55,747 nucleotides of DNA. Origin: Deltaproteobacteria bacterium. GTDB taxonomy: Bacteria; Desulfobacterota; Dissulfuribacteria; Dissulfuribacterales; QOAL01. The DNA is taken from the NCBI GenBank assembly GCA_024275145.1, contig JAJRZR010000004.1, forward strand, positions 1 to 55,747, written 5' to 3'. The translations under genes and the position numbers were made by a program. A model generated the notes under the pieces. The model ran no database searches. It was not told the origin of the DNA and saw only the letters and a program-made list of their open reading frames with translations. Positions 1-55,747 of the stretch are shown in pieces (within the stretch, counting starts at the first letter, position 1; the number at the start of each line of letters is the position of its first letter).

Positions 1-585
1 TCACTTCATATATTTCCAGGTGAAGAATATCTACATATGCAACGACAGGCGGTGCTTCCCGGCCTTGACATCTCTATCGGAGAGCCCCTCATGGCCACCT
101 GGGAGGACGCCCTGAAAATACTCAATGTGGTGTTCAAGGAGTTCCCATCCCCTGACGAAGGATGTGCTGTTCTGGCTGGCCACGGCTCTCCCAATACCTA
201 CGCTGCGCCTTCAACAGCCGTATACCTGGCCTTTGACAGGCTGCTTCGTTCCCATTTCCAGAATGTATTCTTGGGAAGCGTAGAGGGTGTACCCGACAGG
301 AAAGAGGCCCTGGACAGGGCGAAGGCATATCCAGGCCGCCACGTTCGATTCATTCCACTGATGCTCGTTGCAGGAGATCACGTGATGAATGACATCATGG
401 GCGACAAACCAGGAGGTGATGGTGAACTGTCATGGGCACTCGAGCTCAAAAAGGCAGGCAAGTTTGTGGACTGTCCGACTGTCAAGGTAAGGGGAAAAAC
501 ATATTTCAAAGGACTTGGTTTCTATGATGTTACCTCTGAGATCTTCATAGAGCATATCCATCAGGCATTAAGGGATTTTATGTAG
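1..585 (+). CDS. cbiK: Sirohydrochlorin cobaltochelatase-like protein, 5' partial
   Basis: The frame is open from the first base of the window (it reads SLHIFPGEEY before the first ATG at 37), so the N-terminal part lies outside. The visible 194 residues resemble the C-terminal portion of CbiK, the class II chelatase that inserts Co2+ (or Fe2+) into sirohydrochlorin for anaerobic B12 or heme synthesis. Seen: a first metal-binding His in GHGSPN, a second in VAGDHVMND, and the usual GLGFYD...HIHQAL ending. CbiK enzymes act as small single-domain proteins; some Desulfovibrio forms are exported, which cannot be judged here. An LbtU-like porin and a Feo-type small protein follow, so a metal-acquisition neighbourhood is plausible but inferred. 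Confidence 0.8.
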   Translation, partial: SLHIFPGEEYLHMQRQAVLPGLDISIGEPLMATWEDALKILNVVFKEFPSPDEGCAVLAGHGSPNTYAAPSTAVYLAFDRLLRSHFQNVFLGSVEGVPDRKEALDRAKAYPGRHVRFIPLMLVAGDHVMNDIMGDKPGGDGELSWALELKKAGKFVDCPTVKVRGKTYFKGLGFYDVTSEIFIEHIHQALRDFM

Positions 586-721
586 GCCCCTCCGGGCACC
601 CTACCCTTTTTCCCTGCACGGGTCTTCGTTTCGAATGGGTTCATGCGGCCCGTGTGCATTACGGATCGGATCTAACGCTAGAGAACTTCTGAATAGGGGG
701 CATAAAAATTGGGTGTTACTA

Positions 722-750
722 TTGACAAATAATGGCTATTAGTTTTTATT
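722..750 (+). promoter_or_regulatory. Possible sigma-70 promoter upstream of the LbtU-like porin
   Basis: TTGACA at 722-727 is followed after 17 bases by TTTATT (745-750), a 4/6 match to TATAAT. It would give a leader of about 210 bases before the porin ATG at 970, containing the inverted repeat at 761-813. Consensus -35, weak -10; no experimental basis. Confidence 0.35.
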
Positions 751-760
751 CGCAATAAGG

Positions 761-813
761 GCCTGTGGAAAACGACTGCTTTGCCCGGCAAGATTAAAGA
801 TTTCCCACAGGCT
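761..813. repeat. Imperfect inverted repeat in porin leader
   Basis: GCCTGTGGAAA (761-771) is mirrored by TTTCCCACAGGC (801-812), one bulged base apart, and the segment between carries a second palindrome TTGCCCGGCAA (781-791). The left arm contains TGTGGAAAA, which is also a DnaA-box-like nonamer. It may form a structured mRNA leader or be a protein-binding site; function unknown. Confidence 0.5.
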
Positions 814-969
814 CTGCAGGAATTTCTTGAAAGATGACCATGCCTTTTCAAGGCCGGGGTACCTGAAGACTTCATGCCTGTATGACCAGTATTCTGGCAG
901 TCCCCAATGCAGGGTGTATTTTGGTCAGTACTTTCGGGGGTTCCAAAAAATTTAAAGGGAGGTATCTAG

Positions 970-2262
970 ATGAAGGGGGTAAAATCAGGGGTGTTTATTG
1001 CGTTACTAGCAGGGGTCCTATCCCTTGTATCGATGCCGGTGCTTGCGTCTGATCCTTCGGGACTTGAGGCAACCGTACAGGAATTGATCAAACAAAACCG
1101 GGAGCTTACTCAAAGACTTCAACAAGTAGAGCAGGAACTCCAGAGGCTCAAAGGCCAGGAAGTTTCATCCACTGTCCACGCTGCCGGCGAAAAAAAAGAG
1201 ACAGGCTTCCTTTCTGGTCTTGACAGCCACGTGGAGATAGGCGGACTGCTTGAGTTTGGTGGGGCCTATCAAAACGTGTCAGTAAGGGATGGAAGGGACT
1301 ACGATGACAGTGATCTTGCAATGACCACGGTAGAGCTGGACCTTGGTGTCGAATTCAATGAATGGGTAAGCGCTGACGCATGCTTCCTCTATGAGGATCC
1401 TACATTTGAAAACAACGAAACCAGTATCGATCTGGATTCCGCGGTGATAAACATAGGCAACACGGAAAAGATCCCTTTCAGGCTTGCCATGGGCAAGATG
1501 TATGTTCCCTTTGGTGCCTTGCTCACACACTTTCCAGATGATCCGTTGATCGATGCCCCTGTCACCTTGAAGCTCGGGGAGACAAACGAAAAGGCGTTGC
1601 TCGTTGGATATGACAATCGGGGGCTGTCCCTGTCAGCGTATGTCTACAATGGAGACGTTAATGAAGAGGGAGAGACAAACAACCGGCTTGAAAACTATGG
1701 CCTTGATGCCCATATATCCTACGGAATTGATCTGTCCTCTGCATCGCTATACGAAAAGGGAGAGAAATACAAACACAACCCGGAAAACTGCATCGACTTC
1801 CTGCTTGGTGTCTCCTATATCTCGAATCTGGCCGATTCCGACACGATCGCCGAGGTGGTTGACGATGAGGTAGAGGACTATGTCGGCGGTTTCGATGCCT
1901 ACTTCCACGCCGAACACTGCGGACTGTTCCTCGATGCCGAATACATGACTGCCACGGATTCCTTCGCCAGGGATGAATTGTTGCCAGGTCAAAAGGATGC
2001 CCAGCCTGCGGTATGGAACTTTGAGGCAGGATTCAATTACAACTGGTGGAGGAACCTGGAGGTAGCCTTCAAATATGCAGGCTCAGAGGATGCCGAAGGG
2101 CTTGGCATCCCAGAAGATCGCTACGGTATCAATTTCAACCAGGACCTGTTTGAAAATGTCGTCCTTTCCCTGGGATATCTACATGACGAGTATGCCCAAA
2201 AGGATGTTGACAACAGGGACGACAGGGACCTTGTATTTGGCCAGGTTGCCATAGAATTTTAG
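970..2262 (+). CDS. LbtU-family siderophore porin-like outer membrane protein
   Basis: 430 residues. Seen: a signal peptide (about 1-27, hydrophobic core ending PVLAS), a short coiled-coil segment (about 31-62, rich in Leu/Gln/Glu), then a long Tyr/Asp-rich region alternating hydrophobic and polar residues and ending in Phe, the usual outer-membrane beta-barrel terminus. The layout (signal, coiled coil, one barrel) matches proteins named after Legionella LbtU, which takes up legiobactin; in other bacteria the substrate is untested. GGAGG lies 7 bases before the ATG. A strong hairpin terminator follows at 2293. A general porin is the alternative reading. Confidence 0.72.
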   Translation: MKGVKSGVFIALLAGVLSLVSMPVLASDPSGLEATVQELIKQNRELTQRLQQVEQELQRLKGQEVSSTVHAAGEKKETGFLSGLDSHVEIGGLLEFGGAYQNVSVRDGRDYDDSDLAMTTVELDLGVEFNEWVSADACFLYEDPTFENNETSIDLDSAVINIGNTEKIPFRLAMGKMYVPFGALLTHFPDDPLIDAPVTLKLGETNEKALLVGYDNRGLSLSAYVYNGDVNEEGETNNRLENYGLDAHISYGIDLSSASLYEKGEKYKHNPENCIDFLLGVSYISNLADSDTIAEVVDDEVEDYVGGFDAYFHAEHCGLFLDAEYMTATDSFARDELLPGQKDAQPAVWNFEAGFNYNWWRNLEVAFKYAGSEDAEGLGIPEDRYGINFNQDLFENVVLSLGYLHDEYAQKDVDNRDDRDLVFGQVAIEF

Positions 2263-2292
2263 GCGATCACGGGGATCGAGAATAAACTAAAC

Positions 2293-2341
2293 AAAGGCCC
2301 TTCTCTAAGGGCCTTTTGTCTTGCAGGGCGCCAACGCCCTG
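2293..2341 (+). terminator. Rho-independent terminator plus second hairpin
   Basis: AAAGGCCC (2293-2300) pairs with GGGCCTTT (2309-2316) around an 8-base loop, followed by a short T-containing tail, just after the porin stop. A second perfect hairpin, CAGGGCG-CCAA-CGCCCTG, lies at 2324-2341. Together they should separate the porin from the next small gene. Confidence 0.7.
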
Positions 2342-2357
2342 ATAGAGATATCACGAA

Positions 2358-2543
2358 TTGGAAGATCTAGTAGTTGTCCTCATTGTTGTTCTGTGCGTCC
2401 TGTATGTCATAAGGGGACTTATAAAACAATTTACTGGCCGAAAGGGCTGCGATGGATGCAGTTGCAAGGAGAATTCGTGCCCTAACAGCCCTGGTCACCA
2501 CTTCAACAGGGATGAAAACAAGAAGTCGGACAGCCGTTCATAG
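2358..2543 (+). CDS. FeoB-associated Cys-rich membrane protein-like small protein
   Basis: 61 residues starting at TTG. One transmembrane segment (about 3-23, DLVVVLIVVLCVLYVIRGLI) is followed by a Cys-rich patch GCDGCSCKENSCP and a charged tail. This arrangement is that of the FeoB-associated Cys-rich membrane protein family (PF12669), which usually sits beside feoB; no feoB is in this window. No convincing ribosome-binding site was found, so the start is uncertain. Proposed role in ferrous iron handling is by family only. Confidence 0.6.
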   Translation: MEDLVVVLIVVLCVLYVIRGLIKQFTGRKGCDGCSCKENSCPNSPGHHFNRDENKKSDSRS

Positions 2544-2560
2544 CCTTGGCAAGGTGCGAC

Positions 2561-4006
2561 TCACATGCTGTTGATCCATTCTACCAGGGTCTTGATTCCA
2601 AACCCCTTGGCCCCTTTTCCCAGATGACCAAGGGGCTCCTCCTTGATCGCAGGGCCTGCCATATCCAGATGTATCCAGCCTATGTCATCCCTTACAAACC
2701 CCCTGAGAAAGAGGGCAGCGGTTATTGCACCTCCCCATTTTCCACCAATATTTTTGCAATCCGCGACCGTAGCCTTAAGTTGCTCCATGTACGGCATATG
2801 AAGTGGCAGTGGCCAGAATGCTTCACCGGTCTGCCTGCCAAGCTCTACAATTCTATGAACAAGGGCCTCGTCAGTGCCAAAAATGCCGGCGATATCCTCT
2901 CCAAGGGCCGTGACACAGGCCCCTGTAAGCGTTGCAGCATCGATTATCCAGTCCGGATTACGTTCGCTTGCCAGGCTAAGGGCATCGGCCAATATGAGCC
3001 GCCCTTCGGCATCGGTATTGTCTACCTGTACCGTCTTGCCTGAACGCATCTTGAGGATATCGCCTACATGGTAGGCGTTTTTTGATATATCGTTTTCCGC
3101 CAGGGGGGCGAAAAGGGTCAATCTGACAGGAAGCCTGAGTTCAGCCACTGCGCAGGCAACCCCGAATGCCGTGGCTGCCCCGGCCATATCATATTTCATC
3201 TCAACCTGGGACTGTGGCCGCTTCAAACAATAGCCGCCGGTATCGAAGGTGATTCCCTTGCCTACCAGGGCCAGGTGTGCAGATGCCTTCTTGGGCCTAT
3301 ATTCACCTATCACAAGTCTTGGCTGGCAATGGGCCCCCTTCCCTACTGCCAGCAGACCACCGCAACCTTCCTTTTCAAGCCTCTTTTCGTCCCATATGGT
3401 TATCTTGAGACCTGCCTTTCTCCCTTCGGACTGAAACAGTCTAGCTAGGGAAACCGGTTCAATGGTATTTGGCGGCTCGTTAAGGATATCCCTTGCAAAA
3501 TTTACCCATTTGAACACAATTCCTTTCGCATCAAGGATCTCTTTCCAATCCTGTCCTGGTTCTTCCGGAAGCGCGATCTCCACATCTGGCAGGCCAATTC
3601 TTTCAGAAAGGTATTTGTTGAACCTGTAGCCTCCCAAAATTGCCCCTTCCTGGGCAGCACCCACCAAGGTTGGACGGTTTTCATTCAGCATGATGATTAT
3701 ACGATGCATTCCATCACCCTCGCCTTCTGCGATCGCGTGGGATACCGCTTCCCTGAGTGCCTGTTCGCTTCCTGTGTATTTCTTGTCCAGCCGTACCGAC
3801 TTGGCTATTACCCTCTGTTCATTTATGAATCCGGCAAATACCGTGATGGATTTACCTTGTTCATTTGAGGCCTGCACGTTTCCAAACAGGGAAACAGCCT
3901 CCTCATATGGGAAAAGGGGATCGGTTTCATTGGCAAAAGGCAGAAGTACCAAATCACCCTCACGGGGTTCATAGCCATCCACGATTGCAAGATCAGGCGT
4001 AGGCAT
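2561..4006 (-). CDS. pepA: Leucyl aminopeptidase, M17 family
   Basis: 481 residues counted from the ATG at 4006, chosen over a TTG two codons upstream because GAGAGG lies 8 bases before it. M17 enzymes are cytoplasmic two-metal hexamers that remove N-terminal residues from peptides. The C-terminal catalytic domain shows the expected ligands: Lys250 and Asp255 (GKGITFDTGG), Asp273, and Asp332/Glu334 in the family signature NTDAEGRL (330-337), with catalytic Lys262 and Arg336. Length is normal. It is transcribed towards the Cys-rich small protein and stands alone. Confidence 0.93.
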   Translation of the reverse strand: MPTPDLAIVDGYEPREGDLVLLPFANETDPLFPYEEAVSLFGNVQASNEQGKSITVFAGFINEQRVIAKSVRLDKKYTGSEQALREAVSHAIAEGEGDGMHRIIIMLNENRPTLVGAAQEGAILGGYRFNKYLSERIGLPDVEIALPEEPGQDWKEILDAKGIVFKWVNFARDILNEPPNTIEPVSLARLFQSEGRKAGLKITIWDEKRLEKEGCGGLLAVGKGAHCQPRLVIGEYRPKKASAHLALVGKGITFDTGGYCLKRPQSQVEMKYDMAGAATAFGVACAVAELRLPVRLTLFAPLAENDISKNAYHVGDILKMRSGKTVQVDNTDAEGRLILADALSLASERNPDWIIDAATLTGACVTALGEDIAGIFGTDEALVHRIVELGRQTGEAFWPLPLHMPYMEQLKATVADCKNIGGKWGGAITAALFLRGFVRDDIGWIHLDMAGPAIKEEPLGHLGKGAKGFGIKTLVEWINSM

Positions 4007-4081
4007 TGGCAATACCTCTCAATTCAAGTTATTTTGTTCAAGACCTTATGTGGCCCGTACCTTTGTTAGATGCCACCTCCC

Positions 4082-4131
4082 AAGGGCATGAAGCACTAAC
4101 TCGCCCTTGAGCCGTGTTTTTTACAATAAAT
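4082..4131 (+). repeat. Dispersed palindromic intergenic repeat, copy 1
   Basis: GGGCATGAAGCAC ... CGTGTTTTTTACAATAAAT matches the repeat's left and right arms at the expected spacing. Lies between pepA and the nucleosidase gene. Degenerate copy. Confidence 0.5.
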
Positions 4132-4216
4132 CCGGTCATAAAAGGCTTTTAACACCATTTTATCATAACAATAAAACAAACGGGCCGACATTAAAATAGT
4201 ATTCAGGAATCTCAAC

Positions 4217-5056
4217 ATGATTTTCATCACCACTGCAATGGCCTGTGAGGCCAAGTCATTGACGAGGCCTCTTGGCCTCAAGAAGCTCAAAGAATTCAGG
4301 GAATTTCCTGTGTACGAAGGAGGTGACTTCAGCCTGGTAATATCTGGTATTGGTAAAACCGCCTGTGCAACGGCAACCGCGTTTCTGCTTACAAGGTTTG
4401 AGGCAAACTCGTCCGATCTATTTATAAACCTTGGCCTTTGCGGCACCAAATCCCCACATCTTGCCACGGGCCAAGTCGTTATCGCCAACAAGATAACAGA
4501 CCATGACTCTGGCAGGTGCTTCATCCCTGACATGATGTGGAGACATCCCTTCCAGGAGGTCTCTATAGAAACCTTCTCTAGATGTGTAGAAGACGGTTGG
4601 GGTGGGACAAGGATCTCAGCGACATGTGTAGATATGGAGGCATCAGGGGCCTTTGAAGCGGCAAACTTTTTCCTCTCCCCCCATCAAATTTCCATTGTCA
4701 AAATAGTATACGATCACCTTAGCCCTGGCAAAAACGACCAAGCCTTCGTAACGGATTTTCTCACAATGCCTTGTGCAAGGATCTCGACATGGCTCAGGGA
4801 ATTGCCATCAGGATTGCTCAAGGAGCAGGAACCGCTTACAAACCAGGATCATGAGCTTCTCAGGCATGTAGCCCGTGAAATGAGGCTTACAGACACGATG
4901 TCCCATAAACTCAGGCAACTTGCGGTATATTGCAAGCTCTCTGGACAGGAACTAACGGGCCTCCTTAACGGTTACAGTAGACTCTCCTGCAGGACCAAAA
5001 AGGAGGGCAAGATGGCCTTTGAAAGACTCAAAAAAGAGATACTCTTGAAATGTTGA
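4217..5056 (+). CDS. Nucleoside phosphorylase/nucleosidase-like protein with helical C-terminal extension
   Basis: 279 residues. Residues 1-190 fit the PNP/MTA-SAH nucleosidase fold (COG0775-like): LVISGIGKTACATATAFLL near 40, FINLGLCG near 70 and the nucleoside-binding VDMEASG (138-144). The region between is shorter than in typical nucleosidases. Residues about 195-279 form a charged, probably helical tail of unknown function. Substrate cannot be told; MTA/SAH, futalosine or a modified nucleoside are all possible. The stop overlaps the start of the radical-SAM gene by 7 bases, so the two are probably translationally coupled and work on related substrates. Confidence 0.7.
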   Translation: MIFITTAMACEAKSLTRPLGLKKLKEFREFPVYEGGDFSLVISGIGKTACATATAFLLTRFEANSSDLFINLGLCGTKSPHLATGQVVIANKITDHDSGRCFIPDMMWRHPFQEVSIETFSRCVEDGWGGTRISATCVDMEASGAFEAANFFLSPHQISIVKIVYDHLSPGKNDQAFVTDFLTMPCARISTWLRELPSGLLKEQEPLTNQDHELLRHVAREMRLTDTMSHKLRQLAVYCKLSGQELTGLLNGYSRLSCRTKKEGKMAFERLKKEILLKC

Positions 5057-6060
5057 CCAAACGATTTTCGCACATCTACCTGGAGGATGATGTCCGAAAC
5101 ACCGAAACCGCAAGGAGGATATGCGCCAAATTTCCAGGTGCCCAACAAATCAGGATAAGACATTATAAGGATGTATTTTGTAGAAAAAGACAGGATTTTT
5201 GCCTTCAGAAGCTTGCTCCAAAGCTTATTATCGCAAAAAAACGCCCTCCACTTGTCTATCCTGGTTCGACCAATTGTGATTCCTTTGAAAGCAATCATTT
5301 TTATTACACCTCTTCCATGATGAATTGCCTCTATGATTGTGAATATTGTTATCTTAAGGGTATGTATCCCTCTGCAAATCTAGTGGTTTTTGTAAATCAT
5401 GAAGAAATATTCGAAGAAATAGACAGGAAACTCGAGTCTCATCCAGTGTATCTGTGTGTATCCTATGATACCGACCTGCTTTCGTTTGAAGCAATAACAG
5501 GCTTTGTGGATTTATGGATAGCGTTTTGTGAAGACCGTCCAGACCTACTCCTGGAAATCAGGACCAAGGCCGCCTTCATCAGGCCCTTTCTGACCAGGCC
5601 ACCTCTTGAAAACGTAATCATTGCATGGAGCCTTTCACCAGAATATGTGATCAGAAACCACGAAAGAGGTACCCCCGGCCTGGCAGCAAGGCTAAAAAGC
5701 ATAAAAAGGGTAATGGAGCTCGGTTGGCCGGTAAGGATATGCATTGATCCTGTTCTTTTTATAGATAATTGGGACAGGATCTATCAGGAGTTTCTGGATG
5801 AGGTATTCTTGAATCTGGCAGGAGATCAATTGGCATCAGTCAGCATCGGGGCCTTTCGTATATCAAAGGGGTATCTGAAAAGGGCAAGGCGGAGGTATCC
5901 TTGTTCCAGGATCCTGCACTATCCCTTCGAATTGAACCGGAACGGCGTCTACTGCTATCCACCATTCCTTGAGGACAAGATACTTGGAGATCTTGCCCAG
6001 CGGGTTGCCAGATTCGTTCCCACGGAGAAGATAAGGCTTTTCACATCTTCTACTCCCTGA
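5050..6060 (+). CDS. Spore photoproduct lyase-like radical SAM protein
   Basis: 336 residues. The iron-sulfur motif C93-x3-C97-x2-C100 sits in SSMMNCLYDCEYCYLKGMYP, the arrangement of the SplB family, which uses SAM to reverse thymine-dimer spore photoproduct. Cys136 (VYLCVSYD) lies about where the hydrogen-donor Cys of Bacillus SplB is expected, but alignment is needed. Homologues occur in bacteria that do not sporulate, where the substrate is unknown. It overlaps the nucleosidase-like gene upstream and, convergently by 11 bases, mlaA downstream. Confidence 0.8.
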   Translation: MLTKRFSHIYLEDDVRNTETARRICAKFPGAQQIRIRHYKDVFCRKRQDFCLQKLAPKLIIAKKRPPLVYPGSTNCDSFESNHFYYTSSMMNCLYDCEYCYLKGMYPSANLVVFVNHEEIFEEIDRKLESHPVYLCVSYDTDLLSFEAITGFVDLWIAFCEDRPDLLLEIRTKAAFIRPFLTRPPLENVIIAWSLSPEYVIRNHERGTPGLAARLKSIKRVMELGWPVRICIDPVLFIDNWDRIYQEFLDEVFLNLAGDQLASVSIGAFRISKGYLKRARRRYPCSRILHYPFELNRNGVYCYPPFLEDKILGDLAQRVARFVPTEKIRLFTSSTP

Positions 6061-6886
6061 TCGCCTGCCGTCTGTTTTGTATGTACGCATTCCGAACGGC
6101 AACATAGGGATCAAAGGCCGACTCCTTGAGTGCCTCGTAATCCCCAAGGGTCAGGGATGTCTTGTTTACTATCTCAAAGCCCCTTAGCCCAAACGAAAGC
6201 CCAAGGGGTTTTACGTATGAATCCGGCTGCAAGGCGTAATCTCCCAGGAACCCAAAGGAGTCACGCACAGTAGAGGGACCCAACAGGGGCCACACTATAT
6301 AGAATCCGTCTCCAAGGCCCCATGTTGCAAGTGTCTGGCCGGTATCCTCCGACGGGGGATTTAGCCATGCATAGTCCTTTGATGGGGTCATGAAGCCCAG
6401 TAATCCAACGCTAGTATTTACGACGAAACGGCAGGTTTCCTTGCCAGCCCTCTTGAATTTTCCCTGAAGCAGGTCATTTACAAGGCGTACCGGGTAGACG
6501 ATATTATAAAAAAAGTTCCTGATTCCTGTTCGTATTTTTTTAGGGGTTACAAACCGATAGCCCCTTGCTACCGGCTTGAGGACATCAAAATACAGCCGGT
6601 CGTTGAAGGTGAACATAGCACGGTTGAAGCCTTCGAGTGGATCCTTTACCAGGCTTTCCTCATCGTCACCATAGTCGTCGTAATCCTCGTCATAATCATA
6701 GTTCTCATCGCCATGCCGATCCTGACCAACGGAAACCGAGGATACCGACGTGTTGACCTGCATGGCCGCCCCCTTATCATCTGCTGCCATGGACATCTCA
6801 TGCCCTGAAAGGAAAATATACAGTAGTAAACCAGCGGTCATGCCCACAAAGAAGGAGATTTTTCTTGTTGGTTTCAATTCGACCAT
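6050..6886 (-). CDS. mlaA: MlaA-like outer-membrane phospholipid transport protein
   Basis: 278 residues. The body from about 80 onwards is the MlaA (VacJ) domain: DPLEGFNRAMFTFNDRLYF, YPVRLVNDLLQGKF, SVGLLGFMTPSKD, GLGDGFYIVWPLLGPST. MlaA removes misplaced phospholipid from the outer leaflet and passes it to MlaC. The leader (residues 1-35, ending MSMAADD) is hydrophobic but has no lipobox Cys, unlike E. coli MlaA, and is followed by a very acidic Asp/Tyr/Glu linker (about 58-80). It is the last gene of the mlaE-F-D-C-A series. GAGGA lies 7 bases before the ATG. Confidence 0.92.
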   Translation of the reverse strand: MVELKPTRKISFFVGMTAGLLLYIFLSGHEMSMAADDKGAAMQVNTSVSSVSVGQDRHGDENYDYDEDYDDYGDDEESLVKDPLEGFNRAMFTFNDRLYFDVLKPVARGYRFVTPKKIRTGIRNFFYNIVYPVRLVNDLLQGKFKRAGKETCRFVVNTSVGLLGFMTPSKDYAWLNPPSEDTGQTLATWGLGDGFYIVWPLLGPSTVRDSFGFLGDYALQPDSYVKPLGLSFGLRGFEIVNKTSLTLGDYEALKESAFDPYVAVRNAYIQNRRQAIRE

Positions 6887-6906
6887 CTGACTATCCTCAA
6901 TCCCTA

Positions 6907-7569
6907 TTATGGCTTAGCAGTGGAGGGTTCTTCCTTTTCAGGCTGATTAACCTTGTTTCGCATCTCTTCCAATACCTGTTCAGGGGATTTCTTCCTGAGC
7001 AGCTCATTGAATTGGCTCCTGTAATTCTTCACAAGGCTGACCCCATCTATGACTACATCATATCCTACCCACCTACCCTTCTTTCGTATCAATCGGTAAT
7101 AGATGGGTACCTCCTGGCCGTTGTAGAGCACCTTCGTGCGTATCTCTACCTTGTTTCTGGAAAATTTGATTTCCTTTCCAAAAATTATCCTTTCGCCTGA
7201 ATAGCTTTCTACCTTTTTAAGGTAGGTTTTCTCGAGCAATTTGGCAAACAAATCACTGAACTCCTGAAACTGTTCAGGGCTGAATTGCCTGCGGTGCCTG
7301 CCCAGGACCCATTTCGAGGTCTCCTGAAAATCGAATATCTGATAGACCAGCTCACGTAGCCTGGCACGACGTCTCTCCTTGTTGCATTCTCCTTTGTATG
7401 CAGGGTTCTGAAGCACACCTATTATGCCATTTATGGCGTCCTTCACGACCTTATATGGATCATCCTGCGGAAATCCGGCATACACACTGCCTGATGAAAT
7501 AAAGAGTATGGCCATAAATACAGCCAGTATCCTACATGTGGAAATGCCCTTCATTAGCTTCATTTTCAT
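6907..7569 (-). CDS. mlaC: MlaC-like periplasmic phospholipid shuttle
   Basis: 220 residues from the ATG at 7569; a longer frame begins at 7620 but the signal peptide (MKMKLMKGISTCRILAVFMAILFI region, ending VYAGF) starts here and GGAAGG is just upstream. An ATG at 7563 is equally possible. The mature part has the MlaC/Ttg2D pattern (YQIFDFQETSKWVLGRHRR, FSDLFAKLLEKTYL, YRLIRKKGRWVGYDVVIDGVSLV). It carries phospholipids between MlaA and the inner-membrane MlaFED complex. It lies between mlaD and mlaA on the same strand. Confidence 0.9.
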   Translation of the reverse strand: MKMKLMKGISTCRILAVFMAILFISSGSVYAGFPQDDPYKVVKDAINGIIGVLQNPAYKGECNKERRRARLRELVYQIFDFQETSKWVLGRHRRQFSPEQFQEFSDLFAKLLEKTYLKKVESYSGERIIFGKEIKFSRNKVEIRTKVLYNGQEVPIYYRLIRKKGRWVGYDVVIDGVSLVKNYRSQFNELLRKKSPEQVLEEMRNKVNQPEKEEPSTAKP

Positions 7570-7660
7570 TATCCTTCCGATGCCTGGATAGCGCTCAAAC
7601 ATCTCCCTGTTACACTCCAAAGCAAACCTTAAATGCGCGGCCCTGACCCTTACGTCCCAC

Positions 7661-7705
7661 AGGGCATTGAAAACACGGCGGGCGGGTGCATTTTCACGGT
7701 AAAAT
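7661..7705 (+). repeat. Dispersed palindromic intergenic repeat, copy 2
   Basis: GGGCATTGAAAACACGGC followed by GGGTGCATTTTCACGGTAAAA: both arms and the inner GGC/GGGC element are present. It sits between mlaD and mlaC, so if transcribed it would form a hairpin inside the operon message. Confidence 0.6.
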
Positions 7706-7711
7706 CAATGG

Positions 7712-8158
7712 CTACACCTTACCATGGACAAATTGCCTTATGAGGTCTTCTATATCCAGGGTGGATTCGGTATCCGTGATCGTATCCCCTGGTTTCAGGA
7801 TCTCTTCTGACCCACCGGGTGTTATCGATATATATTTGTCACCAATAAGGCCGCTGGTTTTGACCGATGCAATGGCGTCTTCCTGAACCGGGATATCTTT
7901 CTTTATCTTGAGTGAGACCACTGCCATTTCGGAATTGACATCAAGTCTTATGTCACCGACTCTCCCCACTTCCACCCCTGCAATCTCAACACTGCTGTCA
8001 GGTTTGAGCCCGCTCACATTATCAAACTTGGCATATATCACGTAGAAATTACCACCTATTATCTCCATCTTACCCAGCTTGACGGTAAGATACACCACAC
8101 ACAAGAGGCCAATAAAGACAAACACGCCTACTGCCGTTTCCATGGTATATTTTTTCAT
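7712..8158 (-). CDS. mlaD: MlaD-like MCE-domain lipid transport protein
   Basis: 148 residues. An N-terminal membrane anchor (about 8-27, VGVFVFIGLLCVVYLTVKLG) is followed by one MCE domain (GLKPDSSVEIAGVEVGRV, VKTSGLIGDKYISITPGG). MlaD forms the periplasmic hexameric ring on the MlaFEDB transporter. Its ATG overlaps the mlaF stop (ATGA-type), pointing to translational coupling. Size is normal for single-MCE proteins. Confidence 0.93.
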   Translation of the reverse strand: MKKYTMETAVGVFVFIGLLCVVYLTVKLGKMEIIGGNFYVIYAKFDNVSGLKPDSSVEIAGVEVGRVGDIRLDVNSEMAVVSLKIKKDIPVQEDAIASVKTSGLIGDKYISITPGGSEEILKPGDTITDTESTLDIEDLIRQFVHGKV

Positions 8159-9399
8159 GATTTACTAACCCGCATTCCCGCAGTGCATTCTAGGTGAGCG
8201 ATTGTTTTCAGGTTTGATCTTGCCTGTTCGATCAGGGATTCCAGGGTCGCCTCGCTGTTCGCCTGGACTATCCCGGCCTTTATATAAAATTCCGGGCAAA
8301 TCCTGGGATACGTCTTTGCCTGGAACGTCTCCGCATCCTTCATCCTTTCGGCCAGATCCTTCAGGAAGTGCCGGGCCCCGGAAAGATCGGTATGGGGCAG
8401 AACCGTGAGGATCTCGTTCTGGCTGAACCTTGCAGACATGCCAGTAGTGCCAAGATGCCCCTTGAGTAAGTTGCCGAGACACTGGACAATTCTCTGGGCC
8501 GCTATGAACCCCACCTTTTCCCTTATGAGTTCAAGATCATCTATTACGAACAGGACAACGGAAAAGGTCTTCTGAAACCTGCCTATCCTGGAAAGCTCCT
8601 GCCTTATCTTCTGTTCCAGGTCAGGCCTGGTAAGCAACCCGGTGAGTTCATCTGCCAGGCTTTCCTGTCCTCTTATAAACTGTTGAACCAAAGGGTCATT
8701 AGACTGTTCCAGTTCCACCGGGGTGCCTTGAAAGGGGATACGCTTATCCTCGATGATGGCAACTCGGTTCGAGATGAGGAAAACGTCAGGGATATCGTGA
8801 CTCACCATCACGGCAGTGAATCCTATTTCCCTCTGGTGATGGGCTATCATACTGAGCACCGTGTTCTTGCGAAGGGGGTCCAGGCCGGTCGTAGGTTCGT
8901 CGAAAAGGATGATGCTGGGATCCGTGACCAGTGCCCTGGCCAGCGCCACCCTCTTTTGCATTCCACCCGAGATCTGGGATGGAAATTTGTCGGTAACCTC
9001 GGAAAGCTCGAATTGTTCGATCCGTGCCATGACCTTTTCATGGATCTCCCTTGCAGGCATCCGGGTACGCTCCCTCAAAGGCAATGCCACGTTATCGAAA
9101 ACGGTCATGGAATCGAAGAGCGCGTTCTGTTGAAACATGTAACTGACCCTGCGTTTTAGTTGCTTCCATTCGGCCTTGGACATTGATCTTAGCGGTCTGC
9201 CCTCGAACAGAATCTCTCCTGCATCCGGTTTCAGGAGGCCAATTATGTGTTTCAGGAGCACGCTTTTCCCAGCCCCGCTCTTACCAATGATAGTGGTGAT
9301 TTCGCCTTTGAAAATGGTAAGATCAACACCAGCCAGTATAGTGCGTTCCCCAAAACGCTTGACAACGTTTTTGAACTCTACAAAGGGACTTTTGGTCAC
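8155..9399 (-). CDS. mlaF: MlaF-like ABC ATPase fused to a degenerate GGDEF-like domain
   Basis: 414 residues, GTG start 7 bases after the mlaE stop. Residues 1-245 are a complete MlaF ATPase: Walker A GKSGAGKS (39-46), signature ISGGMQKR (143-150), Walker B LFDEPTTGLD (165-174), switch His201. MlaF proteins usually end near 270. Residues about 248-404 are an extra domain with the outline of GGDEF: DELTGLLTRPDLEQKI, FSVVLFVIDDLELIREKVG, then ARFSQNEILTVLP where diguanylate cyclases have R-[YF]-GGDEF. The motif is SQNEI (326-330), so catalytic activity is unlikely; a sensing or regulatory role for lipid transport is inferred. Confidence 0.9.
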   Translation of the reverse strand: MTKSPFVEFKNVVKRFGERTILAGVDLTIFKGEITTIIGKSGAGKSVLLKHIIGLLKPDAGEILFEGRPLRSMSKAEWKQLKRRVSYMFQQNALFDSMTVFDNVALPLRERTRMPAREIHEKVMARIEQFELSEVTDKFPSQISGGMQKRVALARALVTDPSIILFDEPTTGLDPLRKNTVLSMIAHHQREIGFTAVMVSHDIPDVFLISNRVAIIEDKRIPFQGTPVELEQSNDPLVQQFIRGQESLADELTGLLTRPDLEQKIRQELSRIGRFQKTFSVVLFVIDDLELIREKVGFIAAQRIVQCLGNLLKGHLGTTGMSARFSQNEILTVLPHTDLSGARHFLKDLAERMKDAETFQAKTYPRICPEFYIKAGIVQANSEATLESLIEQARSNLKTIAHLECTAGMRVSKS

Positions 9400-9406
9400 T
9401 TGGCCC

Positions 9407-10213
9407 TCACAGTAACAAGGATGTCAGGACATAATCTGCCGCCAAAACCAGTACACATGAAATAACAACGGCCGAAGTGGTTGCAAGACTGACCCCCCTT
9501 GCACCGAATCCACCAGACCTCAAATGTGTAAAATATCCCTGGTAAGAACAGATCGTTGATACTATTATCGCAAAGGCCAAGGACTTCCAGTAGCCACTGG
9601 ATATGTCCTGCATGACCACGCTGTCATATATACGGTTGAAATATATACCGGAGTTTATCTTTAAAAGCAGGCAACCCGTCAGGTAACCTCCAAAGATACC
9701 TATAACGTCAAACAACGATGTAAGGAGTGGAAAGCTTATTATTGAGGCCCCTATCCTTGGACTGACCAGAAAACGAATTGGATCGATATCCATGGTGTCG
9801 AGGGCATCAATCTGTTCCGATATGCGCATGATGCCAATCTCGGCAGCCATTGACGAACCAGCCCGGCCTATAACCATGAGCGCAGTGAGGACCGGTCCAA
9901 GTTCCCTGAGGAGCGACAGCGCAACCGCTGCGCCCAGCATGCCTTCCGAACCAAATTTTACCAACGTATAATAGCCTTGAAGGCCCAAGACCATCCCTGT
10001 GAAAAGACCCACCAGCGAAACGATCATTATCGACTTGGCCCCTATGAAGTAGACCTGCTGCATGATCTTTCCAGGCTGAAATGGATAGGAAAAGATGTGG
10101 ACAAATCCCTGGAAGAAAAAGATTGCAATTGCCCCCAATTCCCCCACAAAGGAAATAAAGCCCCTACCCAAATACCTGAACAAGGCCAAGGGCAGGGCTT
10201 GATTCTTAATCAT
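9407..10213 (-). CDS. mlaE: MlaE-like permease
   Basis: 268 residues, with five or so hydrophobic segments and the MlaE hallmarks GMVLGLQGYYTLVKFGSE, LRELGPVLTALMVIGRAGSSMAAEIG, and EQIDALDTMDIDPIRFLVSPR. It is the membrane subunit of the MlaFED phospholipid transporter. First gene of the mla set, read from the minus strand; the siroheme-reductase-like pseudogene lies 70 bases upstream on the same strand, so a longer transcript is possible. Confidence 0.94.
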   Translation of the reverse strand: MIKNQALPLALFRYLGRGFISFVGELGAIAIFFFQGFVHIFSYPFQPGKIMQQVYFIGAKSIMIVSLVGLFTGMVLGLQGYYTLVKFGSEGMLGAAVALSLLRELGPVLTALMVIGRAGSSMAAEIGIMRISEQIDALDTMDIDPIRFLVSPRIGASIISFPLLTSLFDVIGIFGGYLTGCLLLKINSGIYFNRIYDSVVMQDISSGYWKSLAFAIIVSTICSYQGYFTHLRSGGFGARGVSLATTSAVVISCVLVLAADYVLTSLLL

Positions 10214-10284
10214 TCAGGCCTCCATGTTGCTGCCCTTGAGGTGATGGCAGATCCTGAACCGGCTGTCTTCAAGCGGCATAGCCT

Positions 10285-10943
10285 TCATGACAACACCGCC
10301 CGGGCAAACTCTTCCATACCGACCCGTTCTATGAGCCTTCCCATCCTATCCGCCTTTTTGGCGTTCTTTGCATAGAAATCAATGACCTTTCCCGCAAGAA
10401 CGAGGGCCTCTTCAGCAGAAAGGCCAGAGGTCAACTGCCTTGCCAACATAGGCCTGGGCCCTCCATTACCACCTACTGTAACCGTCCAGCCACTGGATTT
10501 CCCGATGAATCCAAGGTCCTTTATACAATTTTCAGAGCACTGGTTCACACACCCTGACACCCCTATCTTGAACTTAGCCGGCAGTTTGAGCCCATGATAC
10601 CATTTATCCAGCTCAGCACCGAGCCCCAGGGAATCCTGTTTCCCAAGCCGGCAAAGGTCGTACCCGGACAGGCCTTTATACTCCTGATGCACGCCCCAAC
10701 TGCTGCCCCAGGGTCCATGCCTAGATCAGACCATATCCGATCCACATCTTCCTCCCTGACACCCACAAGGGCAACACGATCGGCACTGGTGATTTTCATG
10801 GCCGTTACCCGGTACCTGTCAGCAATTTCAGATAACCTTGTCAACAAATCAGAGGTGACTATCCCGAGGGGAATATGGGGTACTATGGCATACGTCTCTC
10901 TGTCCCTTTGGAGTACTACCCCTTTTTCTCCATCCTTGAGCAT
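10285..10943 (-). pseudogene. Nitrite/sulfite reductase-like 4Fe-4S protein, frameshifted
   Basis: Two overlapping frames make one protein of about 219 residues. The first (ATG 10943, good GGGAGGAAGG site) reads to ACPGTTF; the sequence then continues as CRLGKQDSLGLG...GVSGCVNQCSENC in the next frame, down to the stop at 10285. The break is at 10653-10655, where the minus strand reads ACCTTTGCC; one more T would restore C-P-G-T-T-F-C-R-L-G, the C-x5-C half of the siroheme/4Fe-4S site (C-x5-C...C-x3-C). Small single-unit relatives are found in anaerobes, function often unknown. Either a real inactivating deletion or a base-calling error. A ferredoxin gene overlaps its start by 28 bases. Confidence 0.8.
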
Positions 10944-11173
10944 AAATCCCTTCCTCCCCTCTCTTCACGTTTGTGGAGTTCAATGCACTGTGTCGGGCAC
11001 ATTGCAACAGCCAGTTGGACGGCCTCATCCGGTGCTTTCGCAGAATCTATGACCTTTGCCTTCTCTCCGTCTTCGTCCATGCAAAAGGCGTCAGGGCATA
11101 CTTCGACGCATGCCCCGCACCCCCTGCAACGAAACCTGTCAAGATCAATTTCCCTGTTCAATAGGCACCCCAT
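10916..11173 (-). CDS. Ferredoxin, single 4Fe-4S type
   Basis: About 85 residues. The cluster ligands are in CRGCGACVEVCP and the distal CPTQC, giving one 4Fe-4S cluster (three Cys plus one), as in monocluster ferredoxins of anaerobes. The start is unclear: ATG at 11173 is listed, an upstream GTG at 11206 is possible, and neither has a convincing ribosome-binding site. It overlaps the frameshifted siroheme-reductase-like gene by 28 bases and is the likely electron donor to it. Confidence 0.82.
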   Translation of the reverse strand: MGCLLNREIDLDRFRCRGCGACVEVCPDAFCMDEDGEKAKVIDSAKAPDEAVQLAVAMCPTQCIELHKREERGGRDLCSRMEKKG

Positions 11174-11256
11174 TTGAAATCGCTGAAAAAAGGATTTTAA
11201 TTTCACTTAACATTGTTGTCAATTCTGGCCTACGCTCATATCTTTGTTTCCTGCAA

Positions 11257-12267
11257 TCACCAGTACTTTCTTCTGATCATTATCTTGTATGCGTTGTATA
11301 GGGCAATAAACGCCTCATGACTTCCCCCTTTGTCGGGATGCAACTCCTGGGCCCTTTTCCTGAAATGGCTGGTCAACTCCTTGTCATCCATCCTTTGGAA
11401 TTCATCTTCACTCAATCCCAGTGCCTTCAGATACTCCCTGTCCGATGGACGAATCGGCGGTGACCATCCACTGCCTTCCCGTCCTCCTTCATCTTTAAAC
11501 GGTTCATCCCGAAAAAAATGGTCGAAATATTGTACCAGGTACTTCCTGAGATAAGGATGAATGCCGTTGCCATAGAAACTTGATGCACCTGTGTCGATGA
11601 AACTGGAGTCCTCGTTCAGCCTGCAAATTTCTTCCAGGAAATACCTATCCATCTGTTCCTGATCCTGAACATCCGGTATGAACCTGGAAAACCTCGGAGC
11701 AAATCTCCTGGGCAGATCAAATATGGCATATAGATAGCCTCTCATCTCCCAAGGCCTCAATTCAAGCTCCATGAATTCAAAAAGCTGTTCTATCTCGTCC
11801 CTGGATTTACCGAGTAGCTGGTTAAAAAAGGCCAGAGGCTGATCCACTATCCCCTCCATGTTGATCTGCACAAATCGCAGATAGTAAAGCCTTCTCCTGT
11901 CGAAGGGATGAATATTCCGCTGGAGTTTGGCAAGCTCCTCCCTTGACAGCCTGAGGGCCGTTTTGTGGACACGTCCCTTCAGGCCACCGAAGTTCGTTAT
12001 GGTCCTTTGAATATCAGGGTCCAGAAAGGGCCACAGGATCTCTTCGAGTTCATCATAATTATAGTCAATGCCTTGGGCCTCGAGTGCCTCCTCTATCACC
12101 GATGAGACATAAAAAGCACGTTCATCCAGATAGACGATATAGTCCTCAGGGTCCGAACCCAGATCGAACAGGTCCCTGTAATGCCAGTCTCCAGATTCAT
12201 CCTGGTATGACATCCTCAAGAAAAATCTCTGGCCACCATTTTTTTGTTGTATCTTGGCAAGGTACAT
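11257..12267 (-). CDS. C-terminal DnaJ-domain protein
   Basis: 336 residues. Residues 1-270 match nothing I recognise. The last about 55 residues are a J domain: YLKALGLSEDEF, FRKRAQELHPDKGGSHEAFIALYNAY, with HPD at 310-312. J domains stimulate DnaK ATPase; the N-terminal part presumably picks the client. The protein is soluble, without signal peptide or zinc fingers, so it is not a general DnaJ. Stand-alone minus-strand gene. Confidence 0.75.
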   Translation of the reverse strand: MYLAKIQQKNGGQRFFLRMSYQDESGDWHYRDLFDLGSDPEDYIVYLDERAFYVSSVIEEALEAQGIDYNYDELEEILWPFLDPDIQRTITNFGGLKGRVHKTALRLSREELAKLQRNIHPFDRRRLYYLRFVQINMEGIVDQPLAFFNQLLGKSRDEIEQLFEFMELELRPWEMRGYLYAIFDLPRRFAPRFSRFIPDVQDQEQMDRYFLEEICRLNEDSSFIDTGASSFYGNGIHPYLRKYLVQYFDHFFRDEPFKDEGGREGSGWSPPIRPSDREYLKALGLSEDEFQRMDDKELTSHFRKRAQELHPDKGGSHEAFIALYNAYKIMIRRKYW

Positions 12268-12308
12268 GATTCCAATGCCTCAAAAATCTTCTATCCTTAA
12301 CGGCCCTC

Positions 12309-12372
12309 TTGCATGGACAAAACCATACTGGGAAGCATAAGCCCGTACGAAAGATATATTTTCACGATAAAG
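12309..12372 (+). repeat. Dispersed palindromic intergenic repeat, copy 3
   Basis: GCATGGACAAAACCATACTG on the left and GATATATTTTCACGATAAAG on the right fit the two arms with a longer centre. Degenerate; lies between the J-domain gene and the nucleotidase-like gene. Confidence 0.4.
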
Positions 12373-12379
12373 TCTCTAT

Positions 12380-12994
12380 TCATGTTAACTTGATGAGTTG
12401 CATGATTTCTTGCCACGACGAGACCCTTAAGAAGGGGGTTCTCTGCCGATTCCATGGTTGATCGAACACTACTGCTCCGATACCATTACTGCAAAGTGCT
12501 TCGCATGTCTCCAGATGGTCTTCGACGAAAATCTTTATCCCCAAACCACCTAGGATCTCGGGTTTTGCCTTGTGCTGGCCGGTTGCTATGACGTTGATCA
12601 TCTCCCTGGGAACCCCTTCCAGCAAGGATACCAGCCAATCGAGGATGGGTTGCCTGATGGGCCGCGCAGTTACAAATGTCAAGGAGTCACTATGCGCAGC
12701 AAGCCTCTCAAGGGACTGCTTTGCACCTTTTATAGGCATGAGATCCACCCCAAAGGGATCTTTGAGCAAACGATCAATGATAGCTAAGATGGTCTCTTCC
12801 GGTATCGGCAGACATTTCTCCAGCCAATAGTCAGTTATCTGTTCCTTTTGCAGGTAATCTATGCCGAACTCGGCACTAGCCACCTTGATAAAGGCCCCCA
12901 TGGTGTCTGCCACCACCCCGTCGATATCAAAGGCAATCTGATCAGGCTCCACTCTTTGGGGAAATACAAAGGAATTTTTCATCGTGTTGAGCAT
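12380..12994 (-). CDS. HAD-family 5'(3')-deoxyribonucleotidase-like protein
   Basis: 204 residues. HAD motif I FDIDGVVAD gives nucleophile Asp23 and acid/base Asp25; motif II is FVTARP; later KIFVEDHLETCEAL fits motif IV. The overall pattern resembles the NT5C/YqfW-type nucleotidase-like group, which dephosphorylates (deoxy)nucleotides, but the true substrate is not known. An ATG at 12982 is an alternative start. Stand-alone gene, divergent from the NIL-ferredoxin/mnmA/mtaB series. Confidence 0.72.
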   Translation of the reverse strand: MLNTMKNSFVFPQRVEPDQIAFDIDGVVADTMGAFIKVASAEFGIDYLQKEQITDYWLEKCLPIPEETILAIIDRLLKDPFGVDLMPIKGAKQSLERLAAHSDSLTFVTARPIRQPILDWLVSLLEGVPREMINVIATGQHKAKPEILGGLGIKIFVEDHLETCEALCSNGIGAVVFDQPWNRQRTPFLRVSSWQEIMQLIKLT

Positions 12995-13536
12995 TCCGAC
13001 ACACCTGCTCCCCCTTCAGATATGTAAAAGACATCAATCCAGATGCTGCATGATCCGGGATCAACCTTATGAGGGATGATTCTCGTATCCGATTGTGCCT
13101 GTCTGGACAAGCAGGCAAAGGCTATAAAGATACACCTTCTTTTCTGGATAAACATCAACATCAAGAGAGACAGGCTGCATGAGGATCTTGATTTTGTTTT
13201 CAGCCAAAAAAATACTTCCGGCAAGAAATACTATGGTGTAATTTAGCCTAAATTATTCATGTAGCCTGTAACCTTTAGCCACACATCAGGACAATGAAGG
13301 CAACAGCCAGGGTGGGCAGGGTGCATTTATGGCAAACCATCCCTTCCATAGGGGCTGTATTTTCGTGTCCTTGGACAGTGGCACCAAGGACATGAACACA
13401 TGGGATCTTGTCTACCTGGCCGGGCTGGACTATCCCCTTCACCACCTCTCCGGCCACTAGACATATTTTAATTTTACCTGGACAGACAGGGACACCCCTG
13501 AACAAAATCGTGGTCCAGGCATTGGAGTCGTTGAAC
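12995..13536. other. Intergenic region, no gene seen
   Basis: About 540 bases between the nucleotidase-like gene (minus) and the NIL-ferredoxin gene (plus). It holds one good copy of the dispersed repeat (13288-13337) and a second, scrambled one at about 13350-13403 (right arm GGGGCTGTATTTTCGTGTCC, then left arm AAGGACATGAACACATGGG). Small frames here lack coding character. Confidence 0.5.
13288..13337 (+). repeat. Dispersed palindromic intergenic repeat, copy 4
   Basis: CAGGACAATGAAGGCAACAG, then GGGCAGGGTGCATTTATGG and CAAACC: aligns base for base with the copy at 16426 apart from a few changes. A partial second copy follows within 20 bases. Confidence 0.55.
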
Positions 13537-13965
13537 ATGTACAAGAGGATGCTGGTGCTTCGTTTTCCACCGGAGATAACCGATCAACCATTGGTTTGCA
13601 GCCTGTCAAGGGAATACGATCTATGCTTCAACATACTAAAGGCAACCATCTTCCCCGGTCAAGAGGGCCTCATGGTCCTTGAGATCTCAGGTTACAAAAA
13701 ACAGGTCCAGGAAGGCCTGCGGTATCTGAGATCAAAGGGCGTTGCGGTAAAATCCATCGCCCAGGAAATAAGACGGAACAATGACATATGCATACAGTGT
13801 GGTGCCTGCACTGCCATGTGCCCTACAAAGGCCCTATATATAGATGACGAATCCAGGGAGGTCAGGTTCGTACCGTCTGAATGCAAGGGATGCGAATTAT
13901 GTGTGGCAGTGTGTCCGGTAAGGGCCATGGAGATCCGATTTGCAAAGGACAAGGTCCTTGTCTGA
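13537..13965 (+). CDS. NIL-domain dicluster ferredoxin
   Basis: 142 residues from ATG 13537; a longer frame from 13408 exists but the conserved region begins here (MYKRMLVLRFP) and GGAG is 9 bases upstream. Residues 1-75 are a NIL domain (ligand-binding domain first seen in methionine ABC ATPases), followed by a two-cluster ferredoxin: CIQCGACTAMCP and CKGCELCVAVCP. It ends 3 bases before mnmA, so the two are surely cotranscribed; it may deliver electrons or sulfur for tRNA thiolation. That role is inference from position. Confidence 0.85.
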   Translation: MYKRMLVLRFPPEITDQPLVCSLSREYDLCFNILKATIFPGQEGLMVLEISGYKKQVQEGLRYLRSKGVAVKSIAQEIRRNNDICIQCGACTAMCPTKALYIDDESREVRFVPSECKGCELCVAVCPVRAMEIRFAKDKVLV

Positions 13966-13968
13966 TCC

Positions 13969-15024
13969 ATGATCTCGAACAAGCAGGCCCGTTCGGCCCT
14001 GGTCGAATTAAGCGGCGGCGTGGACAGTGCCGTGGCGGCCCGTCTGCTTTTGTCCAAGGGATGGCAAGTGCAGGGGGTCTATCTGGATATGTTGCCCGAT
14101 AGCCTTGGTACGGATGCCCTCAAGGCAGCGGAAAGGATAGCTGGCAAGCTGGGTATTGAATTCCATGTCCTTGATCTTCACGAAAATTTCCAGGATGAGA
14201 TAATAGAATACTTTTGCAGATCCTATCTGGCGGGAATTACCCCCAATCCATGTGTCATATGCAATCCCAGGATAAAGGTCTCCAGGGGTCTGGAATTTGT
14301 GAAGGAGCTGGGGCTTACCCACCTTGCCACCGGTCATTACGCACGTATTTTACCTTGCAAGAAGGGATACTATGGCCTGTTTTCGGGAAGGGATCGATCA
14401 AAGGACCAGTCGTATTTCTTGCACCGTCTACCAAGAAGCAGCCTTGCCAATATTGTATTCCCCCTTGGTGAATGGACAAAGGTGCAGACCAAGGAATACG
14501 CAGCCCGGGTCGGTCTGGCAGGACTCGTCTTGTCTGAGAGCCAGGAGGTGTGTTTCCTGAAGGGAGATTACCGTCAGTTCTTCGGTGACCGTGCTGAAGG
14601 CTTGGCAGTCCCAGGAGAAATCGTTGACATGGATGGAAGGATACTGGGAACACACACCGGCCTCTATTCCTACACCGTAGGTCAGCGCCGCGGACTGGGC
14701 ATACCGGATGCCAGCCCGTATTACGTGGTCAGGCTGGACACACGAAACAACCGGCTGGTGATCGGAAAGGATAGAGACCTATGGTGCAACAAGTTGACCG
14801 TTACCGACATTCATTGGCTTGTTCCTTCTTCTGACATGGGAAAAAAGGAGCTGCTGATAAAAATACGCTATAGGCACAGAGGTTGCATGGGCACCATCCA
14901 CATGATGAATTACAATAGGGCGAGGATCAGCTTTCTCGAACCGCAACGGGCGGTCACGCCTGGCCAGTTTGCTGTCTTTTATCGGGGGGAACAGGTGCTT
15001 GGCGGAGGGGTTATATGCGGGTAG
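13969..15024 (+). CDS. mnmA: tRNA-specific 2-thiouridylase MnmA
   Basis: 351 residues. MnmA adenylates U34 of tRNA Lys/Glu/Gln and replaces O2 with sulfur. Seen: PP-loop SGGVDS (15-20), the Cys pair region PNPCVICNP (Cys95, Cys98), the second catalytic Cys195 in SQEVCFLKGD, and GLYSYTVGQRRGLGI before the C-terminal barrel. The extra Cys98 making C-x2-C is found in forms that may bind an iron-sulfur cluster. It overlaps mtaB by 10 bases. Confidence 0.94.
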   Translation: MISNKQARSALVELSGGVDSAVAARLLLSKGWQVQGVYLDMLPDSLGTDALKAAERIAGKLGIEFHVLDLHENFQDEIIEYFCRSYLAGITPNPCVICNPRIKVSRGLEFVKELGLTHLATGHYARILPCKKGYYGLFSGRDRSKDQSYFLHRLPRSSLANIVFPLGEWTKVQTKEYAARVGLAGLVLSESQEVCFLKGDYRQFFGDRAEGLAVPGEIVDMDGRILGTHTGLYSYTVGQRRGLGIPDASPYYVVRLDTRNNRLVIGKDRDLWCNKLTVTDIHWLVPSSDMGKKELLIKIRYRHRGCMGTIHMMNYNRARISFLEPQRAVTPGQFAVFYRGEQVLGGGVICG

Positions 15025-16319
15025 CCATCTACACGCTGGGTTGCAAGGTAAACCAATTCGAATCTGCCGTTTTGTCCGAGCAATTCGAAGATATGGGTGC
15101 CAGTATAGTTTCCTACAAGGAGGCCGCGGATATCTATCTGGTCAATACCTGTGCAGTAACGTCAAAGGCCGCCTACCAGGCCAGGCAGTTCATGAGGAGC
15201 ACCAGGAGGAAATTTCCAGGCTCCAGGATCATAGCCACGGGTTGCTATGTTCAAGTAGGCTCACAAGAGATACTGGACTCCGTTGGACACAAAATTTGTA
15301 TGGCTGGCAACGACCAGAAGGGTTCCCTGGTTGAAATGGCAATGATCCACGAAGACTGCATGGAGGTCTATGTAGGAGACATCTTAAGGCAACAAAAGAT
15401 CACCCCCTTCCTTCTGAATCGGCCACCGTCCAGGACCAGGGCCTTCGTAAGGATACAGGATGGATGCGATTCCTACTGCACCTACTGCATCGTCCCCTTT
15501 GCAAGGGGTAAAAGCAGGAGCCTGGGCCCGGATATCGTGAAAAGGCAGGTAACCATACTTCATGAAAAGGGAATAAGGGAAATAGTCATCACGGGTATTC
15601 ATGTTGGTGCCTATGGCCAGGATTTGGACAAAGAGACATCCCTGTTAGGGCTTCTAGGGGAGCTATGCCAGGGATTTCCAGGACTGCGCTTCAGGCTCAG
15701 CTCCATTGAACCCACAGAGATCTCAAGGGATTTCATCAAGTGGGCCGCAAAGACAAAAAATTTTTGCCGCCATTTCCACATTCCACTTCAAAGCGGCTCA
15801 AATCAGGTCCTTTTACACATGAATCGCCGTTATACCAGGGAATATTTCAGATACCTCATTGTGGATATAAAGAAGGAGATACCAGACGCCGCGATTGGTG
15901 TATACGTGATGGCAGGGTTTCCCACGGAGGAACAAAGGGATTTCGAGCTAACCGTATCCCTGCTTTCCGATCTACCTGTTTCTTACATGCATACTTTTCC
16001 CTATTCTCCACGGCCTGGAACACTTGCCGCTGCCATGAAAAGCAAGACATCGAGCCGGGAAAAGACCGCACGTGCCAGGATGCTGCGAAGGCTTTCAAAC
16101 GCTAAAAGAAATGCCTTTATTGCAAGCCAGACCGGAAAGACACTGCCGTGCCTCATCATAGAGAGGGACAAAACGACAGGATGCTGGAAGGCACTTTCCG
16201 ACAACTACATCAATGTAAATCTGACCGGTACAGAGGACATGACGAACATGAAAAACCACGTCGTGGATGTAAGGATAAACGCGCAAGAAAATGGAATGGC
16301 AAGCGGAGTGATCGTGTGA
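15015..16319 (+). CDS. mtaB: tRNA t6A37 methylthiotransferase MtaB
   Basis: 434 residues. MtaB is a two-cluster radical SAM enzyme converting t6A to ms2t6A at position 37. The N-terminal domain has the three auxiliary-cluster Cys (Cys10 in TLGCKVNQ, Cys46 in NTCAVTSKA, Cys77 in ATGCYVQ); the radical SAM motif is C151-x3-C155-x2-C158 (CDSYCTYC); a C-terminal TRAM-like region follows. CKVNQFES at the N terminus separates MtaB from MiaB and RimO. Cotranscribed with mnmA. Confidence 0.94.
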   Translation: MRVAIYTLGCKVNQFESAVLSEQFEDMGASIVSYKEAADIYLVNTCAVTSKAAYQARQFMRSTRRKFPGSRIIATGCYVQVGSQEILDSVGHKICMAGNDQKGSLVEMAMIHEDCMEVYVGDILRQQKITPFLLNRPPSRTRAFVRIQDGCDSYCTYCIVPFARGKSRSLGPDIVKRQVTILHEKGIREIVITGIHVGAYGQDLDKETSLLGLLGELCQGFPGLRFRLSSIEPTEISRDFIKWAAKTKNFCRHFHIPLQSGSNQVLLHMNRRYTREYFRYLIVDIKKEIPDAAIGVYVMAGFPTEEQRDFELTVSLLSDLPVSYMHTFPYSPRPGTLAAAMKSKTSSREKTARARMLRRLSNAKRNAFIASQTGKTLPCLIIERDKTTGCWKALSDNYINVNLTGTEDMTNMKNHVVDVRINAQENGMASGVIV

Positions 16320-16425
16320 GATCAAGCTGGACCAAATGGTTTCAATCTGGTTCGACCTGCACGATGTCCCTCCCTGCATTTACACCAAACCCCCATACGG
16401 CCCGTAGCTTGACACCGCACCTCCA

Positions 16426-16472
16426 GGACATGAAAACACGGCCCTGGGGCAGGATGTATTTTCATGGTAAAT
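16426..16472 (+). repeat. Dispersed palindromic intergenic repeat, copy 5 (best preserved)
   Basis: GGACATGAAAACACGGCCC (16427-16445) and GGGGCAGGATGTATTTTCA (16446-16464) ending TGGTAAATG. The outer arms GAAAACAC/GTATTTTC and the inner GGCCC/GGGGC can pair, so the transcript could fold as a long hairpin. Located between the convergent mtaB and HAD genes. Confidence 0.65.
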
Positions 16473-16482
16473 GATAAACTTC

Positions 16483-17586
16483 TCAGCCAAGTTGCCCCAC
16501 CCCTATTCCCCTGACCTTCTTTCTTACCGATTCGCTCATCTTCACTAACTTTGTCATGTCACAAAGGCCAATCTTGAAGAGTTTGGGGCCCATATCCCCA
16601 TCAAGCCCTTTGAGTGGACGTATGAACCGATCCGTAACCCCTAATCTGTCGAGCATTTCTGTCAATGTCTTTCCGGCAAGGCCACAACCATTTTTCTCAA
16701 ACAGCTCTTCCAGTACATCAGGCCCCTTGAGGAAGACGAGCTCAGAGACCGCCCCTATGATGGAGGTATCCCCACAGACAATGGCCCAGTTGGCTGCCCG
16801 CAAGGCATAACCGTTCCCGTTAAACGAGATTGCAAGGCCTCCCCCACCCCTTACCAGTTCAAGGGCCTGGACATCTGTTATACTGTCTCCTATGTAAATC
16901 ACGTCACGGAGGCAAAACCCTGTCCTTCCAAGGCTATCTTCTACCGCATTGGCCTTTTCCACCCCTCCAACCGGTTGAACGTCAAGAAATATCCGTCCGA
17001 TTCCAAGCCCGGCAACCTCTTTCCAGAATATCTCGTCTAGCCGCCTGAGCGTTTTTTGATCTTCTTCGGCAAGCTCTTCTATCCCGGAAGCATCCTCCGG
17101 CCAGGAAAGCATGGGCTGACTGGCTATCTCCCTGGCAAGGGATCTCAGCATGTCCCTTTCTGAATCACTGAGGCTATATCGATCCAAGTCCACCTCTGTA
17201 CAATAGACCTGGTCCATTGGAAATCCAGTCAATCTGCACAATGCCTCAAGGTAAGGACGATAACTGGTACTTATGATAAAGCTTGGCAAAAGATCCGACA
17301 CCCTCGGAAGCATTTCCCGGGTGCCTGGCAGCAGCATCAGTGTCTTTTCAGCGAACCTCTCCATTTGGCTATTGGTCACCCCGAATGCCTTCAGAAAGGG
17401 CAGAACCAGCTTCAAGGTGTCGCCAGCCCTGTAACCGGGCCTTTGCTCCACATCGGCGAGATAATCGTCATATCTGCTGATCCTGGAAAAAAACTTTCCA
17501 CCATCCGGGATATAGACCTCACACAGTTCATAGGCATTGTCGTTTTGTGTCAACGGGCCCTCGCAATCCATATTGAGCTGCGGCAT
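16483..17586 (-). CDS. HAD-superfamily protein of an archaeal (EhaR-like) type
   Basis: 367 residues; GGAG 6 bases before the ATG. The N terminus reads MPQLNMDCEGPLTQNDNA, with motif I as Asp7-Cys-Glu9 rather than D-x-D, and a later HAD motif IV IYIGDSITDVQALE. This opening and layout resemble proteins called EhaR or COG4030 in methanogens; their activity is unknown and the name reflects gene position in archaeal hydrogenase operons. No hydrogenase genes are near here. Function: probable phosphatase, substrate unknown. A small unknown gene lies just upstream on the same strand. Confidence 0.6.
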   Translation of the reverse strand: MPQLNMDCEGPLTQNDNAYELCEVYIPDGGKFFSRISRYDDYLADVEQRPGYRAGDTLKLVLPFLKAFGVTNSQMERFAEKTLMLLPGTREMLPRVSDLLPSFIISTSYRPYLEALCRLTGFPMDQVYCTEVDLDRYSLSDSERDMLRSLAREIASQPMLSWPEDASGIEELAEEDQKTLRRLDEIFWKEVAGLGIGRIFLDVQPVGGVEKANAVEDSLGRTGFCLRDVIYIGDSITDVQALELVRGGGGLAISFNGNGYALRAANWAIVCGDTSIIGAVSELVFLKGPDVLEELFEKNGCGLAGKTLTEMLDRLGVTDRFIRPLKGLDGDMGPKLFKIGLCDMTKLVKMSESVRKKVRGIGVGQLG

Positions 17587-17605
17587 ATCAAACTCCGTTT
17601 AGATA

Positions 17606-17938
17606 TCAGGCAGTGATTCCAATCTCATCAAGCATGCGGTCGGCAAAATTGAGGATAAATCCCCTTTGTTGCCCAGTCGCATAACTTATGCAACTACATT
17701 TTATCTGCTTTCGACTCCTTACCAGCATCTCAAACTTTACCCACATGTCGCCCAACTCCACTGCGGTACAAAAGGGTTGGCAATTCTGATGCTGATATTG
17801 ATCCGCGGAAAGGATATCATCAGGCATCCTTATCCAGTAAAGACCCTCAAGGCCGGATCTTTCGAGATGTGAATCCAGATACTTCCTGATCTCTTCAAGC
17901 TCCCTCTTGTTGAGTTCGTCTATCATATATTGTCTCAT
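17606..17938 (-). CDS. Conserved-looking small protein of unknown function
   Basis: 110 residues from ATG 17938 (GGAGG 7 bases upstream; a longer frame to 17968 is less likely). Charged N-terminal helix (MIDELNKRELEEIRKYLDSHLE), then a mixed region with YWIRMPDDILSADQY, four Cys (two in CSCISYA) and no membrane segment. I do not recognise the family. It precedes the HAD gene by 19 bases on the same strand, so the two are probably one operon. Confidence 0.6.
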   Translation of the reverse strand: MRQYMIDELNKRELEEIRKYLDSHLERSGLEGLYWIRMPDDILSADQYQHQNCQPFCTAVELGDMWVKFEMLVRSRKQIKCSCISYATGQQRGFILNFADRMLDEIGITA

Positions 17939-18056
17939 GCCATTTCCTCCGGCAAATAATTCTGGCACAATAGAATCTAAAATGCGCTTGTGCTCAAGTA
18001 AGCATTAAATTAATTTGCCGTAAGCTTTCATGCCTGCCTGATCCTCTTCGGGCATC

Positions 18057-18110
18057 CCCGGGCATGAAGATACCGCCTTGATGTTTTGAAGATGCGTTTT
18101 TTTTACGAAT
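18057..18110 (+). repeat. Dispersed palindromic intergenic repeat, copy 6
   Basis: CCGGGCATGAAGATACCGCC then GATGTTTTGAAGATGCG and a T-rich end. Left arm well conserved, right arm degenerate. Just upstream of pabB. Confidence 0.4.
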
Positions 18111-18131
18111 TTTCCAGATATGATATAAGAA

Positions 18132-19367
18132 ATGCAGCCATCGGATATACAAAAAAAGGCACTTTCAGATCTGGATCGCAACGACACCTTTGTATTTCTT
18201 GAAACCTCCAGGTTCAGCGATGAAAATCGGCGTTGCCTTCTATTTAAAAAACCCTTGAGGATACTTGCCGCATACGGCCCTGGGGATACCAAATGGCTCT
18301 ACCAGGAGATCGAGCGGGAACTTGCCGGAGGGCACTACCTGGCAGGCTGGTGGAGCTATGAATGGGGATATGCGCTGGAAGGCCGTCTCGGTCATCTTCT
18401 GGAAAGACACAGGCCTTCCATGCCCCTGGTATGGCTGGGCGTATTCAATCCCCCAATAATATGGGATGCTGACGTCCTGCCTTCCAAGCCCGGTTTCCTA
18501 ACGGATGATGCGGGAAACAATCCTGGTAACCCTACCTGCACCAGGGGCAAGCACACCCAACTAGAACTTGACGTCACCCCTGGCGAATTCATACATGCGG
18601 TTAATTCCATAAAGAAATACATCTCCAATGGGGAAACATACCAGGTAAATTACACTGTAAGGGGAAGGTTTCGTTATCCAGGAGATCCTGTCAGGTTATA
18701 CACAGAGCTTGGAAGGAAACAGGCGGTATCCTACGCCGGTTTGATCCATAACCAGGGGTTTTGGATCCTGTCGCTTTCACCGGAACTTTTCTTCAGGCGG
18801 GAGGGAAACAGGATCTGGTCGAAACCAATGAAGGGCACCATCAGGCGTGGGAAAGACCCTTTAGAAGATGTACAACTTGCCACGCACCTGGCCAATGATC
18901 CAAAAAATCGGGCAGAGAACGTCATGATAGTCGATCTTCTAAGGAATGATCTCGGCCGCCTCTGTAGACATGGCAGCGTCCGTGTACCCAACCTTTTCAA
19001 GGTGGAAAGATACGAAACCCTTTTCCAGATGATCTCAAGGGTGGATGGTATCCTTCGAAGGGGGCTTTCATGGAAAGACGTCTTTAAGGCACTTTTCCCC
19101 TGTGGTTCCATCACAGGTGCGCCAAAGATAAGGACCATGGAGATTATAGCCGAGATCGAGGCCTCGCCCAGGGGGGTCTACACCGGGGCAATAGGCTTTA
19201 TCGCCCCTGATAACGAGGCGGTTTTCAACGTGGCCATAAGGACGCTGACCATTACAAACGGCACGGGGGAGCTAGGTATTGGAAGCGGCATAACGATCGA
19301 TTCCGATCCTGAAGACGAGTTCGAAGAGACCTTATTGAAGGCGAAATTCCTAACAGATATCATCTGA
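18132..19367 (+). CDS. pabB: Aminodeoxychorismate synthase component I
   Basis: 411 residues. PabB converts chorismate and glutamine-derived ammonia to aminodeoxychorismate for folate. The chorismate-binding domain fills the C-terminal 260 residues: SPELFF, KPMKGTIRRG with Lys234 (the PabB-specific P-[IM]-K-G-T lysine, where anthranilate synthase has Ala), ENVMIVDLLRNDLGR, and FPCGSITGAPKIRTMEII. The amidotransferase subunit (pabA) is not in the window. The pabC-like gene follows after 95 bases. Confidence 0.92.
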   Translation: MQPSDIQKKALSDLDRNDTFVFLETSRFSDENRRCLLFKKPLRILAAYGPGDTKWLYQEIERELAGGHYLAGWWSYEWGYALEGRLGHLLERHRPSMPLVWLGVFNPPIIWDADVLPSKPGFLTDDAGNNPGNPTCTRGKHTQLELDVTPGEFIHAVNSIKKYISNGETYQVNYTVRGRFRYPGDPVRLYTELGRKQAVSYAGLIHNQGFWILSLSPELFFRREGNRIWSKPMKGTIRRGKDPLEDVQLATHLANDPKNRAENVMIVDLLRNDLGRLCRHGSVRVPNLFKVERYETLFQMISRVDGILRRGLSWKDVFKALFPCGSITGAPKIRTMEIIAEIEASPRGVYTGAIGFIAPDNEAVFNVAIRTLTITNGTGELGIGSGITIDSDPEDEFEETLLKAKFLTDII

Positions 19368-19462
19368 TGAGCTGGCCATTTGCCTGCCCCAGGGCGTTCA
19401 CAAGGTATCCGGCCTTGGAATTGCTCCTCAGGCGGCACAGGTGACTTAATCAAACAAATCAA

Positions 19463-20227
19463 ATGAAAAAAAATAATGGGTACCTGCCTTGTTCATCCTT
19501 CGAACTAATTGAGACCTTCAGATTCACTTCTTGTCCTGGGATATCAGAGCCCCTCGCCGGATACTATCTGCTTTCAAGACATGTTGATAGGCTAGGAAGC
19601 TCGGCCAGATTTTTCGGTTTTCCCTATACGAAGGCCCTGATCCTCGAGGCGCTTGAAGACACTGCCACTAGAATCCTTTCAGGAACTGGCGAGGATGAGA
19701 TGTGCCACTACAGGGTGAGGTTGCTCTTAGGTAAGACCGGAGCAGTACGTATTACCTGTTCCCTGATGGGCCAAGACCGTCCATCAGCGGTAAAATTTGA
19801 TCTCTCAGACCTGGCAGTGTGTTCCAAGGACACCTTCCTTTATCACAAGACCACCTGTCGTCCTGTCTATAGAAGGGAACGGAAACGAATAACCACCACA
19901 GATCTGTTCGAGACCGTCTTTACCAACGAGAGGGGACAGCTTACCGAAGGAACCATTTCGAATCTCTTCTTGAGATTTGAGCCAGTGGGAAGGCTTTTGA
20001 CACCGCCTGTTGCATCAGGCCTTCTGAACGGAACACTCAGGGCGGAGTTGCTGGCCCAGCGAAGGGCCATAGAGTGTGTGCTTTATCCTAACGATCTGCT
20101 GGCGGCCAGTGAAATATTCCTTGGAAACTCGGTCAGGGGGCTTTTAAAGGCCCAATTTGTTCCCGCCCCCGGATGCCTCCCCCTGGCCAGCAATCCCCCC
20201 AAAAACCTTGATCACAACCCCCTCTAG
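19463..20227 (+). CDS. pabC: Class IV aminotransferase, aminodeoxychorismate lyase-like
   Basis: 254 residues. The PLP lysine is Lys129 in FLYHKTTCRPVY; ERGQLTEGTISNLFL and PPVASGLLNGTLR are the usual class IV elements. Next to pabB, so release of p-aminobenzoate from aminodeoxychorismate is the natural assignment; branched-chain or D-amino-acid aminotransferase is less likely because of context. It overlaps the convergent UPF0173 gene by 4 bases. Confidence 0.85.
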   Translation: MKKNNGYLPCSSFELIETFRFTSCPGISEPLAGYYLLSRHVDRLGSSARFFGFPYTKALILEALEDTATRILSGTGEDEMCHYRVRLLLGKTGAVRITCSLMGQDRPSAVKFDLSDLAVCSKDTFLYHKTTCRPVYRRERKRITTTDLFETVFTNERGQLTEGTISNLFLRFEPVGRLLTPPVASGLLNGTLRAELLAQRRAIECVLYPNDLLAASEIFLGNSVRGLLKAQFVPAPGCLPLASNPPKNLDHNPL

Positions 20228-20925
20228 ATCTCGATGGTAGCCCCGGGCTCCATGTGCTCAAGCCGTGCGTCAATGTGGTGGGCCTTCATCTGCCTTTCAA
20301 ATTCTCCCACTGTCCCGGTAAGTACTGGGAATGTGCCAAAATGCATGGGGATTACCATCTTGGGATCGATAAGCTTGCAGGCATAGGCAGCTTCCCTGGG
20401 CCCCATTACATAATGATCCCCTATGGGCAACATAGCTACCTTTGGATAATACATCGAGCCTATCATGGCCATATCACCAAAGAGCGCGGTGTCACCCGCG
20501 TGGTAGAGCTTCAATCCATCCTCAAGCCTCACAATGAAACCTGCGGCTTCGCCGCCATAGATTATCTCCTGCCCTTCCTGTATGGACGAACTGTGGACAG
20601 CCATAACCATGGTAATGGTGATACCCTTGGTATGATACGTGCCACCTATGTTCATGCCGGTTACATTGGGCAGGCCCTTGGCAAGAAGGTATTGTTGGAG
20701 CTCATGAATGGCCACTACCTCGGTAGCAGACGAGCTTGCCAAGGAAACGGTATTGCCCAGATGGTCTCCGTGGGCATGGGTGACCAATACGATGTCCGCC
20801 TCCAGCTCACCCGTATCCTTCGGTGCCTTGGGATTGTCAAGCCAGGGATCTATCCATATCCTCAAACCGCTTCCTGTTACTATCCTGAAGGCAGAATGCC
20901 CAAAAAAAGTTATCTTGTTCGCCAT
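20224..20925 (-). CDS. UPF0173-type metal-dependent hydrolase
   Basis: 233 residues of the metallo-beta-lactamase fold: THAHGDH (His50, His52, Asp54, His55), AVHSS, LYHAGDTALFGDM, IPMHFGTFPVLTG. Length and pattern are those of the YtkL/UPF0173 family, whose natural substrate is unknown. Stand-alone minus-strand gene, convergent with pabC. Confidence 0.88.
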   Translation of the reverse strand: MANKITFFGHSAFRIVTGSGLRIWIDPWLDNPKAPKDTGELEADIVLVTHAHGDHLGNTVSLASSSATEVVAIHELQQYLLAKGLPNVTGMNIGGTYHTKGITITMVMAVHSSSIQEGQEIIYGGEAAGFIVRLEDGLKLYHAGDTALFGDMAMIGSMYYPKVAMLPIGDHYVMGPREAAYACKLIDPKMVIPMHFGTFPVLTGTVGEFERQMKAHHIDARLEHMEPGATIEI

Positions 20926-21054
20926 GTCATTGCTCCTGTTATCTCTAGAGTTGTTCCAAACCTACGCCCTAGCCTGCATGCCCGCTCGTATGTCGTCAAG
21001 GTACCCCGGGCCATGAGAAGATACCGTTACCCGGCAAATGCCTCCGGCCTTCGT

Positions 21055-21627
21055 TCATCTCGTATTTTTAGTGGGATCGTGCGGCATCACGATCCTGTTG
21101 GCCAGATCACCGGGTTTGAATGGTAGCACCTCGAATATGACCCTTTCCATCAATAGGCAATCGGCATACAGGGCCTTGATCCTGTCTTTCCTTTCCCTGC
21201 TGGTACCGTATCGCGATAATATGTCTTGAAATCTCTCTTCAAGGCTGACCAGTTTAGTATGTTTTATCCTTTTGTCAGCGTAATTGACTAGTGTTTTCTC
21301 GCACACACCCGCCTGAAGAACAGGTACGTCCAGGTACACGTGTTGCCTGACTATCTCAGCCACCTCGTGGAAACCCCTGCTGGCCAAAACCTGGGCTCCC
21401 ATCAAGGCATGGTCTCCTCCCCTTTCGACCGACTCCATCTTGGAGATATCGTGGAGAAGGCAAGATGCCTCAACCAGTGACCTGTTGAGCCTGATGCCGG
21501 CCGTTGAGAGCTCACGGGCCAGGGTTGAGCCTACCTCTGCCACCATGAGACAATGCTGCCTTATATGCCGTGGAACCTGATAATCCCCGAGCAGTCTGAG
21601 ACACTCTTTCTTTGAAGGTATTTCCAT
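21055..21627 (-). CDS. HD-domain (HDIG-like) phosphohydrolase
   Basis: 190 residues from the ATG at 21627; the frame extends to a TTG at 21714 with a CYVC in the extra 29 residues, so a longer form is possible. HD metal ligands: His25 (HIRQHC), His59-Asp60 (CLLHDISKM) and His73 (GGDHALMGA), with a later RQHVYLD. Such small HD proteins hydrolyse nucleotide or phosphoester substrates; specificity cannot be inferred. It is divergent from dnaA across the AT-rich region. Confidence 0.78.
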   Translation of the reverse strand: MEIPSKKECLRLLGDYQVPRHIRQHCLMVAEVGSTLARELSTAGIRLNRSLVEASCLLHDISKMESVERGGDHALMGAQVLASRGFHEVAEIVRQHVYLDVPVLQAGVCEKTLVNYADKRIKHTKLVSLEERFQDILSRYGTSRERKDRIKALYADCLLMERVIFEVLPFKPGDLANRIVMPHDPTKNTR

Positions 21628-21992
21628 AGAGGATCTATGCCATACCAGAAATGGCATTTCAAGGATATCAGCCCTTATACCCGACCTGCAGACATAGCAC
21701 TTCCTCTTTAACAATTCCAGGCCTTGAGCGTGAAGGCACCTATTAAATCAAAAGCAGGAAAAAATAGAAGAAAATACGCGTTTTTTTTAGTTCAGAAAAT
21801 TAGGACAGATTGTTGATAACCTGGTCCATCATGTATTACTGATTGGAATCATAGGACTTTTTGTGTAAAGAAAAAATCCATAATTCTCCAAAGGTTATAT
21901 TTATTCCCCCTAAAAAAACACTAAAAATCCAAGAGATAAACCATTGTTGAAAACCTACTCTAAAGGATTACCTAATCAGCCTTTAATGGATT

Positions 21993-22022
21993 TTGACATT
22001 AATGAAACAGATATTTTATAAG
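21993..22022 (+). promoter_or_regulatory. Probable sigma-70 promoter towards dnaA
   Basis: TTGACA (21993-21998), 18-base spacer, TATAAG (22017-22022, 5/6 match). It points to dnaA, leaving a leader of about 450 bases before the ATG at 22476, which is long; an additional promoter nearer the gene is possible. Confidence 0.5.
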
Positions 22023-22135
22023 AGGTCCATGATGTTTGGTATTTGAGAGCTGGCCAACGGGGAGAATCTGGGGAATTTCGTCTCTTGAAAACACAAGTCA
22101 GCCATCATGGCCGTCGCCGGGCATGATCAGCGCCA

Positions 22136-22180
22136 GGCACGAAACGACACGACCTGGAATGAATACATTTTAAGAGTAAT
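22136..22180 (+). repeat. Dispersed palindromic intergenic repeat, copy 7
   Basis: GGCACGAAACGACACGACC then GGAATGAATACATTTTAAGAGTAAT follows the repeat's layout with several changes. In the dnaA leader region. Confidence 0.4.
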
Positions 22181-22475
22181 TTCATGGTGAGGCCCTGGTA
22201 GAGGAATCATCTTGCTCGAGGACACGCTGCTTTCGAGCAAAAGGACTTGATAGCAGGGCATGAGCCCTTTGGCATCACGGCTGGATATGCCTGGCAGAAG
22301 GGAAAGCCTTTTCCATGGATCTCACGAATGTACATCGCCGCACTCGGCGATTGACTTCCCCTGCCCTTTCTTGTTCCGTTACCCGGAACCCAGCAGGGAA
22401 TATCGTAATAATCATCAGTTGTCATTACTTGACACGTAGCATGGTAACCGTGTGGACTTGTAAGGTCATAGGGAT

Positions 22476-23804
22476 ATGAAGGAAGTCTGGGAAAAAGCCA
22501 AGGAAATTTTTAAGGACAAGGTATCGGAGAGCAGTTACAAGGTCTGGATCGAACCGCTTAAATACCTTGATACACGAGGAAACACCATAGTTCTATCCTG
22601 TCCCAACCAATTCTTCGCCTCTTGGGTACAGGAAAACTATCTACCTATCCTCAGGGATCACCTGGCCAGATCCGGCAGGGCAATAAGCGTAAAGCTCGTA
22701 CCCCTAGAAAGGGAAAAGCAGGCAGCATGTGCCCAACTACATCTTCCCAAATTTTCTCCAACCGAGCTTCCCAGGCCAAGATTTTGTAATCGCTTCACGT
22801 TTAGTGAGTTTGTGGTGGGTAGATCAAACGAATATGCATATTCCGCCTGCCTTGCCACTGCCGAGGGTGCTGGAAGCCACAGTAATATAATCTACCTCCA
22901 TGCAGATTCGGGTCTGGGAAAGAGTCACCTGGTGCAGGCACTGGGGCAGAGGTTCCTAGAAAGGAAACCCCATACACGGCTCTATTATCTTACGGCCAAT
23001 GAATTTACGAACCAGGTAGTAAAGGCCATCAAAAACGGGGAGATGGATAGCTTCAAACGCCGCTACCGGCAGGAGTGTGACGTGCTCCTGCTCGAACAGA
23101 TACACAGCCTGGCGGGCAGAGAAAGGACCCAGATCGAGTTGGCCCTTGCCCTTGATCCCATACTGGATAATGGTAAAACGGTGGTATTTACAGGCAACAG
23201 GCTGCCGAGGCAGATCTCGAAATTGAACGATTCCTTGAGATCCAGACTGAGTTGTGGCCTGATAACCTCCATCAATCCACCAGATTACCATACCCGCCAA
23301 AAAATAGTGGCAAGAAAGGCAAAAAGCCAGGGCATTCTGCTCGAATCGGATATAGTAGATTTTCTTGCCCGCAACCTTAAGGGTGATATCCGCCGTATCG
23401 AAGGGGCGGTGGTGGGACTCATAGCAAAATCCTCTATTCTCAAGAGGCCCATAGATATGGATCTGGCAAAGGAGGTGCTGGACGATATTATAGGCGAGCC
23501 TGCGCCCATCACCCTGGAGGCTATCAAGAAACTTGTCTGCAAGCATTTCAAGTTGACCGTAGATGAAATACGATCAAAATCCAGGAAGCGCTCCATAGCA
23601 AAACCACGGCAGATAGCCATGTTCCTTTCCAGACGTTTTACCGAGGCATCACTTGAGGCCATAGGCAGAGAATTCAACCGTGACCACGCCACAGTCCTTC
23701 ACTCGGTAAAAAGGATAAAGAAGGAACTCGAGGGTACCAGTAAGATACGACACCAATTGGACTATCTTATAGATATGCTTGAAAAGGGACGATGGATGGA
23801 ATAA
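22476..23804 (+). CDS. dnaA: Chromosomal replication initiator DnaA, with divergent Walker motifs
   Basis: 442 residues with all four DnaA regions: domain I (1-75, VWEKAKEIFKDKVSESSYKVWIEPL), a short linker, AAA+ domain (about 105-330) and the DNA-binding domain (345-442) with REFNRDHATVLHSVKRI. DnaA opens oriC. Differences: Walker A is ADSGLGKS (143-150) where most have GGVGLGKT, and Walker B is DVLLLEQIHSLAG with Glu207-Gln208 replacing the usual Asp-Asp. Arginine-finger region LRSRLSCGL and sensor II GDIRRIEGAV are present. It is the only dnaA here; a second, canonical copy elsewhere cannot be excluded. A hairpin follows at 23906. Confidence 0.9.
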   Translation: MKEVWEKAKEIFKDKVSESSYKVWIEPLKYLDTRGNTIVLSCPNQFFASWVQENYLPILRDHLARSGRAISVKLVPLEREKQAACAQLHLPKFSPTELPRPRFCNRFTFSEFVVGRSNEYAYSACLATAEGAGSHSNIIYLHADSGLGKSHLVQALGQRFLERKPHTRLYYLTANEFTNQVVKAIKNGEMDSFKRRYRQECDVLLLEQIHSLAGRERTQIELALALDPILDNGKTVVFTGNRLPRQISKLNDSLRSRLSCGLITSINPPDYHTRQKIVARKAKSQGILLESDIVDFLARNLKGDIRRIEGAVVGLIAKSSILKRPIDMDLAKEVLDDIIGEPAPITLEAIKKLVCKHFKLTVDEIRSKSRKRSIAKPRQIAMFLSRRFTEASLEAIGREFNRDHATVLHSVKRIKKELEGTSKIRHQLDYLIDMLEKGRWME

Positions 23805-23905
23805 AAAGCGTAGATGCCTCGCGGGTCGCAGGTCTTTGTGTACCTGGCAGTATGTCCACACAGAAAGACTGATGAGATAGTGGCCCCGGTATGGGCAAAC
23901 AGGAA

Positions 23906-23936
23906 GGGCCGCCGTGTACAGGCTACACGGAGGCCC
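23906..23936. terminator. Strong hairpin downstream of dnaA
   Basis: GGGCC-G-CCGTGTA (23906-23918) pairs with TACACGG-A-GGCCC (23924-23936) around a 5-base loop: 12 pairs with one G/A mismatch. No T run follows on either strand, so it may act as a processing site or a factor-dependent terminator rather than a classical one. Confidence 0.5.
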
Positions 23937-24023
23937 CTGGTTAGAAAAACCATCTATGAAACGCTATAACGTCGACAAGAAGCCTCCCACGGTACAAAAG
24001 ATTTTCTGCCAACCACCCTGTCC

Positions 24024-25400
24024 GTGAAACGCGCTCTCATAAAAAGGATCGCAAAGATAGTGGGGTCAGACCACCTTTCGGTCGATCCTGCCGACCTTGC
24101 ATGTTATTCCTACGATGCCAGCGGTCTCAGTGTCAAACCTGAGGCCGTGGTATTTCCCCATACCGCCCAGGCAGTATCCGATATATTGACTATCGCCAAC
24201 AGGGAACGGATACCGGTTTATCCCAGGGGGGCGGGCACCGGAACCACCGGTGCCGCCGTGCCAGCCGGAGGGGGGATCGTGGTCTGCCTTTCCAAGATGG
24301 ATAGGATAAAAACCATTGACCAGTGCGAGTTAAGCATGGTTGTCGAACCAGGTGTTATTACCCGTAAGGTCCAGACATTGGCAGAGGAAAAGGGCCTGTT
24401 CTATCCCCCGGATCCTGCAAGCCTTGGCTTTTGTACGATAGGCGGTAATGTGAACACTGGGGCCGGTGGTGCCAGGGCGGTAAAATATGGCGTCACCAGG
24501 GATTATATCAGAGCGCTCGAGGTGGTGCTTCCAACCGGCAAGATCATGCGTACTGGCACCACAACCGCAAAGGGTGTCGTGGGATATGATCTGACCAGGC
24601 TGATGGTTGGCTCTGAAGGAACCCTGGGCATAGTTACCGAGATTACACTGAAACTAATACCATTACCCGAAGAAGTGGGTACATGCCTATGCCTTTTCAG
24701 TGACGAGGTCTCTGCCCTGCACGCAGTTACATCATTTTTCCAGGCTGGCCTGCTTCCAAGGGCGGCCGAATTCATAGATTCCCTGAGCATGCAATGCATA
24801 CGGGACAATATCCCCCTGGACATACACGGATCGGCCAAGTCTATGCTCCTGGTGGAGGTAGATGGTTTCAAGGAATCCATTTCCAGACAAATGGATATGG
24901 TCCGTGATTGCTGTAAAGAGTCAGGTGCACTCCTGATACGCAAGGCGGAAACCAAAAGAGAGGCCGATGCCTTCTGGCAGGTCAGAAGGTCCCTTTCTCC
25001 AGCCATGAAAAAATTGGGCTTTGATGCAAAAATCAGCGAGGATATCTGCGTACCCAGGGGCAGACTACCTGATATTCTAAAAGTTTTAAGGGAGATCGCC
25101 GCCAAAAATGATGTTACGATATTGAGCTTTGGACATGCTGGCGATGGAAATCTGCACGTAAATATATTATTTAATGAGGGGCAGGGCCCACAAAGAGACA
25201 AGGTGAACAAAACGGTAGCCAGCATTATGGAGGCAACAGTGAGACTTGGCGGGACAATATCGGGGGAACATGGTGTAGGGCTTACCAAGATGCCATTTAT
25301 AGGTCTTGAGATCGACGAAGTCCAAATGGATACCATGAAAGCGATCAAAAGGATTTTTGACCCTAACAATATTTTGAATCCACACAAGGTATTCCCTTGA
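24024..25400 (+). CDS. glcD: FAD-linked oxidase, GlcD/D-lactate dehydrogenase type
   Basis: 458 residues, GTG start without a clear ribosome-binding site. The FAD-binding PCMH domain is residues about 35-215 (YPRGAGTGTTGAAVPAGGGIVV, DPASLGFCTIGGNVNTGAGG, VGYDLTRLMVGSEGTLGIVTEITLKL); the C-terminal domain has FGHAGDGNLHVN and GEHGVGLTK. Such enzymes oxidise glycolate, D-lactate or related 2-hydroxy acids and pass electrons to an iron-sulfur partner (GlcF), which is not adjacent here. ispD begins one base after its stop. Confidence 0.9.
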   Translation: MKRALIKRIAKIVGSDHLSVDPADLACYSYDASGLSVKPEAVVFPHTAQAVSDILTIANRERIPVYPRGAGTGTTGAAVPAGGGIVVCLSKMDRIKTIDQCELSMVVEPGVITRKVQTLAEEKGLFYPPDPASLGFCTIGGNVNTGAGGARAVKYGVTRDYIRALEVVLPTGKIMRTGTTTAKGVVGYDLTRLMVGSEGTLGIVTEITLKLIPLPEEVGTCLCLFSDEVSALHAVTSFFQAGLLPRAAEFIDSLSMQCIRDNIPLDIHGSAKSMLLVEVDGFKESISRQMDMVRDCCKESGALLIRKAETKREADAFWQVRRSLSPAMKKLGFDAKISEDICVPRGRLPDILKVLREIAAKNDVTILSFGHAGDGNLHVNILFNEGQGPQRDKVNKTVASIMEATVRLGGTISGEHGVGLTKMPFIGLEIDEVQMDTMKAIKRIFDPNNILNPHKVFP

Positions 25401-25401
25401 A

Positions 25402-26142
25402 ATGAGTTCAAACCCTGGTGTATCTGCCATAATTGCAGCGGCTGGTTCGGGGACCCGTCTTGGCCGAAAGACCCCGAAACAATTCCTGAACTTGGAAGGC
25501 AGACCAGTCCTTGCCTGGAGTATGGAGGCCTTTTCCAGTACCAGGATAATCAATGAGATAATACTGGTCGTACCCCAGGATATCGAACATGAGACAATAG
25601 GGATGCTGAATGTGTCCAAGTATCCTGTACCGGTATCCGTCGTGTCAGGAGGCCCTACCAGGTATGATTCGGTGTTGAACGGGCTTCAGGCAACCATGCC
25701 CACGTGTGAAATGGTGGCCATCCACGATGCGGCCAGGCCTTTCGTGACCACGGCCACCATAGAATCCGTGTGCCTCATGGCCAAGGAAATCGGCGCTGCC
25801 ATAGTGGCAAGACCTGTACACGATACCGTAAAGGAAGTAGATGCCAGCGGTCTCGTAGTGAGAACCCTACAAAGGGAGACACTGGTGCTGGCTCAGACAC
25901 CCCAGGTATGCAGGAAACAGGACCTGCTCATGGCCTATGAAAAGGCCAAGGAGATGGGGGTAAAGACCACGGATGAGGCAGGCCTTCTAGAACTAATGGG
26001 CCTGCCAGTGGGCATAGTCGAGGGAAGCTGCAAAAATTTCAAGATAACCAATGAGGATGACATGAGGCTTGCAAGGGCCTTGGCAAGGCTTGGGAACCAG
26101 GCAGGTCTTGATGAAGATACCCTGAATAAATTCACACCCTGA
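25402..26142 (+). CDS. ispD: 2-C-methyl-D-erythritol 4-phosphate cytidylyltransferase
   Basis: 246 residues; third step of the MEP isoprenoid pathway (CTP + MEP to CDP-ME). Seen: AAAGSGTRLGRKTPKQF nucleotide-binding start, VVSGGPTRYDSV, AIHDAARPFV, and TDEAGLLELMG near the end. It sits between glcD (1-base gap) and ispF (12-base gap), so at least ispD-ispF form one unit. Confidence 0.95.
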   Translation: MSSNPGVSAIIAAAGSGTRLGRKTPKQFLNLEGRPVLAWSMEAFSSTRIINEIILVVPQDIEHETIGMLNVSKYPVPVSVVSGGPTRYDSVLNGLQATMPTCEMVAIHDAARPFVTTATIESVCLMAKEIGAAIVARPVHDTVKEVDASGLVVRTLQRETLVLAQTPQVCRKQDLLMAYEKAKEMGVKTTDEAGLLELMGLPVGIVEGSCKNFKITNEDDMRLARALARLGNQAGLDEDTLNKFTP

Positions 26143-26154
26143 TGGAGGCAATAA

Positions 26155-26637
26155 TTGCGCGTCGGTATGGGCTATGATTGCCATAGGCTGGTACAGGGCA
26201 GGGTCTTGGTCCTTGGTGGTGTGACTATTCCACATTCCCATGGACTGGATGGCCATTCGGATGCCGATGTCTTGACACATGCCCTTTGCGATGCCATCCT
26301 CGGGGCCTGCGGCCTTGGTGATATTGGGATACACTTTCCGGATACAGACCCTACATACAAGGGCATTTCCAGTATAACATTGCTCGAAAGGGTGATAGAA
26401 AAGGCAGAAGGCATGGGTATGAAAATCGGCAATGCCGATATTACCCTGGTGGCCCAGGCTCCAAGGATGTCACCTTACGTAAAAGAAATGAAACGCATAC
26501 TGGCGGATGTCTGCAAGATACCTCCTGAAAGGATAAACATAAAGGCTACCACCACGGAAGGCCTTGGCTTTATTGGTAGCCGGCAGGGGATTTCGGCCTA
26601 CGCCGTTTGCTTGCTCATACCTGTCCATGCTTCATGA
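26155..26637 (+). CDS. ispF: 2-C-methyl-D-erythritol 2,4-cyclodiphosphate synthase
   Basis: 160 residues; makes the cyclodiphosphate in the MEP pathway. TTG start supported by GGAGG 6 bases upstream. Zinc and substrate residues: YDCHR near the start, HSDADVLTHALCDAILGA, FPDTDP, and TTEGLGFIGSRQGISA at the end. Full length. Immediately downstream of ispD; no IspDF fusion. Confidence 0.95.
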   Translation: MRVGMGYDCHRLVQGRVLVLGGVTIPHSHGLDGHSDADVLTHALCDAILGACGLGDIGIHFPDTDPTYKGISSITLLERVIEKAEGMGMKIGNADITLVAQAPRMSPYVKEMKRILADVCKIPPERINIKATTTEGLGFIGSRQGISAYAVCLLIPVHAS

Positions 26638-27149
26638 CCATCATGCCCATTTGGGCATCTCAACCTGGACCTTCATGTGGCCAATATCTTTATTTTACCC
26701 CCAGCATGAAAATACCGTCCTGATGAAGGGGTGTTCACGGACAAATTATCACACCCTTAACAAGGCACCGTAACCGGCCTTGTGACCGGATACTTGAAAT
26801 ACAGTGGGAGGCCCTCTTCTACGCCAACCCTTTCATTCAGGGGCATTTCCCTGCATTTCCCTGCTGAACCCATGTAAATCCCAGTAGCGGCCTTTTTTAA
26901 GTTCCCAGAAGCGCAACTTAGTGGCAAATACAGGGCACTGCGCAGCTTGAACCAGGCTAAAACCACCAGATCCCCTATGATCGTCTATGATGACTATCTA
27001 CCCCAGATACAGGATGTATCTTGTAACTGTTCAAGGGCCAATGTGATTGCTTATACCTGTATGAGCCTTACCCGGTAGTTGTTGAACAGGATTTCTCAAG
27101 TATGATTAGAAGCCTACCGATAAAACTATAGGGAGTTGTCAATCAGCCA
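26638..27149. other. Intergenic region, no gene seen
   Basis: 512 bases between ispF and the histidine kinase. It begins with a small hairpin (ATGCCCA-TT-TGGGCAT, 26643-26658) and contains a degenerate dispersed repeat (26702-26746). The remainder has no recognisable gene, tRNA or riboswitch. Confidence 0.5.
26702..26746 (+). repeat. Dispersed palindromic intergenic repeat, copy 8
   Basis: Left arm CAGCATGAAAATACCGTCC is well preserved; right arm GGGGTGTTCACGGACAAAT is shortened. Downstream of ispF. Confidence 0.45.
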
Positions 27150-30100
27150 GTGAAAAAATTAATGAATTTCTCCATTTCCAGGAAAAAAGCCCCTGCAATA
27201 GCCCTGTCGTTCTGGCAGGCTACCATCATATCCCTTTTGATATTGGCTATTGGGGTCTTGCTTTCTGGCTATACCTATAAAAATTTCCTTCGGTATCAGG
27301 ACGACATATTCCACGAAAACTCGGTACAGGACAGTATGGCCGTGACACATGAGCTGGACATGCTACGTGACACTGCGGAGCTGCTGGCTAAAAATCCATT
27401 TATCGACACGGCTGACGGTAAGGAGGCCCTTGATGGCTACCTGAAAAATCTGGTTGGCAGACAGGGTATCAAGGCGGTTTATGTGCTGAATACCGCCGGT
27501 CAATGTATCTTTTCCAGCGCCTCCGCCCTAAAGGGAACGGATCTGGCCTCCAGGCAGGATTTCAAGGATGCCATGAACCAAGGTCAGGGATTTCTGGTTG
27601 TCCCGGATCTGGCCTCCAGGAATCTCAAATTGTACATCTCTCATCGCATAGACCGTGGTATCAAGATATTGGGGGTGGTAGTGCTCGAGATCGATCCGAG
27701 ATCCCTACTCGATGAGGACTCCGTACTGGCAAAGAAGATCTCCAAGAGAAAACAGGATACCTCTGGAGGCTTCGTAGGCCTCATCACCAATGAAGGTATA
27801 ATGATATCAAATCACATCGAGGATCTTGTCGTCCTTGACCCTGAAACCAGGAAGACGTTCTTGGCAGATCACGATTCAGACTCCAGGGATTTTACAGAGA
27901 TAAAGGATCTGGGGTTTCCTGGCGGGACATGGCGGCGTATCAAGAAAGAAAGGCACGGCCACTTTAGCCTCCAGGGTAGATTGTTCAGATTGTTTTCGGT
28001 CCCTCTTGTGGATCACAGCCTGTTTTTTATTGAGGGGGTCTCCGCTGACACCGTCAGCGCCCATGCCGCCATCCTGAGGAAGAGCATCCAGCAACTTATA
28101 GGTGCATTTCTGCTTTCCCTATTTCCCCTTGCCCTTCTCGGGGTCTTCCTCATCCGACAACGGGCCATGCTCAAGGAAACCGCCCAGGCCTTAAAGGAAG
28201 AGGGCAGGCTCAGGAAGGATTCCCTGGCTCGTTACAGGGCGGTTATAGAAAACAACACGAATGGTTTCTGGACACTGGATATCTCCACCTATGCCATCCT
28301 CGATGTGAACGCCGCCCTATGCTCCATGCTGGATATGCAGCCGGAAGAGATAATCGGAAAGACCCCGTTCGATCTAGTGGCACCGGAAGACATGCCAATA
28401 CTCAAGGAAAAGGCAAAGCATATCCATGATTCGAGCTGTAGTTTCAATATCCATCTCGCAGCAGCCGATGGTACCAGGATACCCGTCCACTTGAATTCCT
28501 GGCTGCTCACCGATGAAAATGGAAAGGAGTTGTTCAGGTTCGCATTCATAACCGACTTGAGAGGAGAAGAGGAAAACCTTGAGAGGATCCAACTACTGAC
28601 TACAGCGATAGAGCAAAGCCCAAGCTCCATAGTCATTACAGACACGAACGGATCCATTGAATACGTAAATCCTGCCTTCTGCGAACTCACAGGCTACAGT
28701 AGGGAGGAGGTGATTGGTAAAAGCCCTCTGATACTTAGAACCGAAGAGCAGGATCATGCCTTCTACAAGGAACTTTGGGACACCATTTCCTCTGGAAAGG
28801 TATGGAGGGGGATATTCAGAAACAGGGCCAAGGACGGTTCCGTATACTGGGAGCAGGCGGTTATCGCCCCTGTAAGGTCGAGATCTGGCGATATCAATCA
28901 TTATATCGCTATAAAAGACGATATTACGGAAAAAATGGAGCTGGAACGGGCACTTAAGGAAAAAATGAATGAGCAGCAGCTCATTCTGCAACACGCAGGG
29001 GTTGGCATAGCCTATTTAAAGGAGAGGAAGATAGTCCGCATAAATGACGCGGCAGCGGCCATCTTCGGGGCACCCAAGGAGGACTTGGTTGGCAAGGACA
29101 TATCCGTTATCTTCCCATCCCTCGCTGCTGGGGAGGAAGCTGGCAGGGATTTTTACAAACAGCTGACAAGTACCGGAATGGTTCAGACAGAATTGCAGAT
29201 AGCCAGACAGGATGGCAGCCATGGCCATGCCCGTATCACCGTAAAGGCCATTGACAAGGATGATCCTCTCGGCGGCGGTGCCATATGGGTCTTTGAAGAC
29301 GTATCGGAGATCTACAGAAACAGGCAAATTCTTGAAGAACAACGATATCTTCTCGAAATTATAGTAAATTCTGTACCTGACATCATTTGTCTCAAGGATA
29401 GCATGGGTAGATGGAAACTTGCCAACACACAATATCTCGACCTGTTCGACCTCAAGGATGTAGCGTACCAGGACAAAACCGATGCTCAGATCGCTGAATT
29501 TACACCCCTCTACAGGGATCAGTTCCTGGCCTGCCTCGAAAACGAGGAGGCCATTTGGGAGTGGGGACACACGGTCCATGGGGAAAAAGAGGTTAGGAAA
29601 CCCGATGGAACCAAGGTGATATTCGATATCACGAAAAAGCCGCTTTTCAATCCGGATGGCTCAAGGCGATTCCTCCTGGTTACAGGCTATGACATAACCA
29701 TGAGAAAACAGATGGAGGAACTGCTAAAACGCAGTAAACGTCAAGCGGAGGAGGCAAGCAGGGCAAAGAGCATGTTCCTTGCAAACATGAGCCATGAAAT
29801 CCGTACCCCGATGAATGCAATAATGGGGATGACGAATATCCTGCTCGACACCGACCTGGACAAGGAACAGAGGCGTCTTCTCAATACGGTGAAAAAGTCC
29901 GCAGAGCTCTTGCTAAACATACTCAATGAGGTACTGGACTTCTCAAAGATAGAGGCGGGGCAGTGCGACCTGGATGAATATCCCTTCCATCTTGAACAAA
30001 TTCTGAAGGACGTAACCCAGACCTACATGGTGACAGCAGCGGAGAAGGATATTGCCTTGAGATACCGTATCCCCTCCAACCTTCCCACTGTCTTCAAGGG

Positions 30101-31136
30101 AGATGCGCATCGGCTCCGCCAGGTGCTTCTAAATCTCACGGGCAATGCCTTGAAGTTTACCCATGAGGGCTCTGTAACCATCTCTGTCAAGGCCAGGCAG
30201 ATTGAGGATGACAATGCAATATTACACTTTTCCGTAGCAGACACCGGAATAGGCATCGCAAAGGACAAGCAGGACAAGATATTCTCTGCCTTCAGCCAGG
30301 CAGACAATTCGACTACCCGCAAATATGGAGGCACGGGGCTGGGGCTCACTATCTGTAAAAGGCTCGTTGAAGCAATGCATGGCGAGATATGGGTGGAAAG
30401 CGAATTAGGACAGGGCAGCACCTTCTACTTTACCGTAAAGCTGAAGCCTAGTAGTGAAGATGAACTGATTCGCGAAAAGAAGAGACGCCCAGTGGAGGTC
30501 ATGAAGTTTGAATTGCCATCCCTGCACGTTCTCCTGGCAGAGGACAATGAACCCAACCGGGAGGTGGCAACCATGGTCCTGGAAAAGGCTGGCCACAAGG
30601 TCACGGTTGCGGCCGACGGATTCGAGGCCCTCCAGAGAATGACCGAGTCAGATTTTGATCTGATACTCATGGATATGCACATGCCCAGGCTAGATGGACT
30701 CGATGCCACACGTATCATACGTCAATGCGAAAGGGGACAGTCGGCCGAACTGCCTGACGACATTGACGATCACGGAGAAGAGATCCTGAAGATTCTCAAG
30801 GAGCGGTTGAGGGGCCATCATATACCAATCGCTGCCATGACCGCCGACGCACTCAGTGGTGTCAAACAAAAATGCCTGGATGCCGGCATGGATGACTACC
30901 TCACAAAGCCCTTCAAGCCCAAGGATGTATTCCAGATGCTTGCCAGGCTATCCAGGCACGGCCTTCGCCATCCACCAATGGCGCAAGAAATGCGTGAGGA
31001 GGTTGATGGCGTTGAAGATGAAGGCATGGAGCTTGTAGAGCTTGATACGATCCGTAATCATTTTCGGCAGACCTATGGCTTGCCGGACGACAAGATCGAA
31101 TTTCTGGTGGCCAGTTCCTCTGTATCCATAAACTAA
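27150..31136 (+). CDS. Hybrid sensor histidine kinase, cut before its Hpt domain
   Basis: 1328 residues, GTG start (an ATG four codons on is an alternative). Order seen: transmembrane segment about 20-42, extracytoplasmic Cache-like sensor about 45-305, second transmembrane segment about 311-334, four PAS domains (roughly 360-475, 478-600, 608-725, 730-850), HisKA with His882 in ANMSHEIRTPMNAIMG, HATPase (NALKFTHEG, DTGIGI, GGTGLGLTIC), receiver with phosphoacceptor Asp1175 (LILMDMHMPRLDG) and KPFKP. The frame ends at TAA 31134-31136, yet coding sequence continues in the same frame into an Hpt domain. No adjacent response-regulator gene. Signal unknown. Confidence 0.92.
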   Translation: MKKLMNFSISRKKAPAIALSFWQATIISLLILAIGVLLSGYTYKNFLRYQDDIFHENSVQDSMAVTHELDMLRDTAELLAKNPFIDTADGKEALDGYLKNLVGRQGIKAVYVLNTAGQCIFSSASALKGTDLASRQDFKDAMNQGQGFLVVPDLASRNLKLYISHRIDRGIKILGVVVLEIDPRSLLDEDSVLAKKISKRKQDTSGGFVGLITNEGIMISNHIEDLVVLDPETRKTFLADHDSDSRDFTEIKDLGFPGGTWRRIKKERHGHFSLQGRLFRLFSVPLVDHSLFFIEGVSADTVSAHAAILRKSIQQLIGAFLLSLFPLALLGVFLIRQRAMLKETAQALKEEGRLRKDSLARYRAVIENNTNGFWTLDISTYAILDVNAALCSMLDMQPEEIIGKTPFDLVAPEDMPILKEKAKHIHDSSCSFNIHLAAADGTRIPVHLNSWLLTDENGKELFRFAFITDLRGEEENLERIQLLTTAIEQSPSSIVITDTNGSIEYVNPAFCELTGYSREEVIGKSPLILRTEEQDHAFYKELWDTISSGKVWRGIFRNRAKDGSVYWEQAVIAPVRSRSGDINHYIAIKDDITEKMELERALKEKMNEQQLILQHAGVGIAYLKERKIVRINDAAAAIFGAPKEDLVGKDISVIFPSLAAGEEAGRDFYKQLTSTGMVQTELQIARQDGSHGHARITVKAIDKDDPLGGGAIWVFEDVSEIYRNRQILEEQRYLLEIIVNSVPDIICLKDSMGRWKLANTQYLDLFDLKDVAYQDKTDAQIAEFTPLYRDQFLACLENEEAIWEWGHTVHGEKEVRKPDGTKVIFDITKKPLFNPDGSRRFLLVTGYDITMRKQMEELLKRSKRQAEEASRAKSMFLANMSHEIRTPMNAIMGMTNILLDTDLDKEQRRLLNTVKKSAELLLNILNEVLDFSKIEAGQCDLDEYPFHLEQILKDVTQTYMVTAAEKDIALRYRIPSNLPTVFKGDAHRLRQVLLNLTGNALKFTHEGSVTISVKARQIEDDNAILHFSVADTGIGIAKDKQDKIFSAFSQADNSTTRKYGGTGLGLTICKRLVEAMHGEIWVESELGQGSTFYFTVKLKPSSEDELIREKKRRPVEVMKFELPSLHVLLAEDNEPNREVATMVLEKAGHKVTVAADGFEALQRMTESDFDLILMDMHMPRLDGLDATRIIRQCERGQSAELPDDIDDHGEEILKILKERLRGHHIPIAAMTADALSGVKQKCLDAGMDDYLTKPFKPKDVFQMLARLSRHGLRHPPMAQEMREEVDGVEDEGMELVELDTIRNHFRQTYGLPDDKIEFLVASSSVSIN

Positions 31137-31397
31137 AGCCTGGATGCCGCTGAAAACGCACTTGCCAATAGCAACCTGGACGGTCTTGCTGCGGCCATGC
31201 ATAAAATGAAAGGTTCCCTGGTCAACATGGGGTGTAAATCCATGGCCGACATGGCCTTGACGATAGAGCAGAGGGCACGGGAGGGACAGGAAGACTACGA
31301 ATACATGGCGCAACTTGACAAGATCCGCCGTGGCCTCAAGATCCTGCTGGAATACAGACAGCAGCAGCACAAGGAACGGGCAAGCCAGACCCTTTAG
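31137..31397 (+). pseudogene. Detached Hpt domain of the hybrid kinase
   Basis: Directly after the kinase stop and in the same frame, the sequence reads SLDAAENALANSNLDGLAAA then MHKMKGSLVNMGCKSMADMA, a histidine phosphotransfer domain with phospho-His in H-x2-K-G-S. No ATG, GTG or TTG lies between the TAA and the ATG at 31197, which itself falls inside the catalytic helix, so an intact Hpt cannot be made by separate initiation at a common start codon. A single base change (for example AAA or CAA to TAA at 31134) would explain the split. Mutation, base-calling error or stop readthrough are the options. Confidence 0.8.
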
Positions 31398-31412
31398 TGT
31401 CCTTTCTGTTCG

Positions 31413-32222
31413 TTATTTTCCAGCATCTATCCTGCTGCTTAAATCATAAGGCATCAAAAGTTCGTTGCCTTCCCTGTCGAAGAGTCTTCCTCCCTTTATT
31501 TGGATGTCGCCATTTCCAAAGGCCTTTAGGGTTTCGACCATGAGGGGCAGCTCTCTTTTTACCCCCTCTTCTCTGATCTTGGTGAAAAGTGGATAGGATT
31601 CCCCAAAGGTCTCCTTTATGCCTTGAAGCCCCATCAATTTTTCATCAGCCTCCAATTGATCCCACAGTTTGGACCAATCCTTGCCGCCGGTAATCTTAAA
31701 CCTGCAGAAGGTCACCGGGGGGCCCTTGTCCAACTCCGGGGTAACCAAGTGCATCATTACGCCGGTCTCCCTGGCACGTTGCTCCACAAGCTTCCAGATG
31801 ACCTCCTGCCAGGTACCAGTGGGCCCCATGGGTGCTGCCGGATGGAGATTGATTATCGGAAAGGCCTTGCAGACCTCGGGGCTTACCACCCACATATAAC
31901 CGGCTAGCACCACCAGGTCCACACTGAACCCCTCTAGCCTTTCAAGTATCGCCCTGTGGTACCTTCCCCTCCATTCCTCCTTATCCCTGCCCCTTAACCC
32001 GGGCAGGTATTTGAGCGCGGAAAGGTATACCACTGGCACCCCAGCCCCGGTTGCCAACTTCATTATCTCGTCACTATAGGGCCCTTCGCCGGGCTCCTTC
32101 GATACAAAGCAATAGGCCATCTTTGCCTGTATGTCACCATCCTTCAGGGAGGTGTGAATTACCTTGAATAAACTCACCGCATCCCTGTCTCTGCCCGTTG
32201 TCCACCAACCAAATCTGAACAT
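31413..32222 (-). CDS. Formyltransferase family protein (PurN/Fmt-like)
   Basis: 269 residues. The fold is recognisable from FRFGWWTTGRDRDAVSLF at the start, DLVVLAGYMWVVSPEV, and INLHPAAPMGPTGTWQEVIW, which replaces the usual N-x-HPSLLP substrate loop; ETGVMMHLVTPELDKGPPV follows. PurN uses 10-formyl-THF to formylate GAR, but the altered loop (H-P-A-A-P-M-G) and the extra C-terminal 70 residues make a different substrate likely. A PfkB kinase gene lies 55 bases upstream on the same strand. Confidence 0.75.
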   Translation of the reverse strand: MFRFGWWTTGRDRDAVSLFKVIHTSLKDGDIQAKMAYCFVSKEPGEGPYSDEIMKLATGAGVPVVYLSALKYLPGLRGRDKEEWRGRYHRAILERLEGFSVDLVVLAGYMWVVSPEVCKAFPIINLHPAAPMGPTGTWQEVIWKLVEQRARETGVMMHLVTPELDKGPPVTFCRFKITGGKDWSKLWDQLEADEKLMGLQGIKETFGESYPLFTKIREEGVKRELPLMVETLKAFGNGDIQIKGGRLFDREGNELLMPYDLSSRIDAGK

Positions 32223-32277
32223 CGATATCCTTTCCCCTGAATCCTAACAAAAATTCATCAAGCTCCTCTTCTGCCGG

Positions 32278-33306
32278 CTACGACCTGTTCTGCTTTCCAA
32301 GCTCGTCAAGCCAACTGCGGCCGTAACCGGACAGTGAAAGCGCCGCAAGCCCTACGGCCTCGGCAAGGCATCTGTCAAGTTGTCTTCCAGCCAGCACTCC
32401 GTGTAAGAAACCTGCATTGAATGCATCTCCCGCCCCGGTATTGTCTATATTTTTCTCAACGCTAACAGCGGACTGGAAAACGCGTCTTCTGTCACAAAGG
32501 ACCATGGCACCTTCAGGGCCCATCTTCATACACAGAAGGGATCCTCCACACTGGGCAAAAACCGGGTAGGCAGCCATTGTCTTACCGTCACGGGCTGCCT
32601 GCCCAAGGTATCCAGCTACCTCTGCAACGCCTTCGTCTCCAGTGGATGCATTGGTCAACATGGCCACCTCCTCCCTGGTAATAAAAAGGATCGAAGCAGC
32701 CTTAATCAAGGCCAGGATCGCCTTCAAACCCCGCCCTGCATAGAGTTCCCCTGGATCAAGGGAAAGTAATTGTCCATCTGAAAGCATGGCAGCCATCCCT
32801 TCGTGGACCACGAGCCCACTTTTTTCAACCAGGGAACTTAGATGCAGGACATCGATCTTCTCAATGACAGCACGGAGCGCAGGGCCCCCAAAAAAGGTCT
32901 CTCCTTCGTGGGGCGCTACGAACATGGCACGGTCCCGCATCTTTCTGCCGATCACGACTACACAAACGGCACTTTTCCCGCCCTTCCTCACCATGGAACA
33001 ATCCACACCTGCCATGGAATCAAGAATGAATCGGCCTGCCTCGTCATCCCCTACGGCCCCGGCAAATCCACAACTATGGCCAAGGGCGGCCAGGGCACAA
33101 ATGGTGTTGGCAGCCGACCCACCTCCACTTTTGGCTACAAGCCTTCCCGCCCTCTCGAGAAAGGCCCTGAGCCGTCCAGCCTCTTCATGGGAACCTGCCA
33201 CCTCCCTGCCAGGGGAAAGGGCAAAGCCAGCCTCTCTTGTTACCGACAGGTCTTCAACTTCGTAAACCAGATCCAGATTCAGGGCACCAGAGCCCAGTAT
33301 TTCCAT
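32278..33306 (-). CDS. PfkB-family sugar/nucleoside kinase
   Basis: 342 residues. N-terminal GSGALNLDLVYEV, GGGSAANTICALAALG (substrate motif), and C-terminal DNTGAGDAFNAGFLHGVLAG with the catalytic Asp of the anion hole. The insert at 20-50 (SPGREVAGSHEEAGRLRAFLERAG) is unusual compared with ribokinase or adenosine kinase. Substrate unknown. Likely cotranscribed with the formyltransferase-like gene. Confidence 0.85.
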   Translation of the reverse strand: MEILGSGALNLDLVYEVEDLSVTREAGFALSPGREVAGSHEEAGRLRAFLERAGRLVAKSGGGSAANTICALAALGHSCGFAGAVGDDEAGRFILDSMAGVDCSMVRKGGKSAVCVVVIGRKMRDRAMFVAPHEGETFFGGPALRAVIEKIDVLHLSSLVEKSGLVVHEGMAAMLSDGQLLSLDPGELYAGRGLKAILALIKAASILFITREEVAMLTNASTGDEGVAEVAGYLGQAARDGKTMAAYPVFAQCGGSLLCMKMGPEGAMVLCDRRRVFQSAVSVEKNIDNTGAGDAFNAGFLHGVLAGRQLDRCLAEAVGLAALSLSGYGRSWLDELGKQNRS

Positions 33307-33352
33307 TGACCCTCCTTTAACATCAAAACTTCAGCTTTGCGCCTCAACCTCC

Positions 33353-33410
33353 ATGGCATAAAAACACACGGCCCAAGGACAGCCGTGGCGTTGTTTTCTC
33401 ACGGTAAATA
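33353..33410 (+). repeat. Dispersed palindromic intergenic repeat, copy 9
   Basis: GGCATAAAAACACACGGCCC on the left; GTTGTTTTCTCACGGTAAAT on the right; longer centre than most. In the divergent gap between the PfkB kinase and the alcohol dehydrogenase. Confidence 0.55.
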
Positions 33411-33505
33411 TCATTCTTCCTTGATATTATACCTATAAACTTGCGGACCATAAGGTCCAGGATTATTGAATGAGGATATAATCTTTCATCCGGAGGTATC
33501 TTATC

Positions 33506-34489
33506 ATGAAGGCCATGGTATTAGAAAGGGCTGGAAGCCCCTTGAAGTACATCGAGGTCAAAAGGCCTGAGCCCGGTCCGGGGCAACTTCTCATCAAGGT
33601 AGAGGCATGTGGGGTTTGCAGGACTGACCTCCACGTGATTGATGGAGAACTAACACATCCCAAGCTCCCGCTCATTCCTGGCCATGAAATCGTAGGACAG
33701 GTGGTCGCAGTGGGCGATGGAACCAATAGATTCAAAAAGGGAGACGTAGTCGGAATTCCGTGGCTTGCCAGGACCTGTGGCAGATGCAAGTACTGTACAT
33801 CAGGGAGGGAAAATCTTTGCGAAGATGCACTCTTTACCGGTTATACGGTAGATGGAGGATATGCTGAATATATGGTCTCATACGAGGCCTACACCTTTAA
33901 GTTGCCCCCTGGTTATGCACCGGAAAGGGCAGCTCCACTACTCTGCGCAGGCCTTATCGGCCACAGATCCCTTTCCATGGCTGGAAACGCAAACAGGATC
34001 GGCCTCTACGGCTTTGGTGCCGCTGCCCATATAATTACCCAGGTATGCAAGTTCCAGGACAAGAAGGTATATGCCTTCACCAGAGAGGGGGACGTTGAAA
34101 AACAGAAATTTGCCAGGGAATTGGGGGCGGTCTGGGCAGGAGACGCAAACCGGCTACCCCCGGTCGAACTCGATGCTGCAATTATCTTTGCACCTGTAGG
34201 AAGCCTTGTCATATCCGGCCTCAAGGCAGTATCAAAGGGCGGGAAGGTCATATGTGCCGGTATTTACATGTCTGACATACCATCCTTTCCCTATGATATC
34301 CTGTGGTGGGAACGTCAGATCCGTTCGGTTGCCAATCTTACAAGGAGAGACGGTGAGGAATTCATGAAACTGGCCTCCAAGTTCCCCATAAAAACACAAA
34401 TTACCATTATTGCCCTCAGGGATGCCAACACGCCCCTCTCCATGCTTAGAAATGGCCTGCTAAAAGGGGCGGCTGTTCTAATTCCATAA
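33506..34489 (+). CDS. Zinc-dependent alcohol dehydrogenase family protein
   Basis: 327 residues. Catalytic zinc ligands in ACGVCRTDLHV (Cys) and IPGHEIVG (His-Glu); structural zinc site in CGRCKYCTSGRENLC; NAD(P)-binding GLYGFGAAAH. The protein resembles the AdhA/YogA-like branch. GGAGG is 12 bases before the ATG. The AGCS symporter gene follows after 17 bases on the same strand, so the two may form an operon. Confidence 0.88.
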   Translation: MKAMVLERAGSPLKYIEVKRPEPGPGQLLIKVEACGVCRTDLHVIDGELTHPKLPLIPGHEIVGQVVAVGDGTNRFKKGDVVGIPWLARTCGRCKYCTSGRENLCEDALFTGYTVDGGYAEYMVSYEAYTFKLPPGYAPERAAPLLCAGLIGHRSLSMAGNANRIGLYGFGAAAHIITQVCKFQDKKVYAFTREGDVEKQKFARELGAVWAGDANRLPPVELDAAIIFAPVGSLVISGLKAVSKGGKVICAGIYMSDIPSFPYDILWWERQIRSVANLTRRDGEEFMKLASKFPIKTQITIIALRDANTPLSMLRNGLLKGAAVLIP

Positions 34490-34506
34490 AAGGAGGAAAG
34501 GATATT

Positions 34507-35832
34507 TTGTCTGTTTCCCATCTCATGTCTGAAATAAACGGATTCGTATGGGGACCCTATATGCTGACCCTCCTGGTTGGGACCGGCATATACCTGACAA
34601 TCAGGCTCAAGTTCATACAATTCCTCAGATTGCCCGCTGCACTAAGGCTCATTTTTTCAAGGCACAGCGGTCAGGGACAAGGGGATATCCCGCCCGTACA
34701 GGCATTGACAACTGCCTTGTCGGCCACGATAGGCACGGGAAACATAGCAGGGGTTGCGACTGCGATTTACCTTGGAGGGCCAGGTGCTATCTTCTGGATG
34801 TGGATATGTGCGGTCTTTGGAATGGCCACGAAATATACAGAGGCACTTCTTGCCGTAAAGTTCAGGCACGTAATGCCGGACGGCACTATGCAGGGCGGGC
34901 CCATGCGCTACATATCGGACGGTCTTGGATTGAGATGGTTGGGCTGGATATTTGCGTTTATGGGCAGCATAGCCGCCTTCGGTATCGGAAGCATGGTGCA
35001 ATCCAACTCCGTGGCAATGGCGCTGAAAGAGACTTGGCGGATCCCAGATGTATTTACCGGGATGGTTTTGGGCTTGTTGACAGGAATGGTTATTATCGGG
35101 GGAATAAGGAGAATAGGAAAGGTTACCGAAAAGATAGTACCTGTCATGGGCATATCTTATGTTATTGGTGCGCTGGTAATTATTGTTTTTCACCTGGACG
35201 CCCTGCCAGGGGCATTTACCTTGATTCTCGGCCATGCCTTCAGCCCGGCAGCGGCACAGGGAGGTTTTGCCGGTGCAACTGTAACCTCTGCCATGAGATT
35301 CGGAATAGCGCGAGGGGTCTTTTCAAACGAGGCCGGGCTTGGAAGCGCCCCCATAGCACATGCCGCTGCTCAAACCTCTGATCCGGCCCGCCAGGGACTT
35401 ATTGCCATGACCGGGGTATTCTTTGACACAATAGTTGTATGTTCCATGACGGCGCTTGTAATAATTGTAACAGGGGCATGGAGTAGTGGGGCTACATCCA
35501 GTGCGCTCACCTACCTCGCCTTTGAAAAAGGTATGCCTGGTGGAGGAGGACTTGTTGTAACCCTTGGCCTGGTCTTTTTTGCCTATTCCACCATGATAGG
35601 CTGGGCCTACTATGGTGAGGAATGTATAGAATACATCCTTGGTATAAAGGCAAGGCTACCATACAGATATATATTTTGCCTGGCGATTGTCTTCGGTGCC
35701 TTTCAAAGGGTTGGATTTGTCTGGGACTTTTCAGATACCATGAACGGGGCCATGGCGATCCCAAACCTGATAGGGCTCCTGGGCCTGTCCGGCGTGGCCG
35801 CCAGATTGAGCAAAAACCGGGTCATACGGTAA
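34507..35832 (+). CDS. Sodium:alanine/glycine symporter, AGCS family
   Basis: 441 residues, TTG start supported by an AAAGGAGG ribosome site; the next ATG is too far. About ten membrane segments with the family motifs GTGNIAGVATAIYLGGPGAIFWMW, ATKYTEALLAVKFR and FSNEAGLGSAPIAHAAA. It imports alanine or glycine with Na+ (or H+). Placed right after the alcohol dehydrogenase gene; no metabolic link is obvious. Confidence 0.92.
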   Translation: MSVSHLMSEINGFVWGPYMLTLLVGTGIYLTIRLKFIQFLRLPAALRLIFSRHSGQGQGDIPPVQALTTALSATIGTGNIAGVATAIYLGGPGAIFWMWICAVFGMATKYTEALLAVKFRHVMPDGTMQGGPMRYISDGLGLRWLGWIFAFMGSIAAFGIGSMVQSNSVAMALKETWRIPDVFTGMVLGLLTGMVIIGGIRRIGKVTEKIVPVMGISYVIGALVIIVFHLDALPGAFTLILGHAFSPAAAQGGFAGATVTSAMRFGIARGVFSNEAGLGSAPIAHAAAQTSDPARQGLIAMTGVFFDTIVVCSMTALVIIVTGAWSSGATSSALTYLAFEKGMPGGGGLVVTLGLVFFAYSTMIGWAYYGEECIEYILGIKARLPYRYIFCLAIVFGAFQRVGFVWDFSDTMNGAMAIPNLIGLLGLSGVAARLSKNRVIR

Positions 35833-35845
35833 GGATGCCTTGGCA

Positions 35846-36529
35846 TTAACCACAAAGTTTCCCATATGCTTCACGGGCCATCTCACCTACGGTCATGTCC
35901 ATGAACCCTTTTCCTGAATATATCCTGACAGGTGCATTATCATGGAAGAGCACCTTCAATCCTGCACAATCTGACCTGCTTCCAAGCAGGCCTACAGCCT
36001 TTACGGTAAGGGCTCTTGACTCAGGATCCTCATCCTGCAGGTATGGTCTCAGAAACCTTACGGTATCAAAACCCACCAAGAGGGCCGGACTAACCTCGGC
36101 CAGCCTGGCTATTCCCCAAAGGGCGCCCCGCCTTAAAGGGGTGTATTCCAGGAAATTGCCATCCTCCCTGATATACGATACAAGGATCTTGAAATATTCC
36201 TTGGCCATGGCCTCATTGTTGGCCAGGACCTCGGCCATGGCCTCTGGAGCCCCCCATCCTATTCCACCGGATTCATCATTAAGACTCCACATAAGGCGCC
36301 TGATAATTATCCTGGCATCTTCCATATTCTGGTTAGCAATGTCGGAAACTACCTTGCCAAAGGCACTTATGGCCGTCCATCGTTTGGCAGGTTCTGTATC
36401 ATAAAAACCAGCAATAAGCGGTTTTATGGCCTTTTTGCCAGGGACATCACGGAGATATTCCAACAGGGACGCTAAATCCGCCTTCTTTATAAAATGTTTC
36501 ACCCTGTGCCTGATATCCCTGCTGCTCAT
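35846..36529 (-). CDS. DVU0298-like HEAT-repeat protein
   Basis: 227 residues, all-helical, no signal peptide or membrane segment. Repeats of about 35-40 residues (AIKPLIAGFYDTEPAKRWTAIS, PALLVGFDTVRFLRPYLQDEDPESRALTVKAVGLLG) fit HEAT-type repeats. The sequence resembles the family named from DVU0298 of Desulfovibrio vulgaris, common in sulfate reducers and of unknown function. Last gene of the oxygen-defence run; 12 bases after the preceding gene. Confidence 0.72.
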   Translation of the reverse strand: MSSRDIRHRVKHFIKKADLASLLEYLRDVPGKKAIKPLIAGFYDTEPAKRWTAISAFGKVVSDIANQNMEDARIIIRRLMWSLNDESGGIGWGAPEAMAEVLANNEAMAKEYFKILVSYIREDGNFLEYTPLRRGALWGIARLAEVSPALLVGFDTVRFLRPYLQDEDPESRALTVKAVGLLGSRSDCAGLKVLFHDNAPVRIYSGKGFMDMTVGEMAREAYGKLCG

Positions 36530-36541
36530 TGCCCGCCCTGT

Positions 36542-36889
36542 CTAATCCATTGGCTCCATTTCCTTGCCGCAGCACTTGGGTACAGGGTCACCCGGCTTGC
36601 AGTGCATGTATTTTTGACAGATGGAGCACAAATAGGTACATTCTTTTTTTACCTTGTTAATGTCAGAATAGGTCGTCCTGCCGCCAGGCACACCCTCAAT
36701 GGTAAACTTGGCGACCTTGTCGAATTCAGGAACGAAATTGCCTATCGGAACAATCTTTTTGTTGTCACCGTAACAATCCACCACCACCTTCCACAAGATA
36801 TCGAGGGAGGCCGTCTCCTGTAGATTCTCCGGTTCGAACTCTATCACGTTTCTATCTACTCGTATTTGCATTTCTACGCTCTCATTCAT
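36542..36889 (-). CDS. Small protein with a desulforedoxin-like C-terminal metal site
   Basis: 115 residues. ATG at 36889 lies 3 bases after the roo stop, suggesting coupled translation; an ATG six codons later has a better GAGAG site. The first 80 residues are unrecognised. The tail has Cys84, C88-x2-C91, Cys97 and C106-C107-G-x2-M, close to the C-x2-C...CC-G-x-P-M knuckle of desulforedoxin and of the desulfoferrodoxin gene nearby. Probably binds iron or zinc. Placed between the oxygen reductase and the HEAT protein, so a redox partner role is plausible but unproven. Confidence 0.6.
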   Translation of the reverse strand: MNESVEMQIRVDRNVIEFEPENLQETASLDILWKVVVDCYGDNKKIVPIGNFVPEFDKVAKFTIEGVPGGRTTYSDINKVKKECTYLCSICQKYMHCKPGDPVPKCCGKEMEPMD

Positions 36890-36892
36890 GGG

Positions 36893-38086
36893 TTATAAGG
36901 AATTCTTGACAGCCTTTCCCAACTTTCTGCCAAGCTCTATACATTCCTTGAGGTGGCTGTGATCCGGTACGTATTTGACCCTAAGTCCAGGATCTATCAT
37001 ATCGAACTTCATCTCTTCCATTGCCTTGTTCATGAGCTTTACCGCCTCACCGCTCCATCCGTAGGAACCAAAGGCAACGCCGAACTTGTTCGTAGGTCTG
37101 AGTCCCCTCATATACATGAGGAAACCGGCCATGCGCGGCAACAAACCATTATTCAGGGTCGGACATCCAAGGGCTACGGCCTTGGCATCAAGAACCTCGG
37201 TCATCACATCGCTGCGGTGGTTAACCCTCAGGTCCAGAAGCTTCACGCTGACACCCTGTGACTCTATTCCATCTGCAACGGCCTTTGCCATCATCTCGGT
37301 ACTGTGCCACATAGTATCGTAGATCACGAGAGCCTTGTTGGTACCCTCGTGTACACACCACCTGGAGTAGGCATCCAGGATCTTGCCAGGGTCCTTACGC
37401 CATATGATCCCGTGATCAGGGGCAATCATGTCTATCTCTATGCCCATCTCGCCCACCTTTTTCAACAACTTTTTGACCAGGGGGGAGTAAAGGGTAAGGA
37501 TATTGGCATAATACTTGGCCGCTTCGTGCATGAGGACAGACTGGTCAATCTCGTCATCAAACCTCTCGGTGGAGGCAAGGTGCTCACCAAAGGCATCGCT
37601 TGAGATCAATAGCTTCTCCTCAGGTATGTAGGAAAACATGCTGTCAGGCCAATGAAGCATCCTGGTTTCCAGGAAGGTGATTGTGCGATTGCCCACGGAC
37701 ACACTCTCCCCTGGTCCGGCGACATGGTATGGCCAGTCCTCCCGATGAAAGTGATCGAGAAGGGCCTTTTTACCCATCTGCGAGCAAATGACCTTTTCCG
37801 GCTGGACCAGCTCGATTATCTCGGGCAGACTGCCCGAATGATCCATTTCCACGTGGTTTACCACTATGTAGTCTATCTCCCCTGGATCGATTACGGATCG
37901 GATACGGTGGATCAATTCGCCCTTCATGTTCTTCTTCACCGTATCGAACAAGACCTTTTTGTCATCCAACATGAGATAGGAGTTGTACGTGGTTCCCCTG
38001 TAGGTAGAATAGCCATGAAAATCCCTCACGGTCCAATCTACGGCCCCTACCCAGAATATATCCTTCTTTATCTCTTTCACTTCCAT
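36893..38086 (-). CDS. roo: FprA/Roo-type flavodiiron oxygen (or NO) reductase
   Basis: 397 residues. The metallo-beta-lactamase domain carries the diiron ligands HVEMDHSG (His78, Glu80, Asp82, His83), a further His in RMLHWPDS, Asp in SSDAFGEH and His in PDHGIIWR; the flavodoxin domain (from about 255) begins ALVIYDTMWHSTEMMA and binds FMN. Such enzymes reduce O2 to water or NO to N2O, with rubredoxin as donor; two rubredoxin genes lie directly upstream. This supports an oxygen-protection role in an anaerobe. Confidence 0.94.
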   Translation of the reverse strand: MEVKEIKKDIFWVGAVDWTVRDFHGYSTYRGTTYNSYLMLDDKKVLFDTVKKNMKGELIHRIRSVIDPGEIDYIVVNHVEMDHSGSLPEIIELVQPEKVICSQMGKKALLDHFHREDWPYHVAGPGESVSVGNRTITFLETRMLHWPDSMFSYIPEEKLLISSDAFGEHLASTERFDDEIDQSVLMHEAAKYYANILTLYSPLVKKLLKKVGEMGIEIDMIAPDHGIIWRKDPGKILDAYSRWCVHEGTNKALVIYDTMWHSTEMMAKAVADGIESQGVSVKLLDLRVNHRSDVMTEVLDAKAVALGCPTLNNGLLPRMAGFLMYMRGLRPTNKFGVAFGSYGWSGEAVKLMNKAMEEMKFDMIDPGLRVKYVPDHSHLKECIELGRKLGKAVKNSL

Positions 38087-38139
38087 AAGACTTCTTCTCC
38101 TCTAGCTTCCATGCGGACCAGTACACCTGTTGCCACGCC

Positions 38140-38175
38140 CGTGACATAAAAATATAGTCCAAGGACGGAGAGTGT
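38140..38175 (+). repeat. Partial dispersed repeat, copy 10
   Basis: GTGACATAAAAATATAGTCC followed by AAGGACGG resembles the left half of the copy at 33353; the right arm is missing. Between roo and the rubredoxin gene. Confidence 0.3.
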
Positions 38176-38315
38176 ACCTTAGCAGGCTTCTATTTTTTTC
38201 TTTTAACCCAACGAGATCAGATCCTTTCCACGAACCGGCCTGCACGCCCGACCCACCCGATTCCTTACCACGGGGTGAAGACAGAAGGCTATGATGCCTA
38301 GATTTCTGCTCAGAT

Positions 38316-38474
38316 TTATTCAGGCTCGAATTGATCCTTGGTGGCACCGCATATCGGGCAGGTCCAGTCATCGGGCAGGTCCTCAAAGGCTGTACCTGGT
38401 TCTACTCCGCTGGCAGGATCACCTTCCTTGGGATCATAGATATATCCGCATATTTGACACTTATATTGCTTCAT
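38316..38474 (-). CDS. Rubredoxin, classical type
   Basis: 52 residues, found by translating the minus strand directly (a short gene). It reads [20 protein letters not shown], then ...[23 protein letters not shown]. Iron ligands: Cys6 and Cys9 (C-x2-C), Cys39 and Cys42 (C-x2-C), the textbook rubredoxin pattern. It is an electron carrier, here most likely the donor to the flavodiiron protein whose gene is next downstream. Between them lie 229 bases with a partial repeat, so separate promoters are possible. Confidence 0.95.
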
Positions 38475-38534
38475 GTTTGCCCCCTTTTATCGAACAGATA
38501 GCAAGTAGGTATGATAAAAAAATAATCATGCCCA

Positions 38535-38762
38535 TCAAGCTGCGCCCTCTGCAAGCTTTTGATCATGCGCACCCGAACCGTAACCGGCCAAAGGCCTGAA
38601 CATGGCCTTGCTCGCGCCACATATTGGGCATTTCCAGTCATCGGGCAGGTCCTCAAACCTTGTTCCCTTTGGGATCTTGCCCTTTCTGTCACCCTTATCC
38701 GGGTTGTAGATATATCCACAGCTTGTAGTCTGACATTGATACATTTCTTCCGGTGTTGCCAT
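38535..38762 (-). CDS. Rubredoxin-like protein with C-x4-C first knuckle
   Basis: 75 residues. Ligands Cys10 and Cys15 (C-Q-T-T-S-C, C-x4-C) and Cys45, Cys48 (C-x2-C in [10 protein letters not shown]). A normal rubredoxin has C-x2-C at both ends, so the first loop is two residues longer; Desulfovibrio rubredoxin-2 is the nearest known case of a modified first knuckle. It also has a 25-residue Gly/Ala-rich tail and a DKGDRKGKI insertion. Expected to carry one Fe. Sits between ferritin and the classical rubredoxin. Confidence 0.88.
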
Positions 38763-38794
38763 TCAGATACCTCCATATAATACCTTGATTCGAT

Positions 38795-39310
38795 CTATTT
38801 CTTTTGGGGAAGGGGTATCGGAAGCTGGCGCTGTCCAAGCTCCTTGTCCACCATGAACAATCCTCCAGTTGACTCACCTGCAAGTTTAAGCCTTTCAACC
38901 ACCCCACTGGCCGAAGCCTCTTCCTCCACCTGTTCGGTTACAAACCACTGTAAAAAGATCCTAGTGGCATGATCCTTTTCAGATATGGAAAGATCCATCA
39001 GGTCGTTGATCAGGCTGGTCACGTATTGTTCATGCTGGTAGGCGTGCTCAAAAACCTCCAGGGCCGAACCCCACTCATTTTTAGGGGCATCTATTGCGTC
39101 CATGATAGCCCTGCCGCCACGTTCATTGATATATTCGTAGATCTTCATGGCATGCACCATCTCTTCCTGTGTCTGGGCATACATCCAGGTGGCGCATCCT
39201 TTGAGATCCACTGACTCAAAATATGCGGCCATCGACAGATAGAGATAGGCTGAATAAAGTTCCGCGTTGACCTGTTTATTCAAGGCCTCTTCCATATTCT
39301 TAGTCAACAT
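38795..39310 (-). CDS. ftn: Non-heme ferritin
   Basis: 171 residues. Ferroxidase pattern: NAELYSAYLYLSMAAYFES (Glu17 region), AQTQEEMVHAMKIYEYI (E-x2-H), EWGSALEVFEHAYQHEQYV, and WFVTEQVEEEASA. Stores iron released during oxygen stress and prevents Fenton chemistry. 6 bases separate it from dfx upstream, so both are on one message; the rubredoxin-like gene follows. Confidence 0.93.
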   Translation of the reverse strand: MLTKNMEEALNKQVNAELYSAYLYLSMAAYFESVDLKGCATWMYAQTQEEMVHAMKIYEYINERGGRAIMDAIDAPKNEWGSALEVFEHAYQHEQYVTSLINDLMDLSISEKDHATRIFLQWFVTEQVEEEASASGVVERLKLAGESTGGLFMVDKELGQRQLPIPLPQKK

Positions 39311-39316
39311 GGCACG

Positions 39317-39691
39317 TTACCCCTTCCATAATCCATGAAGGTTACAGTATTCCCTGGCGGTTACCCCGGTTGCATCGGTTGGGAAAAAGGCCTCTGGCGC
39401 ATCACCTGGACTCAAAAACTGCCTCCAGGCCTTCCCATCCACTATGAGCTCAATCCACTCAATATGGTGTTTTTCTTCCATCGGATGTGCGACGCTCCCA
39501 ACCTTCACCTTGTAACCTCCATCCACCTTTTCCACTATAGGCACGTGTTTTTCAGTGGCTGCATCTACAGAATTTTCCGCCATGAGTTTCATTGGTTGCC
39601 CGCAACAAACGAGTTCCCCAATGCCTGCATGGACCATTTCCACCATGTTCCCACATACCTCGCATTTGTAAATCTCCAGTTTCTTAGTCAT
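39317..39691 (-). CDS. dfx: Desulfoferrodoxin (superoxide reductase)
   Basis: 124 residues, the 2Fe form. Center I is a desulforedoxin site: Cys10, Cys13, Cys29, Cys30. Center II, where superoxide is reduced to peroxide, has His49, His69, His75, Cys116 and His119, numbering identical to Desulfovibrio desulfuricans desulfoferrodoxin. Lys48 next to His49 is the conserved catalytic Lys. Electrons come from rubredoxin. First gene of dfx-ftn-rubredoxin; GGGGG ribosome site. Confidence 0.96.
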
Positions 39692-39917
39692 GGTTCATCC
39701 CCCTTTGGTTTATCTTGAAATCTATTTTGATTAAGAGCCCGGCTACGGGGCCATGTCTCATATTCAAAGAGATGTCCCCGCAGGACGATCCCGTATCAAG
39801 ACGGCGAGGACCTAGACTCGCCTCTCCATTGGTGTCACACCTGTCTTTTGATGACGACCGTGTGGGACGGTGACCGCCCTCCCATATACTGGGATTACGG
39901 CCACCAAGCTGTCCCTT

Positions 39918-41258
39918 TCACCTTACGTTTATGACCATGGTCGCGGTATTGACCAACAAGGGGGCATATTCCTTCTCTGGCAGCTTGAAGAACTTGCCGA
40001 TAGAACTGGGCACCTCACTGTAAAGGAGGTTCGCCTTTATAACCAGCCTTCCCTTGGGAATTCCGCCGGGCACCTTCCAGGAATACTGTTCGATCTTGGT
40101 CTCCCTGGGCCCGATCCGGTAATCAACCTTTGTATTATCCACCGTATACCATTGGCAAACGGTCATGCGGCCCTTAGGATCGAAAAAGGGTTTGCGGAAG
40201 ATCCTAGCTCCATCGGGGATATTGCCATCCCTCTTCAATCCCTTGAATCCCTTGATTTCCATTATCTCACCTATTGCCTGATAGGCCAACGCGCTAGAGT
40301 CGGCAATAGTATAATCTTCCCCGGCAAACCCCTTGCGACTTACCGGGATCTTATAACTCTTGCCATTTGCATCTATGGCCCAGACCTCAAGCCAAAGCAT
40401 ACGCTCCTCGGTGGAACCCGATGGAATGTAGTGGCCTACCTTACCGTTGAACAGCTCGGCCCTGAACTTCAGCATCCCACCCCTCTTTACGGCCTTTTTC
40501 CTGGCATACAAGGCAAGATCCACAGCACCCGCCAGCTTGTTGGGGAAATGGGAGCCATGGAAATTGTGATGGGCCAGATCTGAGCGCATCTTCCCACCGG
40601 CAGCCGCCTTGCCCGCTGCATGATACATATGACAATCCTGGCAACGCACGCCCTCCTTGCCATAGGGACCGGCCTTCCATTCCCTGTACGTGGTCTTCAC
40701 CCAGGCCCCATAAGGACTTTGCTCATCGTGACAGGTCGCGCACAGCTCGGGGCTGGTGGTAAACTTGGAATACCGCGTCTTGTGCACGGGCGATTGGGAA
40801 TCGGACCTTGGACCGTTTTTCACATTTCCAGGTTCAATTATATAGCTGAAGTTAAACGGAACGGGTTCACTCGTTCCAGTTATAGAGTGACAGATATCAC
40901 AGCTTACGCCTTCATTCGCCCTAGTGCCTGCGCTTGCCGGTTTTGGAGGAATATCCCCGCTTAAAAATGCCAAGGGACCGTGGCAGGCTATGCAACCGGC
41001 CTTGACCCCTGCCACCTTCTCAAGCTTACGGGCCTGGGGCAACGCCAGCTTAAAATACTCGACCTGGTCCCATTCATGGGTAAATGCCTGGGACATCAGG
41101 CCCTGTTGCCATTCTTGAAATATTTCCTGATGACACATGCCACAGTAGCCAGGTTTTTTGAAATCGCTGTACGAGTGTCTGCCCATTGCAGCAGCGTTCA
41201 CCTGGACGGCCCACAAGGATACAGCCAACCCGAACATCAATACTCCTAAGCCTTTCAT
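39918..41258 (-). CDS. Periplasmic pentaheme c-type cytochrome
   Basis: 446 residues. Signal peptide 1-22 (ending VNA-AA). Five CxxCH sites: C39GMCH, C89IACH, C120DICH, C173ATCH, C206QDCH, all in the N-terminal half; residues 235-446 are a heme-free, beta-rich domain (RAELFNGKVGHYIPSGSTEE, EVWAIDANGKSYKIPVSRKGF). The heme half resembles cytochrome c554-type multiheme proteins. Substrate unknown. Because it sits inside the oxygen-defence run, a role in electron delivery or in nitrite/NO chemistry is possible; this is inference. Confidence 0.85.
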   Translation of the reverse strand: MKGLGVLMFGLAVSLWAVQVNAAAMGRHSYSDFKKPGYCGMCHQEIFQEWQQGLMSQAFTHEWDQVEYFKLALPQARKLEKVAGVKAGCIACHGPLAFLSGDIPPKPASAGTRANEGVSCDICHSITGTSEPVPFNFSYIIEPGNVKNGPRSDSQSPVHKTRYSKFTTSPELCATCHDEQSPYGAWVKTTYREWKAGPYGKEGVRCQDCHMYHAAGKAAAGGKMRSDLAHHNFHGSHFPNKLAGAVDLALYARKKAVKRGGMLKFRAELFNGKVGHYIPSGSTEERMLWLEVWAIDANGKSYKIPVSRKGFAGEDYTIADSSALAYQAIGEIMEIKGFKGLKRDGNIPDGARIFRKPFFDPKGRMTVCQWYTVDNTKVDYRIGPRETKIEQYSWKVPGGIPKGRLVIKANLLYSEVPSSIGKFFKLPEKEYAPLLVNTATMVINVR

Positions 41259-41357
41259 CTCGTTCCTCCTCTTTTTAGCCTCGGGCCAAAGGACTCCCCA
41301 TAGACATCAGCCCAGGGAAACATTAATTCAGAAGCCTTACCCTTGAGGACATACCCC

Positions 41358-41404
41358 AAGGCATGAAAATACGGCCCGAGGGCAAAATGTGTTTTTAGGG
41401 TAAG
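41358..41404 (+). repeat. Dispersed palindromic intergenic repeat, copy 11
   Basis: AGGCATGAAAATACGGCCC (41359-41377) is an exact-looking left arm; right arm is AATGTGTTTTTAGGGTAA. Immediately abuts the 3' end of the peroxiredoxin gene. Confidence 0.6.
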
Positions 41405-41998
41405 TTATTGACCATGCCCAGAAAGGTATTCCTTTACACCCTCGAAGGTAGGTTTCATGGCCTCTTCACCCGGCCTCCAATTGGCAGGACAGACCTCTCC
41501 TTGTCTTTCATGGAATTGTAGGGCGTCCAATATCCTCAAGGCCTCCTCGACATTGCGGCCAAGGGGCAGATCGTTCACCAGTTGATGCCTGATTATCCCC
41601 TCCTTGTCTATCAAGAACTGACCCCGTAAAGCTATGCCTTCATCCAGGAGAACCCCGTAGTCCGCGGCTATCTTTTTAGACAGGTCCGATACGAGGGGAA
41701 ATCTTATGGACCCTACCCCGCCATCTACCACCTTTGTCTCCCTCCAGGCATGATGGGTGTAGGGTGAATCGACGGATATTCCCATTATTTCGCAATCCCT
41801 TTCCCTGAAATCCTCAACGGCCTTGTCCAAGGCCAAGATCTCCGTGGGTCAGACAAATGTGAAATCCAGGGGATAGAAAAAAAGCATTACATATTTCCCC
41901 TTGTATGAGGACAGGGTCAGATCCTTTATGGCCCCATCGGGCATTACTGCCTGGGCGGTAAAATCAGGGGCCGCCTTGGTAACCATTGGTGTACACAT
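41405..41998 (-). CDS. Selenocysteine-containing 2-Cys-type peroxiredoxin (in-frame UGA)
   Basis: 197 residues if TGA at 41849-41851 is read as selenocysteine. From ATG 41998 (GGAGGAGGA site) the frame reads [20 protein letters not shown] ... [19 protein letters not shown], with U50 at exactly the peroxidatic Cys of 2-Cys peroxiredoxins (FTFVCPTE). After it, conserved positions continue normally ([53 protein letters not shown] with the resolving Cys). A perfect hairpin follows the UGA. Known Sec-peroxiredoxins (PrxU) occur in anaerobes such as Eubacterium acidaminophilum; activity reduces peroxides. Next to rubrerythrin. Confidence 0.93.
41819..41851 (-). promoter_or_regulatory. UGA codon and SECIS-like hairpin in the peroxiredoxin gene
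   Basis: On the minus strand, TGA (41851-41849) is followed 14 bases later by GGCCTT-GGAC-AAGGCC (41834-41819), a 6-pair hairpin with a 4-base loop containing GG. Bacterial SECIS elements sit just downstream of UGA at this kind of distance and bind SelB through an apical G/GU loop. The match is structural; SelB binding is inferred. Confidence 0.8.
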
Positions 41999-42076
41999 GC
42001 TTCCTCCTCCTTTGACTGTTTTGATTGATTAAAATGTCTAGATAAAATTGCGCACCCGGGGCAGGCGCTAGATGCC

Positions 42077-42652
42077 CTACCAGTTTTCACAAAGCAGTTC
42101 GAAATGATCCCGTTTATGGGCACAGGCCGGACATTTTTCAGGGGCCTCGTCTGCCTCGACCACGTATCCGCAATTTCTACACCGCCATTTAACCGGCTTG
42201 TCCCTTTTAAATACCTGGCCCTTCTTCACATTCTCTGCAAGCGCCCGGTACCTGCGTTCATGTTGCTTTTCCGCCACTGCTATTGCCTCGAAAACACAGG
42301 CTATCTCGTTGAAGCCTTCTTCCCTGGCCACCTTTGCAAACCCAGGATACATTTCAGTGTGCTCATAATGCTCACCGCTGGCAGCGGCCAGAAGATTTTC
42401 CTCCGTGGTGCCAATTACCCCTGCCGGAAAGGCGGCTGATATCTCTATCTCACCACCTTCCAGGTACTTAAACAGCCTCTTGGCATGTTCCTTTTCCTGG
42501 TCTGCAGTCTCTGCAAATATTGCAGATATCTGGACAAACCCCTCTTTCTTCGCCTTGCTTGCAAAATACGTATACCTGTTCCTGGCCTGGGATTCGCCTG
42601 CAAATGCCGTCAAAAGATTCTTTTCCGTTCTGGTTCCTTTTAATGATGCCAA
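42077..42652 (-). CDS. rbr: Rubrerythrin
   Basis: 191 residues. TTG at 42652 chosen: AGGAGG lies 5 bases before it, while the ATG at 42670 has no site, and rubrerythrins begin M-x-S-L-K-G-T-x-T-E-K-N. Diiron domain: [77 protein letters not shown]-terminal rubredoxin site [22 protein letters not shown]. It reduces hydrogen peroxide. It precedes the peroxiredoxin gene on the same strand. Confidence 0.94.
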
Positions 42653-42695
42653 TTTTTCCTCCTGTTTCATCTACTGTTGGTCAACCTATCAGAGC

Positions 42696-42723
42696 GCCTG
42701 CCTGGATATGTGTCCAGGCAGGC
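42696..42723. terminator. Perfect hairpin between regulator genes and rubrerythrin
   Basis: GCCTGCCTGGA (42696-42706), 6-base loop, TCCAGGCAGGC (42713-42723): 11 perfect pairs. No T run on either strand. It lies between the winged-helix gene and rubrerythrin, so it may be an attenuator, processing site or factor-dependent terminator. Confidence 0.5.
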
Positions 42724-42830
42724 CCGCTGGCTACTACTATAGAAAAAAAACACGCCACCGATGCGGGTTATGTTTTTTTGTACCCAGGGCGCCGTATTCC
42801 AGTGATGGAACCCCGATGGAAGGTGCCATA

Positions 42831-43079
42831 TTAGCCCGACACGAGCTCCAAGCCTGCGCCTGTGATGCTGTACTTACACCGCACCGGGCTTTCTACCAGA
42901 CCCTTGGTTTTCAAAGACCTCAATCTGCAACTTACCGACTTGCTGGGTATACCAGTGGCCTCTGAAATATCTTTACATCCCCAGGGTCCATCTGTACCGG
43001 AAAGTGCTTCGAGGATCTTCCTCTGTTCCTCCGTAACAGACACCCCTGCCTTCTTGCTGGTCTTGCAACCACACGCCAT
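42831..43079 (-). CDS. Small winged-helix transcription regulator with N-terminal Cys pair
   Basis: 82 residues, GGAGG 10 bases before ATG. Seen: MACGCKTSKK (Cys3, Cys5), then a winged-helix DNA-binding region: VTEEQRKILEALSGTDGPWG, CKDISEATGIPSKSVSCRLRSLKTKGLVESP, CKYSITGAG, with further Cys in the recognition helix region and wing. Resembles MarR/ArsR-type small regulators but lacks the dimerisation helices. Between the PerR-like gene (43 bases upstream) and rubrerythrin. Redox or metal sensing through the Cys residues is a guess. Confidence 0.68.
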   Translation of the reverse strand: MACGCKTSKKAGVSVTEEQRKILEALSGTDGPWGCKDISEATGIPSKSVSCRLRSLKTKGLVESPVRCKYSITGAGLELVSG

Positions 43080-43122
43080 TTCTCAGATACCTCCGCCTAT
43101 AAAATAATGATAGAAGACCGCC

Positions 43123-43515
43123 TCAGTTATCCCTATGCTTCTTTAATAAACAGATTGGACATAAGCCCAAAAAGTCAAGGTGGTAATCGAGAACCTTGTA
43201 ACCGCATGCATCTATCACCGCCTGGTCTATACCCTGTATCGGATTTATTCTGACATCGGCAACACTGCCACATTCCACACACCTTATGTGGCTATGCTTG
43301 GAGATGTCCCCATCGTAACGCATCTGCCTGCCTACGAAATCGAGCTTCTGTATAATCCCAGCCGCTGAAAGCTGCTCAAGGTTCCTGTAAACCGTAGCAA
43401 GGCTTATCCTTGGAAGTCTCTTTTTAACGATTTCGTAAAGTTCATCCGCTGTTGGATGGGTTCGAAGCCTCTTAAGTTCCTCTAGAATCACTTCCCTTTG
43501 ATGGGTCATTCTCAA
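43123..43515 (-). CDS. Fur-family regulator, PerR-like
   Basis: 130 residues. TTG at 43515 with GGTGAG 5 bases upstream (ATG at 43509 also possible; family starts M-R-M-T). Winged helix 1-80 (RMTHQREVILEELKR, RISLATVYRNLEQLSAAGII), metal site KHSHIRCVECGSVADV and CPICLLKKH, i.e. two C-x2-C zinc pairs, and His residues for regulatory metal. PerR senses peroxide by Fe-catalysed His oxidation; Fur and Zur are alternatives. The position at the head of a peroxide-defence run favours PerR. Autoregulation: palindrome over its -10. Confidence 0.88.
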   Translation of the reverse strand: MRMTHQREVILEELKRLRTHPTADELYEIVKKRLPRISLATVYRNLEQLSAAGIIQKLDFVGRQMRYDGDISKHSHIRCVECGSVADVRINPIQGIDQAVIDACGYKVLDYHLDFLGLCPICLLKKHRDN

Positions 43516-43544
43516 TTTGGCTCACCTTTTTTAAATGATTATTA

Positions 43545-43573
43545 ATCTTAATTAAGAATTTTTCTCAAGTCAA
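43545..43573 (-). promoter_or_regulatory. Promoter and palindromic operator of the PerR-like gene
   Basis: On the minus strand TTGACT (43573-43568), 17-base spacer, TAAGAT (43550-43545). The perfect palindrome CTTAATTAAG (43547-43556) overlaps the -10, in a very A/T-rich stretch typical of Fur/PerR operators, although it is not a textbook Per box. Suggests negative autoregulation. Confidence 0.55.
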
Positions 43574-43787
43574 GACATTTTTTGCATGCCATTGCACATT
43601 GCCATGTATGCCGCAGATCCAAGTGCGGAGGCCATATCATCCCAACACCCCTTTCCTAGGGCATGTTTACCATATCCTGGTTGCAGGCCCCAAGGTCTCG
43701 ATATCCTTGCCGCCCCTCTTGAAAGGCATAAACTTTCATTGTATGCGGTTACAAGCTATCTCATTGTCAGGCAAAGGAGTCCTTCTC

Positions 43788-44222
43788 ATGGAAATCGTTT
43801 ACTTCTCTGATGACTTGAATATCAAACTGGGGGTTGGGCCTGATATGGCAGACATTACCGCCGACGTATCGAAGGCGGTTGAAAGATCCGGCATAGAAGA
43901 CGGCATCACTGTCTGTAATGTTATCGGCTCAACCGGTTCGATTACTACAATAGAATACGAACCAGGGGCAATCGAGGACCTTAAAAGGACCATTAACAGG
44001 CTTGCCGATCCTGCCGAAACATATCAACATGAACTGGCATGGCATGACGGAAACGGGCACAGCCATGTCCAGGCCGCACTGCTGGGGCCATCGATCAGCT
44101 TACCTGTACGCAGGAGACGCCTGCTTTTGGGCACCTGGCAACAGATCGTCATAATCAACCATGACAACCGGCCAAGAAACAGAAATGTAGTGATAAGTAT
44201 CGTTGGAAGGGCCCGTGCCTGA
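43788..44222 (+). CDS. YjbQ-family (UPF0047) protein
   Basis: 144 residues from ATG 43788 (AAGGAG 8 bases upstream); an upstream frame to 43599 is not supported. Family signatures: YEPGAIEDLKRTINRLAD, DGNGHSHVQAALLGPSISLPV, LLLGTWQQIVIINHDNRPRNRNVVISIVG. YjbQ proteins were shown to have weak thiamine-phosphate synthase activity in E. coli; in vivo role unknown. The N-terminal 10 residues are shorter than usual. TraB-like gene follows after 75 bases. Confidence 0.88.
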   Translation: MEIVYFSDDLNIKLGVGPDMADITADVSKAVERSGIEDGITVCNVIGSTGSITTIEYEPGAIEDLKRTINRLADPAETYQHELAWHDGNGHSHVQAALLGPSISLPVRRRRLLLGTWQQIVIINHDNRPRNRNVVISIVGRARA

Positions 44223-44297
44223 ATGTCCGCGACTTACTAGTGAGTAGTTACGAAAAAAGGGGTGGAAGTAAGCACACCCTGACAGTAATTTATATGT

Positions 44298-45473
44298 ATG
44301 GAAAAGAAAAATGGATACGCTCTTCACCGCGTGAATCTACCAGGAAAAGAGATAGTAATAGTAGGCACTGCGCATATTTCCAGGGAATCGGTTGAACAAG
44401 TCAGGGATGTAATCCTTGAACAGAGGCCGGAGTGCGTCTGTGTAGAGCTGGATGAAAAACGATTCAAGGCATTATCCCAGGAAAAGAAATGGGAGTCAAA
44501 GGACCTGATAGAGTTGATAAAACAGAAGCAGCTTGCCACCTTGCTGGCCAATATGATCCTTGGCGCCTATCAAAAGAGGCTTGGCGACAAGCTGGGCATA
44601 AAGCCAGGTAGTGAACTGGCAGAGGCGGTCAGGGTGGCCAGGGATTTATCGATTCCGGTGGAGCTTTGCGACCGGGATGTACGGGTAACCCTTCGCCGGG
44701 CCTGGAGGGCGGTTTCCATATTCAAGAAGGCCTACTTGCTGGCCAGCCTGGCTGCCAGCCTGTTCGACGATACGGAAATCTCCGAAGAAAGGCTGCGGGA
44801 ACTCAAAAAAAGTGACGTTATAACCGAACTCATGGAGGAGATAGGTGAATCGATGCCGGAACTCAAACGGGTCCTCATAGATGAGCGCGATACGTACCTG
44901 TCTGAAAAGATCAAGGCTGCACCAGGGAAACGGGTGGTTGCCGTGGTTGGCGCTGGGCACGTGACCGGTATAATGAAGTCATTGAAACAGGACCGCAGCC
45001 ATGCGATGGAGGAAATAGGAGAGATTCCCCCGGTATCCCGTGCTTGGAAGCTGGCAGGCTGGATCGTTCCATGCATTATCGTCGCCAGTCTGGTGACCAT
45101 AGGATTCCAAAAAGGCACTGGCGTTGCAGGGGAAAATGTCCTCTATTGGATATTGGCTAACGGGATATGTGCTGCGTTGGGGGCGGTACTGGCCTTGGCC
45201 CATCCCTTTACCATAGCAAGTGCCTTCGCAGCTGCCCCGGTTACAAGCCTCACCCCGGTTATCGGGGCTGGTTACGTGACTGCATTTGTACAGGCCATGG
45301 TCCGACCACCAGTGGTGAGAGAGTTTCAGACCGCCCTCAACGATATGGGCACATTTACGGGATGGTGGCGCAACAACCTGCTAAAAATCTTTCTTGCATT
45401 CCTGCTTCCAGGGTTTGGAAGCGTGATAGGTACCTGGCTGGGTGGATACAGGATCGTATCCAATCTCTTCTGA
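44298..45473 (+). CDS. TraB/PrgY-family membrane protein
   Basis: 391 residues. The N-terminal half is the TraB domain: EIVIVGTAHISRESVEQVRD, PECVCVELDEKRFKALS, RKVV-type VVAVVGAGHVTGIM near 215. The C-terminal third holds three or four membrane segments (LAGWIVPCIIVASLVTIGF, ANGICAALGAVLALAHPFTIASAF, IFLAFLLPGFGSVIGTWLGG). Prokaryotic relatives include PrgY, which inhibits a peptide pheromone; a Tiki-like metalloprotease activity is proposed for the fold. Role here unknown. Confidence 0.82.
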   Translation: MEKKNGYALHRVNLPGKEIVIVGTAHISRESVEQVRDVILEQRPECVCVELDEKRFKALSQEKKWESKDLIELIKQKQLATLLANMILGAYQKRLGDKLGIKPGSELAEAVRVARDLSIPVELCDRDVRVTLRRAWRAVSIFKKAYLLASLAASLFDDTEISEERLRELKKSDVITELMEEIGESMPELKRVLIDERDTYLSEKIKAAPGKRVVAVVGAGHVTGIMKSLKQDRSHAMEEIGEIPPVSRAWKLAGWIVPCIIVASLVTIGFQKGTGVAGENVLYWILANGICAALGAVLALAHPFTIASAFAAAPVTSLTPVIGAGYVTAFVQAMVRPPVVREFQTALNDMGTFTGWWRNNLLKIFLAFLLPGFGSVIGTWLGGYRIVSNLF

Positions 45474-45539
45474 CAACGGCCCGTCGTCTCTAACAGGTTA
45501 CAGCGATTCTATAACGATATATTCACAGGGGAACACCAC

Positions 45540-47252
45540 ATGAAAAATCAACCACCGAGATCATGCGTTCATCCATCAGGCCGCTTTACATGCGGGCTGC
45601 ACAGGCCATGTTACAAGGTCATAAATCTTAGACAAAGCGCTGCCAAGTCGTTACTGGGGCACGACGAGCAGGGCAGGCCCGTGGACAACCATATTAATTT
45701 TCCTGAAAACGATCTTAATATAACGAATACACAAGGGGTTTTCGAGATTCCTAATCCCTTTTCCTTCTGGGGCACGACATTCATATTGGAGGGACCTGCC
45801 AGAGGGTTTTCCAGCACCCCTGACAATTTCAGGTTCAAGCCGGAAGCAAGGTCACATCAGGAAGAATCTACCCTATTAAAAGACCTTCTAAAGGGAACGC
45901 TCTCAAATGGAAAGAGAAACTACAGCATAGGGGATCTACCCAGAAACCTCAAACTGGCCTTGGCCCAGACATCCAAGGATCCAGAGGTGCTTGAGGCACT
46001 GGCCAGGGATTCATGCAGGCTGGAGATCGGGCCTGCAGGCAGGCCTGTCGGTATGATCTACCGCTCAAATGGTTCGGGGGGCAGTACACCTGTCATCCTA
46101 GACCATGACATGTTCGAGGTATTGGGAAACAACCCCTTCCTTCCAGATGACTACAAGCTGGCCATGGTTCTCATACCAGGCGTCCAGGGCAGGAATCCGG
46201 TGGTGGGTGAATATGTACAAGGGCTTGAAACACATGTCTGGGAATACCTCAGGTCCAACAGCTATATTCCATGGGGACATTTCGCATCCAACATGGCCCA
46301 TGACTGTATCCGCTATGACGTAAGGGCGCTTACCCCTGGAGACATTACCGGACTCAGGCATCTCTATTATCAACGGGTATACGTAAAGATGGCTGCAAGT
46401 CTGGATGCGCTGGTAAAGACCTCAGGTAACGGTTCCATGGATCCCCTGATGGATCTAGTTCCACGTAACAGGCCCATGGACACCGATGAGTTGGAAAGGC
46501 TCAGAATGGCCTTGACCAGCCGTGCTGATCTCTTACTGGATGAAGGATACTCACTTCCCTTCACGTCCACCATGTGGGGTTGGAACTATGGCTTTGACTT
46601 TTCCGCCTCTGGTTATCGTCTCCATGCCTCCCATCAACAGATACACCAGCAATTTGCCATGATCCCCCCCTTTGTGGAAACCGTAGGCTGCGAAAGGCAG
46701 GGAGGAAAAACCGGCCGTATATCCACATATGCAGTGGGTGACAATGTTCGGGGATTCATCCGCCGGTTCGAGGATGCATATGGCCGGCCCTTTTTCAAGT
46801 GCTATATGGAGGCAATCTACTCCAACAAGAGACTGGATAAGAGAGCAGATCTGCCAGCCAATCTGGTAGTCCAGGAGGACGAAAATGCCATACTCTGCAT
46901 ACCAAAGGCCCAAAGATCACAGGGAGAGGTGCAAATCATTACAAAAAAGATCGGCAATATCCTTGAGGCAGACACAGAGACGCGGAGCACACTGGACAGA
47001 TTGATATTGCTGGCGGTAAGAACCCTGGCCAACATGGGGGCTGAAATGGTCACCTGCTACGAGGTCTCCAAGAGATTTGACGAGAGGGAGCTCGACCAGA
47101 GGCTGATGTACTGTTTCCTACCGCGTCATGCCCAATCACCCGGGGCCTTCAGCGAAAGGCAGGGACGTTGGGTTACCGGACACTTCCCTGAGGATTTTGC
47201 CAGGGCATTTTCCCATAACCTGGATCCGTGGGAGGATGGATCCGGCATCTGA
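45540..47252 (+). CDS. Large protein of unknown function, possible HIT/GalT-like motif
   Basis: 570 residues, soluble, no signal peptide. I cannot place it. The N terminus is Cys-rich (CVHPSGRFTCGLHRPCYKVINL). Residues about 45-100 (DNHINFPENDLNITNTQGVFEIPNPFSFWG) and 355-385 (GWNYGFDFSASGYRLHASHQQIHQQFAMIPPF) look conserved; H-x2-H-Q-Q-I-H is reminiscent of the H-x-H-x-Q nucleotide-transferase motif of the HIT/GalT superfamily, though spacing differs. It lies 67 bases after the TraB-like gene, plus strand, and ends 49 bases from the convergent RACo-like gene. Confidence 0.6.
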   Translation: MKNQPPRSCVHPSGRFTCGLHRPCYKVINLRQSAAKSLLGHDEQGRPVDNHINFPENDLNITNTQGVFEIPNPFSFWGTTFILEGPARGFSSTPDNFRFKPEARSHQEESTLLKDLLKGTLSNGKRNYSIGDLPRNLKLALAQTSKDPEVLEALARDSCRLEIGPAGRPVGMIYRSNGSGGSTPVILDHDMFEVLGNNPFLPDDYKLAMVLIPGVQGRNPVVGEYVQGLETHVWEYLRSNSYIPWGHFASNMAHDCIRYDVRALTPGDITGLRHLYYQRVYVKMAASLDALVKTSGNGSMDPLMDLVPRNRPMDTDELERLRMALTSRADLLLDEGYSLPFTSTMWGWNYGFDFSASGYRLHASHQQIHQQFAMIPPFVETVGCERQGGKTGRISTYAVGDNVRGFIRRFEDAYGRPFFKCYMEAIYSNKRLDKRADLPANLVVQEDENAILCIPKAQRSQGEVQIITKKIGNILEADTETRSTLDRLILLAVRTLANMGAEMVTCYEVSKRFDERELDQRLMYCFLPRHAQSPGAFSERQGRWVTGHFPEDFARAFSHNLDPWEDGSGI

Positions 47253-47301
47253 CCAGGCAAAGACGCACCCCCAGCTCTTCCCTGCAGGAACCGTGTGATC
47301 C

Positions 47302-49194
47302 TCATGTATCCATAAGTGCCTTGACCGAGGGGAAAAGGCCTGTGTCGGTATGGGGCAGGAACAGGCAGGACACATAGTGGTCCATGAACCTCGGATTGTC
47401 ACTGAGGTCAAAGTGCGTCATCATCTGGGCCACCTCTTGCATTTCCTGGATGACCGGCCATGATACCGCTGATGCCCTTGCCCCTATCAGGGAGCTATTC
47501 CCGGCAAAAAAGAACCTGTCGCGCGGGATATCAGGTAGCAAACCGATGGTAATGGCCTGATTCAGATCCAGGTAACTCCCGAAATTGCCTGCCAGTATAA
47601 TCCGTTCCAGGTCTTCAAGACCCATGCCGACGGACTCGAGCAGGGTCAGATAACCGGCAAACATGGCACCCTTTGCCCGTATGAGGTTTTCTACATCTGC
47701 CTCGGTAAAAACGATATCCTGGCCTATGGCAGTGGATTTTGCCTCGACCACTACGTATTCCCATCCATCCGTACCCTCCCTGACCCTGGGGGTGGACAGA
47801 TCGCGCCTGAACTTTCCCTGTGGATCAAGCACACCAGCCATGAAAAGGCCTGCCAGCAGACTTATTATGCCGGACCCGCATATGCCCCTTGCCTTCTTGC
47901 CACCGATAGTAAGGACCATGGGCTCATGGGTCTCTGGATGGATGTGAACCACCTCTATCGCCCCGGTGGTTGCACGCATTCCATATTTTATTCCACCCCC
48001 CTCGAAGGCAGGACCTGCCGAGCAGGCAGCACAGGCCATCCAGTCCTGGTTGCCCAACACTATCTCCCCGTTTGTACCAATATCAATGAACAGGGTCAGC
48101 TCCGGATGGTGATTGAGCCCTACTCCCACCACACCGGCAACTATATCCCCGCCAACGTAACTTGCCACGCATGGTGCCAAAAATATCCTCACATGCTCAG
48201 GCACCTTCAGACCGAGTTCAGATGCCCTTACAGGTGGAAACTCCGTAGCTACGGGCACATAGGGTTGTGCCCTCAGGAAACGGGTATCCAGCCCCAGGAG
48301 GAAGTGGGTCATTACAGTATTGGCAGCTATCGTGATGAGACCCAGTCCTTGCTCCTTAAGGCTCTCCCCCTGGCAGAGTTCGTCTATAAGTCTGTTCAGG
48401 CAATCCACGATCTTGTCCTGAAGGATCTTCATGCCTTCGGGCCTCTTTCCGAACTCCATCCTGGATATGACGTCTTCCCCGTAGCTTACCTGGGGATTAT
48501 AGTCAGAAACCTCTCCCATCACCTTGTTTTGATTGAGATCTAGAAGTTGCGCAGAAACGGTCGTGGTACCAATATCCACTGCAATGGCAAGGTGTTTGCC
48601 CGTTTGGTCACCCGGCTCGACCTTTATCAGACGCCTGGCATCCGGCCTGGCCGCCTGCATAAGGCTTGCCGTTACCCTCCAGTTATCCGTTCGAAGGGCC
48701 CCGGGTAATTTGAAAAGCACCTGGCTGTCCACCTCAAGGGTTATACCTTGTAAAGGCCCCTGCCCTATCTCCCTCCTTATCCTGCCAAGGTCACTGATAC
48801 TGTCCTCCGTGGTTGGTTCTGGAAGGATTACCCTTAACTTTCTGACCGCAGGCCGTAACGGCCATTTCATCTCCTGTCCCCTGGCATCGAGCCAGGAAAC
48901 CGCCCTTCTTGCTACAGGCCTGGCCAGGGCACGCCTGTCCATTTCGGATTCTACAGGCACACGCACCGTTATATCTGAACGCGGGTAGGTGGAACAGGCC
49001 TTCCAGGCACCGTCTTCGAATCTTTCGCCTTCCACATGGCCATCTTCCACGAATATGCGGCACTTGTTACAGACTCCAGCACCACCGCACGATGCATTTA
49101 CATGAACCCCGGCCTTCATTGCCGCCTTCAGAAGATTTTCATCCTCCAGGACCTGTATCTCTATATTTGATGGAAGAAAAGTTATTTTTGGCAT
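47302..49194 (-). CDS. RACo-like ASKHA-family corrinoid activation protein
   Basis: 630 residues from ATG 49194; a frame to 49392 exists but the family begins MPKITFLPSNIEIQV. N-terminal 2Fe-2S ferredoxin domain with Cys36, Cys42, Cys45, Cys67; linker to about 215; then the ASKHA ATPase (AIAVDIGTTTVSAQLLDL, CVASYVGGDIVAGV, FIDIGTNGEIVLG, GICGSGIISLLAGL, GNFGSYLDL). RACo-type proteins use ATP and low-potential electrons to re-reduce Co(II) corrinoid proteins. No methyltransferase or corrinoid protein is next to it here, so its partner is elsewhere. Divergent from the epimerase gene. Confidence 0.88.
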   Translation of the reverse strand: MPKITFLPSNIEIQVLEDENLLKAAMKAGVHVNASCGGAGVCNKCRIFVEDGHVEGERFEDGAWKACSTYPRSDITVRVPVESEMDRRALARPVARRAVSWLDARGQEMKWPLRPAVRKLRVILPEPTTEDSISDLGRIRREIGQGPLQGITLEVDSQVLFKLPGALRTDNWRVTASLMQAARPDARRLIKVEPGDQTGKHLAIAVDIGTTTVSAQLLDLNQNKVMGEVSDYNPQVSYGEDVISRMEFGKRPEGMKILQDKIVDCLNRLIDELCQGESLKEQGLGLITIAANTVMTHFLLGLDTRFLRAQPYVPVATEFPPVRASELGLKVPEHVRIFLAPCVASYVGGDIVAGVVGVGLNHHPELTLFIDIGTNGEIVLGNQDWMACAACSAGPAFEGGGIKYGMRATTGAIEVVHIHPETHEPMVLTIGGKKARGICGSGIISLLAGLFMAGVLDPQGKFRRDLSTPRVREGTDGWEYVVVEAKSTAIGQDIVFTEADVENLIRAKGAMFAGYLTLLESVGMGLEDLERIILAGNFGSYLDLNQAITIGLLPDIPRDRFFFAGNSSLIGARASAVSWPVIQEMQEVAQMMTHFDLSDNPRFMDHYVSCLFLPHTDTGLFPSVKALMDT

Positions 49195-49394
49195 TGACCT
49201 GTTCCCTGGTTCCGGTACGTGGCCATAGGGGCACAAGCCTGGTGCCCGCCACACTTTCTTTATTTTTTCTCCAGCCGTGATATTATCCGAGATTGTATAA
49301 TTGGCAAGCAGGAGATGGCCGGTATGGATCATTTGTACCTTACCGATGCTGGAATCGAACAGCTGGACAAGATGGATTAAACTGGAGGTCAACG

Positions 49395-50345
49395 ATGAAG
49401 ATTCTTGTTACTGGAGGTGCCGGTTTTATCGGCTCCAACGTCACGGATGCATACGTTGAGGCGGGACACGATGTGATAGTTGTGGATAACCTCTATTCCG
49501 GGAAAAGGGAAAACCTCAACCCATTGGCCAAATTCTATCTAATGGATATCAGGGCGAATGAACTGGAAAAGCTCATGGAATATGAAAGGCCCGATCTGAT
49601 CAACCACCACGCAGCCCAAATATCTGTTCCTGCATCGGTAGATGATCCACTTTTTGACGCATCCGTGAACATCCAGGGATTTGTGAACCTTCTCGAGGCA
49701 GCCAGGAAGGTTGGAACGTCAAAGGTAATATTCATCTCCTCTGGAGGTGCAATCTACGGTGAGGCCGAAGAGTATCCCACCTCCGAGGCCTATCCACCCC
49801 AACCCCTTTCGCCGTATGCAATTGCAAAGACGGTATGTGAAAACTACCTGGCCTTCTATAGGCACCAATATAACATCGACTATACGATCCTGCGGTATGC
49901 CAACGTATACGGCCCAAGACAGATACCGCATGGCGAGGCAGGGGTCGTCGCCATATTCATGGACAGACTTGTCAACAAGAAGCCATGCACCCTGTTTCAT
50001 TTCAAGGATCAGCCAGATGGCATGATAAGGGACTACTGCTACGTTGGAGACATTGTAGAGGCAAACCTGAAGGCCCTTGATTCCGGTAACGGAGAGGCAT
50101 TCAACATAGGAACGGGAAGGGAGACCAGAACCCTTGACCTCTACGATACCATATTCGAAGCAGTATCCCGGAAACTTGCCCTGCCGGAAGACCTGAAAAG
50201 GCCCCTGCGGGCCGCTGCAAGATCAGGCGATCTGACCAGGAGCTGCCTCGATATCTCAAAGGCAGCAAAGGCCCTTGGTTGGGCACCAAGAACAAATCTT
50301 CAGGAAGGCATAGAAAAAACGCTCGAATGGAGGCTTTCCCAATAA
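49395..50345 (+). CDS. NAD-dependent UDP-sugar epimerase (GalE-like SDR)
   Basis: 316 residues from ATG 49395 (GGAGG 6 bases before; the frame from 49293 is spurious). Extended SDR: TGGAGFIGS nucleotide-binding loop, active site SSGGAIYGE and YAIAKTVCEN (Tyr-x3-Lys), RYANVYGPRQIPHGEAGVVAIF, GDLTRSCLDISKAAKALGW. Pattern is that of UDP-glucose 4-epimerase or a related UDP-sugar epimerase for surface polysaccharide. Its stop overlaps the start of the nitrilase-RfaE2 fusion by 19 bases. Confidence 0.87.
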   Translation: MKILVTGGAGFIGSNVTDAYVEAGHDVIVVDNLYSGKRENLNPLAKFYLMDIRANELEKLMEYERPDLINHHAAQISVPASVDDPLFDASVNIQGFVNLLEAARKVGTSKVIFISSGGAIYGEAEEYPTSEAYPPQPLSPYAIAKTVCENYLAFYRHQYNIDYTILRYANVYGPRQIPHGEAGVVAIFMDRLVNKKPCTLFHFKDQPDGMIRDYCYVGDIVEANLKALDSGNGEAFNIGTGRETRTLDLYDTIFEAVSRKLALPEDLKRPLRAAARSGDLTRSCLDISKAAKALGWAPRTNLQEGIEKTLEWRLSQ

Positions 50346-51637
50346 AGCCTATAATCTCAATCTATCAATTCTGCCCTGTTCAGTCAGATGTAGACAAAAA
50401 CTGGTACCAGGTTGAAAGGGCCATAGGGTCTGCAGCCCGCCAAGGGGCCGACTTGATTCTACTGCCTGAGCTCTGGTCTACCGGGGCCATGGATGAAGGC
50501 CTGGCTCACCTTGCCGATTCCACTCCAGGGCTGCTAAGTGCTATGAAAGATCTGGCGGGCCGCTTGGGGATCACTATCTCAGGGAGCATGCCTGAGCGCT
50601 GTTGGGATGCCCCTGGCGGAAAGATCTTCAACACATCATTTTTGGTCTTCCCCTCTGGACGGATCGTAGGATACAGAAAGATCCATCTATTCGCGCCAAT
50701 GGGGGAAGAAAGGATATTTTCCCAAGGTGTTCAGCCAGTTGTCACCTCCTTTGGCGACGGCTCTTCCCAATCCTCTATCGCCCCGGCAATCTGCTTCGAT
50801 CTACGTTTTCCCGAGCTGATACGGACGCTTGCTTTCCAGGGCATGGAGATCCTTCTCGTCTCAGCCCTCTGGCCGATCGTTCGCAGGCAGCATTTCGATA
50901 CCCTGCTAAGATGCAGGGCCATGGAAAACCAGTGTTTCGTTGTAGCGGCAAACGCATGGGGGGCATCCGGCAATACCTATGCAGGTGGCGGATCAGGCAT
51001 ATATGGCCCCCAGGGAGAATGTCTCCTAAAGCTTGCAGATGGAGAGGTTCTGGGTTTTGCCAGGATCGACACATCCACGATCTACGAGGTCAGAAAAAAC
51101 TTCCTTACCGCACGGCCACCATCGGATTGGTGGCCCAGGTCCGAAAACAAGGTTGTCTCCTTTGAAGAACTCATCTGTGTTGTCAAAAGACGGCGAAGAG
51201 CTGGCCAGAAAATGGCCTTCACCAATGGATGCTTTGATATCCTCCATGCAGGACATGTTACATATCTGGAGGCTGCAAGGCGACTAGCCGATTTTCTTGT
51301 GGTTGGATTGAACAGTGACGAGTCGGTAAGAAGGCTGAAGGGTTCATCCAGACCAATCAATACGGATGGTGCTCGGGCACGGGTCCTGGCTGCTCTTTCC
51401 TCGGTTGACTACGTAGTAATCTTCCAGGAAGATACCCCGCTCAGACTCATAGAGAGGCTGTTGCCGGATATCCTGGTCAAGGGAGAGGACTGGGAGGAAG
51501 AAAAGATCGTTGGGGCAGGTAGGGTAAAGGAAGCCGGCGGACGTGTAGTCCGGATACCCTTTGTTCACGACATATCCACCACCAGGATATTAAAGGAAAT
51601 TACAAAAAGAAAGGACGAAAAGGATGAGAGGATGTGA
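50327..51637 (+). CDS. Nitrilase-domain protein fused to an RfaE2-type heptose-1-phosphate adenylyltransferase
   Basis: 436 residues; ATG 50327 lies inside the 3' end of the epimerase gene. Residues 5-265 are a carbon-nitrogen hydrolase with triad Glu48 (LPELW), Lys118 (YRKIHLF) and Cys156 (AICFDLRFPEL). Residues 290-430 are a nucleotidyltransferase of the RfaE2 type: KMAFTNGCFDILHAGHVTYL (H307-A-G-H310), VVGLNSDESVRRLKG, RARVLAALSSVDYVVIF, DILVKGEDW. RfaE2 makes ADP-heptose for LPS; nitrilases cleave amides. No stop or frameshift separates them. I know of no functional reason for the fusion. Confidence 0.9.
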   Translation: MEAFPIKPIISIYQFCPVQSDVDKNWYQVERAIGSAARQGADLILLPELWSTGAMDEGLAHLADSTPGLLSAMKDLAGRLGITISGSMPERCWDAPGGKIFNTSFLVFPSGRIVGYRKIHLFAPMGEERIFSQGVQPVVTSFGDGSSQSSIAPAICFDLRFPELIRTLAFQGMEILLVSALWPIVRRQHFDTLLRCRAMENQCFVVAANAWGASGNTYAGGGSGIYGPQGECLLKLADGEVLGFARIDTSTIYEVRKNFLTARPPSDWWPRSENKVVSFEELICVVKRRRRAGQKMAFTNGCFDILHAGHVTYLEAARRLADFLVVGLNSDESVRRLKGSSRPINTDGARARVLAALSSVDYVVIFQEDTPLRLIERLLPDILVKGEDWEEEKIVGAGRVKEAGGRVVRIPFVHDISTTRILKEITKRKDEKDERM

Positions 51638-51937
51638 TCAAAAGACGTGAGACCTGGACGAAGCGGAATTCAAAAGTGCATAGGCCTGGGCACCATCGTT
51701 TTCAAGCTTGACCCAGCGCCTGCCCGATAAAAACCACCATTGCTTTCCATCAAACCTTGCTACCTGGGCACCGTGATATGCCATCATTCTGCGAACCTCG
51801 TCAGTGGTATAGGGATTCTTATAATCACCCTTTACCTTGACATCCTGGCAGCCCGAAAGGAGAAAAAGGAAAATGGGTACAATGGCGGCTCTTGCCCAGA
51901 GACTGTTAATTTTTTTAAACAATATGCTATAGTCCAT
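51638..51937 (-). CDS. Small hypothetical lipoprotein
   Basis: 99 residues from ATG 51937. Hydrophobic leader with lipobox LLSGC (FLFLLSGCQDVKVKG), so likely acylated and exported after cleavage before Cys. The mature part (NPYTTDEVRRMMAYHGAQVARFDGKQWWFLSGRRWVKLE) is short with Trp/Arg pairs; no family recognised. No good ribosome site. It ends one base from the fusion gene, tail to tail. 108 bases to the TPR gene, with a small hairpin GGCATC-TACAT-GATGCC at 51996-52012. Confidence 0.55.
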   Translation of the reverse strand: MDYSILFKKINSLWARAAIVPIFLFLLSGCQDVKVKGDYKNPYTTDEVRRMMAYHGAQVARFDGKQWWFLSGRRWVKLENDGAQAYALLNSASSRSHVF

Positions 51938-52045
51938 AAAAAATATTTTAAAGACACAACCGAAAAAGTCAAGAACCTTTGTCTGAAGAACGCGAGGCAT
52001 CTACATGATGCCGCCTTTTCATGCCCGTTTTACCCACAGGGATCT

Positions 52046-53830
52046 TCAACTATCTGCCATATCCGCCAATTTTTTCTGGACATCCTTGATCTTTTTCTTA
52101 AGCCTCTTCTTCTCAGTCCTATCCTTTACCTTCTTCATTGCCTTACGATACATCTTGAGCGCGCTCAAATACCGTGTCTTTGCACCGTAGGCATCCCCCA
52201 AATGTTCCAAAATTATGGGATCATCAGGCACTAGGCTATGTGCCTTTTCCAGGGTCTTTATAGCCTTGTCAAACCTGCCCTGCTTGAAATATACCCAGCC
52301 CAAGCTATCTATGATATAACCATCATCCGCCTCTATGGAAAGGGCCTTCTCGATCAACCTCTCGGCCCTTTTCAGCTCGATTCCCTCTTCGGCAAGGGTA
52401 TAACCCAGAAAATTCAGGGCCGGAACATAATTTCCATCGATTTTAACCGCATTTTCTGCGCATTTTATGGCTTCATTCCTTTTGCCCATACTATCGAGAA
52501 GCATCGCAAGATTGAATAGAATCTCCTTGTCCTTTGGATCCCTTTCAAGCGCCTGTCGAAGCAACCTTTCAGCATCTCTGCTCCTGCCGGCCTTCTGATA
52601 CATGGTTGAAAGGGCAATGATAATCTGCTTATTTCCAGGCCGCACCCCAAGCCCCTTCTCAAGACACTCGATCGCCTCATCCTGATTTCCCCTCTCCTGC
52701 AGGAGGTATGCAAGGCGCACCCTAGCCTGTACCCCGTATTCGTCATTCAAGCCGGCTGATTTCAAGATCTCTATTGCCCTTTTGATATCCTTTTTTTGCT
52801 CATAGGCGATACCGGTATAGAAAATGATCTGATTGCTTTGGGGATGCACCTTTCTAATCTCGTCGAGTATCTCAATCGCCTCGTCCGGTTTGTTGAACCG
52901 CAGGCACATGATCGCCAGAGACATGCCAAGGGAAGGACTGGCACCAGGGAATTGCCTCAATTGGTTGAACACCTTCAGGGCATCGTCCAGCCGCTTCATC
53001 TTTATGAATAGTGCCAGCAGATGTTGCCTCACCTGCAGATTCTTCGGTTGCTGGCGCAGCAGTTCCCTATATTCGTCTATGGCCTTATCGGTTCTCCCCT
53101 GCCTTTCATAAACCTCGCCCAAATCGATATAGACAGCGGAAAAATGCGGATTTATAGCCAGAACCCTCTTGAAATTTTTTTCCGCCATGGAGAATTCACC
53201 CTTATCCATATATATCTTCCCCAGATAATAATGGGCCAGGAATGAACGCCTGCCACCCGATTTGGAAACACGTTCCAGCATATCGATCGCCTTCTTGTAT
53301 TCCTTCGATTCGGCAAACAATGTTCCGGCAAGAAACAAGGCCTCCTGATCATTGGGCCTTTCCTTTAGAACCTCCTCAACCAGATCAAGGGCATCGATCA
53401 CATTGTTTTCGTTTACGTAAATCCTGGCCAATAACAGTTTGATCGCGTTGTTTCCCGGATCAAGTTCTAGGGCCTCCTCGGCCCACTGCTCGGCCTCATT
53501 CAAGTCGCCCAGTCTGGCCGAAACCTTGGCAAGCTCTTCAAGGATATCGAAGGAATCCGGATCGAGTTCATGGGCAAGCTTCAGGCTGGAAGCTGCTGAT
53601 TCCAGCCTTCCCCTGGTTTCGTATAAAAGCCCCTGCATGTAATGGGCATAGGCCTCGGCCCTGGAAAAATCAGGGGCTGCTTTACAAGACGATGGCGACA
53701 CACACAAGGCGGCCGCAGCAATGAGGAAGGCTGCCATGGCCTTCCATGGCAAAATGGGCAATCCAATCATCAGGGCGCATGGATGCAGCTTCCCTGGACT
53801 TAGCGCCAACGAACGTAAAAAAATGGTCAT
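52046..53830 (-). CDS. Exported TPR-repeat protein
   Basis: 594 residues. N-terminal signal-type sequence (about 17-50, ending SCKAAPDFS), then about 15 tetratricopeptide repeats of 34 residues (for example AKVSARLGDLNEAEQWAEEALELDPGN, AIDEYRELLRQQPKNLQVRQ, GWVYFKQGRFDKAIKTLEKAHSLVPDDP) to the basic C-terminal tail KKRLKKKIKDVQKKLAD. Scaffold protein, probably periplasmic; partner unknown. ATG overlaps the rpoH stop (ATGA) with AGGTGG 7 bases upstream: translational coupling. Confidence 0.88.
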   Translation of the reverse strand: MTIFLRSLALSPGKLHPCALMIGLPILPWKAMAAFLIAAAALCVSPSSCKAAPDFSRAEAYAHYMQGLLYETRGRLESAASSLKLAHELDPDSFDILEELAKVSARLGDLNEAEQWAEEALELDPGNNAIKLLLARIYVNENNVIDALDLVEEVLKERPNDQEALFLAGTLFAESKEYKKAIDMLERVSKSGGRRSFLAHYYLGKIYMDKGEFSMAEKNFKRVLAINPHFSAVYIDLGEVYERQGRTDKAIDEYRELLRQQPKNLQVRQHLLALFIKMKRLDDALKVFNQLRQFPGASPSLGMSLAIMCLRFNKPDEAIEILDEIRKVHPQSNQIIFYTGIAYEQKKDIKRAIEILKSAGLNDEYGVQARVRLAYLLQERGNQDEAIECLEKGLGVRPGNKQIIIALSTMYQKAGRSRDAERLLRQALERDPKDKEILFNLAMLLDSMGKRNEAIKCAENAVKIDGNYVPALNFLGYTLAEEGIELKRAERLIEKALSIEADDGYIIDSLGWVYFKQGRFDKAIKTLEKAHSLVPDDPIILEHLGDAYGAKTRYLSALKMYRKAMKKVKDRTEKKRLKKKIKDVQKKLADMADS

Positions 53831-54798
53831 TGCTGTGCCACCTCTTCTGCGTAGGACGCAATATCCGGCACCTTTTCCTCCAGGAACTTCCTCAATTTTT
53901 CCTTTATCTTGGCCTCTATTTGCCGCACTCTTTCCCTGGAAACCCCGAACTCCCTGCCAAGTTCTTGCAGTGTCTTTGGCTCCTCACTCAACATCCTGTC
54001 CTCAAAAATCTTTTTTTCCTTTTCATTGAGACACATTTTGAATTCATCCAGTTGGATTCTCAATCTGGCACCAATCTCATCCCTTGCCACCAGGGACTCT
54101 ACGGAGACATCGCCACTTGCAAGAAAATCGACGTGTTGGTCTTCGGAATCGTCACGCACAGGTGCATCAAGCGAGACCTCCCATGAGCCCATCCGCTGCT
54201 CCATGTCTATGACATCCTTCTCGGGCACATTCAGACCCTTTGAAATAAGCTTCGGCACGGGCTCAAAACCCATCGCCCGGATCCGTTCCTTTTCCTTGTT
54301 GAGGTTATAGAACAGTTTGCGTTGGGCCTGGGTAGTACCGATCTTTACAAGCCGCCAGTTATCCATAATAAATTTAAGAATATAGGCCTTTATCCAAAAC
54401 GACGCATAGTAAGAAAATTTAACACCCTTGTATGGATTGAATTTCTTCACCGCGTGCATGAGACCAACGTTTCCCTCTTGTATCAGATCAAGGAAGTTCT
54501 GCATCCAAAATTTCTGAAAATCCAGTGCGATTTTTACTACAAGCCTGAGATTAGAGGTTACAATCTTCGAGGCAATAGCAGGATCATGGGTTTCATAATA
54601 GGCCTTGGTCAGCGCCTTTTCCTGTTCCCTGGTCAATAGAGGATATTTACTGATTTCAGCAAGATATTGATGTAGTGGATCCACCTCCACCGGAAGCCCG
54701 GAAACCGTATTGGACAGGACCGGAATCTGTGCCTTGCCAACCTGGGATGTGTGCCCCTTTAACCTGACATTCGAACGCTTTTGTATCTTTTTCCGCAT
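53827..54798 (-). CDS. rpoH: RNA polymerase sigma-32-type factor (RpoH)
   Basis: 323 residues from ATG 54798 (AAGGAG 10 bases upstream); a GTG at 54861 gives 21 more residues but has no site. Sigma region 1.2 (PLHQYLAEISKYPLLTREQEKAL), 2.1-2.4 (NLRLVVKIALDFQKFWMQNFLDLIQEGNVGLMHAVKKFNPYKG, FSYYASFWIKAYI), RpoH box QRKLFYNLNKEKER, and 4.2 LQELGREFGVSRERVRQIEAKIKEKLR. Directs heat-shock transcription. Operon: DJ-1/PfpI gene, rpoH, TPR gene. Confidence 0.92.
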   Translation of the reverse strand: MRKKIQKRSNVRLKGHTSQVGKAQIPVLSNTVSGLPVEVDPLHQYLAEISKYPLLTREQEKALTKAYYETHDPAIASKIVTSNLRLVVKIALDFQKFWMQNFLDLIQEGNVGLMHAVKKFNPYKGVKFSYYASFWIKAYILKFIMDNWRLVKIGTTQAQRKLFYNLNKEKERIRAMGFEPVPKLISKGLNVPEKDVIDMEQRMGSWEVSLDAPVRDDSEDQHVDFLASGDVSVESLVARDEIGARLRIQLDEFKMCLNEKEKKIFEDRMLSEEPKTLQELGREFGVSRERVRQIEAKIKEKLRKFLEEKVPDIASYAEEVAQQ

Positions 54799-54861
54799 AA
54801 AGTTTATTCTCCTTGGCCATTCCAGGGCAAGTTCCTGTTTATTGTAACTGTCTATTTTCAC

Positions 54862-55422
54862 TCAATCCGTTATCGCCATGACCCCCTTGTTGACCTCATG
54901 CATCTTATCCTTACCAGCCAAAAATTCCACCAGTTTCAAGGCAAATTCCATTGCTGCTCCTGGCCCTTGGCCTGTGATTATATTGCCGTCCCTCACCACC
55001 CTGGCCTTCTCCAATATGGAATCCCTCACGGCGTTCTGGCACACTGGATGACATGTTATAATCTTTCCATGGATGAAACCAAGACGATCCAATAACGCAG
55101 GGGCCGCGCATATCGCCCCAACGGCCCTGCCTTGTTCAAGTTGTTTGCGGAGTATTTCCAACACCCTTTCATCCCTTGCCAGGTTCTCCACACCATCTAT
55201 GCCGCCAGGAAGCACTATGAGATCAAAGGCCTTGTCCTTGACTTGATCAAGATCGCTGTCCGGAACGATGCACACGTTCCTGGCCGATGGAATAGGGCCT
55301 GGCTGGATGCCGGCCATGGTAACAGCAAGCCCCGCCCTTCTCAGGATATCAACCACGGCTACTGCCTCCAGTTCCTCGTAACCCGGTGCCAAGATCAGCA
55401 GTGTAGTCTTATTCCCTGACAT
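54862..55422 (-). CDS. DJ-1/PfpI-family protein
   Basis: 186 residues from ATG 55422 (AAAGGAGG 4 bases upstream; an ATG at 55443 has no site). Key residues: Glu17 (GYEELEA) and nucleophile Cys105 (GAICAAPALL), the DJ-1 pair; later FIHGKIITCHP and GPGAAMEFALKL. This branch (ThiJ/YajL) acts as chaperone, glyoxalase or protein deglycase; activity uncertain. Stress-related link fits its position before rpoH. Confidence 0.9.
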   Translation of the reverse strand: MSGNKTTLLILAPGYEELEAVAVVDILRRAGLAVTMAGIQPGPIPSARNVCIVPDSDLDQVKDKAFDLIVLPGGIDGVENLARDERVLEILRKQLEQGRAVGAICAAPALLDRLGFIHGKIITCHPVCQNAVRDSILEKARVVRDGNIITGQGPGAAMEFALKLVEFLAGKDKMHEVNKGVMAITD

Positions 55423-55747
55423 ATTTCCTCCTTTAATCTTCATGCGCCTGCACGTCCAATTACCTTCCTTACCATGAAAATACCAACGTGCCCGGTGCCT
55501 TCACGATGGCACGTCCGGTTCTTGTTATTGCGTAACGCTTCCCCGATTTATCTGCGGATCGAAGGTGGGCCTTTCACCCCCGAAAAATGCCAGATGATTC
55601 GCGCACTATTAGCTATGATGGCCGATCCTCTTTTGATTCTTGAAAGACGAGATAAAGCCTCCAAGACCAGGAGGCCTGAAAGAGCCGGACGATTTCCCTG
55701 TGAGGGGAGAGGCTAGCATCGCCAGTCGTCACCCTCGATTGAAAAAA
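55423..55747. other. Window end, no gene seen
   Basis: About 325 bases upstream of the DJ-1 gene. A reverse-orientation copy of the dispersed repeat is at 55465-55508; the rest shows no convincing coding frame, tRNA or other signal. A gene may begin beyond the window. Confidence 0.4.
55465..55508 (-). repeat. Dispersed palindromic intergenic repeat, copy 12
   Basis: Read on the minus strand: GCCATCGTGAAGGCACCGGG then CACGTTGGTATTTTCATGG and TAAGG. The right arm is exact; orientation opposite to the others in the window, though the element is near-palindromic. Confidence 0.55.

Follow-up and report, generated by a model that had tools for sequence, protein, structure and literature searches.

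The window analysed here, a 55,747-nucleotide stretch of DNA from a Deltaproteobacteria bacterium, carries an intact mla operon transcribed in the order mlaE-mlaF-mlaD-mlaC-mlaA. Each neighbour of mlaF was confirmed by its own Pfam family, and the mlaC, D and E partners by which membership of MlaF is judged are all encoded at the locus.

9407..10213, minus strand: mlaE permease, 268 amino acids (Pfam PF02405, E 7.3e-76, the sole match; no STAS domain)
8155..9399, minus strand: mlaF-GGDEF fusion gene, 414 amino acids, GTG start, an uninterrupted open reading frame with full-length homologues in many genomes
7712..8158, minus strand: mlaD, an MCE protein (Pfam PF02470, E 6.3e-22)
6907..7620, minus strand: mlaC periplasmic carrier (Pfam PF05494, E 7.2e-47)
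6050..6886, minus strand: mlaA outer-membrane lipoprotein (Pfam PF04333, E 1.9e-69)

The stop codon of mlaF overlaps the start of mlaD in the sequence ATGA and the gap between mlaE and mlaF is seven bases, so the GGDEF domain is encoded inside a tight operon. A sequencing, frame or assembly artefact was ruled out by a congener (94% identical) and dozens of genomes with the same full-length fusion. Just upstream of mlaE, a small nitrite/sulfite reductase-like protein (10285-10943, minus strand) seems to be split into overlapping frames (10943-10563 and 10692-10285), perhaps by a frameshift or sequencing error. Convergent with mlaA is a gene (5050-6060, plus strand) whose product has a spore photoproduct lyase domain (Pfam SPL).

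The N-terminal part of the fusion protein is an ABC ATPase.

8665..9399, minus strand: MlaF nucleotide-binding domain, residues 1-245, with Walker A and B, the signature SGGMQKR and the H-loop intact

MlaF is matched over residues 5-244, both by the family model (NCBIfam PRK11831, E 2.3e-65) and by the E. coli structure 6xbd (E 2.1e-58); PRK11831 is the top NCBIfam match, yet at 220.6 bits it scores below the curated cut-off of 441. The catalytic columns of the ATPase are invariant in the alignment of relatives, and Foldseek finds the ATPase part of the full-length model to be most like E. coli MlaF. The alignment with the E. coli protein runs to residue 244 (QFIRG/QFLDG) and then ends, and the GGDEF match begins at about residue 249. 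The original prediction described residues 1-245 as a complete MlaF. This holds for the ATPase core. The C-terminal extension of approximately 25 residues known from E. coli is missing, however, and the GGDEF domain is found in its place.

8203..8655, minus strand: degenerate GGDEF domain, residues 249-399 (Pfam PF00990; AlphaFold2 and Foldseek)

Pfam GGDEF matches residues 249-399 at 56.5 bits, well above the cut-off of 23.8 (E 3.6e-15), and the tail searched by itself matches both Pfam GGDEF (E 4.3e-16) and NCBIfam TIGR00254 (E 1.3e-13). The profile match covers 151 of the 161 GGDEF positions, and the same Pfam family is matched by all 60 of 60 non-redundant relatives, which puts the assignment far beyond chance. 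An AlphaFold2 model of the domain, made with 60 aligned tails, has the strand and helix order of GGDEF domains (mean pLDDT 90.5, pTM 0.86). Foldseek listed 50 PDB matches for this model, every one a GGDEF domain or protein, and the query-normalised TM-scores to solved GGDEF domains are about 0.65-0.75. Searching a profile of the tails against PDB sequences gave 53 matches, nearly all of them diguanylate cyclases or degenerate relatives. The GGDEF-type domain that had been proposed to follow MlaF from motif layout is therefore present, and structure prediction, named beforehand as the check that could overturn the proposal, returned the fold. The motifs on which it was based were also found, with DELTGL at residues 250-255, VLFVIDDLELIREKVG from residue 282 and ARFSQNEI at residues 323-330.

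We next consider which residues the domain has lost and kept, based on an alignment of 68 distinct fused tails with the canonical GGDEF domains of the window's genome.

8635..8652, minus strand: DELTGL wide-turn motif, residues 250-255, with L252, T253 and G254 at least 90% conserved in 60 tails
8545..8547, minus strand: Val285, replacing the first metal-binding Asp (Asp in 0/68 fused tails)
8410..8424, minus strand: SQNEI, residues 326-330, replacing GG(D/E)EF (intact motif in 0/68)
8296..8298, minus strand: Cys368 (Cys in 51/68 tails)
8185..8187, minus strand: Cys405, at the column of the Arg in the GRN motif (Cys in 54/68 tails)

The Asp of GHxxGD is Gln in 53/68 fused tails, and the guanine-contact Asn is retained in 15/68 only. 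By reference to PleD structures, these residues are assigned to GTP contacts. By contrast with these losses, the fused tails retain the DxLTGL turn, an Arg before the hairpin (68/68), a Pro after the hairpin (62/68) and a later Gly (64/68). Among the signal-coupling elements of GGDEF domains the DELTGL wide turn is the best conserved, and the pattern of retained residues indicates that what survives is the fold together with the means of coupling it to the preceding helix. A cyclase can remain active after a single substitution, for example to AGDEF or SGDEF (PMC3974145). In the fused tails several independent ligands are lost together, and an active diguanylate cyclase was ruled out by the residue survey. 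Judged by its residues, the domain is non-catalytic as a cyclase; the earlier description of it as catalytically dead extends, with SQNEI for GGDEF and Val285 for the metal Asp, to a family-wide loss of catalytic residues.

Purifying selection acts on the GGDEF tail. Its dN/dS is about 0.04-0.2 in nearly all close pairs, compared with about 0.02-0.15 for the ATPase, although noise affects the very close pairs, saturation is near for some synonymous values and one value was not computable. The loss of catalytic residues under purifying selection indicates a conserved pseudo-enzyme rather than decay, and a decaying pseudodomain was ruled out by these ratios.

In an even sample of 395 genomes from the window's phylum, 50 have the full-length fusion, and these span 19 family codes; a fusion cut by a contig end adds another code (f3). 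Among 200 sampled genomes of Burkholderia's phylum none reached the score for the fusion, in a search run without its own positive control; the same query gives about 1e-150 to 1e-213 on fused genomes. Outside the phylum, coverage consisted of these 200 genomes of one other phylum and a contig pattern scan reaching close relatives only. In a tree of the ATPase domain made by a quick method, all 69 fused rows fall in one clade (SH-aLRT 96) together with eight unfused rows. One unfused row in this clade (L057) is cut by a contig end, and another (L130) keeps a stub of the first helix of the GGDEF domain, which points to secondary loss. The fusion state needs six changes on this tree, three of them forced by starred branches. 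Because the fused ATPases fall in one clade, the fusion was probably gained once, with some later losses, which is the simplest reading of the tree rather than a proof. The identities of the ATPase and tail correlate (Mantel r 0.885, 0/2000 permutations), as expected if both parts travelled together. In several members of the fused clade the tail is short, which indicates that the domain is dispensable in some lineages.

Several loci depart from the common arrangement. Genome G176 (f70) has two fused MlaF-GGDEF genes in one operon (L101, 477-1829 and 4731-6062), the second of which follows mlaA and groups with early-branching members in the ATPase tree. Three loci of f50 (L132, L133 and L134, in G420, G251 and G312) encode a fused-clade MlaF that lacks the GGDEF tail, and no mlaE, D, C or A could be recognised in their surroundings. 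At L058 (G132, f26) and L131 (G269, f89) the E-F-D-C-A operon is complete and its MlaF, which branches within the fused clade or at its base, is unfused; these two provide natural tail-less comparisons. Some unfused MlaF frames (L059-L063) seem to have long N-terminal extensions, but these were attributed to out-of-frame read-through of the upstream gene and not to fusion.

As read from its genes, the transporter is a complete MlaEFDCA system with an anciently fused, selected GGDEF domain at the ATPase C-terminus that is non-catalytic by sequence. We give about an even chance to the reading that this is a regulatory, dimer-stabilising C-terminal domain of the MlaF ATPase. Such a role is suggested by the position of the domain, which starts exactly where the E. 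coli MlaF extension starts. In E. coli this extension is required for MlaF dimerisation and function, an artificial dimerising domain largely substitutes for it, and MlaB is required for MlaF to remain in the complex (PMC7367683). The fusion point, the absence of a listed STAS gene from the operons and the presence of regulatory C-terminal domains at this position of the ABC ATPase in MetN and ModC (PMC10710835) all favour this role. The operons with fused mlaF are E-F-D-C-A, and among the matches listed for two STAS models there was no STAS gene beside fused mlaF. An intact ATPase motor alongside lost cyclase residues was also counted in favour, as were the fold and homology of the domain, the purifying selection on it, the joint evolution of ATPase and tail, and the placement of all fused proteins in a single clade. 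Counted against it is that unfused operons in the window's phylum are likewise without a linked MlaB; Veillonella MlaEFD functions without MlaB (PMC10665443). The short tails of several fused-clade members and the low confidence of the model at the junction also weigh against it.

In the proposed mechanism, each MlaF would contribute one pseudo-GGDEF domain, and the two would lie under the ATPase dimer, coupled to it by the final helix of the ATPase and by the DELTGL turn, which is conserved. The pair would hold or reset the ATPase dimer, with the domain standing in for the E. coli MlaF C-terminal extension plus MlaB, and a ligand or partner might switch it, as methionine does MetN. The AlphaFold2 models contain a folded domain C-terminal to the nucleotide-binding domain, as in MetN/ModC-type regulatory domains. 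Between MetN and the full-length model, the Foldseek alignment extends over about 360 columns, but its rmsd of 7-10 Å does not fix the placement of the domain. The junction has low confidence (block pLDDT 53 at residues 241-250), so the relative placement of the ATPase and GGDEF domains is not given by the model.

Degenerate GGDEF domains are often c-di-GMP receptors through an RxxD motif (PMC7112168, PMC3974145), and the pseudo-GGDEF domain could accordingly bind c-di-GMP or another nucleotide and couple lipid transport to the second-messenger or energy state, as in PelD/PopA. RxxD does occupy the I-site columns in six early-branching fused proteins (codes f46, f76 and f43), and c-di-GMP synthesis by the host is probable, given about six canonical GGDEF domains in the window's genome. 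However, the window copy reads GTTG at the I-site and most others are also without RxxD (R in 7/68, D in 13/68), and the guanine and phosphate ligands are swapped, with Asp to Gln in 53/68 and the terminal GRN Arg to Cys in 54/68. Since the window copy has neither the GTP ligands nor the RxxD I-site, the case for its sensing nucleotides, one of the roles suggested in the original prediction, is weakened, and we consider the receptor reading unlikely. The RxxD motifs of the six early-branching members make an ancestral role possible, and the ancestor of the fused proteins may have been a c-di-GMP receptor. A fuller scenario, in which the fusion arose as an Mla-ATPase c-di-GMP receptor, the RxxD members still bind the ligand and the window lineage became a ligand-free or differently gated switch, appears doubtful to us; if true, a biofilm second messenger would once have directly set the rate of phospholipid transport. 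The same genome has two more weakly matching GGDEF domains, L166 (G000:C66:54262-54699) and L165 (G000:C51:1401-1637), the former reading RVDVARF where canonical domains have RYGGDEF.

GGDEF folds are known interaction modules, and the loss of catalytic residues with conservation of the fold would fit a docking platform through which the transporter recruits a cytosolic partner, such as a localisation factor, an active cyclase or an enzyme of lipid synthesis. Across families, though, the fused operons share no additional conserved neighbour, and docking seems improbable. Clustering of neighbour genes at fused loci yielded no conserved partner, most of the output being antisense shadow ORFs; the sole recurrent, real-looking neighbour is a gene for a secreted-looking protein, found within a few kb of the mla operon at 12 fused loci in four families (including L052, L054, L055, L098-L100, L103 and L112). 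The two cysteines raise a further idea, a disulfide or metal site formed by Cys368 and Cys405 that would lock the domain as a redox or metal switch. They co-occur in 43/68 tails, and Cys405 stands for the canonical Arg of GRN, but six tails have neither Cys and 19 more are missing at least one of the two, making such a switch very unlikely. Finally, an inactive and functionless leftover of an old gene fusion would be consistent with the lost catalytic residues and with the loss of the domain in some lineages of the clade, one of which has a remnant (L130). That reading is hardly credible given a tail dN/dS of about 0.04-0.2 in nearly all close pairs and a fold kept across 19 family codes.

MlaF, degenerate GGDEF domains and regulatory C-terminal domains on ABC ATPases are each already known separately. 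We found no description of the MlaF-GGDEF combination in the open-access literature, the part of the literature that was searched, with subscription journals falling outside it. In E. coli, Mla regulation has two known handles, the MlaF tail and the small protein MlaB (PMC7367683). In the broad lineage described here, an entire folded domain has been added to the Mla motor subunit, which powers phospholipid movement between the inner and outer membranes, at the same point as the E. coli tail, and the fold of a second-messenger enzyme has been reused as a transporter part. Maintained by selection despite its lost enzyme parts, the attached enzyme-shaped domain probably controls or stabilises the transporter, and the fusion offers a single-chain system for testing control of the ATPase dimer.

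The closest known system is E. coli MlaF in the MlaFEDB complex (PDB 6xbd, 6xgy; PMC7367683), with an ATPase core 41-42% identical in structural alignment and the same operon partners mlaE, D and C. There, some 25 residues of extension wrap around the adjacent MlaF and contact MlaB, whereas in the window protein a GGDEF fold of roughly 155 residues takes their place and no MlaB gene is linked. MetN (of MetNI) and ModC also contain a folded regulatory domain C-terminal to the ABC ATPase, but it belongs to another domain family and serves small-molecule import rather than lipid transport. The ammonium transporter with a GGDEF domain (PDB 8qj3, 8qpf) likewise has its GGDEF-matching stretch at the C-terminal end of the transporter chain, although Amt is not an ABC ATPase and is related through the GGDEF domain alone. 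PelD, which binds c-di-GMP through RxxD (PMC7112168), and other degenerate GGDEF c-di-GMP receptors resemble the window protein in having a degenerate active site and using the GGDEF fold for regulation beside a membrane machine; PelD retains RxxD, while the window protein does not, and the partner here is an ABC ATPase. With the GGDEF cyclase domains of PleD, WspR, DosC and Marinobacter 3ign, the window domain shares the fold, the DxLTGL turn and the Arg before the active-site hairpin, but it is without GG(D/E)EF, the first metal Asp and the GRN arginine.
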